This document shows positions 1 through 64,000 of a stretch of 64,000 nucleotides of DNA, piece after piece; within the stretch, counting starts at the first letter, position 1; every line of letters begins with the position of its first letter. Source of the stretch: Nocardia sp. BMG51109 (lineage in GTDB: Bacteria > Actinomycetota > Actinomycetes > Mycobacteriales > Mycobacteriaceae); assembly GCF_000526215.1 (NCBI RefSeq), contig NZ_JAFQ01000004.1, positions 7,378,001 to 7,442,000 on the forward strand, given 5' to 3'. The notes beneath the pieces were generated by a model, which was not told where the DNA came from, did no database searches, and saw only the letters and a list, made by a program, of their open reading frames with translations. Both the position numbers and the translations under genes were made by a program.

Positions 1-1212
1 GGCCGCCTGGTGACGGCCTACCGGACCGAGGGCCGCGGCCTGTCGGTTCCCGAATTCGCCGCCGCGGTGCTGGCCGACGTCACCGACGGCAACAAGGCCG
101 AACCGCAGGGGCCGCGGGACGTGGTGCTGTACGGCTTCGGCCGGATCGGGCGCCTGGTCGCCCGGCTGCTGATCGAGAAGGCCGGATCGGGCAACGGGCT
201 GAAGCTGCGGGCCGTGGTGGTGCGCAAGGGCGGCGCGGGCGATCTGGCCAAGCGCGCGTCGCTGCTGCGGCGCGATTCGGTGCACGGAAAGTTCGACGGA
301 ACCATCAAGGTCGACGCCGACAATGACACGATCATCGCGAACGGCAACGTGATCCGCTTCCTCTACAGCGACGATCCGGCGGCGATCGATTACACCGAAT
401 TCGGCATCGACGAGGCCATCCTGATCGACAACACCGGTAAGTGGCGCGATCGCGAAGGGCTGTCGAAGCATCTCCGGCCCGGCATCGCGAAGGTCGTTCT
501 CACCGCACCCGGTAAAGGCGACGTCCCGAATCTCGTGCACGGCGTCAATCACCGCGATCTGGATCCGTCGGACCGAATCGTCTCGTGCGCCTCGTGCACG
601 ACCAATGCGATCGTCCCGCCGCTCAAGGCGATGGACGACGAATTCGGCATCGTCCGCGGTCACGTGGAGACGGTGCATTCGTTCACCAACGACCAGAACC
701 TGCTGGACAACTTCCACAAGGCCGACCGGCGCGGCCGCTCCGCCCCGTTCAACCTGGTGCTCACCGAGACCGGCGCCGCATCCGCGGTCGCGAAGGCGAT
801 GCCGGACTTCAAGGCCAAGATCACCGGCAATTCGATTCGCGTCCCCACCCCGGACGTCTCGGTCGCGATCCTGAATCTGCACCTGGAGCGCGAAACCACG
901 AAAACCGAAGTGCTCGAATATCTTCGCCAGGTGTCGCTGGCCGGGCCGCTGAGCCGCAACCTCGACTACACCGCGGCCACCGATGTGGTCTCGAGCGATT
1001 TCATCGGCTCCCGCGCCGCCTCGATCGTCGATGCCAACGCCACCATCGTCGACGGCGACACGGCGATTCTGTATCTCTGGTACGACAACGAATTCGGCTA
1101 TTCGTGCCAGGTGGTGCGGACGGTGCAATACATCTCGGGAATCGAATATCCGACCTATCCACGGGAGCGCGCCGACGACCTTTCCACGCCCGTCACGGCC
1201 GACGCGCGCTGA
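1..1212 (+). CDS. Glyceraldehyde-3-phosphate dehydrogenase, long form, 5' end outside window
   Basis: NAD(P)-dependent oxidation of glyceraldehyde-3-phosphate to 1,3-bisphosphoglycerate, or the reverse in gluconeogenesis; cytosolic. The reading frame is open from base 1 and continues upstream. A GTG at 10 exists, but the residues before the Rossmann motif (GFGRIGR, about residue 42 counted from that GTG) belong to the N-terminal extension of the ~480-residue form typified by corynebacterial GapB, so the gene is truncated by the window edge. The catalytic cysteine sits in ASCTTN (about residue 196), followed by the usual THS-equivalent region VHSFT. The C-terminal half contains the WYDNEFGYS signature. 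It ends convergently with the LysR gene 42 bp away. Being the long form, it may be a secondary, gluconeogenic GAPDH; cofactor preference cannot be read from what is visible. Confidence 0.93.
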   Translation, partial: GRLVTAYRTEGRGLSVPEFAAAVLADVTDGNKAEPQGPRDVVLYGFGRIGRLVARLLIEKAGSGNGLKLRAVVVRKGGAGDLAKRASLLRRDSVHGKFDGTIKVDADNDTIIANGNVIRFLYSDDPAAIDYTEFGIDEAILIDNTGKWRDREGLSKHLRPGIAKVVLTAPGKGDVPNLVHGVNHRDLDPSDRIVSCASCTTNAIVPPLKAMDDEFGIVRGHVETVHSFTNDQNLLDNFHKADRRGRSAPFNLVLTETGAASAVAKAMPDFKAKITGNSIRVPTPDVSVAILNLHLERETTKTEVLEYLRQVSLAGPLSRNLDYTAATDVVSSDFIGSRAASIVDANATIVDGDTAILYLWYDNEFGYSCQVVRTVQYISGIEYPTYPRERADDLSTPVTADAR

Positions 1213-1253
1213 CCGGCCCGCCGGATCCGTGCACGCCGCCCGGTCCGGGGTGA

Positions 1254-2255
1254 TCAGCCGAACTCCACTCCCCCGTTCGGCACGCCGAGCGGTTTCGGCG
1301 GCGGCGGAACGGATTCCACCGCGGCGGTCGGCGCGGGTAACGGGGTGTCGGCGCCCAGCCCCTTCTCCGCCGCGGCGGTCCGTATCGCGTCCACGACCAG
1401 CAGCAGCGCGGCCCGGCGCGCCGTATTGGTGCGATAGGCGACCGAGACGGTCCGGGTGAGCACGTCGCCGAGCGCGACGATGTCCACCCCCGGCGGGCGC
1501 AGCGCCAGGCCCAGGTCGGAGACCAGCGTCACGCCCAGTCCGGACGCGACCATCGCCATCGCCGTCGCCTGTTCCTCCACCGCATGGTCGATCCGGGGTT
1601 GCAGGCCCGCGGACTGGAAGGCCAGCCGGGTGGCGTGCCCGAAGTGCGACCGGGCCGGCGCCAGGATCCACGGGTGCTCCGACAGTTCGGCCAGCGTCAC
1701 GCTGGCCGCCGGCACCGCACCGGCCGGGACGGCGGCATACAGCCGCTCGACCGCGATGATCGCCCGTTCCAGGCCGCGGTCCCAGGTCATCGGGTAATTC
1801 GAGTAGTCGAGGACGAAGGACAGGTCGAACGTGCCGTCGCGGACCGCGCCGGCCGTCGCCTCCGGCGGAAGTTCCTGCGTCCGCACCAGTATGCCCGGGT
1901 GGGTCCGGGCGAGGGTGGTGAGCGCGTCGGGCAGCAGACCGGATGCGACCGAAGCCCACACGCCGACAGTGATTTTCGCCGTCATCGATTCGCCGGCCTC
2001 CTCGAGGGCCTGGGTGGCGCGCTCGACGGAGGCGAGGATCTCCTCGGCGTGCTCGGCGAGCAGCACCCCGAGGTCGGTGAGTTGCACCCGGCGCCCCCGC
2101 CGCTCGAACAGGCGGGTGCCGACGTCACGTTCCAGCTGCGCGAGCTGCTGCGAGACCGCCGACGCGGTGTAGTGCAGCGCACCCGCGGCCGCCGTGATCG
2201 TCCCGCGCCGGTGCAATTCACGCAACATTCGCAGACGGGGCAGCGACAGGTCCAT
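1254..2255 (-). CDS. LysR-family transcriptional regulator
   Basis: DNA-binding regulator of 333 residues, the normal LysR length. The N-terminal winged helix-turn-helix covers about residues 4-62 (TITAAAGALHYTASAVSQQL) and is followed by the linker helix and a type 2 periplasmic-binding-fold effector domain (from about residue 90). The C-terminal ~25 residues are proline-rich and probably disordered. It is divergent from the amino-acid dehydrogenase gene starting at 2524, with 268 bp between the start codons. That arrangement is typical of a LysR regulator controlling its neighbour, so the dehydrogenase is the first candidate target. The effector cannot be predicted. Confidence 0.93.
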   Translation of the reverse strand: MDLSLPRLRMLRELHRRGTITAAAGALHYTASAVSQQLAQLERDVGTRLFERRGRRVQLTDLGVLLAEHAEEILASVERATQALEEAGESMTAKITVGVWASVASGLLPDALTTLARTHPGILVRTQELPPEATAGAVRDGTFDLSFVLDYSNYPMTWDRGLERAIIAVERLYAAVPAGAVPAASVTLAELSEHPWILAPARSHFGHATRLAFQSAGLQPRIDHAVEEQATAMAMVASGLGVTLVSDLGLALRPPGVDIVALGDVLTRTVSVAYRTNTARRAALLLVVDAIRTAAAEKGLGADTPLPAPTAAVESVPPPPKPLGVPNGGVEFG

Positions 2256-2523
2256 GGCACGAGCCTAAGGGCGACCGCGAAACCGCGCCGCTCGCGGAGC
2301 CGGCGGCGTGACCAGCGTGTTGTGCAGGAACCCTGAACACTGCCGTGAACAAACCGTAAATGGACGCGCGGACGGGTCCTCCCGCAGGCTGTGTGCAGGA
2401 CGCGAAGCATCGGCCGAGGACGACGAAGTCCGGACGGGAGAGATACGCGACCAGGCATTTCTTGTGGCGCGAGAACCGCAGTGGTGCAAGGACCGATACG
2501 AGCAGTGGAGGAGGTAGTTCGCC

Positions 2524-3780
2524 GTGACGACGATGCAGAACCCGGCCGGGGGCACGCCGGAGATGACAGCGCAGACCGTTCCGACGATTCCCTCGGCAGC
2601 GCCCGTCGCTCCCGCGGTCCGCCGGCCCGAACCGTATATGCGCCTGCAGTGGACGGATTCGCTCACCGGCGCGGTCGGCTACCTCGTCGTGCACACGCTG
2701 CGCGCCGGCCTGGCCACCGGCGGCACCCGGATGCGGGCCGGCTGCACGGTCAGCGAGGTCGAGGATCTGGCCCGCGGCATGGCGAACAAGACCGCCACCT
2801 TCGACCTGCCGGTCGGCGGCGCCAAGGGCGGGATCGACTTCGACCCCAAGGATCCGCGTGCCGTCGAGGTGCTGGAGCGTTTCTGTGAGGCCATGCGCCC
2901 GTGGATCGATGCGCACTGGGTGACCGCGGAGGACCTGGGCGTCCCGCAGCACCTGATCGACGAGGTCTTCGAGAAGCTCGGCCTCGGACAGAGCTACCAC
3001 GCCGCGATCCGCCGGGCCGCCGATCCGGCCGCCACCCTGGAACGTGTCCGGAGCGGACTGAACGCCGAGGTCGAGGGCGGATTCCTGTTGGGCGACGTGA
3101 TCGGCGGCTACGGAGTCGCGCACGCCTGCCTGGCCGCCGCGGTGTCCTGGGGCCAGTCGCCCGCCGGGACGACCGTCGCGATCCAGGGCGTCGGCACCAT
3201 GGGCGGGGCCGCGGCCTACTACCTGCACGAGGCCGGGATGAAGGTCACCACCGTCGCCGACGCCGCGGGCACCCTGCACAGCGCCGACGGCCTGGACGTC
3301 CCCGCGCTGCTGGAGCTGCGCGACGGCTACGGCGAGATCGACCGCTCCCGGCTGCCCGCGGGCGTCGAGCAGCTGCCGCGCAACGCGATCCTGGCCGCCG
3401 ACGCGGATATCCTTGTCCCGGCGGCGATCTCGTACGCGATCACGCCGGACAACTCGTTCGACGTGCGGGCCCGCATCATCGTCGAGGCCGCGAACGCCGC
3501 CACCACGCCGGAGGCGGAGGCCATGCTCGCCGCCCGCGGTGTCCCGGTGGTGCCCGACTTCGTGGCCAACGCCGGGGCCGTGGCCTGGGCCTGGTGGCTG
3601 CTGCTCGGCGAGGTCGACGACACCCCGGAGAACTCGTTCGACCGGCTGCGCACCATCATGCACAGCAAGGTGGCGCTGCTGCTGTCGGCGTGGACCGACC
3701 AGGGCGTCACCCCGCGCGAGACCGGCCACCGCTGGGCCGACGAGCCGGCGGCGGTCACCGCTCCGGTCGTCATCCCCTGA
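2524..3780 (+). CDS. Glu/Leu/Phe/Val dehydrogenase family protein
   Basis: NAD(P)-dependent oxidative deamination of an amino acid (leucine, valine, phenylalanine or glutamate) to the 2-oxo acid. 418 residues. The first ~40 are a low-complexity extension. The catalytic domain carries the family signature PVGGAKGGI with its substrate-binding and catalytic lysines (about residue 101), then a Rossmann domain with GVGTMGG (about residue 222). The GTG start follows a strong GGAGGAGG ribosome-binding site. The protein is longer than Bacillus-type leucine dehydrogenase (~365 residues), and the substrate cannot be assigned by eye. It is monocistronic, divergent from a LysR regulator, and followed by a short GC hairpin. 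A role in branched-chain or aromatic amino-acid catabolism is inferred. Confidence 0.9.
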   Translation: MTTMQNPAGGTPEMTAQTVPTIPSAAPVAPAVRRPEPYMRLQWTDSLTGAVGYLVVHTLRAGLATGGTRMRAGCTVSEVEDLARGMANKTATFDLPVGGAKGGIDFDPKDPRAVEVLERFCEAMRPWIDAHWVTAEDLGVPQHLIDEVFEKLGLGQSYHAAIRRAADPAATLERVRSGLNAEVEGGFLLGDVIGGYGVAHACLAAAVSWGQSPAGTTVAIQGVGTMGGAAAYYLHEAGMKVTTVADAAGTLHSADGLDVPALLELRDGYGEIDRSRLPAGVEQLPRNAILAADADILVPAAISYAITPDNSFDVRARIIVEAANAATTPEAEAMLAARGVPVVPDFVANAGAVAWAWWLLLGEVDDTPENSFDRLRTIMHSKVALLLSAWTDQGVTPRETGHRWADEPAAVTAPVVIP

Positions 3781-3793
3781 CCGCGACACGCCG

Positions 3794-3811
3794 CCCCGGG
3801 ACACACCGGGG
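3794..3811 (+). terminator. Short GC hairpin after the dehydrogenase
   Basis: CCCCGG and CCGGGG arms separated by six bases, 13 bp after the stop codon. There is no T tract. It is a weak candidate for a terminator, as is common in high-GC actinomycetes. Confidence 0.4.
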
Positions 3812-3861
3812 AGACGAGAAGACCGGCGGCGCAGCGGATCTTCCGGCGTGCTGTCACGCCC

Positions 3862-3935
3862 GTCATCCCGGCGTGCTTCGGCCGGAATCCCACAGATTTT
3901 GGTGAGGGATCCGGCCGGCGGTACGCCGGGATCAC
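3862..3935. repeat. Imperfect palindromic intergenic repeat, copy 1
   Basis: A 30-base arm (3862-3891) beginning GTCATCCCGGCGT is matched by an inverted arm at 3906-3935, whose reverse complement begins GTGATCCCGGCGT. Both arms contain GGCCGG followed by ATCCC, offset by one base. The 14-base loop is AT-richer. The whole would fold into a long hairpin. A related element lies at 16644-16725, which points to a dispersed palindromic repeat family. Confidence 0.7.
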
Positions 3936-4015
3936 GAAGAGGGACGAGGGCGACAGCGACGGCGGGACGGTGACGGGATGGCGGGGCGAGTGATGTTGCG
4001 GTACCGGCGGTGCCG

Positions 4016-5062
4016 TCACACGGGAGGTGTGACGACGCATTCCCAAGGCAGTTGCGGGAGTGGGTGATTCGGCAGGCCGATCGGATATCCGTCGACGCAA
4101 GCGGTGTCGAGATACAGCTTGGTGATGCGGTAGGCGTAGCCGTCGTGGTCATTGCCGTCGGCCGGGCGCATATCCCAGGCGAGCGGGTCGTGGCGCAGGG
4201 AACGAGCCCGGGCGCTTGTGCGTGGGTCGGTGAGCAGTTCGGCCCACAGTTCGTCGTCGGTCAGGGTCGCGATGCGGGCTGCCGCGGAGTCGTCGGCGGC
4301 GATGAGGTCGTCGACCATGCCGCGTACCGCGCCGTTGGCCAGTGCGGCGTCCCACGAGCACAGATAGGTCGCCTCCCCGATCGCGAGCTGTGCCAGGTAG
4401 CCGGCGGTGGCGCGGTCGGTGTGCACGGCGCCGTTCTCGACTCGCAGCCGGGCGAGGGTCCGCGGTGGGTTCTCGGTCAGGCGGCCGTGGGCGCGTCCGC
4501 TGCGCAGGAACGATTCGAGATGGTCCAGCTTCAGGGCGCCGGCGGGGGCGTGCAGGACCGACGGCCGTGCCCCGGACTCGGCGGCGAGGACGGCTTCGGC
4601 GTCGACATCGTATTCGGCCAGCAGCGGCGCCATATCGCGGATCCGCCGCGCGCCGAGGCGGTGATGATCCAGTCCGGCGAGGCCCTCGAAGGTGTGGCTG
4701 AACGGCAGATGGCCGACATCGTGCAGCAGCGCCGCGGCCCGGGCGACGTGGTCGCCGGGCGCGAAATGCGCCACCAGGGCCAGCAATCCGAGGCTGTGCT
4801 CGAGCCTGGAATAGGTCTGGTTGGTGGTCAGCACGGCCGCGCCGGCATGCGCTACGAACTGCAACCGGCGCACCGGCCAGGTGCGCAGCAGCCGCTGCTC
4901 CAGGGGCGTCAGCCGCACGTCGAGGGTCCACATCGGGTCGTGGTACCGGCCGCCACGGCCGAGAATGCCCGCGATTCCCGTGGTCGTGGCGGACGTGTCG
5001 AGGGTGTCGGGAGAGCCGTGGGTGTCGGGAGAGCCGTGGGTGTCGTATCCGGACGCTGTCAC
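4016..5062 (-). CDS. HD-domain metal-dependent phosphohydrolase
   Basis: 348-residue cytosolic protein of the HD superfamily, of the dGTPase/YdhJ-like type. Metal ligands are visible as RLEHSLG (His about 89) and ALLHDVGHLPFSH (His-Asp at about 114-115); a later HHR fits the remaining ligand set. Members hydrolyse phosphate esters such as (deoxy)nucleoside triphosphates, and the substrate here is unknown. The N-terminal ~30 residues are low complexity and contain a perfect six-residue duplication (HGSPDT twice) encoded by an 18-bp DNA repeat. If that segment is not translated, a later start near the MWTLDVRLTP motif is possible. It stands alone between the dehydrogenase and the transporter gene. 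Confidence 0.85.
   Translation of the reverse strand: MTASGYDTHGSPDTHGSPDTLDTSATTTGIAGILGRGGRYHDPMWTLDVRLTPLEQRLLRTWPVRRLQFVAHAGAAVLTTNQTYSRLEHSLGLLALVAHFAPGDHVARAAALLHDVGHLPFSHTFEGLAGLDHHRLGARRIRDMAPLLAEYDVDAEAVLAAESGARPSVLHAPAGALKLDHLESFLRSGRAHGRLTENPPRTLARLRVENGAVHTDRATAGYLAQLAIGEATYLCSWDAALANGAVRGMVDDLIAADDSAAARIATLTDDELWAELLTDPRTSARARSLRHDPLAWDMRPADGNDHDGYAYRITKLYLDTACVDGYPIGLPNHPLPQLPWECVVTPPV
5003..5038. repeat. Perfect 18-bp tandem duplication in the HD gene
   Basis: GGTGTCGGGAGAGCCGTG occurs twice head to tail (5003-5020 and 5021-5038), with a partial third copy after it. It lies in frame at the 5' end of the HD gene and adds six residues per copy. Confidence 0.9.
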
Positions 5063-5221
5063 ACCGTCCGTCCTATCCGACGTCGCGCCCGGGTGTCGAC
5101 AGATTTCTGCCTACCGCTGCCGTCCCGGCCGGCTTGCGGGTTTCACCCGCGGCGGACTCCCGGCCGACAGCGGTCCCACGGCCCTGGGGGCATCCCGCGG
5201 TCGGCACTACGGACACCGATG

Positions 5222-5262
5222 CGGGTGCGGGTTCGCCTGCGCGGCAGGCGAACCCGCACCCG
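5222..5262 (-). terminator. Strong hairpin terminator of the first SulP-CA gene
   Basis: A perfect 19-bp inverted repeat (5222-5240 with 5244-5262) with a three-base loop starts five bases after the stop codon of the upstream minus-strand gene. There is no U tract, but the position and stem strength fit a high-GC intrinsic terminator. Confidence 0.8.
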
Positions 5263-5267
5263 GCGGA

Positions 5268-7499
5268 TCAGACCGTGACCGGATCGGCGGCCTGGTCGGA
5301 ACGGTCGGCCACCTCACGGATCCCGTCGGTGGTGACCTCGAGGACGGTGGCCGAGGCGATATCGAAGAACAGGCCCGACACCGTCAGGCCGCGTTCGGCC
5401 ACCGCACGACGCACCACCGCATGATTCTCCAGAGTCCGCAGCTGAACCGCGACGTTGACCATGGCCAGCTGCGCGGCCTCGTCATACCCGGCCGCCGCCG
5501 CGGCCGCCCGCACCGGATGCCCGGCCCGGAAGACCTCCAAACTCGGCCGCCCGTGCGCGAGCCAGTCATCCAACCCCGGCCCCGCCGACGCACCCGACAG
5601 CAGCGCCTTCATCGCCCCGCACGAGGAATGCCCGCACACCACCACATTGCGCACCTTCAGGTTGTCCACCGCGAACGCCAGCGCCGCCTCCCCCGAGGCA
5701 TCCGACCCGTCGGCCGGATGCAGGTTGCCCACATTACGGACCGTGAACAGATCACCCGGACCACTGTTGGTGATCACATTCGGCACGATCCGCGAGTCCG
5801 CACACGTCAAGAACAACGAATGCGGATCCTGCTTGTCCCGCAACTCGTCCAGATGCGGCCGCACCACATGCGCATGACTGCGGTGATACGCCGCCACACC
5901 CGACGCGACCGGATCCGCACTGCGTTCCCGCCACGGCCCCAGCACCTCATCCAGCAGGCCACGCGCCGCACCCCGCTTCGGCGGGCCCTCCGTGGCATGC
6001 TCCATACGCGCGGTGCCGATCTCCACGAACTCGACCGTGCCGCCGGTGGATTCGTGCTGCCGGGTCCAGTCGTGAATGGCCTCGTAGGCGGCGTGGTCCA
6101 GGAAGTCCACCGTCAGCTCGACCAGCACGTCGGTGCCCGTGGGCACCTTCGCCAGCTCCTTGGTCAGCTTCGGCAGCGCCAGGAACGTGCAGGTGCCGTC
6201 CACGCTCACGATCCACCGGTCGGTGCCGGCGACCGCAGCGGCCTGCACCGACACCCGCACCACCCGCCACAGCAGCAGCACGAACGCCAGCGCCAGCCCG
6301 ATCAGCACCCCTTCGAGCAGGTTCAGGAACACCACCGACACGATCGTCACCAGATACACGGCCAGATCCCCGGTGCGCCGCGCCAGCCGGATGTGGGCGA
6401 GTTTCACCAGCTGGACACCGACCACGATCAACAGCCCGGCCAGCGCGGACTTCGGGATCTGCTGCACCACCGACACCAGCGCGATCGAGAACACCAGAAT
6501 CCACACACCGTGCAGGATCGCCGACGCCTGCGAACGCGCACCCACCGCGACATTGGTGGAACTACGCACGATCACACCCGTCACCGGCAGACCACCCAGC
6601 AGACCCGGGGTGGCATTCGCGGCGCCTTGGGCCATCAGCTCGCGGTCGAAGTTGGTGCGTTTACCGGTGTGCATCTTGTCCACCGCGACCGCCGACAGCA
6701 GGCTCTCCACGCTGGCGATCAACGCGATCGTCAGCACCGCCAGCGCGACCGCGCCCCAGTCGCCGGAGGGCATTCCGGGTAGTCCGATCGCGTCGAACAG
6801 CGACCCGTCGATCTCGATGCGGGCCACGTCGCCCGGCAGTGTCATCGCCAGCAGGGTGCCGGCCAATACCGCGACCAGCTGGCCCGGAATCATCCGCACC
6901 CGTTGCGGCACCCACCGCCACGCCACGATGATGCCGATCACGACGACGCCGATCAGCACCGCGCTAGCGTCCAGGTGCAGCAGCTGACTCGGCAGTTCGG
7001 TCAGGTTCTCGAATGCCGAACTGCGTGACGACCCACCCAGCAGCACATGCACCTGCTGCAACGCGATCGTCACACCGATACCCGCCAGCATGGCGTGCAC
7101 CACCACCGGCGCGATCGCCAGCGCCGCCCGCGCGATCCGGCTCAGCCCGAACAGGATCTGCAGGATGCCGGCCGCCACGGTGATGAAACACGTGACCTTC
7201 CAACCGAATTGGTGGATGGTTTCGGCGACGACGACGGTCAGGCCGGCGGCGGGACCGCTGACCTGCAACGGTGACCCGCCCAGGAAACCCACGACGATAC
7301 CGCCGATCGCCGCCGCGATCAGGCCGGCGGCGACGGGGGCATCGGAGGCAATCGCAATGCCCAGCGACAACGGCAGGGCGACGAGGAACACCACGATCGA
7401 GGCGGGCAGATCGTAGCGCGTAATCGAAGACAGACGATCGGACCAGGAACTCTCCGGTGAGTTCGCCGATCTGACAGACGAATCGGTGTCGGTGGACAT
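5268..7499 (-). CDS. SulP-family anion transporter fused to beta-carbonic anhydrase (copy 1)
   Basis: 743 residues. The N-terminal membrane domain (about 25-410, roughly a dozen hydrophobic helices) is SulP/SLC26-type. A STAS domain follows (about 425-515), and then a beta-class carbonic anhydrase (about 540-735). The anhydrase keeps its zinc ligands: CADSR (Cys about 566) and the GHSSCG His-Cys pair (about 624-627), so it should be catalytic. SulP proteins move bicarbonate, sulfate or other anions; fusion to an anhydrase suggests coupling of HCO3- flux to CO2 hydration at the inner face of the membrane. The start codon follows AAGGAG. A paralogue with the same domain order lies immediately upstream on the same strand. 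Three direct repeats at 7623-7650 probably control it. Confidence 0.95.
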   Translation of the reverse strand: MSTDTDSSVRSANSPESSWSDRLSSITRYDLPASIVVFLVALPLSLGIAIASDAPVAAGLIAAAIGGIVVGFLGGSPLQVSGPAAGLTVVVAETIHQFGWKVTCFITVAAGILQILFGLSRIARAALAIAPVVVHAMLAGIGVTIALQQVHVLLGGSSRSSAFENLTELPSQLLHLDASAVLIGVVVIGIIVAWRWVPQRVRMIPGQLVAVLAGTLLAMTLPGDVARIEIDGSLFDAIGLPGMPSGDWGAVALAVLTIALIASVESLLSAVAVDKMHTGKRTNFDRELMAQGAANATPGLLGGLPVTGVIVRSSTNVAVGARSQASAILHGVWILVFSIALVSVVQQIPKSALAGLLIVVGVQLVKLAHIRLARRTGDLAVYLVTIVSVVFLNLLEGVLIGLALAFVLLLWRVVRVSVQAAAVAGTDRWIVSVDGTCTFLALPKLTKELAKVPTGTDVLVELTVDFLDHAAYEAIHDWTRQHESTGGTVEFVEIGTARMEHATEGPPKRGAARGLLDEVLGPWRERSADPVASGVAAYHRSHAHVVRPHLDELRDKQDPHSLFLTCADSRIVPNVITNSGPGDLFTVRNVGNLHPADGSDASGEAALAFAVDNLKVRNVVVCGHSSCGAMKALLSGASAGPGLDDWLAHGRPSLEVFRAGHPVRAAAAAAGYDEAAQLAMVNVAVQLRTLENHAVVRRAVAERGLTVSGLFFDIASATVLEVTTDGIREVADRSDQAADPVTV

Positions 7500-7622
7500 A
7501 TTTCTCCTTCACCAGGCCGGGTGGGGCCGGTCCAGTCGGTCGAACATGTTCTCCAGGCATCGAAAGCGAGCTGCGGGACCACTCTGTCCGACAGCCACCC
7601 GGAAGTGAGGCTGAGATTAATA

Positions 7623-7650
7623 GTAAAGACTTAGCAAAGCCTGAGAAAAG
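7623..7650 (-). promoter_or_regulatory. Three 11-bp-spaced direct repeats upstream of SulP-CA copy 1
   Basis: On the minus strand, CTTTTC-N5-CTTTGC-N5-CTTTAC runs with exact 11-bp spacing and then reads TATTA, giving a possible -10 element TACTAT. The same module lies upstream of SulP-CA copy 2, and a two-repeat version lies upstream of the CBS/ArsB-type unit. Direct repeats of about one helical turn are typical of OmpR/PhoB-type response-regulator sites; the regulator is not in this window as far as can be seen. Confidence 0.7.
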
Positions 7651-7718
7651 GGTAGTTAGGCTAGGACACGATCTACACTCGCGTGATTGCCCTCACATCC
7701 GCGGGCCCCACAATGCAA

Positions 7719-7749
7719 CAACGCCCCGGGAGCTCACCCCGGGGCGTTG
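7719..7749 (-). terminator. Hairpin terminator of the second SulP-CA gene
   Basis: A perfect 12-bp stem (CAACGCCCCGGG at 7719-7730 with its complement at 7738-7749) and a 7-base loop lie about 45 bp after the stop codon of the gene ending at 7793. Confidence 0.8.
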
Positions 7750-7792
7750 CCCGACCCGCCGCTCCCGGCCGTCGCCCGCGGCCGGGACCTCC

Positions 7793-9994
7793 CTAGACCG
7801 GCAGTGCCGTGACTTGCCTTGTGGCGCCGTCGATTTCACCGATCGCATCGGCGGTGATCTCGATGACGCTGGCGGTGGCGATATCGAAGAACAGACCGGA
7901 CAGCACCACGCCGCGCTCCTCGATGCCGCACCGCACCACCGGATGCCGTGAGAGCACCTCGAGCTGCACCGCGACGTTCACCATGCCCAACTGATCGACC
8001 TCCGCGAAGCCGGCCGCCGCGGCCGCCGCCGCCACGGGATGCCCGGCCCGGAACCGGTCCAGGGTCGGCCGGCCGTGCGCCAGCCAGGCGTCCAGTCCGG
8101 ATCCGGTGACCCGCTCGTGGAACAGCGCGTCCATCGCGCCGCAGCCGGAGTGCCCGCACACCACCACCGACCGGACATCCAGCTTGTCCAGCGCGTAGAC
8201 CAGCGCCGCCTCCATCGACGTATCGCGCCCCCCGGCGGGGATCAGGTTGCCGATATTGCGGACGGTGAACAGGTCGCCGGGACCGCTGCTGGTGATCACG
8301 TTCGGCACGATCCGGGAATCGGCGCAGGTGATGAACAGCGAGTCCGGATTCTGGCCGTCGCGCAGCCCGTCCAGGTGCGGGCGGACCACGTGCGCGTGAC
8401 CGCGGTGATAGGCGGCCACCCCGGCCGCGATCGGATCGGTGCGCGCGGTCCGGCGCCACGGGCCCAGCGCGTCGTTCAGGATCCGGCGGGCCTGGCCGCG
8501 GGCGGGCGGACCGACCGCCAGATCGGCGATCCGGGCCGCACCCATCTCCACGAAATCCACCGTGCCGCCGGTGCTCCGGTGCTCGCTCGCCCATTCGTGC
8601 AGCGCGTCGGAGGCAGCGTGATCGACGAAGTCCACCGCCAGCTCCACCGTCACCCCGGCACCGGCCGGAATCTCGGACAGCACGGTGGTCAGCCTCGGGA
8701 CGGCCATGAAGGTGAGCGGCCCGTCGACGCCGACCACCCAGCGCCCGCCGACCGGCTGCGCGGTGACCGCCACCTTCGCCACCCGCCACAGCAGCAGCGC
8801 CAGCGCCAGCGCGAGACCGACCAGCATGCCCAGCAGCAGATTCGCGAACACCACCACCAGCACGGTCGTCGCGTACACGATCAGGTCGCCGGTGCGCCGG
8901 GCCAACCGGATATGGGCGAGCTTGATCAGCCCCAGACCGATGACGATCAGCAGCCCGGCCAGCGCCGCCTTCGGGATCTGCCGCACGAGCTCGACCAGCG
9001 CCACCGCGAAGACCAGCACCCAGACGCCGCTGAGCATCGTCGACAGCTTGGTCCGCGCGCCCGCCTTCACGTTGGTGATGCTGCGGACGATCACCGCGGC
9101 GACGGGCAGGCCGCCCAGCATGCCGGAGGTCACGTTCGCCACGCCCTGGCCGATCAGCTCGCGGTCGAGATCGGTGCGGCGGCCGGGGCTCATCCGGTCC
9201 ACGGCGACGGCCGACAGCAGCGTCTCCACGCTGGCGATCAGCGCGATCGTCACCATCGCGAGCGCCACCGCGCCCCATCCCCCGCCCGGCACCTGCGGCA
9301 GCGCGAGGTCGTCGAACAGCGAACCGGACAGCACGATCCGCTCGACGCTGGTCGGCACCACCATGGCCAGCGCGGTCGCCACCACCACCGCGACCAGCGG
9401 GGCGGGCACCATCCGGACCCGGCTCGGCAGATACCGCCAGCCGAGCAGGATGGCGATGACGACGCCGCCCACGAACGCGTCGCCGACGTTGACCGACGCC
9501 AGCTGATGCGGCAGCTGGGTGATGCTCTCCCAGGACGAGCTCAGCGACTGCCCGCCCAGCAGCACGTGCAGTTGTTGCAGCGCGATGACGACGCCGATCC
9601 CGGCGAGCATGCCGTGCACGACCACCGGCGCGATGGCCAGCGCCGCGCGGGCGATCCGGCTCAGGCCGAACAGCATCTGCAGGACGCCCGCGCCGACGGT
9701 GATGAAACAGGTGGCGGCCCAGCCGAACTGGTGAATGGCCTGGGCCACCACCACGGTGAGGCTCGCGGTGGGCCCGCTGACCTGCAACGACGACCCACCG
9801 AGCAGCCCGGCGACCAGGCCGCCCACGACGGCGGCCAGCAGTCCGGCGGTGACGGGTGCGCCGGTGGCGACCGCGACGCCGATGGATAAAGGTAAAGCGA
9901 CGAGAAAGACCACCACGGAGGCGGGAAGATCGTGGCGAAGCACCTCGGCGAGGCCGGGGAGCGACGTCCGTCGGGCTGGATCGGTGTCGGTCAT
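7793..9994 (-). CDS. SulP-family anion transporter fused to beta-carbonic anhydrase (copy 2)
   Basis: 733 residues from the ATG at 9994, which follows AAGGAGAAAT exactly as in copy 1; an upstream in-frame extension to 10213 lacks family similarity. Domain order and key residues match copy 1: SulP membrane domain, STAS domain, and a carbonic anhydrase with CADSR (about residue 556) and GHSGCG (about 614). The two proteins are clearly paralogous through their whole length, and their leaders also share blocks (TCGGTCGAACATGT and GGCATCGA), so a complete transcription unit was duplicated. It has its own upstream repeats and its own downstream hairpin, so the two copies are probably transcribed separately. 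Functional divergence cannot be judged from the sequence. Confidence 0.95.
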   Translation of the reverse strand: MTDTDPARRTSLPGLAEVLRHDLPASVVVFLVALPLSIGVAVATGAPVTAGLLAAVVGGLVAGLLGGSSLQVSGPTASLTVVVAQAIHQFGWAATCFITVGAGVLQMLFGLSRIARAALAIAPVVVHGMLAGIGVVIALQQLHVLLGGQSLSSSWESITQLPHQLASVNVGDAFVGGVVIAILLGWRYLPSRVRMVPAPLVAVVVATALAMVVPTSVERIVLSGSLFDDLALPQVPGGGWGAVALAMVTIALIASVETLLSAVAVDRMSPGRRTDLDRELIGQGVANVTSGMLGGLPVAAVIVRSITNVKAGARTKLSTMLSGVWVLVFAVALVELVRQIPKAALAGLLIVIGLGLIKLAHIRLARRTGDLIVYATTVLVVVFANLLLGMLVGLALALALLLWRVAKVAVTAQPVGGRWVVGVDGPLTFMAVPRLTTVLSEIPAGAGVTVELAVDFVDHAASDALHEWASEHRSTGGTVDFVEMGAARIADLAVGPPARGQARRILNDALGPWRRTARTDPIAAGVAAYHRGHAHVVRPHLDGLRDGQNPDSLFITCADSRIVPNVITSSGPGDLFTVRNIGNLIPAGGRDTSMEAALVYALDKLDVRSVVVCGHSGCGAMDALFHERVTGSGLDAWLAHGRPTLDRFRAGHPVAAAAAAAGFAEVDQLGMVNVAVQLEVLSRHPVVRCGIEERGVVLSGLFFDIATASVIEITADAIGEIDGATRQVTALPV

Positions 9995-10124
9995 ATTTCT
10001 CCTTCGCCGAACCCTCGACGGGTTCGGTTCATCGGTCGAACATGTACTGGCATCGAGAAGCCGGCGGGCGAAGCCGGGTGAAGCGGGGAGCTGTGCAGCC
10101 GAGACGCTCTCGAGCTGTGCGACT

Positions 10125-10156
10125 GCGGAACTGTGCTGCTGCGAAACTGTGCTGCT
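10125..10156. repeat. 16-bp tandem repeat in the leader of SulP-CA copy 2
   Basis: GCGGAACTGTGCTGCT and GCGAAACTGTGCTGCT lie head to tail, flanked by further degenerate pieces (GAGCTGTGCGACT before, GCGGAGCTG after). They lie between the regulatory repeats and the start codon, in the presumed 5' untranslated region. Confidence 0.75.
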
Positions 10157-10193
10157 GCGGAGCTGATGACTCCGCGGCGGAGCCGGTCCAATA

Positions 10194-10221
10194 GTAAAGA
10201 CTGTGCAAAGCACATGAAAAG
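10194..10221 (-). promoter_or_regulatory. Three 11-bp-spaced direct repeats upstream of SulP-CA copy 2
   Basis: Minus-strand CTTTTC-N5-CTTTGC-N5-CTTTAC, followed by TATTG (possible -10 TACTAT), 200 bp upstream of the start codon. The six-base repeats are identical to those of copy 1, while the N5 spacers differ, which argues for selection on the repeats. Confidence 0.7.
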
Positions 10222-10449
10222 CTTCTGTGGTGACAAAGGTCGCACCGCGATCGAATCGTGATCTTGGTCATGTGACAGAGAACCCGCTGCGTACCCGGGC
10301 GACGGCCCGGCCGTAACGTAACGGGCCGTCCGCGCCGCGCTCGTCCGGTCCGCGGTAGGTAACGCGGAGGTGGACATCGGGCGACACAGGAGCGACCCGT
10401 TCGCCGGCATCGTGGCTCGGGCGATCCGGTGACAGCCCACTCAGGAGAC

Positions 10450-12024
10450 ATGATGGCCCGCGATACGACCACGCCGCCCGGCCGCCGGCGGCGCGAGTTC
10501 CTCGCCCTGGCCGGCGCCACCGCACTGGGGTTGGCGGCCCCCGGGCGCGCGAGGGCGCGCACGTCCGCGCACGAGATGGCGGAGATGACGATCGGCGACC
10601 TGGGCGCCGCGCTCGACGGCGGCGCGCTCACCTCCCGCGACCTGGTCCGCTACCACCTCGACCGGATCGCCGCCTACGACCGGTCCGGCCCCGCGATCAA
10701 CGCGTTCATCACCGTCGACCACACCGCGGTCGACCGGGCCGCCGCCCTGGACGCCGAGCGCGCCGCGACCGGGAAACGCGGTCCGCTGCACGGCATTCCG
10801 ATCGTGCTCAAGGACAATCTCAACACCGCGGACCTGCCGACGACCGCCGGCAACATCCTGTTCCGCGACTACGTTCCCGGCCGCGACGCGACGGTCACCG
10901 GGCTGCTGCGGCGGGCGGGCGCGATCATCGTGGGCAAGACGAACATGCACGAATGGGCGATGGGCACGACCACCGTCAGCTCCCTGGGCGGGCAGACCCG
11001 CAACCCCTACGACACCGCGCGCAATCCCGGCGGCTCCAGCGGCGGCACGGCGGCCGCGGTCGCCGCCGGGTTCGCCGCGGCCGGGCTGGGCACCGACACC
11101 CTCGGGTCGATCCGGATACCGGCCGCACGCAACAACTGCGTCGGCATCCGGCCCACCGCCGGACTGGTCAGCCGGGCCGGAATGATCCCGCTGTCGACGA
11201 CCCAGGACATCCCCGGGCCGATCGCGCGCACGGTCGGCGACGCCGCCCTGCTCCTGGACCTCATCGCCGGACCCGATCCGGCCGACCCCAGCACGCTCGA
11301 CACGGCCCGCCCGGAGATCGGCTTCTCGGCCGGGATGCATCCGAATGCGTTGGCGGGCAAGCGAATCGGCATTGTGGACAGTTTCTTCGGCGACCCGGCC
11401 GATCCCGACTGCGCGGCCACCAACGCCCTCGCCGACCGCGCGATCGGCGACATGGCCGCGCTGGGCGCCGAATTCGTCCACGTGGGCGACCTGGGCACCG
11501 TCACCTCGCTCGCCGCCGAACTGACCGAGTACGAGTTCCGGCAGGGCCTCGACCGCTATCTCGCCGAGTCCGGCACGCCGACGCCGGCGCGGGATCTGGC
11601 GGAGATCATCGCGTCCAACACCACCGTGCCCGACGTACAGCAGCAGCTCGTCGCCTACCAGCCGTTCACCACGGACTTCCCGATGTACCGGACGGCCACG
11701 GCGGCCCGCGCCGCAATGATCGGATACACGCTGGGCGTGCTCGACGACAACCGGCTCGACGCCCTGCTCTATCCCACCACGCCCACGGGTGCGCCGTTGA
11801 TCGCCGCGGCGCCGGTGGCCCGGCACGAGATCCAGATGCTGGCCCAGGGCCGCAGCCCCGTGACCGGGCTGCCGGCCATCACCGTTCCGGCCGGGTTCAC
11901 CGACCGGAACCTGCCCATCGGCATCGAGCTGCTGGGCAGGCCGTTCGACGACGGAAAACTCATCGGGATGGCCTACGCCTACGAGCAGGCCACCGGGCAT
12001 CGCGCGCCCCCGCCCCTGGGGTGA
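10450..12024 (+). CDS. Amidase-signature family hydrolase with Tat signal
   Basis: Ser-cisSer-Lys amidase that hydrolyses amide bonds. About 524 residues. The start was chosen at ATG-ATG (10450/10453) just after AGGAG; an upstream GTG at 10429 is also open. The N-terminus has a twin-arginine-type signal (RRREFLALAGATALGL, ending ARA), so export by Tat is likely. The triad is visible: Lys in VLKDNLNT, cis-Ser in GGSSGGTAAA, and the nucleophile Ser in TLGSIRIPA, where family members usually have TGGSIR. The substrate is unknown; exported actinobacterial members act on peptides or xenobiotic amides. It is convergent with the transporter gene, 8 bp away. Confidence 0.92.
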   Translation: MMARDTTTPPGRRRREFLALAGATALGLAAPGRARARTSAHEMAEMTIGDLGAALDGGALTSRDLVRYHLDRIAAYDRSGPAINAFITVDHTAVDRAAALDAERAATGKRGPLHGIPIVLKDNLNTADLPTTAGNILFRDYVPGRDATVTGLLRRAGAIIVGKTNMHEWAMGTTTVSSLGGQTRNPYDTARNPGGSSGGTAAAVAAGFAAAGLGTDTLGSIRIPAARNNCVGIRPTAGLVSRAGMIPLSTTQDIPGPIARTVGDAALLLDLIAGPDPADPSTLDTARPEIGFSAGMHPNALAGKRIGIVDSFFGDPADPDCAATNALADRAIGDMAALGAEFVHVGDLGTVTSLAAELTEYEFRQGLDRYLAESGTPTPARDLAEIIASNTTVPDVQQQLVAYQPFTTDFPMYRTATAARAAMIGYTLGVLDDNRLDALLYPTTPTGAPLIAAAPVARHEIQMLAQGRSPVTGLPAITVPAGFTDRNLPIGIELLGRPFDDGKLIGMAYAYEQATGHRAPPPLG

Positions 12025-12031
12025 GGCCCGC

Positions 12032-13324
12032 TCAGCCCGAGCCGAAGACGAAGTAGCGCAGCCACAGATACGGTGCGGCGATCGCGATGGTGATCGTGGT
12101 GACGACGATGCCCTTGCGGGTGAACTCCCAGAACGAGATCGGTGTCCCTGCCCGTTTCGCGATACCGAGCATGACCACGTTGGCGCTCGCGCCCACGGCG
12201 GTGAGGTTGCCGCCGAAGTCGGCGCCGATCGCGAGCGCCCACCACAGGGTGTCGGCGTGCTGGTCCATCCCGCCGACCAGCTCGGCGACCAGCGGGCTCA
12301 TCGTGGCCACGTACGGGATGTTGTCGATCACGCCCGACAGCACCGCCGACACCACCAGGATCAGCATCGTCGCCACCAGCGCGTCACCACCGGTCGCGTC
12401 CACCGCCAGGCGCGAAAGATCCTCGATCACACCCGTTTTCACCAGCGCGCCGATCATCACGAACAGGCCCGCGAAGAACAGCAGCGTCTCCCATTCCACC
12501 GCCGACAGGTAATCCTGTTGCGGCACACCGGAGATCAGCACCAGCACCCCGGCGCCCAGCAGCGCCACCACCGACGGGTCGACGTGGAACACCGAATGCC
12601 CGACGAACCCGGCGAACACTCCTGCCAGCACCAGGCCGCACTTGATCAGCAGCCGCGGGTCGCGGATCGCCTCGCGCTCGTTCAGCGACATGACATCCTC
12701 GGCACGCTCCGGGTCGACCGAGAAACTGCCGCGGAACAACAGCGGCAGCACCAGCGTGAACACGATCAGTTCGAGGACCACCAGCGGCGCCATGTGCACC
12801 AGGAAGTCGTTGAACGCCAGGCCCGCCCGGCTGCCGATGATGATGTTGGGCGGGTCGCCGATCAGCGTCGCGGCGCCGCCGATATTCGACGCCAGGACCT
12901 CGGCGATGAGGAACGGCACCGGATTGATGTCGAGGCGCTCGCACACCAGCAGCGTGACCGGCGCGATGAGCAGCACGGTGGTGACGTTGTCCAGGAACGC
13001 CGACGCCACCGCGGTGATGAGAGTCAGCAGGATCATCACCCGCAGCGGAGATCCCTTGGCGCGCTTGACCGCCCAGATCGCCGTGTACTCGAACACGCCG
13101 GTCCGGCGCAGCACCCCGACGATGATCATCATCCCCAGCAGCAGGAAGATGACGTTCCAGTCGATGCCGGTGTCGTGGGAGAAGAAACTGTCGCCCGAAC
13201 CGACGACACCGAGCGCGAGCACGATCGCCGCGCCGCCGAGCGCGGCCGCGGTCTTGTGGATGCGTTCGGTCGCGATCAGGACGTAGGCGACGGCGAAGAC
13301 GCCGACCGCGACGACGGCGGACAT
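12032..13324 (-). CDS. ArsB/NhaD-superfamily membrane transporter
   Basis: About 430 residues with roughly eleven hydrophobic segments; inner-membrane ion transporter of the SLC13/ArsB/NhaD superfamily. Two symmetric signature loops are present, [11 protein letters not shown] and [11 protein letters not shown], plus [10 protein letters not shown], all characteristic of this superfamily. Substrate could be arsenite, dicarboxylate, Na+/H+ or another anion; no arsenic gene is adjacent. The ATG at 13324 begins just before the first membrane helix, while a GTG at 13369 gives 15 more residues. It lies 127 bp downstream of a CBS-domain gene on the same strand, probably as one operon, and the pair may share the regulatory repeat with the SulP-CA genes. 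Confidence 0.88.
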
Positions 13325-13451
13325 GCTCACGACGTCCGCCCGGGCGCCGATGCGAAGGTACCGTCCCACGAGCCCGTGCTGCCGACCGGAAGCCCTTCCC
13401 CGGCGCCATGCCTGGTGCCGCCGTGCGACAGCCCGGTCGCGCGGGCGCGGC

Positions 13452-13898
13452 TCAGCAGCTCTGCAGCGACGCCTGCAGCAACCGGGACGCGGTGATCACG
13501 CCGATCATCTCGGAATCCTTCACGACCGCGACCAGCGGGCTGCGGAACTGCGCCATCGTGGCCGCCACCTCGATGACGGTGTCGTCGGCCTCGACGGCCG
13601 GGACCTTCGCCAGCCGTTCCGGGAGGACGTCGCGGACCTTCTTGCCGCGCAGCTTCGCCACCACCCGGTCGCACATCGACTCGTTCAGCACCCCGGCCAG
13701 CGACGGGTCGTCCTGCACGTAGGTCGGCACCAGGAAACGCACCACCTGCGACGCCGGCAGCACCGCCTCCGGACGTCCCTTCGGATCGGTCACCACGATG
13801 CCGGGCAGCCGGTGCTCGGCGAGCAGCCGGGCCGCGTCGAGCGCGTCGGTGTCCAACCCGACCACCGGATAATCCTCGGCCATCTGAGAAGCATGCAC
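13452..13898 (-). CDS. Two-CBS-domain protein
   Basis: 148 residues made almost entirely of a CBS pair (about 8-60 and 90-145). CBS modules bind adenine nucleotides and often gate transporters. Its position directly upstream of the ArsB/NhaD-type transporter suggests it senses nucleotide or energy state for that protein; this is inference from context. Possible starts are GTG at 13898 and ATG at 13883. Neither has a good ribosome-binding site, and TATCCT a few bases upstream of the GTG could make the transcript leaderless. Confidence 0.85.
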
Positions 13899-14054
13899 AC
13901 TCGCAGGATACGACCGGACGGTGCATGATCACCGGTAGAGAAATCGTCAAGATCGAATCGGCGTGGGTCAACGGCGGGCCTCCTGTCGGCAGATTCCGCG
14001 TCGCCCGAGTTCACGGGCGTCGCTCGCCGACCAGACTTCCCGGCACACCTGGTA

Positions 14055-14071
14055 GTAAAGATGCCGTAAAT
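14055..14071 (-). promoter_or_regulatory. Two-copy version of the SulP-CA regulatory repeat upstream of the CBS gene
   Basis: On the minus strand ATTTAC-N5-CTTTAC with the same 11-bp spacing, followed by TACCA; the core TAGTAAAGA (plus strand) is shared with the two SulP-CA sites. It lies 157 bp upstream of the CBS start and between two minus-strand genes, so it can only serve the CBS/transporter unit. Confidence 0.5.
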
Positions 14072-14117
14072 GCCCTCGTCGGGGCAAATCGAATCGCCGG
14101 TGCCCCGGCCGCCGGTG

Positions 14118-16343
14118 CTACTCGACGGACTGTGGGGCGGAGGCCGCCGACCGGCCCGGCAACCACCAGTTCCAGCGCCCGAACAGCCGCATGAAGGCCG
14201 GGACCAGCACCATCCGCACCACGATCGCATCCAGCGTCACGGCCACCGCCAGGGCGAAGCCGATCTGTTTCAGCTCCAGCACATCCGCGGTCAGGAAGCT
14301 GCCGAAGATCACGACCATGATGGCCGCCGCGGCCGTGATCGGCCGGGCGGTGTGCTCGATGCCCTCCGCCACCGCGGCGCGGTTGCCCGTGTCGGAGTGG
14401 TCGCCGGCGGCGTCCCAGCGCTCCTTCATCCGCCGGATGAGGAACACCTCGTAGTCCATCGACAGCCCGAACAGGATCACGAACACCATGCCCGGCAGAT
14501 AGACCTGGAGGTAGCCGGGACTGTGGAAACCGAACAGCGATTCGCCCCAGCCCCATTGGAAGACGGCCACCGTCAGGCCCAGGGCGGCGCCGGTGGCGAG
14601 CAGGTTCATCGCGATCGCCTTGAGCGGCAACACGATACTGCGGAACGCGAACACCAGGAAGGCGAACGACACGATCAGCACGAACGCCACCACCGCGGGC
14701 AGCCTGCCGGTAATCATGCCGGAGACGTCGACGAATCCGGCGTTGACGCCGCCGACCGTGGCCTGTACGCCGTCGAGGTGTCGGGCCCGGTCGCGCAGAT
14801 CGGTGACCAGCCGCGCCGATTGCGGGTCGTCGACGGCCGCCGCGGGCAGCGCGACGACGAGCGTGCGGCCGTCGGATTGCTGCTGGAAGGCTGTGGTCAC
14901 GCGCGAGTCGGCGCTCGTCGCGGCCACGAAACGGTCCAGTTGATCGGAGCCGTCGGCGGTCAGCGGCCCGCCGCCCGGACCCGTCGCCACGATCGTGATC
15001 GGCGCCATCGTGCCGGGCGGGAAGTCGGCGGCCATCACCTGGGCGGCCCGGCCCGCCGGTTGCCCGCCGAGGCTGTCCACGCCCAGGTTGAGGCCGTGCT
15101 CGATGCGGGTGAGCGGCAGTGCGAGCGCCAGCAGCAGTAATACGGCGCCCACCCCGAACAGCAGGGGCCGGCGCATCATCGTCTGCGCCCACCGATACCA
15201 GTTGCCGTGCGCCGCGGCCGCCTCACCGCGCATGACCGCCGGCCGGAACCGCTCCGGCAGCGCGCCGCGGTTCACCGCGGGACCCAGCTCCGCCAGCAGC
15301 GCGGGCAGCAGGATCAGCGCCACGGCCAGGGTGGCGGCGACGGACACCGAAATCGACAGCGCGAGGCCGCGATACGTCGGGGCCGGGATGAGCGCCAGCG
15401 CGACGACGGATACCGCGACGATCACCCCCGACGCGAGGACGGTGCGACCCGCGGTATTCATCGCGGCACCGATCGCCTCCGCCACGGCCGGATCGCGGCG
15501 GCTGGTCACCCCGGCCCGGCCGAGTTCCTCACGGAAGCGGCTGACCACGAACATCGCGTAGTCGATGCCGATGCCGAGCCCGATCATCGACGCCATCGTG
15601 GTCATCAGGATGTCGATGCCGGTGAGCGGGGACAGCGCCAACAGCACGCCGTTGGCGAGCAGGATCGCGGCCAGCCCGATGCCGACCGGTACCGCCGCGG
15701 CGACCACGGCGCCCAGCGCCACCATCATCACCAGCAGCGCGACCGGCAGGCCGATCATCTCCGCACGGGTCAGATCGGTCTTCTCGGCGGTGGCGAGATC
15801 GTTCTGGATCGGCACGAAACCCGTCACCGCGACGCCGATGTCGCCGGCCCCCGCGGAGCGCAGATCGTCCTGCCAGTGTTGTGCCCGATCAGCCCGCTCC
15901 GGTGGCGTGCCGGTCTGGCCGACCAGTGCGAAGGCGGTGTGCCGGTCCGGCGAGATCTGGCCCATTCCCTCGAACGGGCCCGTCACGCGGGTGATGCCCT
16001 CGGCGCCGTGCAGGCGGCCCAGCACCTCCGACACCGTCTGCCGGAACTCCGGGCTGTCGACCGTGCGGGTCGGCGAATCGAAGACGACCACGTCCTGCTC
16101 GTCGCCGAGCGCCGGGAAATACTCCCGGACCAGCTGTTCCGCGCGCAGGAATTCGGACTGCTCCGGGTTGTAGTTCGGTGCCTCGAGACGCGATTGCAGC
16201 ATCGGATAGGCGATGCCGCACAGCACCAGCAGCAGCACCCAGACCCCGAGCACGAGCCGGCTGCGGCGCGCCACGGCGCGCCCCCAGCGTTGCACGAGAC
16301 CGACCGACGGCCTGGCCTCGACCAGCTCCTGTGTCACGGCCAT
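14118..16343 (-). CDS. MmpL/RND-family membrane transporter
   Basis: 741 residues from the ATG at 16343, which follows GGGAGGG; the open frame upstream to 16577 has no family character. Two repeated halves each have one transmembrane helix, a large extracytoplasmic loop, and then a block of five helices. Proton-relay-type signatures GIGIDYAMFVVSRFREEL and GLSMDYEVFLIRRMKE are visible in helix 4 of each half. MmpL proteins export lipids, siderophores or drugs across the inner membrane. No lipid-synthesis gene is adjacent, so the cargo is unknown. It is of the short type, without the long C-terminal tail of MmpL3. Confidence 0.92.
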   Translation of the reverse strand: MAVTQELVEARPSVGLVQRWGRAVARRSRLVLGVWVLLLVLCGIAYPMLQSRLEAPNYNPEQSEFLRAEQLVREYFPALGDEQDVVVFDSPTRTVDSPEFRQTVSEVLGRLHGAEGITRVTGPFEGMGQISPDRHTAFALVGQTGTPPERADRAQHWQDDLRSAGAGDIGVAVTGFVPIQNDLATAEKTDLTRAEMIGLPVALLVMMVALGAVVAAAVPVGIGLAAILLANGVLLALSPLTGIDILMTTMASMIGLGIGIDYAMFVVSRFREELGRAGVTSRRDPAVAEAIGAAMNTAGRTVLASGVIVAVSVVALALIPAPTYRGLALSISVSVAATLAVALILLPALLAELGPAVNRGALPERFRPAVMRGEAAAAHGNWYRWAQTMMRRPLLFGVGAVLLLLALALPLTRIEHGLNLGVDSLGGQPAGRAAQVMAADFPPGTMAPITIVATGPGGGPLTADGSDQLDRFVAATSADSRVTTAFQQQSDGRTLVVALPAAAVDDPQSARLVTDLRDRARHLDGVQATVGGVNAGFVDVSGMITGRLPAVVAFVLIVSFAFLVFAFRSIVLPLKAIAMNLLATGAALGLTVAVFQWGWGESLFGFHSPGYLQVYLPGMVFVILFGLSMDYEVFLIRRMKERWDAAGDHSDTGNRAAVAEGIEHTARPITAAAAIMVVIFGSFLTADVLELKQIGFALAVAVTLDAIVVRMVLVPAFMRLFGRWNWWLPGRSAASAPQSVE

Positions 16344-17046
16344 GGTCCCTCCCGCTGCTCCGAAAACGTCTGCGCCGCACCGCGACCCGGGACGAACCCG
16401 GCTTCGCCGGATCAGTCGGGTCCTCGGACCGCGCCCCCTTCCGGAAGGGACAGTACTTCGTCCGAGCCGAACGAACCAGCTACCCCGGGACGACCTCGGG
16501 CTCCTACCACGGTATGAGCGCACCGCCCCGCTACTCGCCGGCGCCGGTTCGACTGTCGTCCGCCGCGACCCGACCATCTGTCGTCCCGGCGCTCCCCCAC
16601 CGTCCTCAGCATGCTCCTACGACCCCAGCCCGCGATCCCCCGCATCATCCCGGCGCGATGTCGGCCGAGATCCGTACCGCAAGCGCGGGCACCGTCCGAT
16701 CCGGCCGAGACCATGCCGGAACGACAATGCGGGGAACGCCGGAACGAACGAAGGAAGCACGCGCGGCAGACCGCGGGAGGACGCACGGCAGACGAAGGTG
16801 CCCATCGTTGCCACGCAGGATCGGGTGGCCGGATGGTCACTCGGCGGCGATGACCTCCAGGTCGAACTTGGTGGCCACATCGGGTGCCGGTGCACGACGA
16901 CGCCGTGCCGCGGCGGCGGACGACCACCGCTCGGCATCCGCATGCGCGGAAATGACACCGTGCGTCCGTATCCCGGCAACGAGCAGGCCGACCGCCGCGC
17001 GCCGGGAAGGATGACCGCAGCTCCGACGGCGCCGCCGCACCGACGG
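16344..17046. other. Intergenic 700 bp with a palindromic repeat
   Basis: I see no convincing gene here: the open frames lack start signals and read as arginine/proline-rich shadow translations. Apart from the inverted-repeat element at 16644-16725, nothing recognisable was found. Confidence 0.6.
16644..16725. repeat. Imperfect palindromic intergenic repeat, copy 2
   Basis: Arm 1 (16644-16673) starts ATCATCCCGGCGCGAT and contains CGGCCGAGATCC. The reverse complement of arm 2 (16697-16725) starts GTCGTTCCGGCATGG and contains CGGCCGGATCG. Arm sequence and order resemble the element at 3862-3935; the loop sequence is unrelated. Confidence 0.55.
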
Positions 17047-17490
17047 CTACGGGTACGCGAGTTCGCGGTAGGCGTCCAGGATTCCGCGAATGGACGAGGT
17101 GACGTGCAGGTCGCCGTCCAGGGGAGCCCAGATGTATCCGCCGTGGGCGCTCAGCCGGACCGGGCCGGTGCTCGCCACTTCCACCACGAAGTGCAAGCGG
17201 CGCACGGGGTGTCCGGCCGGGGACAGATAGTCGAAATCGCCGATGTGGTGGCCGACGGCGGTGACCAGCAGGCCGGTCTCCTCGGCGACGCCGCGAATCA
17301 CCGCCCCCGACACCGATTCCCCGGGTTTCACGGTCGCTCCGGGAAGCTTCCGGGTGGGCTGGATGGGCCCCGAACTGTGCGGTTCCAGCAGCAGCACCTC
17401 GCCGCCACGATCGATGACGGCACCCACGCGCAGCCCGACACCGTCTCGTTCACCGTGCGGAAGTACCTCGTCGAACATCGACACCGACAT
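17047..17490 (-). CDS. Nudix-fold protein with degenerate Nudix box
   Basis: 147 residues from the ATG at 17490; a GTG at 17583 would add 31 residues, but they look non-conserved and the AT-rich stretch at 17545-17570 looks like promoter DNA. The Nudix helix region GATVKPGES...RGVAEETGL is recognisable, but the second glycine is Ala and the glutamate after the Arg of the REUxEE core is Gly. One of the three glutamates that bind catalytic metal is therefore missing. Nudix enzymes cleave nucleoside diphosphates linked to X; this one may be weakly active or a ligand-binding regulator. It lies downstream of the PapA-like gene without obvious coupling. Confidence 0.78.
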   Translation of the reverse strand: MSVSMFDEVLPHGERDGVGLRVGAVIDRGGEVLLLEPHSSGPIQPTRKLPGATVKPGESVSGAVIRGVAEETGLLVTAVGHHIGDFDYLSPAGHPVRRLHFVVEVASTGPVRLSAHGGYIWAPLDGDLHVTSSIRGILDAYRELAYP

Positions 17491-17583
17491 CGGCGAACTC
17501 ACCAACCTTCGATCCGGCGTACTCGCCGCAGCCAACCGGCGGCGATTATTCGATATTACCGCGACGTGTCCACCACATGACAC

Positions 17584-17954
17584 CAGGACGCCTCAACACC
17601 GAACTCGTACCTGCTGTTCCGCCCCGGACCGCGCAGCCTGCGCACCTCGCTCCGGTCCCCTACCAGCCGTTCCAGCGGGCGCCGGACCACCCGGAGACCG
17701 GGCGCTCGAACCGGCCCACCCGCGACGAAACCGGGCGGCAACATCCGCGCGCGGCACGATCCGGACACATCCGCCCGCCATGGAGCGGCTACCGGGCGAA
17801 CGGCCACCGGCGGGCTCCGCACACTTCCGCGCGACCGGCACCGGTGACGACGATCATGCCGGAGACGGCGCGTCGGGACGGGCGATCCGCCCGATACCGC
17901 TCCCACCGTGCTTCGCGCATTTCGAGACGGCGCCGCCGCACCGGCTGGTGCGGT
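17584..17954. other. Intergenic 370 bp, nothing recognised
   Basis: Between the Nudix-like gene and the end of the PapA-like gene. No plausible gene, strong hairpin or repeat was seen. Confidence 0.5.
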
Positions 17955-19397
17955 TCAGCTTTCCGATCGAGCCGGTGCCGTCGGCGCAGCGGGCGCTGGT
18001 GGAGCTGATTGCCTGAGCGCCCGCTCGAACACCGCGCTCATGGCGGCCACGTAGCGTTCGACGGATTCGTGCGCCACCGGCGTGTCGGGGTAGATGACGC
18101 TCAGCGAGGTGCCCGACGGGAATCGGTTGACCCAGATGAGGACCTCTTCGGAGGCCGCGCGGTTGGCGTAGATGCCACCGGTCACCTCGCCGAAGAACTC
18201 GCTGCCGATGAAGTCGCGGGCGTCGACGTAGGAGATCATCGGATTCGGATGCCCCGGTCCGGCCTGGATCTCCGAATCGGCCGGCAGTAGCTCCAGGACG
18301 CGGTGAAAGGTCGTGGGGCCCAGCCGGATACCGTTCTCGTAGGCCCGCTGCGCGATGGTCGCGGCACGCTCGAACGACGTGGTCGGGCCGACCGGGAACG
18401 CCACCGGCACCAGCGTCACGTACCAGCCGACCGAGGCGCGCTCCGGCGCGGAGGTGCGGGTGCTGATCGGCGTCATGCCGAAGTAGTAGTCGGAGCCGAC
18501 GAGCTCGCGTTCGGCCAGCGCCGCCGCGGCGAAGACCCCGCCGATGAACTCGGCCTCGTTGTCCCGGCAGTGCTGTTCGAAACGCAGCGCCTCCTCCTCG
18601 CTCAGCAGTTCGATGCTGCGGTGCGCGCTGCGGTTGTACACGTCCGACCGCCTGCCGAGATTCAAAGGGAAGGAGGGCAATCGGCCGTCGTTGCCGCGGA
18701 TGAGCTCGAGCCACTTCCGGACGCCGAGCGAGGCCGGGGTCAGCTGCGCGGTGTAGCCGCGCTCCATCGTGCAGTAGTCGAGATAGCTTGCGGCCGGAGG
18801 GAGTTCGTCGACCTCCTCCCCCACCTCGGCCGCGTACAGGTGGGCCAGGTCGTAACACGACAGGTACTGCCCGAGACCGTCGGTGTGCAGGTGGTCGGCG
18901 GCGAGGTACACCGTGGTCGACTCGCCGTGCTCGATGACGCCGAAGGTGAAGCAATCCCATTGCAGCGGACCGGGAGTCGTCTTCTGCACGTGCTGGCGGA
19001 TGGCCTCGGGATCGTCGATCAGGCCGTAGTCGACCGGAGCGAAGTCGACCGCCCCGGCGTCCACGAGATGCCTGCGCACCACGCCGCCGGACGCGAGCGA
19101 GAACCACGTCCGGAAGGTGTCGTGGCGCATCAGGAAGGCGTTGATGGCGCGCGTCATCGCCTCCTGGTCCAGGTCGCCCAGGGGTATCTCCGCGGTCACC
19201 AGGCACAGTCCGGAGAAGCGGAAATCGGCCTCGGAATGCCGATCGGCCAGTTGCAGATACTGCTCCTGCTGGTGCGACGGCGGGGCCGGATGCACGGGCG
19301 CCTGCGCCGCCCGCGCCAGCGACTCCGGCGTGGCGACCCAGGTGGTCAGCCGGCCGGGCGCCGGTTCCCACTCGTCGATCAGCCCGAAATTGACCAC
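17955..19397 (-). CDS. PapA-like acyltransferase (condensation-domain fold)
   Basis: 480 residues from a GTG at 19397, preceded by AGAGAGG; this start places LIDEWEPAPG near the N-terminus as in mycobacterial PapA1/PapA3. The condensation-domain active site is present as HLHTDG (HxxxDG), and the C-terminal half has the conserved structural segments of the fold. PapA proteins move a polyketide acyl chain from a PKS carrier domain onto a sugar or diol. It lies 86 bp downstream of the PKS on the same strand, almost certainly cotranscribed with it, with an MmpL transporter divergent upstream. The set resembles the sulfolipid (pks2-papA1-mmpL8) and polyacyltrehalose (papA3-mmpL10) loci of M. tuberculosis. 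The acceptor molecule is not known. Confidence 0.88.
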   Translation of the reverse strand: MVNFGLIDEWEPAPGRLTTWVATPESLARAAQAPVHPAPPSHQQEQYLQLADRHSEADFRFSGLCLVTAEIPLGDLDQEAMTRAINAFLMRHDTFRTWFSLASGGVVRRHLVDAGAVDFAPVDYGLIDDPEAIRQHVQKTTPGPLQWDCFTFGVIEHGESTTVYLAADHLHTDGLGQYLSCYDLAHLYAAEVGEEVDELPPAASYLDYCTMERGYTAQLTPASLGVRKWLELIRGNDGRLPSFPLNLGRRSDVYNRSAHRSIELLSEEEALRFEQHCRDNEAEFIGGVFAAAALAERELVGSDYYFGMTPISTRTSAPERASVGWYVTLVPVAFPVGPTTSFERAATIAQRAYENGIRLGPTTFHRVLELLPADSEIQAGPGHPNPMISYVDARDFIGSEFFGEVTGGIYANRAASEEVLIWVNRFPSGTSLSVIYPDTPVAHESVERYVAAMSAVFERALRQSAPPAPAAPTAPARSES

Positions 19398-19483
19398 GGA
19401 GACAACCTCTCTTCGTCGAAACTGCGGGGCCGGTACCGCCGGTCCGCCGGTCGGCGGAAACCCTTCCGCCGACCGGCGTTTCG

Positions 19484-22400
19484 TCATCCCTGCGAGGCCG
19501 GCACCGGCTCCGCGGCAACACTGCCGCCGTTGCCGTCGGCTCCGTTGCCATCGGACCCGCTGCCGTGGGCTCCGTTGCCCGCCGAACCGTTCCCGGACGT
19601 CGCGGGCCGCTCACCCGCGGACCCGTTGGCCGCCGCGGCCGGTTCCGCGATCCCGGACTCCGGAAGCGGTTCCGGCTGACCGGGTTCGGAGGCGACGATC
19701 AGCTCCGCCACCTTCGGCCCGGCCTGCTCCAGGCTGAACGACCGGCCCATCTGCAGCGACATCAGGTCGATGCCCAGGGATTTGGTGACGCGGGCGCCGA
19801 GCTCGACCGCCATCAGCGAGTCCAGCCCCAACTCCGGTACCGGAACGGTCATGTCGATCGAGTCCACCGGCACGCCCATCACGACGGCGAGCTCCTCGGC
19901 CATCTTCCGCGCGACGAAGGGTCCGCGCTTGCTCTCCTCCATCGCCACCAATTCGGCACGCAGCTGGGCCAGTTCGGAGGTGTCCTTGGCGGAGGCCTGG
20001 GCCAGCGCGATGGTGCGGCCGGTGCGGGTCAGCTGCGGGAAGGTGCCGGTGAGCTTGGCCCAGTCGGTCGGAATGATCGCCGCCCGAGTCGCTCCCAGCC
20101 GCAGCGTCTGCTCCATGTACGCGGTGGCGTCGGACATGTCGATCGGACCGAAGCCCACCAGGTCGAGGTATTTCACGGCGGTCTCGTCGGCCGCCATGCC
20201 GCCGGTCGCCCCGGACAGGTGGCCCCAGCCGATGCACAGCGCCCGCTCCCCCGCCCGCGACCACTGCTCGGCCAGCTGCTCCACCGCGACGTTGGCCGCG
20301 CAGTAGTTGTACTGGCCGTAGATGCCGTACATCGAGCCGCCGGAGGAGCAGAGCACGAACATGTCCAGCTCGATGCCCGCATCGTTGATCACCTCGTGCA
20401 GGATGCGCGCGCCGTGCACCTTCGGCCGGTACACCCGGTCCATTTCGGCGTGCTCCATCTTGCCGATGCGGTTGTCGGCCACCGAACCGGCCGCGTGGAA
20501 TACGCCGCGCAGCGGGTGTTCGGCGCTGTGCGCCCGCGCCACCACGCCGGCGAGGGCCTCGGCGTCGGTCACGTCCGCCCGTTCCTCGACCACCTCGACG
20601 CCCACCGTGCGCCACGCCTCGAGCTGCCGCCGCGCCTCCTCGGTGGTCGCGCCGCTGCGCCCGACCAGCACCAGCCGGCGGGCGCCGCGCATGGTCAGCC
20701 AGCGGGCGGTGGCCATGCCGAAGCCGCCGAAGCCACCGGTGACGAGATAGGTTGCGGCGCCGTCGATCTCGATGTCCGGCAGGTACGGCCGCACGGGCGG
20801 CTCCGGCGCGTCCATCTTCAGCGCGATCCGGGTGAGCCGGGTCGAGCGGAGCGTCTCCTCGAAGGCCTTGCTGACCTCGTCGGTCTCGAACAGCTTGTAC
20901 GGCAGCGGCGTATAGGTGCCCGCCAGCACCTTCTCGTAGACCCGCTGCAGCAGGTTGGCCAGCCGTTGCGGGTCGACCGCCACCAGCCGGTCCAGATCCA
21001 TCGAGAAGTACGCCAGGTTCTTGTCGAAGTACGACATCTCCAGCACGCCGCCGGTGTAGATGTCGGCCTTGCCGACCTCGACGATGCGCCCGAATTCCGC
21101 TGCGGCGTTGAAGTTCTGGCGCAGGATCTCGCCGGGCGCGCTGCTCACGATCACCTCGGCGCCCTTGCCGCCGGTCAGCGCCAGCACCTCGTCGACGAAG
21201 TTCAGCGAGCGCGAGTTCACCGCGTGGTCGGCACCCAGCGACAGCACGTGGGCACGCCGCTCCTCGGTGCTGGCCGTGCCGATGATGCGCGCGCCCGCCG
21301 CCTTGGCGACCTGGATCGCCGCGGTGCCGACGCCGCCCGCCGCACCGTGGATCAGCACGGTCTCCCCCGGCTCCAGGTGTGCCAGGTCGTTGAGGGCGTA
21401 TTCGGCGGTGCCGAAGGCGATGGTGCTGGTGCAGTACGCCGGGTCGGCGTCGGGCGGCAGCGGAATCGCCAGTTCGCGGTCGATGAGGGCGTAACGCCGC
21501 ATCATGCCCTTGGCGGCTACGGCAACCAGATCGCCCGCCTTGACATGGTCGATGCCGGAACCGACCCGGACGACGGTGCCGACGCCCTCCATCCCGGGGA
21601 CCGTGCCGAAATAGGTGGGCGCCAGCTCTCGTTCACCGAGCAGGCCGATGACCTTCAGCGGGTCCTTGTAGTTCAGTCCGATGACCTGCATCCGCACCTC
21701 GACCTGCTCGGGCCCGGGTTCCGGGCGCTCGCACTCCCGCCAGGCCAGCGCCTGCAGCAGGCGGGTCCGGGGCAGTTCCAGGGCGAAGTTGGCCTCCGGA
21801 TCGGTCAGCGGGTGATCGGTGTCGTGGGCCTCGAGGCGCTCGGGCAGCGGCCTGGTCACCACCGGCGCCCAGCGCTTGCCGTCGCGCAACAGCACCTCGT
21901 CGGCGTTGTCGTAGGCGAACGCGCCCGGTACGGCCATTTCCGTGACGATCTCGGCGATCGGGGTGTCGGGTTCCACGTCGATCAGCCGCCACCGCAGCGA
22001 CGTCTGCTCGTTGAGCAGCACCCGGCGCGCGCCGGCCAGCGCGGACTGTTCGGTGTTCGGCGCGATCGTGGTGTCCGGCAACACGAATGCCCGCTCGGTC
22101 ACCAGCGTGGCGTGCACGGAGCCGTCGCCGAAGACCGACTGCGGGGACTCGGCCGCCGTTTCCGGGGTGACGAATTCCTCCAGGGCGACCGCGATCCGCT
22201 TGAGCGTCCAGAGGTTCGCCATATCCTCGTTCGCGGTGCCGGCGACCACGCAGACGTGCAGGCGCTGCGGTTCGGTCGCCCGCACGGCCTCGAGGTTCGC
22301 GACCAGTTCCTTCTCCAGCTCCTCGTCGGACGGGTCGGCGAGAACCTGCCGCGATCCGGTGATCGCCGCCGCGAGTTCGTCTGCGCGGCCGCTGTTTCCG

Positions 22401-25400
22401 AGCGCCACGACGAGTGTGGTGGCCGGCGGCGTATCCGCCAGTGCGGCCGGGTCGACGGGGTCGCGTTCCTCCATCGTGTCGCTGTAGTAGAAGTCCGACA
22501 TCCGGTGCAGCGGATCGTCGCCCGGCTTCAGCGCGCCGATCTGCAGGCCGGTCAGCCGCATCACCAGGTGGTGTTCGCCGTCGAGCAGGTCCACGTCGGC
22601 GCGCAGCCGCATCGTCGGGTGCTTGCGCGCGACGACGGTGACCTCCTCGGGCAGCTCGCCGAGCAGCCGCACCGCCGCCACCCCGACGGGAACGAGGACG
22701 CCCTCGTTGATCCGCTCGTCGGCGAAAAGCATGGCGGCGCTCTGCATCGCCGCGTCCACGACCGCCGGATGCGCCAGGTGCCGCGATCCGGCGGCGATGC
22801 TGCCGTCGACCGTCGCCACCACCGTGTCCTCGCCGACCCGTACCCGGGTCACCCGCCGGAACGACGGGCCGTACTGCAGGCCCGCGGCGTGCAGGCCGGA
22901 GTAGAACATCTCCGGGTCGACGTCGACGCCGACATCGATCGACGGGACCTCGGCCGTCGACTCCTCGTAGCTGCCGGTGAGCGTGCGGCCGTGGGCGTGC
23001 ACCGTCCACGCCGTACCGGTCGCGCTGCGCGAGCGGATCTGGAAGCGGTTGCTCGCCTCCTCCAGGGTCAGCGACATCAGCGGCACATCGGGCGAGCCCA
23101 TGATCAGCGGCGCCACGAACCGGACGTCCTCCACCCCGACCCGCTTCGAGCCGATCCGCGTCGCGGTGGCACTGAGCGCGGCATCGAGATACGCCGCGCC
23201 GGGCATGATCCGGATCCCGTTGACCACGTGGTCGTCCAGCCAGGGCAGCACCTCGGAGCCGACCTGCAGCAGGTAGTCCGGCCGTCCCTCGATATCCGGG
23301 TCGCCGAGCATGGCGTAGCCGTCGGGGGTGCCCAGCCGCGCCTGCTCGAACAGCGGCAGCGGCGCGTGCAGCCGGGTGCGCTGCCACGGGTAGCGGGGCA
23401 GCCGCAGATGCGGCGTGGCCGGTCCGTCGGCCGGGAACAGCCGCTCCCGGTCGAGGACTCCGGCGGCGTGCAGGCCGATCAGCGCGCGGCGGAGGGCATC
23501 CGCGTCGGCCTCCTCGCGGTTCAGCGTTCCCACCGTGGTGCCGCTGACGTCCGCGCCGAGCATCGTCTCGCGGATGTTGCCCGACAGCACCGGATGCGGG
23601 CCGACCTCCAGGAAGACGCGGCTGCCGGCGGCGATCATCTCGGTGATCGCGGCGCCGAACCGCACCGGCTGACGGACGTTCGCGCACCAGTAGTCGGCGT
23701 CCCAGTCGCCCTCGGTGACCAGCCCGCCGGTGACCGAGGAGTACATCGTCACGGCCGGCTGCCGCGGGGTCAGATCCGCCAGCACCTCGCGCAGCTCGGC
23801 CAGGATCGGATCCATCAGGCGGCTGTGATAGGGCACCTCCACCCGCAGGCGGCGGGCGAAAACACCGTCCTCCGTGAGCTTTTCGGCGATCTCGTCCAGG
23901 CGGTCCTCGTCACCGGCGAGGGTCAGCGCGCTCGCGCTGTTCATCGCGGCGATGTCCACGCGGGGGTCGTCGCCGACGAGTTCGTTCGCCTGCTCCGGGG
24001 ACAGGCCGACCGCGAGCATGCCGCCCGTACCGGCCGTGGTCGCCTGTAGCCGGGCCCGGTGGTAGGCCACCTGCACGGCGTCGCGCAGCGACAGCATGCC
24101 GCCGACGTACGCCGCCGACACCTCGCCGACGCTGTGGCCGACGATGGCGGCGGGCTCGATACCGTACTGCGCCAGCTCCCGCACGAGCCCCACCTGGACC
24201 AGGAAGTTGGCCGGCTGCGCGATCTCGGTGCGGCCGACCCGCGACTCCTCCTCCGGGCGTTGCAGCTCCTCGATGATCGACCAGCCCGACAGGTCCCGGA
24301 ACTCCTTGTCGATCTGCTCCGCGGTCTCGGCGAAAACGCCACCCGCGGACAGCAGTTCGCGACCCATCCGCCAGTGCTGCGGGCCCATCCCGGAGAATAC
24401 GAACACCGGCTCGGCGGCGCGCGAGATGATCGTGCGCGCCGCCTCGCGCCCCTCCCCCGCCGCATACTCGCGCAGGTCCCGGATCAGGTCCTCGGTGCTG
24501 TCGCCGACCAGCACGCCGGTGCGGAAGTGATGGTGCGCCAACCGGGTCCAGGCCGCCTCGGCCAGATGGCCCGGATCGGTGCCGCCGGAGATCAGGTCGG
24601 CGAAGCGGCCCGCCAGTGCCCGGGCCGCGCCGGTGCTGCGGGCCGAGATGGGCAGGATCCCGTGGTGCCGCCCGGTCGGCGCCGGCGCCGCCGGCTCACC
24701 GCGGTACTCCTGCAGGATCGCGTGCGCGTTGGTGCCGCCGTAGCCGAATCCGTTGACCGCGATGGACATCGGGTCCGCGCCCGGCGCCACCGGTTCGGCC
24801 TCCAGCTGGACGCGCAGGCCCAACTCGTCGAACGGGATGTCCGGGTTCGGCTTCTCCAGCCAGCCCTGCGGCGGAATGGTGCGATGCCGGATCGCCAGCG
24901 CCGACTTGATCACGCTGGCGATGCCCGCGGCCGCCTCGGTGTGGCCGATGGTCGCCTTCACCGAGCCGACACCGATGGCCTCGTCGCGGCCGGCCGGTGC
25001 GCCGAAAACCCTTCCCAGCGCCCGCAGTTCGACCGGGTCGCCGACCAGCGTGCCGGTGCCGTGCGCCTCCAGATAGGTGATCTCGTGCGGGGCCAGGCCG
25101 GACCGCAGGCAGGTGGCACGCGCCAGCGACTCCTGCGAGTCGACGTTCGGCACGGTGATCGCAGTGGTGCGGCCGTCCTGGTTGGAGCCGGTGGCCTTGA
25201 CCACGGCGTAGATGCGGTCGCCGTCGCGCACCGCATCCTCGACCTTCTTCAGCGCCACCATGCCGGCGCCCTCGCCACGGCCGTAACCGTCGGCACTGGC
25301 GTCGAAGGATTTGCAGCGGCCGTCGGTGGCCAGGAAGCCGCCCTTGCACATCAGCACGAACGTCTCGGGCTGCAGCATGACGTTCACGCCGCCCGCCAGC

Positions 25401-25990
25401 GCCACCTCGCAGTCGCCGTTCTCGATCGCCTGGCAGGCCAGATGGAACGCCACCAGCGACGACGAGCACGCCGTGTCGACGGTCAGCGCCGGCCCGATCA
25501 GGTTGAGCGCGTAGGAGATCCGGTTCGACAGCATCGTGTACGACGCGCTCGCCGGGGTGTGCATATCGGTGTGGAACAGGGCGGGCCCGACCACGCCGAT
25601 GACCGACTGGTCGACCACGAATCCGCCGACGTAGACGCCTACCGACCCCCCGGCGGCACGCCCGGCCATCCCGGCGTCGTCGAGGGCCTCCCAGGTAACC
25701 TCCAGCATCAGGCGCTGCTGCGGATCCAGCACCGTGGCCTCGCGCGGCGAGATGCCGAAGAAGTCCGGGTCGAACTCCCACGGGTCGACCGTCATGAACG
25801 CGCCGTGCTTCGTGTAGGCGCGGCCGGGCGTGCGCGGTTCGGGGTCGTAGTAGCGCCGGTAGTCCCACCGGTTCGCCGGAACCTCGACCACACCGTCCCG
25901 CTTGTCGACGACGAAGTCCCAGAAGGTGTCGGGTGAGTCGATTCCCCCCGCGAATCGACAGCCGATACCGACAATTGCAATATCTGACAC
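19484..25990 (-). CDS. Fully reducing type I polyketide synthase (KS-AT-DH-ER-KR-ACP)
   Basis: 2168 residues, single module. KS (about 1-425) has DTACSSS, EAHGTGT and GHTEAAAG. AT (about 525-830) has nucleophile motif GHSVGE and VPYHS at the substrate-selectivity position, so neither the HAFH nor YASH text rule applies cleanly. DH (about 885-1170) has HVVNGIRIMP. ER (about 1420-1730) has HGAAGGVGTAA. KR (about 1745-1930) has TGGFGGFG and YNYCAAN. ACP (about 2010-2080) has LGLDSLM with the phosphopantetheine serine. All domains look active, so repeated use would give a saturated, possibly methyl-branched chain, as in mycocerosic-acid-synthase-like enzymes. The last ~60 residues are a Gly/Asn/Ser tail with near-repeats. 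GTG start after GGGAGG. No acyl-AMP ligase is seen nearby. Confidence 0.95.
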   Translation of the reverse strand: MSDIAIVGIGCRFAGGIDSPDTFWDFVVDKRDGVVEVPANRWDYRRYYDPEPRTPGRAYTKHGAFMTVDPWEFDPDFFGISPREATVLDPQQRLMLEVTWEALDDAGMAGRAAGGSVGVYVGGFVVDQSVIGVVGPALFHTDMHTPASASYTMLSNRISYALNLIGPALTVDTACSSSLVAFHLACQAIENGDCEVALAGGVNVMLQPETFVLMCKGGFLATDGRCKSFDASADGYGRGEGAGMVALKKVEDAVRDGDRIYAVVKATGSNQDGRTTAITVPNVDSQESLARATCLRSGLAPHEITYLEAHGTGTLVGDPVELRALGRVFGAPAGRDEAIGVGSVKATIGHTEAAAGIASVIKSALAIRHRTIPPQGWLEKPNPDIPFDELGLRVQLEAEPVAPGADPMSIAVNGFGYGGTNAHAILQEYRGEPAAPAPTGRHHGILPISARSTGAARALAGRFADLISGGTDPGHLAEAAWTRLAHHHFRTGVLVGDSTEDLIRDLREYAAGEGREAARTIISRAAEPVFVFSGMGPQHWRMGRELLSAGGVFAETAEQIDKEFRDLSGWSIIEELQRPEEESRVGRTEIAQPANFLVQVGLVRELAQYGIEPAAIVGHSVGEVSAAYVGGMLSLRDAVQVAYHRARLQATTAGTGGMLAVGLSPEQANELVGDDPRVDIAAMNSASALTLAGDEDRLDEIAEKLTEDGVFARRLRVEVPYHSRLMDPILAELREVLADLTPRQPAVTMYSSVTGGLVTEGDWDADYWCANVRQPVRFGAAITEMIAAGSRVFLEVGPHPVLSGNIRETMLGADVSGTTVGTLNREEADADALRRALIGLHAAGVLDRERLFPADGPATPHLRLPRYPWQRTRLHAPLPLFEQARLGTPDGYAMLGDPDIEGRPDYLLQVGSEVLPWLDDHVVNGIRIMPGAAYLDAALSATATRIGSKRVGVEDVRFVAPLIMGSPDVPLMSLTLEEASNRFQIRSRSATGTAWTVHAHGRTLTGSYEESTAEVPSIDVGVDVDPEMFYSGLHAAGLQYGPSFRRVTRVRVGEDTVVATVDGSIAAGSRHLAHPAVVDAAMQSAAMLFADERINEGVLVPVGVAAVRLLGELPEEVTVVARKHPTMRLRADVDLLDGEHHLVMRLTGLQIGALKPGDDPLHRMSDFYYSDTMEERDPVDPAALADTPPATTLVVALGNSGRADELAAAITGSRQVLADPSDEELEKELVANLEAVRATEPQRLHVCVVAGTANEDMANLWTLKRIAVALEEFVTPETAAESPQSVFGDGSVHATLVTERAFVLPDTTIAPNTEQSALAGARRVLLNEQTSLRWRLIDVEPDTPIAEIVTEMAVPGAFAYDNADEVLLRDGKRWAPVVTRPLPERLEAHDTDHPLTDPEANFALELPRTRLLQALAWRECERPEPGPEQVEVRMQVIGLNYKDPLKVIGLLGERELAPTYFGTVPGMEGVGTVVRVGSGIDHVKAGDLVAVAAKGMMRRYALIDRELAIPLPPDADPAYCTSTIAFGTAEYALNDLAHLEPGETVLIHGAAGGVGTAAIQVAKAAGARIIGTASTEERRAHVLSLGADHAVNSRSLNFVDEVLALTGGKGAEVIVSSAPGEILRQNFNAAAEFGRIVEVGKADIYTGGVLEMSYFDKNLAYFSMDLDRLVAVDPQRLANLLQRVYEKVLAGTYTPLPYKLFETDEVSKAFEETLRSTRLTRIALKMDAPEPPVRPYLPDIEIDGAATYLVTGGFGGFGMATARWLTMRGARRLVLVGRSGATTEEARRQLEAWRTVGVEVVEERADVTDAEALAGVVARAHSAEHPLRGVFHAAGSVADNRIGKMEHAEMDRVYRPKVHGARILHEVINDAGIELDMFVLCSSGGSMYGIYGQYNYCAANVAVEQLAEQWSRAGERALCIGWGHLSGATGGMAADETAVKYLDLVGFGPIDMSDATAYMEQTLRLGATRAAIIPTDWAKLTGTFPQLTRTGRTIALAQASAKDTSELAQLRAELVAMEESKRGPFVARKMAEELAVVMGVPVDSIDMTVPVPELGLDSLMAVELGARVTKSLGIDLMSLQMGRSFSLEQAGPKVAELIVASEPGQPEPLPESGIAEPAAAANGSAGERPATSGNGSAGNGAHGSGSDGNGADGNGGSVAAEPVPASQG

Positions 25991-26501
25991 GCGTGTCCTC
26001 CCGCGGTCGGGTGTTCGGTATGTGTCGCTCTACCCCGAGCGACGTGCCGGACCATGCCGGACAGAGGTCAATACATCGTTGACCGATCGGGCCAAGCATG
26101 GACGACACGGGGCGACGCCGACCCGACCCCTACGGCATTTCTGTGTCTTTCACGGACTCGGTCCAGCGCGGCTGTGAGATGACCTAATCGCAGCTCTGAA
26201 TGGCTGATTCGGTGTTAGGGCATGGTGCGCTGTTCCGCTACCGACGGCCGCAATCGCACTGAGCTTCGGATGAATTCACAACATAACACCGCCCCGATTG
26301 TGCCGGATCGGAATTCTCGGAAAATACCGCAAATACCCGGGGATCTCGCTGATAAGGTCCGGCCCGGTCCTCGCACGCATTCGCACCGACGATGCCCCCG
26401 GCAATAACTTCCCAGTGCAATCACACAGCGGGACCGGACGTTCGGCGGGACCGGAATTCTCTGGCGGCCGGCCGATACCTCGAACAGTTGGGAGCCGACG
26501 A
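25991..26501. other. Divergent promoter region between PKS and MmpL
   Basis: About 510 bp that is locally AT-richer than its surroundings (for example 26260-26360). It must carry the promoters of the PKS-PapA unit and of MmpL. No convincing palindromic operator was picked out by eye. Confidence 0.6.
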
Positions 26502-28733
26502 TTGTCCGCCGAGTTCACACACTGGGCCGATGCCGTGGTGCGGCGCCGGTTCACGGTCATCGGCGTGGTGGTAATCGGATTACTCGCGCTCGGCCTGTAC
26601 GGGCTGGGGCTGGGTGATCGCCTGAGCTCCTCCGGGTGGGACGATCCCGGATCGGAGTCGGCGCACGCGGCGCAGGTGAAGAACGAGGTGTTCGGGCACG
26701 ATCACAGCGCCGACGTAGTGGTGCTGTACCACGCGCCCGCGGGGGCGACGATCGACGATCCGGCATTCTCCCGGGCAGTCGCCGACAACCTGAACAGCCT
26801 GCCGCAGCGCTTCCCGAACGAGATCGCCCGCATCAACGGCGCGTACTGGCCGACCGAGACCGGCATGGCGCTGCCCGAACTGTTCGGCTCCGCCGATCGC
26901 GAGCACGCGTTCGCCTCGATCGCGATCAACGGCGGCGACGACACCTCGCGATTGCGCAACTACCGCACCGTCTCGCACGCCTTCGACATTCCGGGCGTCG
27001 AATCGGAGGTCGCCGGTGGGCAGCCCGTCGCGAGCGCGCTCAACGACACCATGGCGCACGATCAGCAGCGGATGGAGCTGTTCGCCATCCCGGCCGTGGC
27101 GGTGCTGCTGTTCTTCCTGTTCGGCGGCGTGATCGCGGCGGGCCTGCCGTTGATCGTCGGCGGTCTGACCGTGCTCGGCGCCTGGGGGATCATCCGGGCG
27201 CTGACCCTGTACACCGAGGTGAATTCGTTCGTCTCCCCGGTGGTTTCGATGATCGGCCTGGGGCTGGCCATCGACTACGGGCTGTTCATCGTCAGCCGCT
27301 TCCGCGAGGAACTCGCCGACGGCCACGACGGTCCCGCGGCGGCCCGGCGGGCGGCCTCCACAGCCGGGCGCACGGTGATCTTCTCCGCGACCATCGTGGT
27401 CGCGGCCGGCGGCGCCATCGTGCTGTTCCCGCAGGGCTTTCTGCGATCGTTCGCCTACGGTTCCATGATCACCGTATCGCTGGCCGCGGCCACCGCGGTC
27501 ACACTGCTACCCGCGATGCTGGCGGTGCTCGGCCACCGCGTGGACCGGCTGGGATTCGCCCGGTTCCGCCGGCCCACCAACACGATGCCGGACAACGTCT
27601 GGGGCCGGATCGCGGGCGGGGCGATGAAACGTCCACTCGCCGTGGCCATTCCGGTCTGCGCCGCGCTGCTGCTGCTGATCGCCCCGGTGCAGCACATCAC
27701 CTTCGGCACCATCAGCGAGAAATTCCTGCCGCCGGACCACCCGACCCGGCTGGCGCAGCAGCATTTCGACGAGATCTTCCCGCTGCGCCAGATCGATCCG
27801 GTCGACCTGGTCGTGATCACCTACGACCCGGGCACCGTCGGCGGTGTTCTGGAGCGGGCCAATCAGGCGCCCGGGCTGGCCGCGCCGTTCCCGGAGCCGA
27901 TGCAGCGGCCCGCGCAGTCCAGCGTCTTCACCACCAACACCGTGCTCGCCCGGTCCGCCGACGCCGACGCGACCATCGACCACCTGCGGTCGATGCCGCT
28001 GCCGAACGGTACGACGCTGCTGGTCGGCGGCCAGCCCGCGGTGGAGAAGGACAGCGTCGACGCCCTGCTGGACCGGATGCCGCTGATGGTCGCGCTGGTT
28101 TTCCTCATCACGACGGTGCTGATGTTCCTGACCTTCGGCTCGCTGGTGTTACCGCTGCAGGCCGCCGTACTCAACCTGCTCGGTCTCGGCTCCACGATCG
28201 GCGTGCTGACCTGGATATTCGTCGAGGGTCACGGCGCGGGCGTGCTGGGCTTCACGCCGCAGCCGATCATGTCGCTGGTGCTCGTGCTGATCATCTCGGT
28301 GATCTACGGGCTGTCGACCGACTACGAGGTGTTCCTGCTCGCCCGCATCATCGAGGCGCGGCAGGCGGGCGCGTCGACCACCGAGGCGGTACGTGCCGGC
28401 GTCGCGCACACCGGCCGGATCATCACCGCGGCCGCCCTGATCCTGGTCGTGGTCACCGGCGCGTTCGCGCTGTCGGAACTGGTGATGATGCAGTACATCG
28501 CGTTCGGTATGGTCACGGCCCTGTTCATCGACGCCACCATCCTGCGCCTGCTGCTCGTCCCCGCGACCATGCGGCTGCTCGGCGATGCCAACTGGTGGGC
28601 ACCGCGGTGGCTGAAGCACCTCTTCGGCAAGGCCACTGCCCTCCCCGAACCCGCTGTCCCCCAGCCGGGTTCGGATATCGACGCCGCACCGCCGGCGATC
28701 GACCGCGACCGCGAGCCCGCACCATCGGCATAA
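26502..28733 (+). CDS. MmpL-family lipid transporter of the PKS/PapA locus
   Basis: About 743 residues from a TTG at 26502, which sits seven bases after GGGAG and just ahead of the first membrane helix; the frame stays open upstream to 26298, but that part has no family features. Two RND-like halves, each with a single helix, an extracytoplasmic loop and a five-helix block; signatures GLAIDYGLFIVSRFREEL and GLSTDYEVFLLARIIEA. Membrane exporter, inferred from the divergent PKS and PapA-like genes to carry their acylated product, as MmpL8 and MmpL10 do in mycobacteria. The C-terminus is a short charged/proline tail. Confidence 0.9.
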   Translation: MSAEFTHWADAVVRRRFTVIGVVVIGLLALGLYGLGLGDRLSSSGWDDPGSESAHAAQVKNEVFGHDHSADVVVLYHAPAGATIDDPAFSRAVADNLNSLPQRFPNEIARINGAYWPTETGMALPELFGSADREHAFASIAINGGDDTSRLRNYRTVSHAFDIPGVESEVAGGQPVASALNDTMAHDQQRMELFAIPAVAVLLFFLFGGVIAAGLPLIVGGLTVLGAWGIIRALTLYTEVNSFVSPVVSMIGLGLAIDYGLFIVSRFREELADGHDGPAAARRAASTAGRTVIFSATIVVAAGGAIVLFPQGFLRSFAYGSMITVSLAAATAVTLLPAMLAVLGHRVDRLGFARFRRPTNTMPDNVWGRIAGGAMKRPLAVAIPVCAALLLLIAPVQHITFGTISEKFLPPDHPTRLAQQHFDEIFPLRQIDPVDLVVITYDPGTVGGVLERANQAPGLAAPFPEPMQRPAQSSVFTTNTVLARSADADATIDHLRSMPLPNGTTLLVGGQPAVEKDSVDALLDRMPLMVALVFLITTVLMFLTFGSLVLPLQAAVLNLLGLGSTIGVLTWIFVEGHGAGVLGFTPQPIMSLVLVLIISVIYGLSTDYEVFLLARIIEARQAGASTTEAVRAGVAHTGRIITAAALILVVVTGAFALSELVMMQYIAFGMVTALFIDATILRLLLVPATMRLLGDANWWAPRWLKHLFGKATALPEPAVPQPGSDIDAAPPAIDRDREPAPSA

Positions 28734-28849
28734 CCGCCAGGCCCGACGAGCTTGCCCGACGTGTCGATCGGCCGGGATCCGTTCCGATCGGGCCGCGGTG
28801 GCGAGCTGATCGTCCCGCCGTAACCGCCCGATCGACGCCGCAGCGAGCC

Positions 28850-29689
28850 CTACCCGGTCTCCGGGCCGGTCGGCGACCCGGCGAGCCGGGTGTGCAGGAA
28901 ATCCAGCACTCGGTGCAGGGCGGCGTGGGTGGGCTGGCCGGGTTCGTCGATGAGGTGCTCGGTCAGGACCGAGTGGGGGCTCATCACGCTGTCTGGGTTC
29001 GCGTCGGCGTCGTCGAGTTCGATCGCGATGAACGCCTCGCCGAGCTGGTCGCGCAGGGACTCGAATCGTTCGGGGGGAGAGAGCTTGTCGCCACGGAATC
29101 GCAGTCCCATCACCGCGAGACCATTCGCGCAGCGCTGCTCGATCCGGGCCATATCGGCCGGCGAGACGCCGACCGAACGCCGCTGCGCCGGCGTGAACGG
29201 CATCGGCAGGCTCGGTTGCGACAGCACCGGCGCGATCAACCGGTCGTCCACCGCCATCGCCAGCGCGAACCCGCCGGTGAAGCACATGCCGACGGCGCCG
29301 ACGCCCGGGCCGCCGCACCGTTCGTGCTCGTGCGCCGCCAGCGCCCGCAGCCACTGCACGACCGGTGACGTGCGACCGGTCGCGAGCAACAGGAACTCCC
29401 GGCTCACACAGATCGGCACACCTTGGACGGCGATGTTCGCCGCGGCGGCGGCGACGCCGTGCGCGGCCGGCCGCGGGTCGCGCCCGGGTGCGCCGTACAG
29501 GTGTGGCACCACCGCCGTGCACCCGGTCCGCGCCACCCGCCGGGCGAAGTCGAACACCATCGGCGAAATGCCCGGGAACTCCCCCATGACGATCACGGCC
29601 GGCCCGGAACCCCGGCGGAAGATCGTGCGTGTCTTGCCGTCATGAGAGAACGTATCGCGCTGGAAGTCGCTGAGATCATCGTCGGTCAC
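28850..29689 (-). CDS. Dienelactone-hydrolase-family protein
   Basis: 279-residue alpha/beta hydrolase. Nucleophile elbow GMCFTGG supplies the cysteine typical of the DLH family (about residue 146), GEFPGIS matches the conserved glutamate segment near residue 37, and a C-terminal His (HRVLDFLH) can complete the Cys-Asp-His triad. Family members open dienelactones in chloroaromatic degradation or act on other small esters; no aromatic pathway lies nearby, so the substrate is open. It is divergent from the lipocalin-like gene. Confidence 0.85.
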   Translation of the reverse strand: MTDDDLSDFQRDTFSHDGKTRTIFRRGSGPAVIVMGEFPGISPMVFDFARRVARTGCTAVVPHLYGAPGRDPRPAAHGVAAAAANIAVQGVPICVSREFLLLATGRTSPVVQWLRALAAHEHERCGGPGVGAVGMCFTGGFALAMAVDDRLIAPVLSQPSLPMPFTPAQRRSVGVSPADMARIEQRCANGLAVMGLRFRGDKLSPPERFESLRDQLGEAFIAIELDDADANPDSVMSPHSVLTEHLIDEPGQPTHAALHRVLDFLHTRLAGSPTGPETG

Positions 29690-30039
29690 GGGACGCCCTT
29701 CCTGGAGAGTCGACGATCACTATCGGCCGACCGGCCGCATTCGGCAACCCTCCCCCCACACCGGCCGCGGCCGCCGCACCCGGGCCGACCGTAGTCCACC
29801 GTCCCGGCCGGGCCGCCGAATCGACGCCGGTGAAGTATCACAAACTGTTCCGTCCGAGACCGAGTACGACGTACGCTGGAGAGCGTCGATTCCCATCCGA
29901 CGGCTCGTCCGCAGTCGGCTACGCACCATCCAGCAATGCGCAACGAGGCGCGGACATCGAAGTCAGGGTGGATCTGTACGGCGCGTGGTTGCGCCGGATA
30001 CGCCCGATCGGCGGACCGGTCCGCACAGGAGACTGTCCG
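29690..30039. other. Divergent intergenic region, 350 bp
   Basis: Between the DLH-like and lipocalin-like genes. It presumably contains both promoters; no clear operator or repeat was recognised. Confidence 0.5.
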
Positions 30040-30522
30040 ATGACAAGCCATTTCGGCTCCGATCACTCACTCACTTCGCATGACATCGATACCGCGGATA
30101 CCGTGGCGGCGCCGTTCACCGGTGTCTGGCGCCTGATCTCGTTCGCCGTGCACGACGACACCGGCGGCGTACTGGCCGTGCCGATGGGCCCCCGCCCGCG
30201 CGGGCGCCTCATCTACACGGAGGACGGCTACATGTCGGCCACCGTCGGCCGCCGCGACGCCATCACCTCGGCGCCGCTCCCACCGGGCACCGGATTCGGC
30301 GTGGAGGCCGTTTCCGCGCACCGGGAGTTCCTCGCCTACAGCGGCACCTACACCTGGCACGCCGACCACGTCGTCCACCACGTGGAAATCGCGTCGATCC
30401 CGGAATGGAATGCCACCCAACAGGTTCGCAGGCTGCGGCTGCGCGGCGACGAACTCACCCTCACCGCGCCCGCCGCCGGCCCCGACGGCCGCGTGCCCGC
30501 CTCGATATGGCAGCGGATCTAG
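30040..30522 (+). CDS. Lipocalin-like domain protein
   Basis: 160 residues from the ATG at 30040, eight bases after AGGAG. The pattern FTGVWRLISF ... GRLIYTEDGYMSA ... YSGTYTWHADHVVHHVEIASIPEW is that of the bacterial lipocalin-like family (often annotated Lipocalin_5), a beta-barrel of about 130-150 residues. No signal peptide is visible, so it is probably cytosolic. Ligand and role are unknown. Convergent with the carboxylesterase gene. Confidence 0.78.
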   Translation: MTSHFGSDHSLTSHDIDTADTVAAPFTGVWRLISFAVHDDTGGVLAVPMGPRPRGRLIYTEDGYMSATVGRRDAITSAPLPPGTGFGVEAVSAHREFLAYSGTYTWHADHVVHHVEIASIPEWNATQQVRRLRLRGDELTLTAPAAGPDGRVPASIWQRI

Positions 30523-30549
30523 GACGCCGTAGGCCGGACCGCCGGTGGT

Positions 30550-32154
30550 TCACCGTCGCGCCAGGCCGTCCCAGAGATCGCAGTGATGGGCGGTGGCCAC
30601 GTCCGTGCTGTCGGCGGCGCCGAGAGCGAAGGTGTGTGCCCGGGGCCGATCGGGCGTGAACGCGGGCCATGTCTCGGCGGGGCGGCCGGTGCGCGCGAAT
30701 CCGGTCCAGGCCCGAATCATCGCGTCGGACAGGTCACGCTGTTCGGCGGACAACGGCTGCGGCGCGAAGCCGGGGCCCCACGGCCCACCGGAGCGCGCAC
30801 CGAACAGGTACGCCAGCTCCGAACCGTGCGCCGCGCCGGCGGGCATATCGGTCAGGAACGGCGACATGGTCGGCGCGGTGCGGTCGGCGAATTCGTAGGC
30901 GTACACCGCCGACCCGGCGGCGAGCCGGCGACCGGTGGCCAGTTGCGGGCAGGCGAAGACCCGGTCGGTGTCGATCGCGGAGAACGCCAGCCGCGGCTGA
31001 TCGTCGTAGTCGCGCAACGGATATCGCGATCGCACCTCGTCCGCGGCCGTACCGAACGCCTGCGTCAGCACCTGCTCGTACCGCTCGCGCGTGAGGGGTC
31101 CGGTGGTGAACTCGGCGTACATGGTGGTCAGCCGCGATTCATCGCGAGTGGTGCCCGACAGCACGGGCACCGGGGCCGCATCGGCCCGGTCGGGGGCGAC
31201 GGGCAGGGTCGGGGTGCCGACGGCGATCCCCGCCCGGGACGTCGCCCGCACCAGGTCCTCCGGCGGGATGCGCCGCAGGCAGGCGAGATCGGCGCAATGC
31301 AGTTCCGCCGCAAGGCTTTCGCCCTGGCGCTCCCGGGCATCGAGCGGCGCCCAGAAGGTGTCGGCCGAGGTGAGGATCCGCCCGCCGGCGCCCGCGCTGG
31401 GAATCAGCGTGTGGCACGAGCCGCTCTGGAGGATCACCTTGTGGAACAGGCCGCGGGCGCCCGGGGAGGTCAGCTGCGCGCAGGCGTCCACCGCGCCCGC
31501 CGACTGGCCGAAGACGGTGACGTTGTCCGGGTCGCCGCCGAAGGCCGCGGCGTTGTCGCGCACCCATCGCAGGGCGGCCTGCTGGTCCAGCAGGCCGAAG
31601 CTCCCCGACCCGGGCAGGCCCGGATAGCCGAGGAAGCCCAGCGCCCCGAGCCGGTAGTCGACCGTCACCACGATCACGTCGCCGATCGCCGCCATCCGCG
31701 CCGGGTCGTACTCGGATCCGTGACCGGTGTCGTTGCCACCGCCGTGCAACCACACCATCACCGGCTTCGCCCCCTCCGACCGTGGCGCCGTCACCTCGAG
31801 ATTCAGGCAGTCCTCGCTCGTTCCGGCCAGCGGCTTGCCGGTGCCGTCGCCCTGCGGGCACGGCGGCCCCGGCCGGACGGCGTCGCGCACGCCGGGCCAC
31901 GGCGCCGCCGGTTGCGGTGCGGCCCACCGCCGTTCACCGGTCGGCGCGGCGGCGTACGGGATTCCGGCAAAACGGCGCGCCTCGCCGTCGGCGTGACCCC
32001 GCACCTCCCCCGACGACGTCCGCACCAGGAGCGGATCGCCGGTGCCCGCACGTCCGCCGTCCCCGTCGGGACCGCAGGCGACCAGCATCGACATCGCCAC
32101 CGCCGCAACCGCCCACATGCTCGTCACCCGTCCGAGCCGAATACCGTATCGCAC
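30550..32154 (-). CDS. Type-B carboxylesterase, predicted lipoprotein
   Basis: 534 residues. Signal peptide with lipobox MLVAC, so lipid anchoring at Cys 27 on the outer face of the membrane is predicted. Carboxylesterase/cholinesterase family marks: EDCLNLEV, oxyanion segment HGGGNDTG, nucleophile elbow GQSAGA (Ser about 215), acidic member in the TRDESRL region, and catalytic His in AAHGSELAYLFG. It hydrolyses esters of unknown identity. Several cysteines could form the disulfides usual for the secreted family. Convergent with the lipocalin-like gene; no operon partner. Confidence 0.9.
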   Translation of the reverse strand: MRYGIRLGRVTSMWAVAAVAMSMLVACGPDGDGGRAGTGDPLLVRTSSGEVRGHADGEARRFAGIPYAAAPTGERRWAAPQPAAPWPGVRDAVRPGPPCPQGDGTGKPLAGTSEDCLNLEVTAPRSEGAKPVMVWLHGGGNDTGHGSEYDPARMAAIGDVIVVTVDYRLGALGFLGYPGLPGSGSFGLLDQQAALRWVRDNAAAFGGDPDNVTVFGQSAGAVDACAQLTSPGARGLFHKVILQSGSCHTLIPSAGAGGRILTSADTFWAPLDARERQGESLAAELHCADLACLRRIPPEDLVRATSRAGIAVGTPTLPVAPDRADAAPVPVLSGTTRDESRLTTMYAEFTTGPLTRERYEQVLTQAFGTAADEVRSRYPLRDYDDQPRLAFSAIDTDRVFACPQLATGRRLAAGSAVYAYEFADRTAPTMSPFLTDMPAGAAHGSELAYLFGARSGGPWGPGFAPQPLSAEQRDLSDAMIRAWTGFARTGRPAETWPAFTPDRPRAHTFALGAADSTDVATAHHCDLWDGLARR

Positions 32155-32524
32155 GTCCGCTCACCTCCTCATCCCCCGGGCAACGGCCCGATCGCCGGCC
32201 GAATCCTCTGCGGCGCATCGGGTCTCGGGTTCGTGGTCCCACCGGCCGCAAGCACGGCCGATCCCGGTGATCGGCACGCATCCGGCGTGGTCGTCATTCT
32301 GTCCGGCTGCCCGCGCCGGACACATCGCCCACAGGTACCACACGGCCCCGCCGCGACGCTGATATCGGCCGGCGCGAGTACAACCGACGGCTGACCCCGG
32401 ACGCACCGACCGGGATGTCGGTGGCGGCGATCTCGAGAATCCGTCGCGCAGCCGTGCCGCGAGCGGGAACCCGGTCCTGTACGCCGCATTCGGCCGGGCA
32501 CCTGCGGTGCGGCCGATCCGCCGG
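32155..32524. other. Intergenic 370 bp, nothing recognised
   Basis: Lies between the esterase start and the end of a small secreted-protein gene. It must hold the esterase promoter; no coding or structural feature was seen. Confidence 0.5.
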
Positions 32525-32830
32525 TCACGAGCAGATACGCAGCTGTCTCATGTTCGGCCACACCGATTTCGGCATCCCCGCATCGGTCCGGTAATGCGGC
32601 GATCCGGATGCGGAACTGCCCGTGTTCGCGGCGGTGAAATCGCCGTCGGCCGCCACGGCCGACCGGTCCCCGGGCACCGCGGAGTCCTCGTCGGTGGCCG
32701 CCACGGAGGGGCCCGTGCCGCCCGGTGGCGTGCCGACCTCGGCACCCGCCACACCCCCGGCAACCACGGCCGTCGTCAGCGCGGCAAGCACGGTCACAAC
32801 ACCCGTTCTCCGTCCGGTACAGTTTCCCAT
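32525..32830 (-). CDS. Small secreted protein of unknown function
   Basis: 101 residues from the ATG at 32830, six bases after GGGAG. The N-terminus is a classical Sec signal (RR then VVTVLAALTTAVVAGGVAGA, cleavage near Ala-Glu). The mature part of about 70 residues is acidic, rich in Gly, Thr, Ser and Ala, and ends in a short Trp/Cys-containing segment. A single mature cysteine near the end could pair between chains. No family recognised; the signal peptide and ribosome-binding site make it a believable gene. Confidence 0.65.
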   Translation of the reverse strand: MGNCTGRRTGVVTVLAALTTAVVAGGVAGAEVGTPPGGTGPSVAATDEDSAVPGDRSAVAADGDFTAANTGSSASGSPHYRTDAGMPKSVWPNMRQLRICS

Positions 32831-33091
32831 GCCGAACTCCCGACCCTCTCGGTTACGCTGTCCCCCAGCGGAACTCACGCTATGCGTGACCGCACCCGCT
32901 CCTCTCGCACGGTGCCGAATTCTTGGAAACCTCACCACCGCCGGATCGCCGCCTCGGGCCGGAACACAACGGCGTGTGCAGCGTAAACGCCGTTCACGGA
33001 CTCGCCGACGCCAGTAGGTGCCGCACGACCCGCTCCGGCCGCCATCGACTCCGAGCGGAACCCGCACTCCGGCGAACGGTAGGCTGAGGAC

Positions 33092-33268
33092 ATGTCCGAG
33101 CAGCCCTCCTCGTGTGCGCACAGGTGGCGCGCGCGGGAGACGGCGCTGTTACGACGCATTCCGCCGCTGCCCCCGGACGCCGACCGGCATCCGGGCACCA
33201 ACGGCTGGCTCAGCTCGTTCGGCACGTGCGCGCACGGCCGCATCGCGGGCTGCCCACCGGGGCACTGA
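33092..33268 (+). CDS. Very small Cys/His-rich protein, possible zinc binder
   Basis: 58 residues from the ATG at 33092, with GAGGA close upstream. It contains CAH near the N-terminus (Cys 8, His 10) and CAH ... C ... H near the C-terminus (Cys 46, His 48, Cys 54, His 58), around a basic RRIPPLPPDADRHPGTNGW core. The paired CxH motifs suggest a small zinc-binding fold; this is inference. Not recognised as a known family, and the ribosome-binding site is closer to the ATG than ideal. Confidence 0.4.
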   Translation: MSEQPSSCAHRWRARETALLRRIPPLPPDADRHPGTNGWLSSFGTCAHGRIAGCPPGH

Positions 33269-33385
33269 GACCGGCGCCGACTTCGGTGGCGCCGCGAATT
33301 CCCTTCCGACTCTATCGATTTCGGCTGTCCGGATATCGCCCGAAACCGCGTTCACGCGACGGTTGTCCGGGCGTGTGGCCGGCCT

Positions 33386-34657
33386 GTGGAAGTGGGGCGT
33401 GTGCCTGTGACTGTGCATCCTGTCTCGGTGATCGGGGGCCGGGCGCGGCCGCCGGGCGTGTGGGCGCGCCTGGGGGCGGTGTTGCGGCGCGACAGCACGG
33501 CCGGGGCACTGCTGGTCACGGCCGCGGTGGCGGCTTCGGTCTGGGCGAACTCGCCGGCCGCGGCCACCTACGAGCGAATCCGTGACGTGCCCCTCGGCCC
33601 GGCCTGGGCGGGGCTGGACCTGCCGCTGCACGCCTGGGCCGCCGACGGCCTGCTGGCATTGTTCTTCTTCATCGTCGGCAACGAACTGAAGCAGGAGTTC
33701 GCGCACGGCGCCTTCCGGGACCCGCGCCAAGCGCTCGTCCCGATGGTCGCGGCGTTGACCGGTGCCCTGGTGCCCGCGCTGCTGTTCGTGGCGTTCACGG
33801 TCGGCCACGACGACTCGGTCCGGGGCTGGGGAATCCCGATGGCGACCGACGCCGCGTTCGCGGTGCCGGTGCTGGCGCTGGTCGGCCGCCACATCCCGGC
33901 GGCGCTGCGGACCATCCTGCTGACGTTGGCGGTGGTCGACGACGTGGTGGCCATCATCGTGATCGGGGTGTTCTACACCAGCGGCCTGAACATGGCGGCG
34001 CTGTCGGCGGCGGGGGTTCTGCTCGGGGTGTTCGCGTGGCTGCAATACGGCCGGGGCCTGCCGGGGTGGCTGCCCGCCGCGGTGGTGTATGTCCCACTGG
34101 CCGTGACGATCTGGGCGCTGGTGCACGCGGCGGGCATGCACGCCACCATCGCCGGCGTCGCGATGGGCGTCCTGATGCGCACCACCGCGCGCCCACCCGA
34201 ATCGGTCGACCCCAGCGGCGCGGCCGAGCGGCGGTTGCGGCCGTGGGCGATGGGCGTGGCGCTGCCGGTTTTCGCGCTGCTCGCCGCGGGGGTGAGCTTC
34301 GCCGGGATCGGTGGCGCGCTCTCCGACCGGGTCACCCTCGGCGTCATCGTGGGGCTGGTCGCCGGCAAATTCCTCGGCGTGCTGGGTGGCGCGTGGCTGA
34401 CCACGCGGCTGACCCGGGCGAGGCTGGATCCCGGACTGTCGTGGGCCGACATCGTCGGCATGTCCCAGCTGGCCGGAATCGGTTTCACGGTATCACTGCT
34501 GATCAGCGAACTGTCCTACCCGGACAGCCCCGGCACCCTCGACCATGCCAAGGCCGGTGTCCTGCTCGGCACCCTGATCTCCACCGCCCTCGCCACGCTC
34601 GTCCTCGGCTACCGTAGCCGCCACTACCGCCGGAAATCCGCCGCGCCGAACAACTGA
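33386..34657 (+). CDS. nhaA: Na+/H+ antiporter NhaA
   Basis: 423 residues, about twelve membrane helices. Family hallmarks: FFFIVGNELKQE, MATDAAFAVPVL (Asp equivalent to E. coli Asp133) and TLAVVDDVVAI (the Asp163-Asp164 ion-binding pair). Exchanges internal Na+ or Li+ for external protons, with a role in pH and sodium homeostasis. Several in-frame GTG codons lie at 33386-33415, so the exact start is uncertain; one at 33407 is as good. No regulator is linked. Confidence 0.94.
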   Translation: MEVGRVPVTVHPVSVIGGRARPPGVWARLGAVLRRDSTAGALLVTAAVAASVWANSPAAATYERIRDVPLGPAWAGLDLPLHAWAADGLLALFFFIVGNELKQEFAHGAFRDPRQALVPMVAALTGALVPALLFVAFTVGHDDSVRGWGIPMATDAAFAVPVLALVGRHIPAALRTILLTLAVVDDVVAIIVIGVFYTSGLNMAALSAAGVLLGVFAWLQYGRGLPGWLPAAVVYVPLAVTIWALVHAAGMHATIAGVAMGVLMRTTARPPESVDPSGAAERRLRPWAMGVALPVFALLAAGVSFAGIGGALSDRVTLGVIVGLVAGKFLGVLGGAWLTTRLTRARLDPGLSWADIVGMSQLAGIGFTVSLLISELSYPDSPGTLDHAKAGVLLGTLISTALATLVLGYRSRHYRRKSAAPNN

Positions 34658-34807
34658 GGCGCGCCGGGTATCGGCCGATTGCCGCGAGCCGGATCGGCAA
34701 CGATGGGACAATCGCCGCAGACGGTGCGCCGCGCGCGGGTTCCCGCACGACCATGACGAATCCGCAAGCGCCGCCGGTCTGTTGAGCGGTAACGATTCGA
34801 GGTAGCC

Positions 34808-35008
34808 ATGAAGACCGGAAGCGTACTTCTCCTGATCTGGTTGGTGGTCGGATTCGTCGCCGCGGCGCAGCGCCACTATTTCGATTCCGGCCCGATCACC
34901 TGCGCCAGCTTCGGCAACATCTCCCTGACGATCCTGGCGGGCCCGCTCAACTACATGGGTGTCAATCCGCATCTGGGGAATTGCCAACTGCCGGAACCCA
35001 GCCGGTGA
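34808..35008 (+). CDS. Small membrane-anchored protein
   Basis: 66 residues. One N-terminal hydrophobic helix (SVLLLIWLVVGFVAAA) followed by a short exposed segment with two cysteines (TCASFG and LGNCQ) and the phrase ILAGPLNYMGVNP. The ATG follows GAGGT. It resembles a recurrent small actinobacterial protein type in general layout, but I cannot name a function. The two cysteines could form a disulfide outside the membrane. Confidence 0.7.
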   Translation: MKTGSVLLLIWLVVGFVAAAQRHYFDSGPITCASFGNISLTILAGPLNYMGVNPHLGNCQLPEPSR

Positions 35009-35024
35009 TTTCGAGCCGCGCGGA

Positions 35025-35954
35025 TCACGGTGCGTCCCGGCCGATCTCGACGTACTCGGCGGGAATGTCGGCGAGACCGAGGATGTGGTGCAGGGCGTGC
35101 ACGCCCGGGGGCGCGTGCACCGCACGCGCCGTCGCCGCGGCGGCCACGGCGGCGGTGGCCCGGGACTGATTCCGCCCGTGCGCCCAGCGCGTGGTGCCGT
35201 CGTCCCCGCGGGCCAGTACGATCCACCGGTCGCTGCCCGGAAGGTGCAGCCCGCGTGGCGCTTTGGACGCACCGGGCAGCCAGGTCAGCGCCGCCAGCGC
35301 CGCGGTGGCCGCCCGGGAATCGAGCCCGAAGTACGTACGGACCGGCACACCCAGTTCGCGGCGCAGCGTGTGCTGATCGGAGAAGTCCAGCCGGAACAGC
35401 CGACGCGGCCTCCGGTGCCCCGGCAGCACGAAGGTCTCGGGCCGGGTGTAGTTGCGGACGACCCGGCCGTCCTCACGAAAATGACTGCCCAGCAGGAGAT
35501 ACGACCATTCGGTGGCCGCGGCGCCGTGCCGCTCGCCCGCCCCCAGCAGCACCGCCACATCGATCGGCCCCGGCGCCGCCGTGTGGACCGCGACCGCGAG
35601 CAGGTTCGTGAGTCCCGGAGCCAGCCCGATATCGACGAGAATCGCTGCCCGGGAAGGCAATTGCCGTAGCCGGTCGAGATAGCCGACCGAGGCGCCGACA
35701 TCGACGAACGCACACCCCGACTCGCCGGCCAGACCGGCCAGCCGCGGGTTCTCGGCACCGGAGGCGTTGACCACCACGTCGATCCCCCGCAGCGCCGCCT
35801 GATAGGCCGACAGCGCGGCATCACCGAGATCGAGCACCTCATCGGCCCGATCCGGATCCCGCCCGGCCGCAACGACATCCGCGCCGTCGCGCCGGAGCAT
35901 GTCGGCCAGCGGCCCACCGACCGCACCGTAGCCGCCGAGTACCAGGACCTTCAT
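35025..35954 (-). CDS. Saccharopine-dehydrogenase-type NAD(P)-binding protein
   Basis: 309 residues. The N-terminal Rossmann motif VLVLGGYGAVGGPLA and AAGRDP suit NAD(P) binding; the order of elements (VVVNASGAENPRLA, VDIGLAPGLTNLLA) follows the saccharopine dehydrogenase-like family. The reaction is unknown. It is divergent from a TetR regulator, and a perfect 8+8 palindrome (36081-36098) lies between them, so it is the likely target of that regulator. Confidence 0.8.
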   Translation of the reverse strand: MKVLVLGGYGAVGGPLADMLRRDGADVVAAGRDPDRADEVLDLGDAALSAYQAALRGIDVVVNASGAENPRLAGLAGESGCAFVDVGASVGYLDRLRQLPSRAAILVDIGLAPGLTNLLAVAVHTAAPGPIDVAVLLGAGERHGAAATEWSYLLLGSHFREDGRVVRNYTRPETFVLPGHRRPRRLFRLDFSDQHTLRRELGVPVRTYFGLDSRAATAALAALTWLPGASKAPRGLHLPGSDRWIVLARGDDGTTRWAHGRNQSRATAAVAAAATARAVHAPPGVHALHHILGLADIPAEYVEIGRDAP

Positions 35955-36004
35955 CGAATCCCGAATCCGATCACGAACACCGGTGCCGCACGCCGCAGCG
36001 CACC

Positions 36005-36040
36005 GTCGATACCTCGATGATCGTCGATACCTCGATGATC
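36005..36040. repeat. Perfect 18-bp tandem duplication upstream of the TetR gene
   Basis: GTCGATACCTCGATGATC occurs twice head to tail (36005-36022, 36023-36040), between the divergent saccharopine-dehydrogenase-like and TetR genes and 40 bp from the operator. Confidence 0.9.
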
Positions 36041-36080
36041 TTCAGCGACCATGGTGCATCACCCACTCCCCGGGCCGACT

Positions 36081-36098
36081 ACAATATGGTCATATTGT
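36081..36098. promoter_or_regulatory. TetR-type operator palindrome
   Basis: ACAATATGGTCATATTGT is a perfect inverted repeat (ACAATATG, GT spacer, CATATTGT), markedly AT-rich in a GC-rich setting. It lies 37 bp before the TetR start and about 130 bp before the divergent gene, the classic site for autoregulation and control of the neighbour. Confidence 0.85.
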
Positions 36099-36134
36099 TT
36101 CACGGTACGCGCACATTGTCTACAGTTGATCTCT

Positions 36135-36785
36135 GTGGACCAGACATCGCCGTTCCCCCGCCCGCCGCAACCGGCCCCCTCGACCATCGATCGCATCCGG
36201 ACGGCCGCGCTGACATGCTTTGCGGCCGAAGGTGTCTCCGCGACGTCACTGCGTGCGGTCGCGACGGCCGCGGGCGTGTCGATCGGGCTGGTGCAGCACC
36301 ATTTCGGCACCAAGGACGGGCTGGTCGCCGCCGTCAACGAGGATGTGCTGCGGACCGTCGCCGACGCCGTGGCCGCCCGGCCGCTGCCCGCACCGCCCGC
36401 CGACACGCTGGGCGAACTGGGCCACCGGGTCACCTCGATCATGACCGGCAACCCCGACGTGGTGGACTATCTCGCCCGCGCCTTCGTCGAGGACGACACC
36501 CTGGCCGCCACCATCTTCGACGGCCTGGTCTCGATCAGCACCGATCAGTGGAGCCAGCTCGCCGCGCACGATCTACTCCAGCCCGAGGTCGACCGGACCT
36601 GGGCCACCCTGCAGCCGCTCGTCCTGGTCCTCGGCACCGTGATCCTGCGCCGCCAGCTCGACCGGCACCTCCCCGAACCGCTCACCACCCCCGCCCAGCT
36701 GCACCGCTGGGATGACGCCGTCGCCCAACTCCTCCGCAGCGGACTGCTCGCCTCGCCGCCACCCGGCGCGGTGCCACACCCATGA
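36135..36785 (+). CDS. TetR-family transcriptional regulator
   Basis: 216 residues from a GTG at 36135. The N-terminal helix-turn-helix (about 17-60: IRTAALTCFAAEGVSATSLRAVATAAGVSIGLVQHHFGTKDGL in overview) is typical TetR, followed by a helical ligand domain. An upstream ATG at 36051 would run the protein through the operator and is unlikely. It probably represses itself and the divergent saccharopine-dehydrogenase-like gene through the palindrome at 36081. The ligand is unknown. Confidence 0.87.
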   Translation: MDQTSPFPRPPQPAPSTIDRIRTAALTCFAAEGVSATSLRAVATAAGVSIGLVQHHFGTKDGLVAAVNEDVLRTVADAVAARPLPAPPADTLGELGHRVTSIMTGNPDVVDYLARAFVEDDTLAATIFDGLVSISTDQWSQLAAHDLLQPEVDRTWATLQPLVLVLGTVILRRQLDRHLPEPLTTPAQLHRWDDAVAQLLRSGLLASPPPGAVPHP

Positions 36786-36952
36786 GAAGACCAGCGTCGA
36801 TGCGTGATTCGGTAGCCTGGCGGACAGGTTCGGCCGACGGCCGCGATACAACCGGCGCAGGTGGTCGGCGTACCACCGCATGCACACGCTCCCGATCGGA
36901 CTCGACGAGATATGACAGATCCTCATCGGGCCGAGGGCAGCGCGCCAGGGCC

Positions 36953-36990
36953 CCGGGACTTCCGGCCACGCCGCGAGGACGTTCGGCCCT
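36953..36990 (+). promoter_or_regulatory. Two DosR/DevR-like boxes
   Basis: GGGACTTCCGGCCA (36955-36968) and AGGACGTTCGGCCCT (36976-36990) both resemble the mycobacterial DosR consensus with a GGGAC half and a GGCCC-type half. They are 21 bp apart, about two helical turns, and lie 35-70 bp upstream of the Rv2004c-like gene. A DevR orthologue is encoded right after that gene. Confidence 0.6.
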
Positions 36991-37025
36991 CCGCGCCCCG
37001 GCAGCCCGGACGGTGTACTGACGAT

Positions 37026-38480
37026 ATGTCGCACGACGAGCCCTTCGCCGTTCTGCACGAGACGCATTCGGCGCTGGTGCTGCTGTGCGGCGACCGCGCC
37101 TACAAGATGAAGAAGCCGGTCGTCACCGACTTTCTCGACTTCGGCACCCGCGAACGCCGCGAGCGAGCCTGCGCGCGGGAACTCGAGCTGAATCGGCGGC
37201 TGGCACCGGACGTCTATCTCGGCGTCGGCGAACTCACCGACCCGGCCGGCGGCCCGGGCGAACCGGTGCTCTGCATGCGCCGGATGCCCGATGCCGCCCG
37301 GCTGTCGAAGACTCTCGCCGATCCCGGCGCCATCGGCCACATCCTGCCGGATCTGGTGCACCTGCTCACCCGCTTCCACGACGGCGCCGACCGCGGCCCC
37401 GGCATCGACCGCGACGCGACGGTGGAGGCGCTGCGCGAGCGATGGTCCTCGCTGCTGAGCGGGCTCAGCGAGCCGCCGATCACGGCGGACCTCGTCGGCA
37501 GACTGCACGATCGGGTGCACCGCTATCTCGACGGCCGGAAACCGTTGTTCGACAAGCGGATCGCCACCGGCCGCATCGTCGACGGGCACGGCGATCTGCG
37601 CGCCGGCGACATCTTCGTGCTGCCCGACGGCTTCCGCGTGCTGGACTGCCTGGACTTCGACGACGAACTGCGGCACGTCGACCGCCTCGACGACATCGCC
37701 TTCCTGGCCATGGATCTGGAGTTCCGCGGACACCCCGAACTCGCCGGCACCCTCGTCGACGACTACCTGGCGGGCACCGACGATCCGGCCCCGGAATCGC
37801 TGCGCCACCACTACATCGCCTACCGGGCGACGGTACGCGCCAAGGTCGACTGCATCCGTCACCAGCAGGGCGACGCCGAGGCGGCCGAACACGCCACCCG
37901 CCACGTCGATCTCGCGCTGCGCCACCTGGACGCCGGCGCCGTCCGCCTGGCGCTGGTCGGCGGCCTGCCCGGGACCGGGAAATCCACGGTGGCGCAACGG
38001 CTCGCCCACGAGACCGGCGCGATCCTGCTGTCCAGCGACCATATTCGGAGCATCCGGCGCGCACAGGGCGTGCTGACCGGGCCGAGCGGGGCCTACGGCG
38101 CCGGCGCCTACCGCCCCGGCGCGCGCGCCCAGGTGTACTCGGTGCTGCGCGCCGAGGCCCGCACGCTGCTCGAGGCCGGCCGCTCCGTGGTGCTCGACGC
38201 CAGCTGGACCGACGCCGGCGAACGTCGCCGCGCCGCGCGGCTGGCCGCGGACACCGGCGCCGACCTGATCGAATTGCAGTGCACCGCACCAGAATCGGTG
38301 ACGGCGGAACGGATCGCGGCCCGATCGGGCGGCGAATCCGAGGCGACCCCCGCGATCGCCACGGCCATGGCCGCCGACCGGGCGCCGTGGCCCGAGGCCG
38401 ACATCCTCGACACCACCGAGCCGCTCCCCGACACCGTACGCACCGCCGTGCGCGCCTGGCGGCGGGGAATGCCACTATGA
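37026..38480 (+). CDS. Phosphotransferase-like / AAA ATPase bifunctional protein (Rv2004c-like)
   Basis: 484 residues from the ATG at 37026. The N-terminal half is like aminoglycoside/small-molecule kinases (RAYKMKKPV lysine region, [10 protein letters not shown] catalytic loop, then [10 protein letters not shown]). The C-terminal half is a P-loop kinase-type domain ([11 protein letters not shown]alker A at about residue 310, then [12 protein letters not shown]). This two-domain layout is that of M. tuberculosis Rv2004c, a member of the DosR dormancy regulon; the substrates are not known. Two DosR-like boxes lie just upstream and devR follows 58 bp after the stop codon, so control by hypoxia or redox signals through DevR is likely. 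Confidence 0.85.
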
Positions 38481-38538
38481 CCGGCCGATTTTCGAACTAT
38501 CGTGGAACCGTCGGCAACACCTCGAAGGGATGCCACCC

Positions 38539-39186
38539 ATGATCACAGTTTTCCTGGTCGACGACCACGAAATCGTCCGGCGCGGCCTGGTCGACCTGCT
38601 GTCCGAGGATCCGGAGCTGAGCGTGGTCGGCGAGGCCGGCACCGTCTCGCAGGCACTGGCCCGGATCCCGGCGCTGCGGCCCGACGTCGCCGTGCTCGAC
38701 GTCCGGCTGCCCGACGGCAACGGCATCGAACTGTGCCGCGACCTGCTGTCGAGCCTGGACGACCTGCGCTGCCTGATCCTCACCTCGTTCACCGACGAGC
38801 AGGCCATGCTCGACGCGATCCTCGCCGGCGCCAGCGGCTACGTCGTCAAGGACGTGAAGGGCATGGAGCTGGCCCAGGCGGTCAAGGACGTCGGGTCCGG
38901 CCGGTCGCTGCTGGACAATCGGGCCGCCGCGGCGCTGATGGACCGGCTGCGGCGTGGCACCGAGCCGGAGGGCCCGCTGACGACGCTGACCGAGCAGGAG
39001 CGCAAGCTGCTCGACCTGCTGGGCGAGGGCCTGACCAACCGGCAGATCGCCGAGCGGATGTTCCTCGCCGAGAAGACCGTGAAGAACTACGTCTCGCGGC
39101 TGCTGACCAAGCTGGGCATGGAGCGTCGCACACAGGCCGCGGTCTACGCCTCGAAACTCCGTAGCGGACAGTCACGTTCGCGCTGA
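38539..39186 (+). CDS. devR: DevR/DosR-type response regulator
   Basis: 215 residues, NarL/LuxR class. Receiver domain (about 1-120) has Asp 8/9, phospho-acceptor Asp 54 (VLDVRLPDG) and Lys 104 region (VVKDVKGME). The C-terminal LuxR helix-turn-helix (about 145-205) has [25 protein letters not shown]. Long stretches match mycobacterial DevR as I know it (for example [18 protein letters not shown]), so orthology is confident. DevR activates the hypoxia/NO/CO dormancy genes. The start at 38539 follows AAGGGA and gives the DevR N-terminus; an ATG at 38530 adds three residues. Unlike in M. tuberculosis, no devS-type kinase gene follows. Confidence 0.93.
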
Positions 39187-39222
39187 CTGCCCAGTCACGT
39201 TCGCACCGACCGCCCGGCGGCC

Positions 39223-39732
39223 TCAGGACGCGAGTCCGGTGTCGAAAGCCGCGCGCTCGACCAGCCGGATCCCCGTGACGAGCGTCGGCTCGATCGCGAG
39301 CACGCCGTCGGTGCCCGGATCGGCCCACCCCCGCAGCACCCGCGCGTACCGGGCCAGGCGTCCGGGATCGGTGACGGGGCGGGCCAGGCCGGTCACGACG
39401 ACCGACCAGCCCACCCGCCGGACGGGATCGATGTCGTCGGCCTCGAAGGCGACCACCACCGCGAGGTCCGGGCGCACCACGTCGGTCACCCGGGCGCGCA
39501 CGATGATCTCTCCGCCGTCGACGTAGTGGTTGACCGTGCGAATGGCCGGCAGCGCCTCCCGGGTGAACACCACGCGCCCGAACGGCGCGCCGGCCACCAA
39601 CCGCAGTGCCTCGGAGCGGCCGATATCCGTCACCGCGCGGGGCACGCGGCCGTCGCCGGGCCCACCGTCGGAACGACCGATACGACCGCCGGAACGACCC
39701 GCACCGGCCGACCCTGGATCGAACGAACCCAC
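39223..39732 (-). CDS. Pyridoxamine-5'-phosphate-oxidase-like flavin-binding protein
   Basis: 169 residues, GTG start after AGAGAGGAGG. A Gly/Arg-rich N-terminal ~30 residues precede a split-barrel PNPOx-like domain (ALRLVAGAPFGRVVF ... AIRTVNHYVDGGEIIVRA ... DLAVVVAFEADDID ... GWSVVVTGLARPV). Such proteins bind FMN, F420 or heme; members of this type (for example Rv3129) lie in the mycobacterial DosR regulon, which fits its position convergent with devR. The exact reaction is unknown. Confidence 0.85.
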   Translation of the reverse strand: MGSFDPGSAGAGRSGGRIGRSDGGPGDGRVPRAVTDIGRSEALRLVAGAPFGRVVFTREALPAIRTVNHYVDGGEIIVRARVTDVVRPDLAVVVAFEADDIDPVRRVGWSVVVTGLARPVTDPGRLARYARVLRGWADPGTDGVLAIEPTLVTGIRLVERAAFDTGLAS

Positions 39733-40394
39733 GTCAACCTCCTCTCTGCACTTGCGGAACAGGCCGACCCCCTTCGACCCCCCATTCCAGCACCGGCCCC
39801 CTCCGGCCGACAGAGAAGAAGGTCACTTGTCCAACTTCCCGATCGGCCCGGCCATCCGGCCACGATCGAGTTCCGGCCGTGACCCGGCGCGCCGTCCGGC
39901 AGCGCGGTGCGAGCGGCCGCTCGCCGATATCCGACTCTCCGCGCGGGATGATTCCGAGCGCCCCGGCGGAACTCCCCCGAAGGCGCGCGCCGGGGCGTTC
40001 GAATCGAAGCGCGGCCGCCGCGAATCATCGCATTGCGCTTGGAGCACACCGAGGTTGCGTGCGGATAGCGGCGACTCGGCAGCGCTTTCGGATATGGATG
40101 CGAGGAATTATGTTGTTGCATATGTGAAGTCGGTGCGCCGCAGCTCTGCCATACACCCTGTTCAGCACCATATATCGAAAGAACGCACCGACCGCGAGCG
40201 CACTACCGCCCGAACCGATTTCGCACCGAGCACAAACGCGGAAAGAAAGTTCATGTGATAGCTCACAGTGTGCTGAACTCGGCGCTATCGCTAATCTGAA
40301 TACCGTCGATCTCCCCGATGGAGTTTCGATGTCGGATACGAAGAAGGGTCGGCCGGGTTGTGGTTCGTGCACGGACCGCCGCCCGGCCGACTTT
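39733..40394. other. Intergenic 660 bp, no gene recognised
   Basis: Contains a lower-GC tract at 40080-40320. Open frames crossing it lack start signals and family character. It presumably holds the promoter of the PNPOx-like gene near 39740-39840. No clear hairpin or repeat was seen. Confidence 0.5.
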
Positions 40395-41636
40395 CTATGG
40401 CAGCGGCGAAGCGAGTAACGGACCACGGGCCGCCATCGCGGGTCCGTCGGTGAACTGGCGGACGACGAGCGCGGAGCGCAGCTGCCACAGTCCCCCCGAC
40501 TCGGCCGGATCGCGGCCGGTGAGCTGACCGATCCGCTTGAGCCGGTAATCCAGGGTGTTGACGTGGATCCGCAGCTCGCGGGCGGTGCGCTGACGGTTCA
40601 GATTGTTGGCGAGATGGCGGGCGAGGGTCTGCAGCAGTTCCGGGTGGCCGTCCAGCGGCGCCAGCACGGCGCGCAGGGCGTCGCGGCCGGGCCCCGGGCG
40701 GGTGAGCTGGAAGTGCAGACCGAGATCGTTCATCCGGTACAGACCGGGCTCGACGTGCAGAACCACCGCCGTATCGAGAAGTTCGTGCGCCTGCCGGGCG
40801 ACGACCGACACCTCCGCCGGGGCGGCGGCCAGGGCGGCGGCGACGAACGGGCACTGCGCGACCTGCGACAGCTCGGCCACCAACGGGCCGAGTTCGTCGC
40901 CGGTGACCAGGTCGACCGGCAGCAGCAGGGTGCCGCCGTCGGCGCCGAGCAGCGACAGCGCGTTCGGCCCGTACCGGTGCGCCAGCGCGGCGTCGATGCA
41001 GTGCACCGTGGTGTTCCGCACCGCGTCGAGTCCGCGCAGCACGGTGCCGGTGGGCGCCGGCAGCGCCATCGCCACGACGTGGTATTCGTCGGCGATCGCC
41101 AGTCCGCAGTGCCGCGCCATCGGCCCGGCGAGCTCACCGCGCAGCAGGGCCACGGCCAGGTTGCGGGTGGCGGCGTGATGCGAATCCGACGGTGCGGGCA
41201 GCTGCCGCGTGTAGGCGCGGGTCAGGCGGACATGGATCGACTCCAGGACGTCGAGTTGCCGCCGGGTCGCGCTCATCGCCGCGCCCACGTCGACGGGCGC
41301 GGCATGTACGTAGGCGGAATCGGCGCCCAGGCGGAATCCCTCGTGCACCGCCTGCTGCAGCCGGTCCAGCCCGATGCCGCGATCGGCCCAGTGCCGGGCG
41401 ATCACCTCCAGGCGCGCGACGCGATCGGCGATATCCTCACCGCGGAAGACATCCAGCGCCACCTCCATACACGAACGAACGACGCCGACCGCGGTATCGG
41501 CCGCGCCGGCATTCCCCTCGGAATCGCTCGTCGCCTCCGCACTCGCGGGCCGCGGCGCGTGGCCCGACGTCACCGCGGTGACCGGCCGATGGCGCGGCAG
41601 TGCTGTCGGCTGCTGAACCGAGTCGGTAACCGTCAC
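40395..41636 (-). CDS. PucR/CdaR-family transcriptional regulator
   Basis: 413 residues from a GTG at 41636, four bases after GGGAG (an ATG at 41654 is also open). The first ~45 residues are low complexity. The middle part is the helical/GGDEF-like sensor region common in actinobacterial PucR proteins, and the C-terminus (about 350-395) holds the PucR helix-turn-helix LNRQRTARELRIHVNTLDYR. Such regulators control purine, amino acid or lipid catabolism; no linked target is evident, though the desaturase follows 475 bp away on the same strand upstream. Confidence 0.88.
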   Translation of the reverse strand: MTVTDSVQQPTALPRHRPVTAVTSGHAPRPASAEATSDSEGNAGAADTAVGVVRSCMEVALDVFRGEDIADRVARLEVIARHWADRGIGLDRLQQAVHEGFRLGADSAYVHAAPVDVGAAMSATRRQLDVLESIHVRLTRAYTRQLPAPSDSHHAATRNLAVALLRGELAGPMARHCGLAIADEYHVVAMALPAPTGTVLRGLDAVRNTTVHCIDAALAHRYGPNALSLLGADGGTLLLPVDLVTGDELGPLVAELSQVAQCPFVAAALAAAPAEVSVVARQAHELLDTAVVLHVEPGLYRMNDLGLHFQLTRPGPGRDALRAVLAPLDGHPELLQTLARHLANNLNRQRTARELRIHVNTLDYRLKRIGQLTGRDPAESGGLWQLRSALVVRQFTDGPAMAARGPLLASPLP

Positions 41637-42111
41637 TGAACTCCCTTCCCACATGCAATGTCTGTGACGCGCGGTAGCAGCATCCTACCGAGGCGGTGAA
41701 CACATGTGCACCGAAATGGGCGAATCGACCGAAGACGCAATAATGCGTTCTCCCTGCTCACCGGCCATACGAGCGACGTGGCCGACGCCAGAGTACCGGT
41801 CGTCGGCGGCAGCCGGGCCGATCCGCCGACGAAACGGAATCCGGTGGCGCCCCACCGCTTTCCCGGCACGCGGCGGCCGAGTCCGGCGACACCGGCCCGG
41901 CGGTTCGCGACCGGTTGCTCCTGCGGGATCACGGCCGGCGCGGCCGGGCCGCTGAACGGATGCCGTCCCGCACTGCGCGGACGGCAGGCCCACCGTCGGT
42001 ACCGAATATCCGACGCCGACACCGTATATCGAACGCCGACGAAACGGCCTGCGACGGAACGACTATGGCCGGTCGCGGTGCTACGACCCGATCGAGGGAG
42101 GTCGTCTTCGG
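41637..42111. other. Intergenic 475 bp with a short direct repeat
   Basis: Two ~20-bp near-repeats starting ATATCCGACGCCGAC and ATATCGAACGCCGAC lie at about 42006-42045. No gene or clear promoter was recognised. Confidence 0.45.
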
Positions 42112-43344
42112 TTATGCGCCAGGTTGTTTCGGCGCACCGGCTGCCACCGGCTCCGGCTCGGCCGGCCAGGTGGCCTTGCCGACGGCGTTCAGGTGACGCA
42201 GCGCCTGGGAGTAGGAATCCAGCAGGCCGGTCTCGCAGTACGGCACGCCCCGCTCGGCGCAGAACCGCGCCACCAGCGGCCGCGCCCGGCGCAGGCTGGG
42301 CCGCGGCATCGCCGGGAACAGATGGTGTTCGATCTGATAGTTCAAGCCGCCCAGCGCGATATCGGTGAACCGGCCGCCGCGCACGTTGCGGGAGGTGAGC
42401 ACCTGCCGGCGCAGGAAATCGGCGGACTCGCCGGGGGTCAGCACCGCCATCCCCTTGTGGTTGGGTGCGAAGGTACAGCCCATGTAGAGCCCGAACAGGC
42501 CCTGCTGCACGGCGATGAATACCACCGCCTTGACCGGCGACAGCACCCCGAACACCACGATCAGGTAGCCGAGCGCGTGGGCGCCCAGCAGCGCGCCCTC
42601 CCAGAAGCGATCCCGGATGTCCCAGGACGCCACGGCCTTGGCGCTCGCGCCGTGCAGGCTCCATCCCTCCAGCAGCAGCATCGGGAAGAACAGCCACGCC
42701 TGATACCGGAAGATCAGCCGCCGCAGGCCCCGCCCGGCGCGGGCCCGGCCGTCGGAATGCGCCAGCACACCCATGATGTCGGGGTCGGCGTCCTCGGTGT
42801 TGGGGTGGGCGTGGTGCCGGTTGTGATTGCTGGTCCACCAGCCGATGCTCACCCCGATGGCGAGATTGCCGGCGATCAGCCCGAACAGGTGGTTGGCCCG
42901 GCGGGTGCGAAAGATCTGCCGATGCCCGGCATCGTGGCCGAGAAAGGCGAACTGCGGGAAGACCACCGCGAGCGCCACGGCGACCGCCAGCTGCCACCAC
43001 GAGTCGCCCACCAGGACGAACGCCACCCACCCGGCCAGCCAGGCGGCCGCCGCGAACCCGGCCACCCAGACGTAGTAGCGCACCCGCCGCTCCAGCAGTC
43101 CGGCCTGCCGCACCCGGCGCATCAGCATCGCGTACTCGCTGCCGCGCACCACCGGCGGCCCGGTGTGCGCCGGCGACTCGGCGACCACCTCCGGCTCGGC
43201 GACCACCGGCGACCCCGCTACCACGGCCGACCCCACTACCACCGCCGGCTCAGTGGCCACCGGCGGCCCGATCGCCGGCGGCACGCGCTGCACGGTGCCG
43301 GATCGCAGCGCGACCCGCCCGATCGAGTTGTCCCAGTTGTCCAT
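42112..43344 (-). CDS. Membrane fatty acid desaturase
   Basis: 410 residues from the ATG at 43344. Three histidine boxes bind the di-iron centre: GHDAGH, HNRHHAH and QIEHHLF, the last with the Gln of front-end/acyl-lipid (linoleoyl-CoA-desaturase-like, DesA3-like) enzymes. About four membrane helices lie between the boxes. It introduces a double bond into an acyl chain; the position is not predictable. The N-terminal ~65 residues are an unusual Pro/Val/Glu low-complexity tail with internal near-repeats (VVVGSAVVAGSPVVAEPEVV). The start has no good ribosome-binding site, so a later start after this tail should be considered. Confidence 0.9.
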   Translation of the reverse strand: MDNWDNSIGRVALRSGTVQRVPPAIGPPVATEPAVVVGSAVVAGSPVVAEPEVVAESPAHTGPPVVRGSEYAMLMRRVRQAGLLERRVRYYVWVAGFAAAAWLAGWVAFVLVGDSWWQLAVAVALAVVFPQFAFLGHDAGHRQIFRTRRANHLFGLIAGNLAIGVSIGWWTSNHNRHHAHPNTEDADPDIMGVLAHSDGRARAGRGLRRLIFRYQAWLFFPMLLLEGWSLHGASAKAVASWDIRDRFWEGALLGAHALGYLIVVFGVLSPVKAVVFIAVQQGLFGLYMGCTFAPNHKGMAVLTPGESADFLRRQVLTSRNVRGGRFTDIALGGLNYQIEHHLFPAMPRPSLRRARPLVARFCAERGVPYCETGLLDSYSQALRHLNAVGKATWPAEPEPVAAGAPKQPGA

Positions 43345-43709
43345 TGCCACGCACGGCCTGCCCGTCCTGCTCCGATAGTCGTTGCCCGGGGTCGCACCAG
43401 TCGCCCGGAACCTGTCCGCCCTGCGCCGTGCCCTGCCGACGATCGGCGCTCGCGAATGCACGGCCGGTATGCCAGCCTGGCACACCGACACATCTGCCGA
43501 GTGAACGAAGACACCGATCGACGACACAACCGCGTGACGATCCGTTCGAAAACTACTGCAACCCAACGGTCCCGCAAACCCTGGACACCGGCGTTCCCGA
43601 GCCGCCGGCTCCGGCGTGCCGCCGAACTACCGCGAGCCTACCCGGCCCGCCGTCGCCGGGGCCGACGAGCGCCGGCCGAACCCCCTAGTCACCCCGCGAA
43701 CCCGGCACG
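43345..43709. other. Intergenic 365 bp upstream of the desaturase
   Basis: Contains the desaturase promoter by position. Nothing else was recognised. Confidence 0.5.
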
Positions 43710-44453
43710 TCACCACCACTCGACGACGTCGCCGAGGACCTGCTGACAATTCTGTTCGCAGTAGTCGCGGTAGGACTCCAGATGCTCGCGCATCAGCCGC
43801 TCGGCCTCGCCGGCGTCGTGGTTCTCGACGGCCTCGGTGATCCGCCGACGGTCGAGCCCGACGCCCTCGCGCCGATCTTCCGGCAACATCACGGCCTCCA
43901 TCCGGACCGCCCAGATATCCCGCAGCGCCCGAGCGGTCAGGGCGAGGATCGGATTGCCGCCGGCCGCGCAGAGCACGGCATGGAAGTCGGAATGCTCGGT
44001 GCCGGAGCCGGCCTGGAGCGAACTCCCCAGGAAGCCGCGCAGCGCCGCACCCGCCTCGGGACCCGGCCGGGCCGCGGCCTGGGCCGCCAGCGTCGGCTCC
44101 AGCGTCACCCGGGCGTTCAGCAGATCCCGCAGGGTGGCGCCGAGGGATTGGAAGTGCAGGGTGGACATGCTGCCGTAGCCCCGGCCGTCGGTGCTGCCGA
44201 CGACGGGCCCGCCGCCGCTGCCGGTGCGGATCGAGATGAGGCCGTTGATCTCCAGGATGCGCATGGCCTCGCGGACCGACGCCTTGCCGACGTTGAACCG
44301 CTCGCACATCGCGCTCTCCGCGGGCAGTTGCGCCCCGGGCGGCAGCTGCTGATCGCCGATGTCGTGCAGCACCTGGCGGGCGATGAGTTCCGACAGCTTC
44401 TCCGAGCGCACCTCGCCGAGCCGCCGGCGCGTCCCCGGCCTGGCTCCGCTCAC
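43710..44453 (-). CDS. GntR/FadR-family transcriptional regulator
   Basis: 247 residues. Winged helix (about 15-80) with GAQLPAESAMCERFNVGKAS and VREAMRILEINGLI, followed by an all-helical FCD ligand domain with metal-binding His positions (DFHAVL, REHLESY). FadR-subfamily proteins respond to carboxylic acids or acyl-CoA. A short GTTC-N5-GAAC palindrome lies 34 bp upstream. Its neighbours are the desaturase (365 bp downstream) and the mycofactocin regulator upstream; control of either is only a guess. Confidence 0.9.
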   Translation of the reverse strand: MSGARPGTRRRLGEVRSEKLSELIARQVLHDIGDQQLPPGAQLPAESAMCERFNVGKASVREAMRILEINGLISIRTGSGGGPVVGSTDGRGYGSMSTLHFQSLGATLRDLLNARVTLEPTLAAQAAARPGPEAGAALRGFLGSSLQAGSGTEHSDFHAVLCAAGGNPILALTARALRDIWAVRMEAVMLPEDRREGVGLDRRRITEAVENHDAGEAERLMREHLESYRDYCEQNCQQVLGDVVEWW

Positions 44454-44486
44454 CGGGCCACCCCACTGTTCATGGCGGCAGTCTAC

Positions 44487-44499
44487 GTTCTATTCGAAC
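44487..44499. promoter_or_regulatory. Possible GntR operator
   Basis: GTTCTATTCGAAC, an inverted repeat of four-base arms in an AT-richer patch just upstream of the GntR/FadR gene. Short, so only suggestive. Confidence 0.35.
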
Positions 44500-44610
44500 A
44501 ATGCGCACATTAGCAAGCGAGGCTAACCACTTTCCGCACCCACGCTCCGATACCGGTCGACGCCGGGCGCCCGCCACCGCCCGGGCCCGACCACGAACCG
44601 CCGCGGTGGC

Positions 44611-45243
44611 TCAGAGCGCGAATCCCGAGTTCAGGCCGCTCATCGCGCGGTCGAGTACGTCGGCCAGATCCTCGCCGGGGCGGTCGAGCCAGTGTTCGTA
44701 ACCGGCCACGGCGACGCCCAGCGCACAGTGCGAAATCACCTGCGGGCGCAGCTCGTTCGCCGCCACGCCCAGCCGGGCGGCGGCGAACTCGGCCACCACA
44801 TCGCGCCACTCCCGATAGCGCAATGTCGAATGCGCTTGCAGCGCGGGTACTTTCAGGATCAGCTCCATCCGCTTGCGATGCCACGGCACCTGCGCGGGAT
44901 CGAAGCGGTTGAACTCGACCACGACGGTGCGCACGGCGTCCATGACCGGCTGCTCCGGCGGGCACCGCGCGAACAGCTCGCGCATGGCCTGCAACTGCTC
45001 GGTGAAGCTGCCCCAGACGACGTCGTTCTTCGACTCGAAGTAGCGGAAGAACGTCCGCTTGCTCACGCCCACCGCCGCGGCGATGCCCTCGACGGTGGTC
45101 TCGTCGAACCCGTCCCGCTCGAACAGCTCGAACGCGGCGCGCTCCAACTCGACGGGGCTGGTCGAGGGCCTGCGACCGGCCCGGCCGCGCACGCCCGGCG
45201 ATTGCCCGGAAGTCACCCCTTCCTTTTTGTCACCCAGTGCCAT
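44611..45243 (-). CDS. mftR: MftR-type TetR regulator of the mycofactocin locus
   Basis: 210 residues from the ATG at 45243. TetR helix-turn-helix about 27-75 (GFDETTVEGIAAAVGVSKRT, then FFRYFESKNDVVW) and a helical ligand domain with the RMELILKVPALQAHSTLRYREW segment typical of the MftR group. It is divergent from mftA with only 50 bp between start codons, so it very likely binds there and controls both directions. In mycobacteria MftR responds to acyl-CoA; that is carried over by family, not seen here. The ribosome-binding site is poor. Confidence 0.87.
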   Translation of the reverse strand: MALGDKKEGVTSGQSPGVRGRAGRRPSTSPVELERAAFELFERDGFDETTVEGIAAAVGVSKRTFFRYFESKNDVVWGSFTEQLQAMRELFARCPPEQPVMDAVRTVVVEFNRFDPAQVPWHRKRMELILKVPALQAHSTLRYREWRDVVAEFAAARLGVAANELRPQVISHCALGVAVAGYEHWLDRPGEDLADVLDRAMSGLNSGFAL

Positions 45244-45293
45244 TATGATGCCGTTCACACCCTGTTTCCCGATCACACCCCGGAGGAGCGATC

Positions 45294-45404
45294 ATGAACG
45301 AATCCGTCACCAGCCAGACAGTAGTCTCCGACGACGCCGCGCTGGTCGAGGACGACCTGCTCGTCGAGGAGGTCTCGATCGATGGCATGTGCGGTGTCTA
45401 CTGA
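45294..45404 (+). CDS. mftA: Mycofactocin precursor peptide
   Basis: 36 residues, too small for routine gene calling but unmistakable: an acidic leader (VEDDLLVEEVSIDG) ending in IDGMCGVY, whose C-terminal Val-Tyr pair becomes the redox cofactor core. The ATG follows GGAGGAG by a few bases. MftC, with MftB as carrier, decarboxylates and cyclises the Val-Tyr end, MftE cleaves it off, MftD oxidises it and MftF adds sugars. mftB overlaps its 3' end in another frame. Confidence 0.97.
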   Translation: MNESVTSQTVVSDDAALVEDDLLVEEVSIDGMCGVY

Positions 45405-45690
45405 CGCCTTCGATCCGGCCGGTTCCTACGCGCTCGCGCCCTCGATCTCGCTACGGCCGGAGCCCTTCGGGGCGCTGGTCTACGACTTCACCACCCGCCG
45501 CCTGTCGTTTCTGAAGACGCCGCAGCTGGTGACCGTGGTGCGAGAGCTGGAGAACCAACCCGACGCGGCCGCCGCCCTGGCGGCCGCGGGGGTGCCGGAC
45601 GACCAACACGGCCGCTACCTGACCGCGCTGGCCGGCCTGCTCGACGCCGGCACCATCCAGCCGCGCACCGACGAACAGGATCCCCGATGA
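45382..45690 (+). CDS. mftB: Mycofactocin RRE chaperone
   Basis: 102 residues at most. A small PqqD-like RiPP recognition element that binds the MftA leader and presents it to MftC; core motif LRPEPFGALVYDFTTRRLSFL. Two starts are plausible: ATG at 45382, nine bases after GAGGAGG, or GTG at 45394. Both lie inside the end of mftA, so translation is coupled. The 3' end overlaps mftC by four bases (ATGA). Confidence 0.93.
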   Translation: MACAVSTDAFDPAGSYALAPSISLRPEPFGALVYDFTTRRLSFLKTPQLVTVVRELENQPDAAAALAAAGVPDDQHGRYLTALAGLLDAGTIQPRTDEQDPR

Positions 45691-46919
45691 AACTCGTCGA
45701 ACACTTCAAACACGGCCTGGACGCGCCGATCTGCCTGACCTGGGAACTCACCTACGCGTGCAACCTGGCCTGCGAGCACTGCCTGTCCTCGTCGGGCCGC
45801 CGCGACCCGCGCGAGCTGTCGACCGAGGAATGCAAGGCGTTCATCGACGACCTCGAGCGCATGCAGGTCTTCTACGTCAACATCGGCGGCGGCGAACCCA
45901 CCGTCCGCAGCGACTTCTGGGAGCTGCTCGACTACGCCGTCGCCCACCACGTCGGAGTCAAGTTCTCCACCAACGGAATCCGGCTCACCCCCGAACGGGC
46001 CCGCAAGCTGGCCGCCACCGACTACGTCGACGTGCAGATCTCCATCGACGGCGCCACCGCCGAGGTGAACGACGCCGTCCGCGGACCCGGCTCGTTCGAC
46101 ACCGCGATGCGCGCCATGCAGAACCTCGCCGACGCCGGCTTCGAGAACTTCAAGATTTCGGTCGTGATGACCCGGCACAACGTCGATCAGCTCGACGAGT
46201 TCAAGGCCATCGCCGACCGCTTCGGCGCGCAGCTGCGCATCACCCGGCTGCGCCCGTCCGGCCGCGGCGCCGACGTCTGGTCCGAGCTGCACCCGACCAC
46301 CGACCAGCAGCTGACGATCTACGACTGGCTGGTCGCCAACGGCGAGGGCGTGCTGACCGGCGACTCGTTCTTCCACCTCAACGCGCTGGGCTCCACTCCC
46401 CTGGCCGGGCTGAACCTGTGCGGCGCCGGGCGGGTGGTGTGCCTGGTCGACCCGGTCGGCGACGTCTACGCCTGCCCGTTCGCCATCCACGACGAGTTCC
46501 TCGCCGGGAACGTGCGTGACACCGGCGGCTTCGAAACCGTCTGGCGCGCATCGGAGTTGTTCGACCGGCTGCGGCAGCCGCAGACCGGCGGCGCCTGCGC
46601 CTCCTGCTCGGCCTACGACGCCTGTCAGGGTGGCTGCATGGCCGCGAAATTCTTCACCGGCCTCCCCCTCGACGGTCCCGACCCCGAATGTGTGCGCGGC
46701 AACGGCGAACTCGCGCTCAGCACCGCCGGCGCCCGCCCCCAGCCGGACAAGGACCACTCCCGCTCCACCGCGGCGAGCCGCAAATCCGACACCGCGGCGA
46801 GCCGCAAATCCGGCACCGCGCCGCGCCGCGCGGTCGCGCTGGGCATGCCCGCGGCGCCCGGCCGCACCACCGCCCCGGACCGCGCCTGCGACACCAGCCC
46901 GCTCGCCGGGCTGCGCTGA
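45687..46919 (+). CDS. mftC: Mycofactocin radical SAM maturase
   Basis: 410 residues. Radical SAM cluster CNLACEHC (Cys 25, 29, 32) and a C-terminal SPASM domain with many cysteines (CGAGRVVCLVD, YACPF, CASCSAYDACQGGC) for auxiliary iron-sulfur clusters. It oxidatively decarboxylates the MftA C-terminal tyrosine and then forms the Val-Tyr ring. After the SPASM cysteines comes a ~60-residue basic, Ala/Pro-rich tail with a near-perfect 24-bp duplication (ASRKSDTA, ASRKSGTA at about 46777-46824), probably disordered. Confidence 0.95.
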   Translation: MKLVEHFKHGLDAPICLTWELTYACNLACEHCLSSSGRRDPRELSTEECKAFIDDLERMQVFYVNIGGGEPTVRSDFWELLDYAVAHHVGVKFSTNGIRLTPERARKLAATDYVDVQISIDGATAEVNDAVRGPGSFDTAMRAMQNLADAGFENFKISVVMTRHNVDQLDEFKAIADRFGAQLRITRLRPSGRGADVWSELHPTTDQQLTIYDWLVANGEGVLTGDSFFHLNALGSTPLAGLNLCGAGRVVCLVDPVGDVYACPFAIHDEFLAGNVRDTGGFETVWRASELFDRLRQPQTGGACASCSAYDACQGGCMAAKFFTGLPLDGPDPECVRGNGELALSTAGARPQPDKDHSRSTAASRKSDTAASRKSGTAPRRAVALGMPAAPGRTTAPDRACDTSPLAGLR

Positions 46920-46947
46920 CCGGATCCCCTCCCCGACAAGGATTCTC

Positions 46948-48120
46948 ATGGCAAGTACACGTGACTGGTTCGAATCGGTCGCCGAGGCACAGCGGCGTGC
47001 GAAGAAGCGCGTCCCGAAGGCGGTGTATCTGGCCCTGCTGGCCGGATCGGAGGCCGGCGCGACGCTCGACGACAATGCCGCCGCCTTCGCCGAACTCGGG
47101 CTGCGGCCGCATATCGCCGATCTGCCCGCGACCCGGGATCTGTCGACCACCGTTCTGGGGCAAGAGCTTTCGATGCCGGTGATCTGCTCGCCCACGGGCG
47201 TGCAGGCCGTCGACCCGGACGGCGAGGTCGGGGTGGCGCGCGGCGCGGCGATGTCGGGCACCGCGCTGGGGTTGTCGTCGTTCGGGTCCAAGCCGATCGA
47301 GGACGTCGTCGCCGCCAACGAGAAGACCTTCTTCCAGGTCTACTGGCTCGGCGACAAGGACGCCATGCTCGCCCGGCTGGAGCGGGCCCGCGCCGGCGGC
47401 GCGAAGGGCCTGATCGTCACGCTCGACTGGGTTTTCGCCACCGCCCGCGACTGGGGCAGCCCCGCGCTGCCCGAACGCATCGATGTGAAGACCGCGGCGA
47501 AGTTCGCGCCGCAGGTCATGCTCCGGCCCGGCTGGTTCCTGCGCTACGCCCGCACCGGGAAGCTGCCGGATCTGACCACCCCGAACCTCGTGCCCCGGGG
47601 CGAGCAGGGGCCGACGTTCTTCGGCGCCTACGGCGAATGGATGGGCACCCCGCCGCCCACCTGGGACGATCTGGCCTGGCTGCGGCAGCAGTGGGACGGG
47701 CCGTTCCTGCTCAAGGGAATCGGCCGCCCCGACGACGCCAAGCGGGCCGTCGATATCGGCGCCACCGCCCTCTCGGTATCCAATCACGGTGGTAACAACC
47801 TCGATACGACCCCGGCCACGATCCGCATGCTGCCCAGCGTCGCGGGCGCGGTCGGCGACCAGATCGAGGTTTTGCTCGACGGTGGTGTCCGACGCGGCGG
47901 CGACGTGGTCAAGGCGCTCGCGCTCGGCGCCAAGGCCGTCATGATCGGCCGGCCCTACCTGTGGGGTATGGCCGCCGCCGGTGATCGCGGCGTGCACAAC
48001 GTCCTGGAGGTGCTGCGCCAGGGCATCGACTCGGCCCTCTACGGGCTGGGCCGCGCGTCGGTGCACGATCTGACGCCCGAGGACGTCCTGGTGCCGGACG
48101 GTTTCACCCGGGGCATGTGA
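46948..48120 (+). CDS. mftD: FMN-dependent mycofactocin dehydrogenase
   Basis: 390 residues from the ATG at 46948 after AAGGA. TIM-barrel of the lactate/glycolate oxidase family: FMN-binding and catalytic segments CSPTGVQAVDPDG, SVSNHGGNNLD and LLDGGVRRGGDVVKAL, then MIGRPYLWG. MftD converts the released 3-amino-5-hydroxybenzyl-dimethylpyrrolidinone to premycofactocin. The next gene starts at the following base, so the two are cotranscribed. Confidence 0.95.
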   Translation: MASTRDWFESVAEAQRRAKKRVPKAVYLALLAGSEAGATLDDNAAAFAELGLRPHIADLPATRDLSTTVLGQELSMPVICSPTGVQAVDPDGEVGVARGAAMSGTALGLSSFGSKPIEDVVAANEKTFFQVYWLGDKDAMLARLERARAGGAKGLIVTLDWVFATARDWGSPALPERIDVKTAAKFAPQVMLRPGWFLRYARTGKLPDLTTPNLVPRGEQGPTFFGAYGEWMGTPPPTWDDLAWLRQQWDGPFLLKGIGRPDDAKRAVDIGATALSVSNHGGNNLDTTPATIRMLPSVAGAVGDQIEVLLDGGVRRGGDVVKALALGAKAVMIGRPYLWGMAAAGDRGVHNVLEVLRQGIDSALYGLGRASVHDLTPEDVLVPDGFTRGM

Positions 48121-48909
48121 ATGGACGGCGGACCGGTCGCGGTGGTCACCGGCGCGGCGCGCGGCATCGGCGCCGCCACGGTGCACCGGCTCGCCGCCAC
48201 GGGATGGCGGGTGGTCGCCGTCGACCTCTGCCGCGACGACCCGGACCTCGGCTACCCGCTCGGCACCCGGGCGCAACTGACATCGGTCGCCGCACCGTAC
48301 GGCGGCGCGGTCGTCGATGTCGTCGCCGACGTCCGGGATGCCGAAAGCCTCGGTGCGGCAGTGGCTCTCGCCCATGACACCTTCGGCGGACTGGACGCCG
48401 CGGTGGCGGCCGCCGCGGTGATGACCGGCGGCCGGCCGCTGTGGGAGACCACCACGGCCGACTGGGCGCCGATGTTCGATATCGGCGTGCACGGCATGGC
48501 CAACCTCGCGCGCGCCGCGATCCCGGTCATGCTGCGCCGGCCGGAACCGCGCACCGGCCGCTTCGTCGGGGTGGCCTCGGCCGCCGCACACCACGGCATG
48601 TGGCACCTGTCCGGCTACAACTCCGCCAAACACGCGGTGGTCGGCCTGATCAAGGGCCTGGCCCACGACCTGCGCGGCACCGGAATCACCGCCACGGCGG
48701 TCTCCCCGGGTTCCACCCGTACCGACCTGCTGGCCGAAACCGCCCGCCTCTACGACCTCGCCGACGCCGACGAATTCGCCGAACACCAACTGCTGGACCG
48801 CATTCTCGAACCCGAGGAGGTAGCGGCCGCCATAACCTGGCTGTGCTCCCCCGAATCCGCCGCCGTGACCGGCACCGTCGTCCAGGCCGACGGCGGGTTC
48901 CTGTCATGA
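48121..48909 (+). CDS. Mycofactocin-coupled SDR-family oxidoreductase
   Basis: 262 residues. Short-chain dehydrogenase with TGAARGIGAAT nucleotide motif, a long insertion after the second strand typical of the mycofactocin-associated SDR group, catalytic YNSAK (Tyr-x3-Lys) and a C-terminal AAAITWLCSPESAAVTG element. Such enzymes hold NAD without release and pass electrons to mycofactocin, oxidising alcohols. It lies inside the biosynthetic operon, directly after mftD with zero spacing, so it is probably the dedicated client enzyme. The alcohol substrate is unknown. Confidence 0.9.
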   Translation: MDGGPVAVVTGAARGIGAATVHRLAATGWRVVAVDLCRDDPDLGYPLGTRAQLTSVAAPYGGAVVDVVADVRDAESLGAAVALAHDTFGGLDAAVAAAAVMTGGRPLWETTTADWAPMFDIGVHGMANLARAAIPVMLRRPEPRTGRFVGVASAAAHHGMWHLSGYNSAKHAVVGLIKGLAHDLRGTGITATAVSPGSTRTDLLAETARLYDLADADEFAEHQLLDRILEPEEVAAAITWLCSPESAAVTGTVVQADGGFLS

Positions 48910-49668
48910 CGACGCAGAGGCTCGTGGATCGCCTTGCGGCACCGAAGCCCCGGACCGGCGGGCCCGGAATCCTGCACAGCCACAGGCACTGTCGCGCACA
49001 CCGCCCACGAACTTCTGCCATCACGACTCGCGGACAATCCGATCGCCCGATGCGCCGAAACTCGGAGCTGCCGCCCCCGGGTACCGCCATGGCCGTCAGC
49101 ACTGTCGTACCGGCCGACGCCGGTCCGGCGACGGGCATACCGCTCGACCGCCGCGCCGCAACGGCAACACGTCACGGCCGTAGACACTGCCGCATGCCGG
49201 CTCGACTGCCACAAGCTCTGCCGTGCAAGCCGACTATTGTTGGTTCCCAGTATGACTCGGGTACCGCCCTACCGCCGGTTCCACCGAGCCATCCGACTGC
49301 GCGCCCGAGTCCACCGGCAGCGTCGCACAAGCCGGCAGATGGCTGCCATGACGACCCGGATGCGGCTCGACCGGCGGTACCGCCGGGCCGTGTGTGCCCG
49401 AGTTCGCCGGGGTCACCGACCTCGTCGTACAGGTCGGGCGGTGGCTGCCGTGACTGTTCGGGTGCAGTTCGTCGCCGGTTCCGCCGAGCCATCCGGCCGG
49501 GAGCCCCTGCGTTCACCGAGTTCAGCGGCATTCTCGTACCAGCCGAGAGGAGGCTGCTGTGACTGCTCGGGTCCGGCTTGCTCACCGGTTCCGCCGAACC
49601 ATCCGGCGGAGCGCCCCCGAGCCCGCCGGACCCACCGGCATTCTCGTACAAGCCGGGAGGTGGCTGCC
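48906..49668 (+). repeat. Decaying tandem array of mftF 5'-end copies
   Basis: Units of about 96-110 bp begin at 49252, 49348, 49450 and 49559 and run into the true mftF start at 49669; each unit begins ATGAC or GTGAC followed by an ACTCGGGT-like stretch. Shared blocks include ATGACGACCCGGATGCGGCT (49348) against GTGACTACTCGGGTGCGGCT (mftF), CCGGTTCCGCCGA (49473 and 49584), GGCATTCTCGTAC and GGGAGGTGGCTGCC-type ribosome-binding ends. A poorer copy starts at 48906 at the SDR stop codon (ATGACGACGCAGAGGCTCG); the part between is more decayed. The downstream units are not all the same length modulo three, so this is not one protein repeat. Confidence 0.8.
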
Positions 49669-51000
49669 GTGACTACTCGGGTGCGGCTGGATCGGCGGGT
49701 GCGTCGATTCGATGATGGGCGTGTGGTTCTCGGTGGGTCGCCGATGCGGGTGGTTCGGTTGAGTGGTGCCGGGGCGCGGCGGCTCGGGGAATGGGCCGCG
49801 GGGGCGGTGGTCGGGGAACATCGGTCCGAGCGGGCGCTGTTGCGGCGGATGGTGGAGGCCGGGATCGCTCATCCGGTGGCGGAGGGTAGCTCGTTCGGGC
49901 CGGGCGACGTGACCGTCGTCGTTCCCGTGAAGGACAACCGGCCGGGACTGGAGCGGCTGCTGTCGCGGGTGCACGAGGTGGGGGCGGGCGTGGTCGTGGA
50001 CGACGGGTCGGCCGTGCCCGTAGCGGAAAGCTCTGTCCGTCATGAGGTTTCGCGGGGACCGGCGGCCGCCCGCAATACCGGATGGCGGGTGGCCGGGACT
50101 GCGCTGGTGGCCTTCCTCGACTCGGATACCGTCCCCGACGACGGGTGGCTCGACAACATCCTGCCGTTGTTCGGCGATTCCGGCGTGGCGGCGGTGGCAC
50201 CGCGCATCGTGTCGACCGGCCGGGGTGTCATCGGGCGGTACGAGGCCGATCGCGGAAGTCTGGATATGGGTGGCGATCCCGCCGACGTCCGGCCCGACGG
50301 GCAGGTCCGCTACGTGCCCAGTGCGGCGCTGGTGATACGTCGCGAGGCGCTCGAGGCGGTGGGCGGCTTCGACGAACGACTCCGCTTCGGCGAGGACGTC
50401 GATCTGGTCTGGCGGCTCATCGATGCCGGGTTCTCCGTTCGGTACCAACCCGATTCGATCGTCCGGCACGAAACCAGGCCGACGCTCGGCGGGTGGCTGC
50501 GGCAGCGCTTCGACTACGGCACCTCGGCCGCACCGCTGGCGGTGCGCCATCCCGGCATGCTCGCCTGTGCGCGGATCCCCCGGCCCTTCCTCGCCCAGTG
50601 CGCCTTGGCCTCGGCCGGAAAACCCGGCCTGGCGCTCGCCGCCGCGGCCGTCGCCGGTGGGCAGTCCGCAATGCGGTTGCGACGCAGCGGTATTCCGCTA
50701 CCGGACGCCGCCGGTGTCGCGGCGACCGCGCAGCTCCGGTTCGCCGGTCGGCTGGGCGTCGCCGTGCGCACGCTGTGGTGGGCGCCGGCCCTCGTGCACC
50801 GCCGCACAAGGCGATTCGTGGCCCTGTCGTTCGCACCGATCGCCGCGGCGGGCCTGATTCGTGGCGGTGTGCGATGGACGGTGCTGCGCCTGCTCGACGA
50901 CCTGGCCTACGGAGCCGGCGTCTGGGCCGGCTGCCTGCGCCATCGGAGCGCGGAGCCGCTACTGCCCGCCGTAGGCCCGCACCGCCGAGCAGCACGATGA
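49669..51000 (+). CDS. mftF: Mycofactocin glycosyltransferase
   Basis: 443 residues from a GTG at 49669, eight bases after GGGAGG. After an N-terminal ~80-residue RRE-like/linker region comes a family 2 glycosyltransferase (VTVVVPVKDN, VVDDGS, FLDSDTVPDDGW with the DxD-type motif, FGEDVDLVWRL). The C-terminus has hydrophobic helices, so it is probably membrane-attached. In mycobacteria MftF adds a glucose oligomer to premycofactocin. The frame is open upstream to 48934, but that segment is the repeat array, not family sequence. It overlaps mftE by four bases (ATGA). Confidence 0.93.
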   Translation: MTTRVRLDRRVRRFDDGRVVLGGSPMRVVRLSGAGARRLGEWAAGAVVGEHRSERALLRRMVEAGIAHPVAEGSSFGPGDVTVVVPVKDNRPGLERLLSRVHEVGAGVVVDDGSAVPVAESSVRHEVSRGPAAARNTGWRVAGTALVAFLDSDTVPDDGWLDNILPLFGDSGVAAVAPRIVSTGRGVIGRYEADRGSLDMGGDPADVRPDGQVRYVPSAALVIRREALEAVGGFDERLRFGEDVDLVWRLIDAGFSVRYQPDSIVRHETRPTLGGWLRQRFDYGTSAAPLAVRHPGMLACARIPRPFLAQCALASAGKPGLALAAAAVAGGQSAMRLRRSGIPLPDAAGVAATAQLRFAGRLGVAVRTLWWAPALVHRRTRRFVALSFAPIAAAGLIRGGVRWTVLRLLDDLAYGAGVWAGCLRHRSAEPLLPAVGPHRRAAR

Positions 51001-51665
51001 ACCTCGGCGACCTGCGATCACCCGAGTTCGCCGACCGGATCGGCCGGACGGTACTCGCCGTACCGCTCGGCGCCACCGAACAGCACGGCCCGCATCTGCC
51101 CCTGCGCACCGACACCGCCGTCGCCGCCGAACTGTGCCGCCGGCTGGCCGAACGATGCCCGGATATCGTTGTCGCACCGGCGATTCCGTACGGCGCCAGC
51201 GGCGAGCACGCCGGCTTCCCGGGCACCCTGTCGATCGGTCACCGTGCGCTCGAACTCCTCCTCGTCGAACTCGTCCGCTCCGCCGACGATTTCGCCGGCG
51301 TCGTCCTGGTCAACGGGCACGGCGGAAATCTCCAGGCCCTGCGCTCCGCCCAGCGCCTCCTGACCGCCGAACAGCGCCCGCCCCTGATCTGGTCCCCCAC
51401 CGGCTCCGCCGGCGACAGCCACGCCGGGCACACCGAAACCTCGGTCATGCTGTGCCTCGACGACAGCATCGACCTGAGCACGGCCTCCCCCGGAAACACC
51501 CGCCCCCTCTCCGAGATCATGCCGGCACTCCGCGAACGCGGGGTATCCGCCGTGAGCCCCAACGGAGTCCTGGGCGACCCGACCCAGGCCGACCCCGCCG
51601 AAGGCGAGAAGATCCTGGAGCGCTGGACGGAATCCCTGGTAGCCGCTGTCGCGGAACGGTTCTGA
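50997..51665 (+). CDS. mftE: Mycofactocin precursor peptidase (creatininase family)
   Basis: 222 residues. Creatinine-amidohydrolase fold with metal-binding LGATEQHGPHLPLRTD, EHAGFPGTLS, NGHGGN and the later GHTETS glutamate. It releases the modified Val-Tyr dipeptide-derived core from MftA. The ATG overlaps the mftF stop codon, so translation is coupled. It is the last gene of the operon; here mftF precedes mftE, the reverse of the M. tuberculosis order. Confidence 0.94.
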   Translation: MNLGDLRSPEFADRIGRTVLAVPLGATEQHGPHLPLRTDTAVAAELCRRLAERCPDIVVAPAIPYGASGEHAGFPGTLSIGHRALELLLVELVRSADDFAGVVLVNGHGGNLQALRSAQRLLTAEQRPPLIWSPTGSAGDSHAGHTETSVMLCLDDSIDLSTASPGNTRPLSEIMPALRERGVSAVSPNGVLGDPTQADPAEGEKILERWTESLVAAVAERF

Positions 51666-51683
51666 CCGCCAACACCCGCGGGG

Positions 51684-52043
51684 TCAGCGGCAGCAGTTGG
51701 GGTCGAGGACTACGCAGAGGGCGGTGAGGGCGTCTCGGCGGGCGCGATGGTAGGTGTGCATGCCGCGGCGTTCGGAATCGACCAGGCCGGCCTTGCGCAG
51801 CTGGGACAGGTGGTGGCTGACCGTCGATTCGGCCAGGCCGACCGCCGCGGCGAGGTCGCCGCTGTTCTCCTCGCCGTCGGCGCTCGTCAGCAGGAGCGAC
51901 ATCAGCTTCACCCGCTCCGGGTCGGCAATTGCCTTGAGGCGCAAGGCGACCTCGAGGGCGGCGGCATCGTCCACCGGACCGGCCGCCACCGGGGCACAGC
52001 AGACGGGGGCCGACATGTCGATCACGGGCAACGCCTTGGGCAT
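51684..52043 (-). CDS. arsR: ArsR-family metalloregulator
   Basis: 119 residues from the ATG at 52043. Winged helix with AVGLAESTVSHHLSQLRKAG as recognition region. Metal-binding cysteines are at the ends, not in the alpha-3 helix: VCCAPV at the N-terminus and CVVLDPNCC at the C-terminus, like the N-terminal Cys-Cys type of corynebacterial ArsR. Binding of As(III) or a similar soft metal would release it from the two operators at 52066-52124, which lie between it and the divergent arsI/cadI-like gene. A nearby start at about 52016 is possible. Confidence 0.9.
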   Translation of the reverse strand: MPKALPVIDMSAPVCCAPVAAGPVDDAAALEVALRLKAIADPERVKLMSLLLTSADGEENSGDLAAAVGLAESTVSHHLSQLRKAGLVDSERRGMHTYHRARRDALTALCVVLDPNCCR

Positions 52044-52065
52044 GTGATCGACAGTACCCGGATTA

Positions 52066-52080
52066 TTGACATATGTCGAA
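52066..52080. promoter_or_regulatory. ArsR operator O1
   Basis: TTGACATATGTCGAA, an inverted repeat around ACATATGT, 23 bp upstream of arsR. It is the reverse complement of O2. Confidence 0.88.
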
Positions 52081-52109
52081 AAGGTGGGCAGACTCGGCGA
52101 CACCAACTC

Positions 52110-52124
52110 TTCGACATATGTCAA
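52110..52124. promoter_or_regulatory. ArsR operator O2
   Basis: TTCGACATATGTCAA, the exact mirror of O1, 44 bp away centre to centre (about four helical turns) and 53 bp upstream of the arsI/cadI-like gene. One operator faces each gene. Confidence 0.88.
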
Positions 52125-52176
52125 ATCAATGGATCCCGGCCGGAACCGCGCCGGGACGACGGCAAGGAGTTTCACC

Positions 52177-52722
52177 ATGTCCCGAATCCAGCTGGCCCTC
52201 AACGTCGACGACCTCGACCGGGCCGTGACTTTCTATTCGACGTTGTTCGCCGCCGAGCCCGCCAAGCGCAAGCCCGGCTACGCCAACTTCGCCCTCGCCG
52301 AACCACCGCTCAAACTGGTGCTCATCGAGAATCCCGGCCAGGGCGGCAGCGTCAACCATCTCGGCGTCGAGGTCGACAGTTCCGAGCGGGTGCACGGCGA
52401 GATCGCGCGACTGTCCGAGGCGGGCCTGTTCACCGAGGAGCAGATCGCGACCACGTGCTGTTTCGCCACCCAGGACAAGGTGTGGGTCACCGGCGCCGAC
52501 GAGGAGCGCTGGGAGGTGTACACCGTCCTCGCCGACAGCGAATCCTTCGGCACCGCACCGGAACTCGGGGACGCCGAAGCGGTACAGGCATGCTGCGGCA
52601 CGCCCGGAGAGGCCGCCGGCGACAATGCGTCCGGCGGAACCCGGGACACCGCCGACTCCGCCTGTTGCGAACCCGCCGCGCGGGCACGGGCCGTCGCGTC
52701 CGGCGCGGACTGCTGCCGCTGA
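52177..52722 (+). CDS. ArsI/CadI-family metal-resistance protein
   Basis: 181 residues from the ATG at 52177, after AAGGAG. A VOC/glyoxalase-fold domain (about 1-125) with metal ligands in the NHLGVEV and WEVYTV segments and the TTCCFATQDKVWVTGAD vicinal cysteine pair that marks ArsI (C-As lyase) and CadI proteins. ArsI cleaves methyl- or aryl-As(III); CadI is cadmium-induced. The C-terminal ~55 residues carry three more Cys-Cys pairs (QACCG, SACCE, ADCCR), an unusually cysteine-rich tail. Under ArsR control by the two operators. No arsenite pump is seen in the window. Confidence 0.9.
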   Translation: MSRIQLALNVDDLDRAVTFYSTLFAAEPAKRKPGYANFALAEPPLKLVLIENPGQGGSVNHLGVEVDSSERVHGEIARLSEAGLFTEEQIATTCCFATQDKVWVTGADEERWEVYTVLADSESFGTAPELGDAEAVQACCGTPGEAAGDNASGGTRDTADSACCEPAARARAVASGADCCR

Positions 52723-52755
52723 TCCCGCGTCGCCGGGGCGGCCCGGGCGCTACGG

Positions 52756-54021
52756 CTAGAACCCGTGCGGATCGGTGTTGACCGGCGGGCATTTCTCGAA
52801 GACGACCGGCAGCGCCCTGAGCGATCGGTGGAACGGCCCGGGCCGCCAGCCCAGCTCCTCCGGCGGCACGGCCAGCCGCATCTCGGGCAGGACGTCGAGC
52901 AACTGGTCGATGGCGTCCTGCACCACCAGGTAGGCGGGGGATTTCGCCGGGCAGGCGTGCGGGCCGGCGCTCCAGGCCAGGTGCGAGCGGTTTCCGCTGC
53001 GGTCGCCGCCGGCGATCGCGGGGTCGTTGTTGCAGCCGGCGAGGCTCACCACGACCGGCTGGTGCGCGGGCAGCCAGGTGTCCTCGATGAGGATCGGCTG
53101 GCGCGGATACGTCGTGCAGAAGTTCGCCATCGGCGGGTCGCTGAACAGGACCTCGTCGAGCGCGTCGCGGGTCGGCATGCTGCCGCTGAGCATGTCGCCC
53201 CCGAACCGGGCGTCGGTGAGCATCAGCCGCACGGTATTCGTGATCAGATTGCGCTGCGCCTCGATGCCCGCGCCGTAGAAACTCATCAGCTGGGCGAGCA
53301 GTTCGTGATCGTCGAGCGCGGCCGGGTGATGGATGAGCTGCGACGTCATATCGGCGCCGGGTTCCGCGCGTTTGAGCCGAACCAGTTCCAGCAGCGCCTC
53401 TTTCAGCATCTCCATGCCGCGGGCCGCCCCGACCGTGTCGAACCGCGCGGCCATCCCGGTCGCGACCCGCTGCCCGATCTCCGGCGAACATCCCACCATC
53501 CAGTTGAGGGCTTCGAAGGCGATCGGGAACGCGTACTGGCCGACCAGGTCGGCGGCGCCCTCCTGGCAGAAGGCGTTGATCAGCGAGAGGGCGATCTGCT
53601 CGATCGTCAGATGCAGGGCATGCAGGTCGACCGCGTCGATCGCCGCCTGGGAGGCCTCCCGATAGCGGGCGTGCGTCGTACCCGTGCAGTAGCGGGCGGC
53701 GGGGTGCCACTCCATCATCGGCAGCACGGGCGAATCCGGCGGGACGCTCTGCTGCCAGGTGCGCGGGTCGGCCGGAAAGTGGTCGGGGTCGTGCAGGATT
53801 CGCACCGCCGTGCGATAGCCGATCACGAGCGTCGCCGGAACTCCGGGCGCCAGCTCGACCGGCGCCAGCGCACCGAACCGCCGCCGCATCTCGCCGTATA
53901 CGCGGTGCGGATCGGCGGCGAACTCGGGACTGTACAGCGGAACTCGGGGCCCCTCGGCATCGACGGGCGATCCGTGCCGAAGCGGGCGTGCTCCCGTCTG
54001 CGTGGGATCGGGCGTGGACGT
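52756..54021 (-). CDS. CYP157-like cytochrome P450, start codon uncertain
   Basis: About 421 residues if translation starts at an ACG (54021) that follows a strong AAGGAGG by five bases; no ATG, GTG or TTG is in frame near that site. The nearest GTG is at 54090 (about 444 residues) without a ribosome-binding site. Heme-binding loop SAGPHACPAKS holds the Cys ligand, with Trp in place of the usual Phe. The K-helix position reads ALDEVLFSDPP, so the ExxR arginine is missing, and the I-helix GAGIEAQRN lacks the usual threonine. These losses are known in the CYP157 group of Streptomyces. Substrate and redox partner are unknown. Confidence 0.82.
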   Translation of the reverse strand, partial: TSTPDPTQTGARPLRHGSPVDAEGPRVPLYSPEFAADPHRVYGEMRRRFGALAPVELAPGVPATLVIGYRTAVRILHDPDHFPADPRTWQQSVPPDSPVLPMMEWHPAARYCTGTTHARYREASQAAIDAVDLHALHLTIEQIALSLINAFCQEGAADLVGQYAFPIAFEALNWMVGCSPEIGQRVATGMAARFDTVGAARGMEMLKEALLELVRLKRAEPGADMTSQLIHHPAALDDHELLAQLMSFYGAGIEAQRNLITNTVRLMLTDARFGGDMLSGSMPTRDALDEVLFSDPPMANFCTTYPRQPILIEDTWLPAHQPVVVSLAGCNNDPAIAGGDRSGNRSHLAWSAGPHACPAKSPAYLVVQDAIDQLLDVLPEMRLAVPPEELGWRPGPFHRSLRALPVVFEKCPPVNTDPHGF

Positions 54022-54366
54022 TGGGTCCTCCTTGCTCCTGACGTGTCCTGAATCTGCTGCGCGACAGACGGTATCGGGAGCGCACGGCACAGACGAGACG
54101 AGAGCCCGCCGCACCCGGCGCCCGCGATCGGATCGGCCGCCCCGCCGGTGGTCGGAGCGCTGCGCGAATGCGGCGGTCACCGGCGACCGAGACGCGCTCT
54201 CATCTTGCGCCGATGCGCGACCGGTCCGGACACATCCGGGTCCCCGTTCGGCGGGCGCGGCGGCCGGTATCGAGCTACCGTAGAGCGATCAGTGGCAGAG
54301 GGCAGGGGGCCCGAGCAGTGGCAGCAGGGGCAGAGGGCAGGGGGCCGACGAGCCGATGAGTGCCGG

Positions 54367-57300
54367 ATGAGCGACAAAGGGTCTCGCTCGTGTGACCCGG
54401 GGTGCGCGAGACGCATCCGAGACAGCCTCGTTCATCGGCCCGGCGGCGCCGAGAAACTGCCCGCCGACGACCCGCCCGCCGACCTGCTGCACACCGTCGC
54501 CGAGGAGATCGCGGTGCACTGCGGTCACACGATGATCAAGGCCAGCCGGCTCGCCCGCGGCTGGACGGTCGCCGAGGCGGTGGAGGAGTTCCACCGCATG
54601 TGCCGGCGCGAGAACCTCGGGCCGCGCGGGCTCGTCTCCCGTTCCTGGATGGAATGGGAGGCGGGATCGCGGCCCAGCTGGGACTATCAGGACCTGCTGT
54701 CGCGCCTGTTCCGCACCAACCCCGTGCATCTCGGCTGGGCACCCGACTACGCCCCGCCCGCCCGCGCGGCCGCCCCGGCACAGGACCGCAGCGCGGGCCG
54801 GGCGCCGAGGCATCTCCCGCCCGACACCAGCGATTTCACCGGCCGCGACGACCAGGTCGCGGAGCTGGTGGATCTGCTGGGCCGCACGCCCGGCACCGCC
54901 GTACCGCTCGCCGCCGTGTCCGGCAAACCCGGTGTGGGCAAGACGGCGCTGGCCGTCCATGTCGGCCATCGGCTCCGCGACGTGTTCCACGAGGGACAGC
55001 TGTACGCGAATCTGCGTGGTACCGACGCCGATCCGGCCGACGCCGGCGAGATCCTCGCCGGGTTCCTGCGTGAGCTCGGTGTCGAGAGCGCCGCGATCCC
55101 CGGCGACACCGAGGAACGCGCGCGCATGTACCGCACCCGCCTGTCCGGCCGCCGGGTGCTGGTCGTGCTGGACAATGCCGCCGACGAGACCCAGCTGCGC
55201 CCGCTGCTGCCCGGAACCGCCGGCTGCGCCGTCCTCGCCACCAGCCGCACGCCGCTGGCCGCGCTGCCCGGCACACACCGCACGCTCGACGTCCTGCCCG
55301 ACGGCCAGGCCGTCGAGTTGCTGACCACACTGATCGGATACCGGCGCGCGCGAGCGGAATCCAGTGCGGTGCGCGAGGTGGTCCGCCTGTGCGGCGCGCT
55401 GCCGCTGGCGCTGCGGATCGCCGGGGCACGGCTGCTGTCGCGTCCGGGCTGGAGCGTGTCGTGGTTCGCCGACCGCCTGACCGACGAGAGCCACCGGCTG
55501 GACCTGCTCACCGCCGGCGATCTCGAGGTGCGGGCCTCGTTCGCACTCGGCTACCGCAGCCGCAACGAGGGCGAGCGGGCGGCGTTCCGGATGCTGGCGC
55601 TGACCGCCTCCAGCTTCCCCGCCTGGAATCTCGCCGCCCTGCTCGATATCGACCCGCACCGCGCCGAACACCTGCTCGAGGGCCTGGTCGACGCGCAGCT
55701 CGTGGAGCCCGCCGGCGCCGACGCGACCGGTATGCCCCGGTACCGGCTGCACGACCTGGTCCGCGATTTCGCCCGCGAATGCTCGGCCGCCGACGATCCG
55801 CCCGAGGTGCGCCGAGCAGCCGCGCGGCGGCTCGTCGACGAATACCTCGGCGCCGTGCGCGTCGCCTCGGCCACACTGTCCGGCGGCACGGACGAGGCAT
55901 ATCCGTCCATCCACGCCTACAAGGCATATCCGTCCATCGACGCGGACGGGGCTCATCCATTCGGCGGCGCGGACATGGCTCGTCCATTCGGCGGCGCGAA
56001 CGGGGCTCAACCGTTCGGCGGCGCGGCGAATCCGGCCGCCCTGGCCCGCGCGCATCCGCACCGGTGGCTGGCGGCCGAGCAGCGCAATCTCCTTGCGGCC
56101 GTGGAACTCGCGCACGACCTCGGGCTGTGGAGCCGGACCAGGCAACTGGCCGCGACACTGCCGGTGCTGGTCGGCCCGGCCGGCGCCACTCACCCCGCCG
56201 CGACCGGGCAGGCACACACCGAGCAGGCACACACCGAGCAGGCACACACCGAGCAGGCACACACCGAGGCCGCCGCCCTCCGCAGCCTGGGCACGCTGCA
56301 CCGTCGGCTGGGCCGCTTCGATGACGCCGCCGCGATGCTGACCGGTGCCGCGGAGGTGTTCCGGCACCTCGACGAGGACCGTCAATGGGCCACGGCGATG
56401 CGGAGTCTGGGCGACACCCGCCGCTGTCAGGGTCGCCTCGACGAGGCCGTCGACGCGTTCTCCACCGCGCTGCCGATAGCGCGCCGCGAGCGGAATCCGC
56501 GCCTGGTCGCGAAGGTGCTGAACGGGCTCGGCGACGCCGACCGCGGACTGTCCCGCTGGGACGACGCCACCCGCTGTTTCGAGGAGAGCCTGGCGATCCA
56601 TCGCGAACTCGGCGACCGCCTCGGCGAGGCCCGGACCCTGCTGCGGTTCGGGCAGGTTCATCGCGACCGGTGGGACAACGACCGGGCAACGCGCATGTTC
56701 GAGGACGCCCTGGGCGTCTTCACCGATCTCGACGACCAGCGGTGGCAGGCACGGGCGCTGCGCCAGATCGCCGTGGTGCACCGCAACGAAGGCGCCGACG
56801 GCCGCGCGTTCGAGACCTTCGAGCAGGCCCTGGCGCTGTTCGATCGGCTCGGCGACCGCCGCGGCACCGCGGTCACCCTGCGCAACCGGGGCGACGCGCA
56901 CCGCTTGGCGGGCCACGAGTCGCGGGCCGCGTCGGATATCGAACGCGCGCAACGCCTCTTCGAATCCCTCGACGATCGCCGCTGGGTCGCCCGCTGCCTG
57001 CTGAGCCTGGCCGATCTCGACCGCGCCGGCGAGCGATACGGTCCGGCGCAGGACCGCGTCGACGCCGCCCTGGACATCGTGTTCCGCACCCGCGGCGATC
57101 GTCCCGCGCGCGGCCGGGCGCTGCGGCAGCTGGGTTTACTGGCCAGGGACCGCGGCGACTTCGTGGCCGCCGCGGCCGCACTCGCCCACGCGCACACCCT
57201 CTTCGCGGATCTCGGTGACACGCTGTGGATCGCGCGCGTGCAGGCCGGCCAGGCCCGGCTGACCGAGCGGCGCGGCGAGGATCCGGCACCGGAGCTGAAG

Positions 57301-57375
57301 GAGGCGATCGAGATCTGCCACCGCCACGGCATCGGCGAGCCCGGCCGGGTCGAACGGGTCCTGCGGGAGTGGTGA
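54367..57375 (+). CDS. XRE/NB-ARC/TPR regulatory ATPase
   Basis: 1002 residues from the ATG at 54367; the ribosome-binding site is weak. N-terminal ~35-125 is helical and XRE-like. The NB-ARC domain follows from about 160 with FTGRDDQ, Walker A GKPGVGKTAL and Walker B RRVLVVLDNA, then a winged region to ~500. The C-terminal half (about 630-1000) is a superhelix of TPR units. The layout is that of AfsR-like STAND regulators without a SARP domain. Two in-frame tandem repeat arrays lie between NB-ARC and TPR (27 bp x5 and 15 bp x4). It is divergent from the P450 gene, a plausible target. Confidence 0.87.
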   Translation: MSDKGSRSCDPGCARRIRDSLVHRPGGAEKLPADDPPADLLHTVAEEIAVHCGHTMIKASRLARGWTVAEAVEEFHRMCRRENLGPRGLVSRSWMEWEAGSRPSWDYQDLLSRLFRTNPVHLGWAPDYAPPARAAAPAQDRSAGRAPRHLPPDTSDFTGRDDQVAELVDLLGRTPGTAVPLAAVSGKPGVGKTALAVHVGHRLRDVFHEGQLYANLRGTDADPADAGEILAGFLRELGVESAAIPGDTEERARMYRTRLSGRRVLVVLDNAADETQLRPLLPGTAGCAVLATSRTPLAALPGTHRTLDVLPDGQAVELLTTLIGYRRARAESSAVREVVRLCGALPLALRIAGARLLSRPGWSVSWFADRLTDESHRLDLLTAGDLEVRASFALGYRSRNEGERAAFRMLALTASSFPAWNLAALLDIDPHRAEHLLEGLVDAQLVEPAGADATGMPRYRLHDLVRDFARECSAADDPPEVRRAAARRLVDEYLGAVRVASATLSGGTDEAYPSIHAYKAYPSIDADGAHPFGGADMARPFGGANGAQPFGGAANPAALARAHPHRWLAAEQRNLLAAVELAHDLGLWSRTRQLAATLPVLVGPAGATHPAATGQAHTEQAHTEQAHTEQAHTEAAALRSLGTLHRRLGRFDDAAAMLTGAAEVFRHLDEDRQWATAMRSLGDTRRCQGRLDEAVDAFSTALPIARRERNPRLVAKVLNGLGDADRGLSRWDDATRCFEESLAIHRELGDRLGEARTLLRFGQVHRDRWDNDRATRMFEDALGVFTDLDDQRWQARALRQIAVVHRNEGADGRAFETFEQALALFDRLGDRRGTAVTLRNRGDAHRLAGHESRAASDIERAQRLFESLDDRRWVARCLLSLADLDRAGERYGPAQDRVDAALDIVFRTRGDRPARGRALRQLGLLARDRGDFVAAAAALAHAHTLFADLGDTLWIARVQAGQARLTERRGEDPAPELKEAIEICHRHGIGEPGRVERVLREW
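55896..56030 (+). repeat. Five 27-bp in-frame tandem repeats
   Basis: Units start at 55896, 55923, 55950, 55977 and 56004. Each encodes nine residues of the type A-x-P-(S/F)-x. Copies 1-2 start GGCATATCCGTCCATC, and copies 3-5 have GGCTCATCC or similar followed by (A/G)TTCGGCGGCGCG, so two sub-types are joined. They lie in the linker between the NB-ARC and TPR parts. Confidence 0.92.
56209..56268 (+). repeat. Four perfect 15-bp in-frame tandem repeats
   Basis: CAGGCACACACCGAG occurs four times without a mismatch (56209, 56224, 56239, 56254), encoding QAHTE four times, just before the TPR region. Confidence 0.97.
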
Positions 57376-57535
57376 GGGGACACGGTCCGAGGCACTCGAC
57401 CGCTGGGACGCACGACCAGGGGAACGATCATGCGGCACGGCGCGGCTGCCTCACCTTTGTCAGGGCTATCGGCCCTGAGATCTGCCGTGCGATCACCGAT
57501 CTCGGCGGTCATCTTCCACGGGCCGAGGCCATCGG

Positions 57536-57721
57536 TCAGGGCTTGTCTGCCGGTGCTGTCGGGTCCGTCCCGTCGGGCTGATCGTCGAGGCGCGCGTGGA
57601 GTCGTTCGCGGACCTGGTCCGGGGTGTACGCGCGGCGCTTGCGTTCGTCCCGCACGATGATCACTCCGGTGGCCGCGACACCCGCGGCACCCGCCAGGCC
57701 CAGCACCTTCCACCAACGCAT
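57536..57721 (-). CDS. Small membrane-anchored protein
   Basis: 61 residues. One N-terminal helix (VLGLAGAAGVAATGVIIV) followed by a basic stretch (RDERKRR) and a charged segment YTPDQVRERLHARL. The inside-positive pattern suggests the C-terminus faces the cytosol. Function unknown. Its ATG is six bases after a TAGCCT element, so the message is probably leaderless. Confidence 0.75.
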   Translation of the reverse strand: MRWWKVLGLAGAAGVAATGVIIVRDERKRRAYTPDQVRERLHARLDDQPDGTDPTAPADKP

Positions 57722-57739
57722 GGGCCTAGGCTAGTGGGC
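57722..57739. promoter_or_regulatory. Compact bidirectional leaderless promoter
   Basis: Only 18 bp separate the start codons of the two divergent genes. The plus strand reads TAGGCT then seven bases then GTG; the minus strand reads TAGCCT then six bases then ATG. Both fit TAnnnT -10 elements at leaderless spacing, and they overlap by all but one base. Confidence 0.7.
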
Positions 57740-58402
57740 GTGCCACGCGAAGCGCCGTCGAGTGCCGGTTTCGACGAAGCGGTAGACCTCACCCGGACAG
57801 GTGATCTGTGGTTGTTCCGCGGACATTCCCGCGCCGACCTGGCCATCCGGGGATTGACCAACAGTCCGGTCAACCACGTCGGCATGGCGGTGGTCATCGA
57901 CGATCTGCCGCCGCTGATGTGGCACGCCGAACTCGGCCGGACACTGCCGGACGCCTGGTCGGGCGGCCATCATCGCGGGGCTCAGCTGCACGATCTGCGG
58001 GCCGCGGTCCTGCGCTGGACCCAGGAGTACGAGCAGCGGGCGTGGATTCGCCAACTCGACCGCCCGGTGACCCGCGACATGGAGGATGCGGCGCTGCGGA
58101 CGGTGGCGCGGCTGGACGGCATACCCTTCCCCTCGACCGGCGCGCTGACGGGACGGTGGTTTCTCGGACGCGTACCGGTCCCGAGAGGCCGGAAGAAGCG
58201 CGAATCCGATACTGCCGGACTGGAAAACGCCTACTGCGCCGAGATCGTCGCGATGACGTATCAGGCGATGGGCCTGCTGCCGCGCAAGCGCCCGAATCGA
58301 TATGATCCCGGCAGTTTCTGGAGCGGCGACAACCTGCGGCTGTCCGAGGGGTACCGACTGGGCGGGGAGATCGCGGTCAACGTTCCCGCGGATGGGACGT
58401 GA
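57740..58402 (+). CDS. YiiX/permuted NlpC-P60-like cysteine hydrolase
   Basis: 220 residues from a GTG at 57740. The segment GDLWLFRGHS...NHVGMAVVID (catalytic His) followed much later by YCAEIVAMTYQAMGLL (catalytic Cys) is the circularly permuted papain-like arrangement of YiiX/YebB-type proteins, which hydrolyse amide or ester bonds in peptides or lipids. No signal peptide is seen. The substrate is unknown. Probably leaderless. Confidence 0.75.
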   Translation: MPREAPSSAGFDEAVDLTRTGDLWLFRGHSRADLAIRGLTNSPVNHVGMAVVIDDLPPLMWHAELGRTLPDAWSGGHHRGAQLHDLRAAVLRWTQEYEQRAWIRQLDRPVTRDMEDAALRTVARLDGIPFPSTGALTGRWFLGRVPVPRGRKKRESDTAGLENAYCAEIVAMTYQAMGLLPRKRPNRYDPGSFWSGDNLRLSEGYRLGGEIAVNVPADGT

Positions 58403-58433
58403 ATCCCACGCCGCCGGAAAAGAACTGACGATC

Positions 58434-58994
58434 TCAGCGGTTGGTTTCGGCGGTGATGTGTTCGAACAGGCCCGGGTTGATGCGTGTGCGAACGCCTTTC
58501 GCCCACGGCTCGTCCAGGTCGTCGATGTCGAGGGCCGCCACGTTGTTCAGCAGCATGCCGAAGGCGAGGAACGATTTCACCGTCACCGCGTCCAGGCCGG
58601 TCGTGCCGGCCACCGTGTCCCACATGCGAGCCATGCGGGTGCGCACGAAATCTCGGACCTCGTCGTCGCCGCAGGCGGCAAAACCCTGGAGCTGCAACAG
58701 AAGTGCGGTGCGGTCCGAGAGCGATTCGTAGTACCGCGCACCCATCAGCGACAGCGCGCCGAGATCTCCGGCACCCTCGGCGGCTTCGGCCATGCCGTCG
58801 CTGAGCCGGTCGAAGGCCGCGCCGACCAGTTCCAGGAACAGCGCCTTCTTGGTCCCGAACATCCGGAACACGTACGCCTGCGTGATGCCCGCCTCGCGCG
58901 CGATCGCCTCGACGGACGCACCGTGCAACCCGTGATCCGCGAATTCGCCCGCGGCGATCCCCAGCACCTGGACACGCCGTTCCGATCCACTCAT
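58434..58994 (-). CDS. TetR-family transcriptional regulator
   Basis: 186 residues from the ATG at about 58994. Helix-turn-helix ASVEAIAREAGITQAYVFRM followed by a helical ligand domain. A palindrome at about 59018-59038 sits just upstream, and the methyltransferase gene is divergent, so autoregulation and control of that neighbour are likely. The ligand is unknown. An upstream TTG/ATG extension would overlap the operator and is less likely. Confidence 0.86.
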   Translation of the reverse strand: MSGSERRVQVLGIAAGEFADHGLHGASVEAIAREAGITQAYVFRMFGTKKALFLELVGAAFDRLSDGMAEAAEGAGDLGALSLMGARYYESLSDRTALLLQLQGFAACGDDEVRDFVRTRMARMWDTVAGTTGLDAVTVKSFLAFGMLLNNVAALDIDDLDEPWAKGVRTRINPGLFEHITAETNR

Positions 58995-59017
58995 GCGCAC
59001 AGCCACACCGATCATGT

Positions 59018-59038
59018 TACTGGTTACCAACCACTAAC
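59018..59038. promoter_or_regulatory. TetR operator palindrome
   Basis: TTACTGGTT-ACC-AACCACTAA: nine-base arms with one mismatch around a three-base centre, between the divergent TetR and methyltransferase genes. It ends a few bases before the TAGGCT element of the methyltransferase. Coordinates may be off by one. Confidence 0.8.
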
Positions 59039-59054
59039 TTGTAGGCTGGGTGCC

Positions 59055-59849
59055 GTGGACGACGACATCTGGGCCGATCTGGCCGATAGGTTCGCGGACG
59101 AGGCCTACGCCTCGGTGAAGGGCCACGTACGCACCTACGTCATGCATCACCAACTGCTGGACCATCTTCCGCCCGCTCCGGCGTCGGTCCTCGACGTCGG
59201 CGGCGGTGCAGGCCACCAATCGTTCCCGCTCGCCCGGGCCGGATACGAAGTGACGCTGCTCGACCCGTCACCGGCCATGCTGAACAAGGCCCGGCAGCGG
59301 CTCCCACAACTGTCCGACGAAGCCCGCCAACGGGTCACCCTCCTCGAAGCCACCGGTGAGAACGCCGCCGAGGCGGTGCACAACCGCCGTTTCGGCGCCG
59401 TCCTGTGCCACGGCGTACTCGGCTACCTCGAGGATCCGCACCCGCTGATCGACCAGCTCTGCCGATGCGCCGCCCCCGGCGGCCTCGTCTCGATCATGAC
59501 CGGCAACGCCCACGCCTCCGCGGTCCGCCCGGCCCTGGAACGCCGATGGGACGACGCCCTGGCGGCATTCGACACCCGGCACGAGATCGGCGAACTCGGC
59601 GTACGGGGCCGCGCCGACACAGTGGAGGAGGTCGGCGATCTACTGCGTGCCCATGGCGTCGAGCCGATCCGCTGGTACGGCGTCTGGCTGTTCGTCGACT
59701 GGCTCGAATTCAGCGGAGCCGAACTCGACCCCAACGACACGCAGCAGGTATCGGCAACGGCCGCAGTCGAACTCGAGGCCGCCCAGCGAGACCCCTACCG
59801 CCAACTCAGCCGCGCCTTCCACCTCGTAGGCCGCAAGATCCGGGACTGA
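59055..59849 (+). CDS. Class I SAM-dependent methyltransferase
   Basis: 264 residues from a GTG at 59055. SAM-binding motif VLDVGGGAGHQSFPLA with LLDPSPAM and GAVLCHGVLGYLEDP; this resembles the CmoA/SmtA-like group of small methyltransferases. TAGGCT seven bases before the GTG suggests a leaderless message, with the same spacing as the gene at 57740. It is probably repressed by the divergent TetR. The methyl acceptor is unknown. Confidence 0.86.
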   Translation: MDDDIWADLADRFADEAYASVKGHVRTYVMHHQLLDHLPPAPASVLDVGGGAGHQSFPLARAGYEVTLLDPSPAMLNKARQRLPQLSDEARQRVTLLEATGENAAEAVHNRRFGAVLCHGVLGYLEDPHPLIDQLCRCAAPGGLVSIMTGNAHASAVRPALERRWDDALAAFDTRHEIGELGVRGRADTVEEVGDLLRAHGVEPIRWYGVWLFVDWLEFSGAELDPNDTQQVSATAAVELEAAQRDPYRQLSRAFHLVGRKIRD

Positions 59850-59877
59850 CACCCGCGGCGCTGCACACTCGGCCCCC

Positions 59878-59916
59878 GAGTGAGGGTCAGGGGTTCGAGT
59901 CCCCTTGGCTCCACCA
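59878..59916 (+). pseudogene. tRNA 3'-end fragment (att-site remnant)
   Basis: AGGGGTTCGAGTCCCCT forms a perfect T arm, followed by TGGCTCC, discriminator A and CCA. A 5' acceptor strand GGAGCCA and the D and anticodon arms are absent upstream, where the methyltransferase gene ends instead. A lone tRNA 3' end is what integration into a tRNA gene leaves at one border. Identity of the tRNA is not determined. The CACTCGG-CCC-CCGAGTG hairpin just before it may serve as the methyltransferase terminator. Confidence 0.75.
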
Positions 59917-60019
59917 AGTTTGTCATTGCGCGAACACCTTTCTCTGAGGCCCTGACCGGCGGTTTTCCTCCGGTCGGGGGCCTTGGTCGTTGCTGGGGTG
60001 GTTGTGGCGTGGGGGTCGG

Positions 60020-60230
60020 TCGGGGCTTGGGGGATGCGGAACACAGGGATGATGCGGCCGGGTCCGGTGATCTTGACTTCGGCGACGAGCGTTTCAATCA
60101 GGGCCTTGCGGGCGTGGTCGGTGCCGGAGGTGATGACGTCGGTGATGTGGTCGGCTACTTCGGTGAGGGTGGCGGGGTCGGGTCCGGTGGGTGCGGTGTC
60201 GAGGGTGGCGGCGAGTTCGTCTCGTGGGGC
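60020..60230 (-). pseudogene. C-terminal fragment of a large serine recombinase
   Basis: The minus-strand frame encodes a stretch typical of the extreme C-terminal part of large serine integrases: LTEVADHITDVI, then RKALIETLVAEVKI and GPGRIIPVFRIPQ. No catalytic resolvase domain or zinc-ribbon region is present; the sequence upstream (beyond ~60250) is unrelated. A further piece in another frame (PPVRASEKGVRAMTNLVEPR, about 59890-59950) reads into the tRNA fragment, as integrase 3' ends beside attachment sites often do, so a frameshift is probable. Remnant of an excised or deleted element. Confidence 0.7.
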
Positions 60231-60346
60231 GTGCACAGACATCAAGCGTCTGGCACTGGGTGACACTGAGAGCCGTGCTCTCGTTTTGGAGTTAGCAGAG
60301 GAGTATGCCGCGTGAACGTTGACGCCCTGTCCATCTTGCGGGAGCC

Positions 60347-61612
60347 TCATCTCATTCCCGGCAGTTGAGACCGGATGCGATTGAGCGCTGCCGAATGTTC
60401 CGCGGCCAGTTCGCGCATGCCTGCCTTGGCTGATGCTCTGATTGCCCGCTGTATCTGATGCGGTAATCGGTGATGCTCGGCCGACTTCATGGCGTCGGTG
60501 AATGCTGCTGCGGCGGTGTCGGTTTCACCGACCGCTGCCAGCACTTCGCCGCTGGTGACTCGTTCGATGACGCGCCATTGCGGCGCAGCCGGTTCACCCG
60601 GCGGATCGTGAATATGGCGACGGGCCTCCCCCAGCCGGCCGAGACTCAACAATCCGCGAATCTCGATCTCCCGTAACGTAAACGGCCGAAAGAGCAGTCC
60701 GCTTCCGAAGTTGCAGTCGAGCAGTCTTCGGTAGTCGCCCAAAGCGCGGTCGAATGTGGCGGCGTCGCCGAGTTCAGCTGCGGCCCTGCACAAGAACGCC
60801 AGCGAACCACCCTGTTCGGCCGGATCGGCCGACAGTTCCAACGATTGCTCCAGCCGGGCGATGGCCGCGCCAGGGTGCCCGGCCTTCCGGAGTTCGTTGC
60901 CGTGCATCCGCAACGCATGGGCGTAGAACATAGGGTCATCGAGATTCGCCGCTACGGTGACGGCCTGCCCGGTCCATTTCGCTGCCGCCGACAGCCGTTC
61001 CTCGGGCAGCACTGTCCCCAGCGATACCCCGAGCGCTACACGCGCCTGTGCCAGCAGGACGAGGCTGTCCCGCTCCATGTGCCCCTCGGCGGCACGCGCT
61101 TCCAGCCGCGCCACCAGTGGCCATAGTTCGTTGACTGCTTCGACCGCATGTCCGGCCTGGCGGGCGATTTCGGCGAGTCGCACTGTGCTGTCACCGAATT
61201 GGAGCATCGCACGGTATTCGGCATCGTCGGTGCCCGTGACACCGAGCACGTGAGCCGGGAGACCGAGCCGGGCCGCGATATGGCGGCGGCTGGCCACGTC
61301 GGTGATCGCGCGCTTGCTGGTCTCGATCATCGACACGTACGACTTGTCGTAACCCAGCAGCTCGGCGAGCGCGATTTGGCTCAGGCCGTTGATGCGCCGG
61401 TACGCGCGCAGAATGGTCGGCAGGTCGCGGGTCGCGATGGCGGTCCCTGCCTCGGGTGTAGCCCACAGCCACACCGCCGACGCGATCGGTGTCGCGGGAA
61501 CAATCGCGACCGCGTGCCCCTCGTCGGTTGTGGCAGCGCAGGTGGGACAGAGCGGATCGGCAGTGTAGCGGCCGATGGTGACGCCGCACGCCTGACACCG
61601 GCCGTCGCTCAT
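60347..61612 (-). CDS. XRE-family regulator with N-terminal zinc ribbon and helical C-terminus
   Basis: 421 residues. N-terminal CQAC ... CPTC (residues 6-25) forms a probable zinc ribbon; an XRE helix-turn-helix lies at about 66-118 (LSQIALAELLGYDKSYVSMI); the rest is TPR-like helical. ATG after GGAAGGG. The Nudix gene lies 18 bp upstream in the same direction, so the two form an operon. Proteins of this layout are common in streptomycete accessory regions; the target is unknown. Confidence 0.83.
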   Translation of the reverse strand: MSDGRCQACGVTIGRYTADPLCPTCAATTDEGHAVAIVPATPIASAVWLWATPEAGTAIATRDLPTILRAYRRINGLSQIALAELLGYDKSYVSMIETSKRAITDVASRRHIAARLGLPAHVLGVTGTDDAEYRAMLQFGDSTVRLAEIARQAGHAVEAVNELWPLVARLEARAAEGHMERDSLVLLAQARVALGVSLGTVLPEERLSAAAKWTGQAVTVAANLDDPMFYAHALRMHGNELRKAGHPGAAIARLEQSLELSADPAEQGGSLAFLCRAAAELGDAATFDRALGDYRRLLDCNFGSGLLFRPFTLREIEIRGLLSLGRLGEARRHIHDPPGEPAAPQWRVIERVTSGEVLAAVGETDTAAAAFTDAMKSAEHHRLPHQIQRAIRASAKAGMRELAAEHSAALNRIRSQLPGMR

Positions 61613-61630
61613 GTCACAGCCCTTCCGCTC

Positions 61631-62059
61631 TCAGACGTTCTCGCCTGCCCGCAGTTGCGCGAACCACGTCATGATCGATCGCTTGTAACCATCGGGCATG
61701 TTCAGCCCGGCAATGTCGTCCTCACCGAACAGGCCGACCTCTTTGTGTTCGTGGGACAGTACGGGCTCGGCGTCGGTATCCGGGTAACAGCCGTAGGTCA
61801 CGATGAACACGTGTTTTTCGGCTTCGTTGATGTAGTAGATCCACGAATCGAGAATCGGCCCGGTCGTGACCGGCCACTGCGTTTCCTCGGTGATCTCGCG
61901 AGCCACGCATTCCTCCGGGGTCTCGTCCGGCTCGATCCGGCCGCCCGGTAGCTCCCACTCGTCGCGCTCGTTCCTCAACAGCAGCACCCGGCCGTCACGA
62001 ACGACCACGCCCTTGATCGAGATCGAGTACATGTGCGGCACGTAACCGGAGGCAGTCAT
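61631..62059 (-). CDS. Nudix hydrolase
   Basis: 142 residues from the ATG at 62059. Nudix box GGRIEPDETPEECVAREITEETQW keeps the catalytic glutamates; only the final Gly is replaced by Gln. Hydrolyses a nucleoside-diphosphate derivative, substrate unknown. TAGCGT seven bases before the ATG suggests a leaderless transcript, which would continue into the XRE gene. Confidence 0.88.
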   Translation of the reverse strand: MTASGYVPHMYSISIKGVVVRDGRVLLLRNERDEWELPGGRIEPDETPEECVAREITEETQWPVTTGPILDSWIYYINEAEKHVFIVTYGCYPDTDAEPVLSHEHKEVGLFGEDDIAGLNMPDGYKRSIMTWFAQLRAGENV

Positions 62060-62182
62060 GCCCGCGACGCTAGCAGCCACGACACCCGGCGAGACGGTCT
62101 CGGCGATGACAATCTGTCAGCGCCCGGTGCGGTGACGATCCGTCAGTGGACGCCCGTCACGAGCACAGCGCACCGTGAAACC

Positions 62183-62923
62183 ATGTTCGTTGACCTGCAA
62201 CAAGATTGGGCGGCACACGTTGCCTCCCGGCTCGCCACCGACGGAATCGCCCGGTTCGACCACATCCGCACCCGGGCACAATTCGTGACGCTCGCCGCAT
62301 CCCTGGGCCGGATAGTGCCACACCGCGACAGTGACGATGACGGCGTGACAATGCTCGAGAATCGCGCCGACGTCGGCCGCCGTATCGGGTTCGAAGGCTT
62401 CGGAACCGGAGCGCTGGCACCGCACACCGACCGATCCGGCGTCATCGACCCGCCTGCGCTCCTCCTAGTGCTCTGCGGCCGCAAAAGCAGCTCCGGAGGC
62501 GAATGCATCGCTATCGACGGTCGCAGCGTCTACACCGACCTCGCAGCCCACAGCCCCGAAGCCGTGCACGAGTTGTCACGCTCTCGCACAGTGCTTTTCG
62601 GTGGTGCCGCCGGATATCTCGGGTCGGTGTTCGAACACGCGCGCAGCGGCCGTATCCGGGTTCGCTACCGCACGGATGGCCTCGCGAAATTCTCACCCGA
62701 CCTCACTCGATGGCTACCAGGTCTCAACGAGGCGATCGAGCGGCACACGGTACGGTTCGCGCTCGAACCCGGACAGGGCTATGCCCTGCACAATCATCGC
62801 TGGCTGCACGGCCGTACGGCCTTCACCGGTGAGCGGGTCATGTACCGGCTGAGCCTGAACCCACACCCGGAATTCGCGATTTCCTCCGGCTTCGAGGTCC
62901 CGGGCGCGGCGGCGGTGGCCTGA
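62183..62923 (+). CDS. TauD/TfdA-type Fe(II)/2-oxoglutarate dioxygenase
   Basis: 246 residues from the ATG at 62183. Iron ligands HTDRS (HxD) at about residue 89 and LHNHRWLHGR near the C-terminus, with the Arg that binds 2-oxoglutarate nearby; overall order fits TauD-like hydroxylases. The substrate is unknown. It overlaps the next gene by one base (TGATG), so the two are cotranslated. Divergent from the Nudix/XRE operon. Confidence 0.82.
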   Translation: MFVDLQQDWAAHVASRLATDGIARFDHIRTRAQFVTLAASLGRIVPHRDSDDDGVTMLENRADVGRRIGFEGFGTGALAPHTDRSGVIDPPALLLVLCGRKSSSGGECIAIDGRSVYTDLAAHSPEAVHELSRSRTVLFGGAAGYLGSVFEHARSGRIRVRYRTDGLAKFSPDLTRWLPGLNEAIERHTVRFALEPGQGYALHNHRWLHGRTAFTGERVMYRLSLNPHPEFAISSGFEVPGAAAVA

Positions 62924-63174
62924 TGAACGTCGACTACGACACGGTGCGGATCGCCATGCGATTCGAGAACGGCTCCGACGATCCCAACCACTATCCCTAC
63001 TACGACGAATGCGGATTCGATCCCGGCCCCCTCACCACCGAACAAGCCCACCGCCTACTACAAATCCACCTCCACAACGACACCGTGCAGTGCAGGCAAC
63101 GACAAGCCGCCCTGCAAGTCCTCGAGATCGCCGGACGGCTACGACGACCCCACTGGTTGCGGGTGCGTACCTGA
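62923..63174 (+). CDS. Small protein of unknown function coupled to the dioxygenase
   Basis: 83 residues. Starts at the dioxygenase stop codon. An acidic, aromatic N-terminal half (NGSDDPNHYPYYDECGFDPG) is followed by a helical, basic C-terminus (LLQIHLHNDTVQCRQRQAAL). No recognised family. Translational coupling suggests a partner of the dioxygenase, for example a substrate or regulatory subunit; this is inference. Confidence 0.65.
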   Translation: MNVDYDTVRIAMRFENGSDDPNHYPYYDECGFDPGPLTTEQAHRLLQIHLHNDTVQCRQRQAALQVLEIAGRLRRPHWLRVRT

Positions 63175-63450
63175 CGTATGCCCTGACCTCCGGCTAGCCG
63201 AGCCGCGCGGCTCCGCCAACGAATCCCACGGGGTCTACTGGATGGCCATGCGTGCCGGGAGGCTCGCCGTCGTGCCCACGGCCCAGACTGACGCTCGCCT
63301 CCGTAATCCCGCTCATGTACACACGCGCCGTATCGAGCCTCGCCCGAGCGTCGTTGGACAGAGCCAGTGCCACCAGCAGCAGTCCCCACCGCCGCGAAGA
63401 ACACCGGCGCAGGCCACAGGATGACAACAAGCCACGATGCCATGCCGGAG
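63175..63450. other. Intergenic, convergent junction
   Basis: About 275 bp between the small gene above and the two minus-strand genes below. No feature recognised. Confidence 0.4.
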
Positions 63451-63654
63451 CTACAGGTCGTCCTCGATCAGAAGCAGATACGCCGCCTCCAAATGCACGA
63501 TGCACTCGTCAGGATGATGGAACCGATGGATCTCGCGCAGCTCCTCCGCCCGTTGCGGTGTCAGCTCCATCAAAGACGCCTGGCACAGGAACTCCGCCAG
63601 CCAGCTGTCAGCGTAGACAAAGTTCCGAAAGTGCACGGGCTCCGGCGATGTCAT
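63451..63654 (-). CDS. Small protein of unknown function
   Basis: 67 residues, acidic and mostly helical by composition (LTPQRAEELREIHRFHHPD, then HLEAAYLLLIEDDL). Its ATG overlaps the stop codon of the upstream gene by four bases, so the two are cotranslated. Family not recognised. Confidence 0.6.
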   Translation of the reverse strand: MTSPEPVHFRNFVYADSWLAEFLCQASLMELTPQRAEELREIHRFHHPDECIVHLEAAYLLLIEDDL

Positions 63655-64000
63655 CCGACGTCACCGCTCTCCGGCCACACCCGCCGTGGCGGAAACTCCG
63701 TCCCATCCCCCTCCAGCCCCTGTTCCGGCGGCAACCGCAAACGTCCCGCTCGTACCGCCCCCACCAATTCATCGAACGACTCGATGCACCAGCTCAGTGC
63801 AGCCGCATCCCGATCACCGTGCTTCGGATCGTGCTGCCGGAACGCGTACAGGACGTACTTCCAGACGAGCCAAGCAACCCATTGCCCGTACGATGACGGG
63901 CTGAGCGGCGCATCGTCCTGGTACGCAACGTCTTTGGTGTGTCCGCCTGCTTCACGATCGATGAACCAGGTGTACAAGCTCAGCTGTTCATTGAGCTTGC
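63651..64000 (-). CDS. Protein of unknown function, 5' end outside window
   Basis: The frame is open to the window edge, so at least 115 residues and a start beyond 64000. Visible part: LYTWFIDREAGGHTKDVAYQ then a Trp/Tyr-rich segment (GQWVAWLVWKYVLYAF) and a Gly/Pro-rich end. It could be membrane-associated. It is coupled by ATGA overlap to the small gene downstream. No family recognised. Confidence 0.6.
   Translation of the reverse strand, partial: KLNEQLSLYTWFIDREAGGHTKDVAYQDDAPLSPSSYGQWVAWLVWKYVLYAFRQHDPKHGDRDAAALSWCIESFDELVGAVRAGRLRLPPEQGLEGDGTEFPPRRVWPESGDVG

Follow-up and report, generated by a model that had tools for sequence, protein, structure and literature searches.

A decaying tandem array of the SDR-mftF junction in a Nocardia mycofactocin operon, and a plausible relay of ribosomes across it

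The window analysed here, a stretch of 64 000 nucleotides from the 8.79 Mb genome of Nocardia sp. BMG51109, contains a mycofactocin operon that shares its genes and their order with other operons of this kind, but differs from them in a wide gap of 759 bp between the gene encoding the SDR family oxidoreductase and mftF. This raises the question of where the inserted sequence came from and how ribosomes may still be brought to mftF across it. The gene order is mftR (on the minus strand), mftA, mftB, mftC, mftD, SDR, the array described below, mftF and mftE. MftB, MftC, MftD, MftF, MftR and the SDR passed their NCBIfam cut-offs, while the gene that we take to be mftA was assigned from its C-terminal residues, and the mftE-like gene is presumably mftE, judging from its position in the operon.

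44611..45276, minus strand: mftR, regulator (TIGR03968, 261 bits; cut-off 224.9)
45294..45404, plus strand: presumed mftA, precursor; translation ends in IDGMCGVY, by eye
45382..45690, plus strand: mftB (TIGR03967, 109.7 bits; cut-off 33); start uncertain
45687..46919, plus strand: mftC (TIGR03962, 649 bits; cut-off 265); ATGA overlap with mftB
46948..48120, plus strand: mftD (TIGR03966, 698 bits; cut-off 470.85)
48121..48909, plus strand: mycofactocin-coupled SDR family oxidoreductase (TIGR04504, 394.6 bits; cut-off 250)
49669..51000, plus strand: mftF, glycosyltransferase MftF, GTG start (TIGR03965, 418 bits; cut-off 280)
50997..51665, plus strand: mftE-like gene, 3' of mftF; ATGA overlap with mftF

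Tandem repeats also occur within reading frames of the window. The mftC product extends about 69 amino acids past the C-terminal end of the family model, and this extension includes a 24-bp tandem repeat (TAASRKSD; 46766-46829). An ORF at 54148-57375, by eye resembling an NB-ARC/TPR regulator, contains 27-bp and 15-bp tandem repeats at 55878-56268, with both periods being multiples of 3.

The initial annotation, made from the sequence, described the gap as a fading tandem array of the mftF start region together with its ribosome-binding site. The presence of a tandem array was confirmed by Tandem Repeats Finder (49425-49688; period 110, 2.4 copies, 78% matches, score 311), by a repeat-family search that recovered three to four copies per family at spacings of 102, 109 and 110 bp, and by comparison of a junction profile with shuffled sequence. 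The start codons of the spaced copies, as read from the sequence, are located at 49348, 49450, 49559 and 49669. The unit does include the mftF start, as had been claimed, but it is not restricted to it: the unit head resembles the mftF start, while the unit tail resembles the SDR end (...GGCATTCTCGTACAAGCCGGGAGGTGGCTGCC against ...GGCACCGTCGTCCAGGCCGACGGCGGGTTCCTGTC), and this homology identifies the last ~65 bp of the SDR gene as the source of the tails. Consistently, the insert matched both sides of the junction at its own locus, the SDR tail (P 0.002) and the mftF head (P 0.006).

The junction profile HMM was built from 26 distinct SDR-mftF junctions of relatives, in which the two genes touch or nearly so, with the window sequence excluded. 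On the plus strand of 48600-50000, at E <= 1000, it gave eight matches, corresponding to the SDR end, the mftF start and six sites in between (match starts at 48840, 48964, 49091, 49203, 49312, 49390, 49517 and 49612); the true SDR end scored highest, with 53.4 bits, and the match at 49517 lowest, with -0.5 bits. Within 48910-49668, five matches scored at least 3 bits, whereas 1000 dinucleotide shuffles of this stretch averaged 0.023 such matches and never had more than one. The summed score of 36.3 bits exceeded the highest shuffle value, 10.1, and whichever of six thresholds was applied, no shuffle reached the real number of matches. Among 165 other 759-bp tiles of the window, taken on both strands, each contained at most one match of at least 3 bits. 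The whole gap consists of about seven diverged tandem copies (96-126 bp) of the SDR-end/mftF-start junction, and the first base of the array, 48906, already lies within the stop codon of the SDR gene. The unit reported at 49252 and the fading earlier ones were all recovered by the profile. The boundaries at 49022 and 49126 were set by eye.

48906..49021, plus strand: unit 1, 116 bp; profile matches 48840-48916 and 48964-49001; opens with ATGA in the SDR stop, tail junction decayed (ATG gone), end approximate
49022..49125, plus strand: unit 2, about 104 bp; profile match 49091-49123; start codon decayed, boundaries approximate
49126..49251, plus strand: unit 3, about 126 bp; profile match 49203-49261; start codon decayed, start approximate
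49252..49347, plus strand: unit 4, 96 bp, ATG start; profile match 49312-49370
49348..49449, plus strand: unit 5, 102 bp, ATG start; head MTTRMRLDRRYRR, resembling the MftF N-terminus
49450..49558, plus strand: unit 6, 109 bp, GTG start, SD -10.3 kcal/mol; its tail junction is the weakest profile match (49517-49546, -0.5 bits)
49559..49668, plus strand: unit 7, 110 bp, GTG start, SD -14.8 kcal/mol

Modules of a ribosome-binding site and a start survive at several units, with start codons kept at 48906, 49252, 49348, 49450, 49559 and 49669, but the start codons at about 49022 and 49126 have been lost. Units 4-7 are 0.69-0.83 identical among themselves (z 8.5-14.6), differing at about 17-31% of aligned positions, with unit 4 matching units 5-7 at 0.74-0.83 (z 8.6-11.0). 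Pairs involving units 1-3 are weaker (z 1.4-5.2), and the recognition of these units therefore rests mainly on the profile. Whether the SD/NTGA core is better conserved among the units than the remainder was also considered; NTGA was conserved at 0.85-1.0 and the SD at 0.57-0.76, but the unit tail reached 0.54-0.70, so that the core is not clearly special.

In its own genome, the array had a single match at E <= 0.001, namely itself (40 of 211 first-pass candidates were scored). None of the DNA matches listed for 150 genomes of the genus extends into the array by more than ~17 bases, and no close relative of the locus was found among them. Among the matches listed, the closest full-length MftF in a 148-genome sample of the genus had at most 57% identity, a partial match (genome G002) had 62%, the nearest MftF was that of Nocardia sp. 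NPDC004860 (64%), and in several genomes of the genus the best SDR match was on another contig or far from mftF. A surface-level literature search turned up no description of an array of this kind in mycofactocin operons. The array very likely arose by tandem duplication of a coupled junction, and the earlier suggestion of decayed slippage holds with respect to such an origin.

The ancestral arrangement is indicated by relatives. In a first pass, 37 of 45 distinct loci had an in-frame mftF start within the SDR stop codon. For Pseudonocardiaceae, 89 mftF regions were taken and 17 that lacked an SDR within 1.6 kb were left out; 68 of the remaining 72 were direct and four had a relay, i.e. a path of overlapping stops and starts leading from the SDR to mftF. 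The union of both sets, a sample of best matches in which several hops were allowed, comprised 91 deduplicated loci, of which 81 were direct, seven had a relay, one had no relay and two lacked NTGA. All 81 direct loci exhibit the -4 overlap (51 ATGA, 28 GTGA and 2 TTGA), where 'direct' denotes an in-frame NTG at the SDR stop, which is the sole start candidate in 48 of them, while a later start is possible in the rest. One direct locus (L067) carries a 69-base in-frame insert; its mftF may start at the SDR stop, in which case the protein would be 23 residues longer, or at a second GTG, which has a strong SD. Apart from the window, only L086 of the remaining 90 loci has a longer SDR-mftF gap (1199 bp, no NTGA), with the next largest being 271 bp. 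The layout of the direct junction is that of gene pairs with -4 overlaps that undergo termination-reinitiation (PMC10666635); the window differs in that the junction has been multiplied and is bridged by relay ORFs, through which alone the -4 overlap is found there.

Although the insert breaks the direct adjacency of the two genes, an unbroken stop/start path leads from the SDR through ATGA, 218 codons, GTGA, 37 codons and GTGA to mftF.

48906..49562, plus strand: relay ORF 1; ATG in the SDR stop (ATGA), 218 codons; TGA at 49560-49562 overlaps GTG 49559
49559..49672, plus strand: relay ORF 2; 37 codons; TGA at 49670-49672 overlaps the mftF GTG at 49669 (GTGA)

Relay ORF 2 is an mftF-like start fused to an SDR-like end, and unit 7 is the sole complete single-unit ORF of the chain; the starts at 49252, 49348 and 49450 sit in the mftF frame, outside the relay. 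Of 5000 shuffled versions of the insert, 184 retained the chain, and 44 did so when an SD was required at each inner restart. Nevertheless, the relay of the window carries little weight by itself, as four of the array's five stops are inherited junction TGAs. Selection against stops was also considered and rejected: the five stops contrast with a dinucleotide-shuffle mean of 11.4, but are close to the average of 5.5 in 32 tiles of sense coding sequence from the same operon, and the array thus gives no sign of such selection. A conserved protein encoded in the array was rejected as well: the 218-aa product of relay ORF 1 had no protein homologue at E <= 10 among 2387 candidates, and the GC content by codon position is flat in the array (0.70/0.71/0.69, compared with 0.76/0.55/0.88 in the SDR gene), which argues that the relay ORFs are not conserved proteins.

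Stronger evidence for a relay comes from a comparison of insertions at this junction. A relay is kept in seven loci representing six insertion events, including the window, distributed over Nocardia (two), Prauserella, the genus of Amycolatopsis taiwanensis (two) and Streptomyces. The loci other than the window are as follows.

N. alni: relay of 26 codons
Prauserella flavalba and one genome of its genus (L050, L167): relay of 44 codons, counted as one event
Amycolatopsis taiwanensis: relay of 34 + 41 codons
Streptomyces: relay of 23 codons
Second genome in the genus of A. taiwanensis: relay of 93 codons

In the scan of the 91 loci a relay was allowed to end at any in-frame mftF start candidate, and L066, which appeared broken under a one-hop test, has a two-hop relay once several hops are allowed. 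In L078 (Protofrankia coriariae), with a 238-bp gap containing an N and an ambiguous mftF start, no relay was found; L067 was not counted among the relay events. Under a random-phase shuffle null, which was devised after the pattern had been seen and which assumed a chance of 0.25 for L078, the probability of at least six of eight events was 0.0014, and that of at least six of seven, without the N-containing L078, was 0.0003. With length fixed, shuffled short inserts give single-hop relays of the observed lengths in 56-89% of cases; since such inserts are often open, most of the relay evidence is a matter of phase.

Pairwise comparison (28 pairs, 200 shuffles each) revealed no resemblance among the inserts of the six relay events other than that between the two Prauserella copies, L050 and L167; a weak match between the inserts of L006 (N. 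alni) and L067 (score 24 against 15.5) indicates that these two may be related. Duplication of the junction was not clear in any of the other species' inserts, judging by P values against the own SDR tail and own mftF head, respectively (L006, 0.056 and 0.978; L072, 0.080 and 0.966; L187, 0.212 and 0.898; L066, 0.386 and 0.274; L050, 0.290 and 0.982; L167, 0.654 and 0.410; L067, 0.036 and 0.968), and own-junction likeness is clear in the window alone. The Prauserella insert, on the other hand, is composed of a 21-bp tandem unit, a dispersed genomic repeat that differs between species; as its length is divisible by 3, the frame of the relay is preserved. One 15-mer of it has 128 exact copies in genome G661 and five in G660, while a variant 15-mer has 12 in G660, one in G661 and 27 in G662; neither occurs in the genome of the window. 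The origins of the inserts differ between the window and Prauserella, and different DNA has therefore reached the same relay form.

Initiation signals were compared using SD energies calculated with an anti-SD sequence that we assume to be the appropriate one. The SD at the mftF start of the window has an energy of -14.8 kcal/mol, while those at 49252, 49348 and 49450 have -2.7, -3.5 and -10.3 kcal/mol. At the mftF starts of eight insert loci the values range from -9.5 to -17.5 kcal/mol, compared with -3.4 to -11.3 kcal/mol (mean -8.4) in 26 direct loci, and in six of the eight (all except L066 and L006) the SD is stronger than in every direct locus. This fits a release of the SD from the constraint of coding for the SDR; a stronger SD would help restart and independent initiation equally. 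In fold predictions, the mftF SD is 82% paired locally, compared with 45-50% at the SDR, mftC and mftD, and the paired fractions of the array junction SDs are 72% (J1), 66% (J4), 53% (J5), 99% (J6) and 68% (J7). The predicted pairing at mftF would fit a need for a translating ribosome, but the SDs of J1, J6 and J7 are also largely paired, and pairing is thus not special to mftF.

Taken together, the array most likely stems from tandem duplication of a junction with translational coupling, is now decaying, and is tolerable in the operon as ribosomes can still be relayed through it. A relay of ribosomes as its present effect is plausible, with a probability of roughly 0.6. With respect to effect, the earlier proposal of a leader made up of multiple small ORFs is the favoured one: the path is present in the sequence, and ribosomes would make use of it. 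A different and less likely reading is that slippage or unequal recombination generated copies that have no present role, that mftF is translated independently and that the relay arose by chance in GC-rich DNA. The flat codon-position GC, the 218-aa ORF without a homologue, the ordinary number of stops, the strong mftF SD and the ease with which short inserts of the right phase open all agree with such neutral decay, and independent initiation at mftF may indeed suffice. Against it stands the retention of a relay in six insertion events from several genera, at a junction where direct overlap is otherwise the rule.

The remaining alternatives concern the gene product or its amount, and variation in the N-terminus or dosage of MftF had been raised in the initial annotation. 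The starts at 49252, 49348 and 49450 might yield forms of MftF with repeat-encoded N-terminal extensions, given that the mftF frame is free of stops from 48910, immediately after the SDR stop, and that the GTG at 49450 has a considerable SD; yet the SDs at 49252 and 49348 are weak and the mftF frame shows no codon-position signature within the array. MftF comprises 443 aa from GTG 49669, and the family alignment (TIGR03965) opens at residue 5, which argues against N-terminal extensions as a trait of the family; the homologue P0002, which starts MTTRIRLDRRVRRF, together with the family model supports GTG 49669 as the start. Moreover, the matches listed for the 688-aa extended frame (120 of 5559) cover 60-65% of its length, a portion equal in size to MftF proper. 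Such variation is accordingly regarded as very improbable. The database copy of the MftF of the window (P0001, 418 aa) begins at an internal ATG (window 49669-49744). Marginally less probable still is a variable number of units that tunes the level of MftF between strains in the manner of a VNTR locus. Tandem units of 102-110 bp near mftF would be suited to this, and PMC2734929 offers a precedent, reporting for M. tuberculosis that fpg1 mRNA levels correlate with the length of the tandem repeats ahead of the gene, but the divergence of units 4-7 argues against frequent slippage or recombination at present. The least probable reading places a promoter, a terminator or a structured RNA that governs mftF within the array; the 759-bp gap in an otherwise tight operon and the local structure over the mftF SD are in its favour, whereas the sequence is already accounted for as junction copies. 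A simple consensus scan limited to sigma-70-like promoters and terminators found neither in the array, and no Rfam family was found there (best 17.9 bits; gathering score 45).

The duplication of a coupled junction could have proceeded as follows. In the ancestor, as relatives suggest, the SDR gene and mftF would have shared four bases (NTGA), and the 3' end of the SDR gene would have contained the ribosome-binding site of mftF. A segment of ~110 bp spanning this junction would then have been tandemly duplicated repeatedly, moving mftF 759 bp from the SDR stop, with the latest duplications presumably being those near mftF, where the units are most alike. Most copies would have decayed, but a relay could survive, as the stop/start overlap was copied along with each duplication. 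A ribosome terminating on the SDR gene would restart in ATGA, translate 218 codons, restart at GTGA, translate 37 codons and reach mftF at its GTGA. The relay peptides would have no function of their own, and their translation would both bring ribosomes to mftF and open the mRNA at its largely paired ribosome-binding site. Insertions at the junction may be tolerated mainly if a relay is rebuilt, which the six insertion events support without proving it. Because duplication of an NTGA junction copies a stop, a start and a ribosome-binding site together, a gap could reach hundreds of base pairs while ribosomes would still be passed on via throw-away ORFs.

Two close parallels are found in mycobacteria. 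MIRUs, for which Supply 1997 is reportedly the primary paper, are dispersed and seemingly mobile, whereas the array occupies one genomic site at the search threshold and derives from its own junction. They are described in PMC12548453 as short repeats in operon gaps with an ORF coupled to its neighbour by a -4 overlap. Small ORFs with -4 overlaps are present in the array (ATGA 48906, GTGA 49559 and GTGA 49669). The array is tandem and intergenic, but its units measure 96-126 bp, with a size range of about 40-100 bp given for MIRUs in PMC2734929. By analogy, the array may work like mycobacterial MIRUs, without their dispersal. According to PMC2734929, the rnc-fpg1 gap is filled with repeats in the M. 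tuberculosis complex and amounts to a few bp in most other mycobacteria, and longer repeats are linked to more fpg1 mRNA. There, as in the array, a gap of a few bp has grown, to 279-358 bp of direct repeats before a gene start (VNTR3239/ETR-F), but those repeats vary in number between isolates, whereas the array of the window is diverged and built from the ends of the flanking genes.

These observations suggest a possible source of MIRU-like coupling elements. It is tentatively proposed that tandem duplication of an NTGA junction provides a self-made route to such relay elements and that evolution mostly rejects relay-breaking inserts, whatever their sequence. If this is true, the SDR-mftF junction would constitute a natural experiment, with junction copies in Nocardia, a dispersed 21-bp repeat in Prauserella and inserts of unrecognised origin elsewhere, and a simple rule would follow, namely that inserts in overlapping gene pairs survive if a stop/start relay is rebuilt. 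The finding also has a bearing on the dispute presented in PMC10666635, in which scanning of long gaps by ribosomes is set against a need for overlaps; that source reports that coupling in E. coli and Haloferax is almost abolished by gaps of ~20 nt. For annotation, it serves as a warning that relay ORFs may mimic genes or N-terminal extensions, and the database copy of MftF is called from an internal start.
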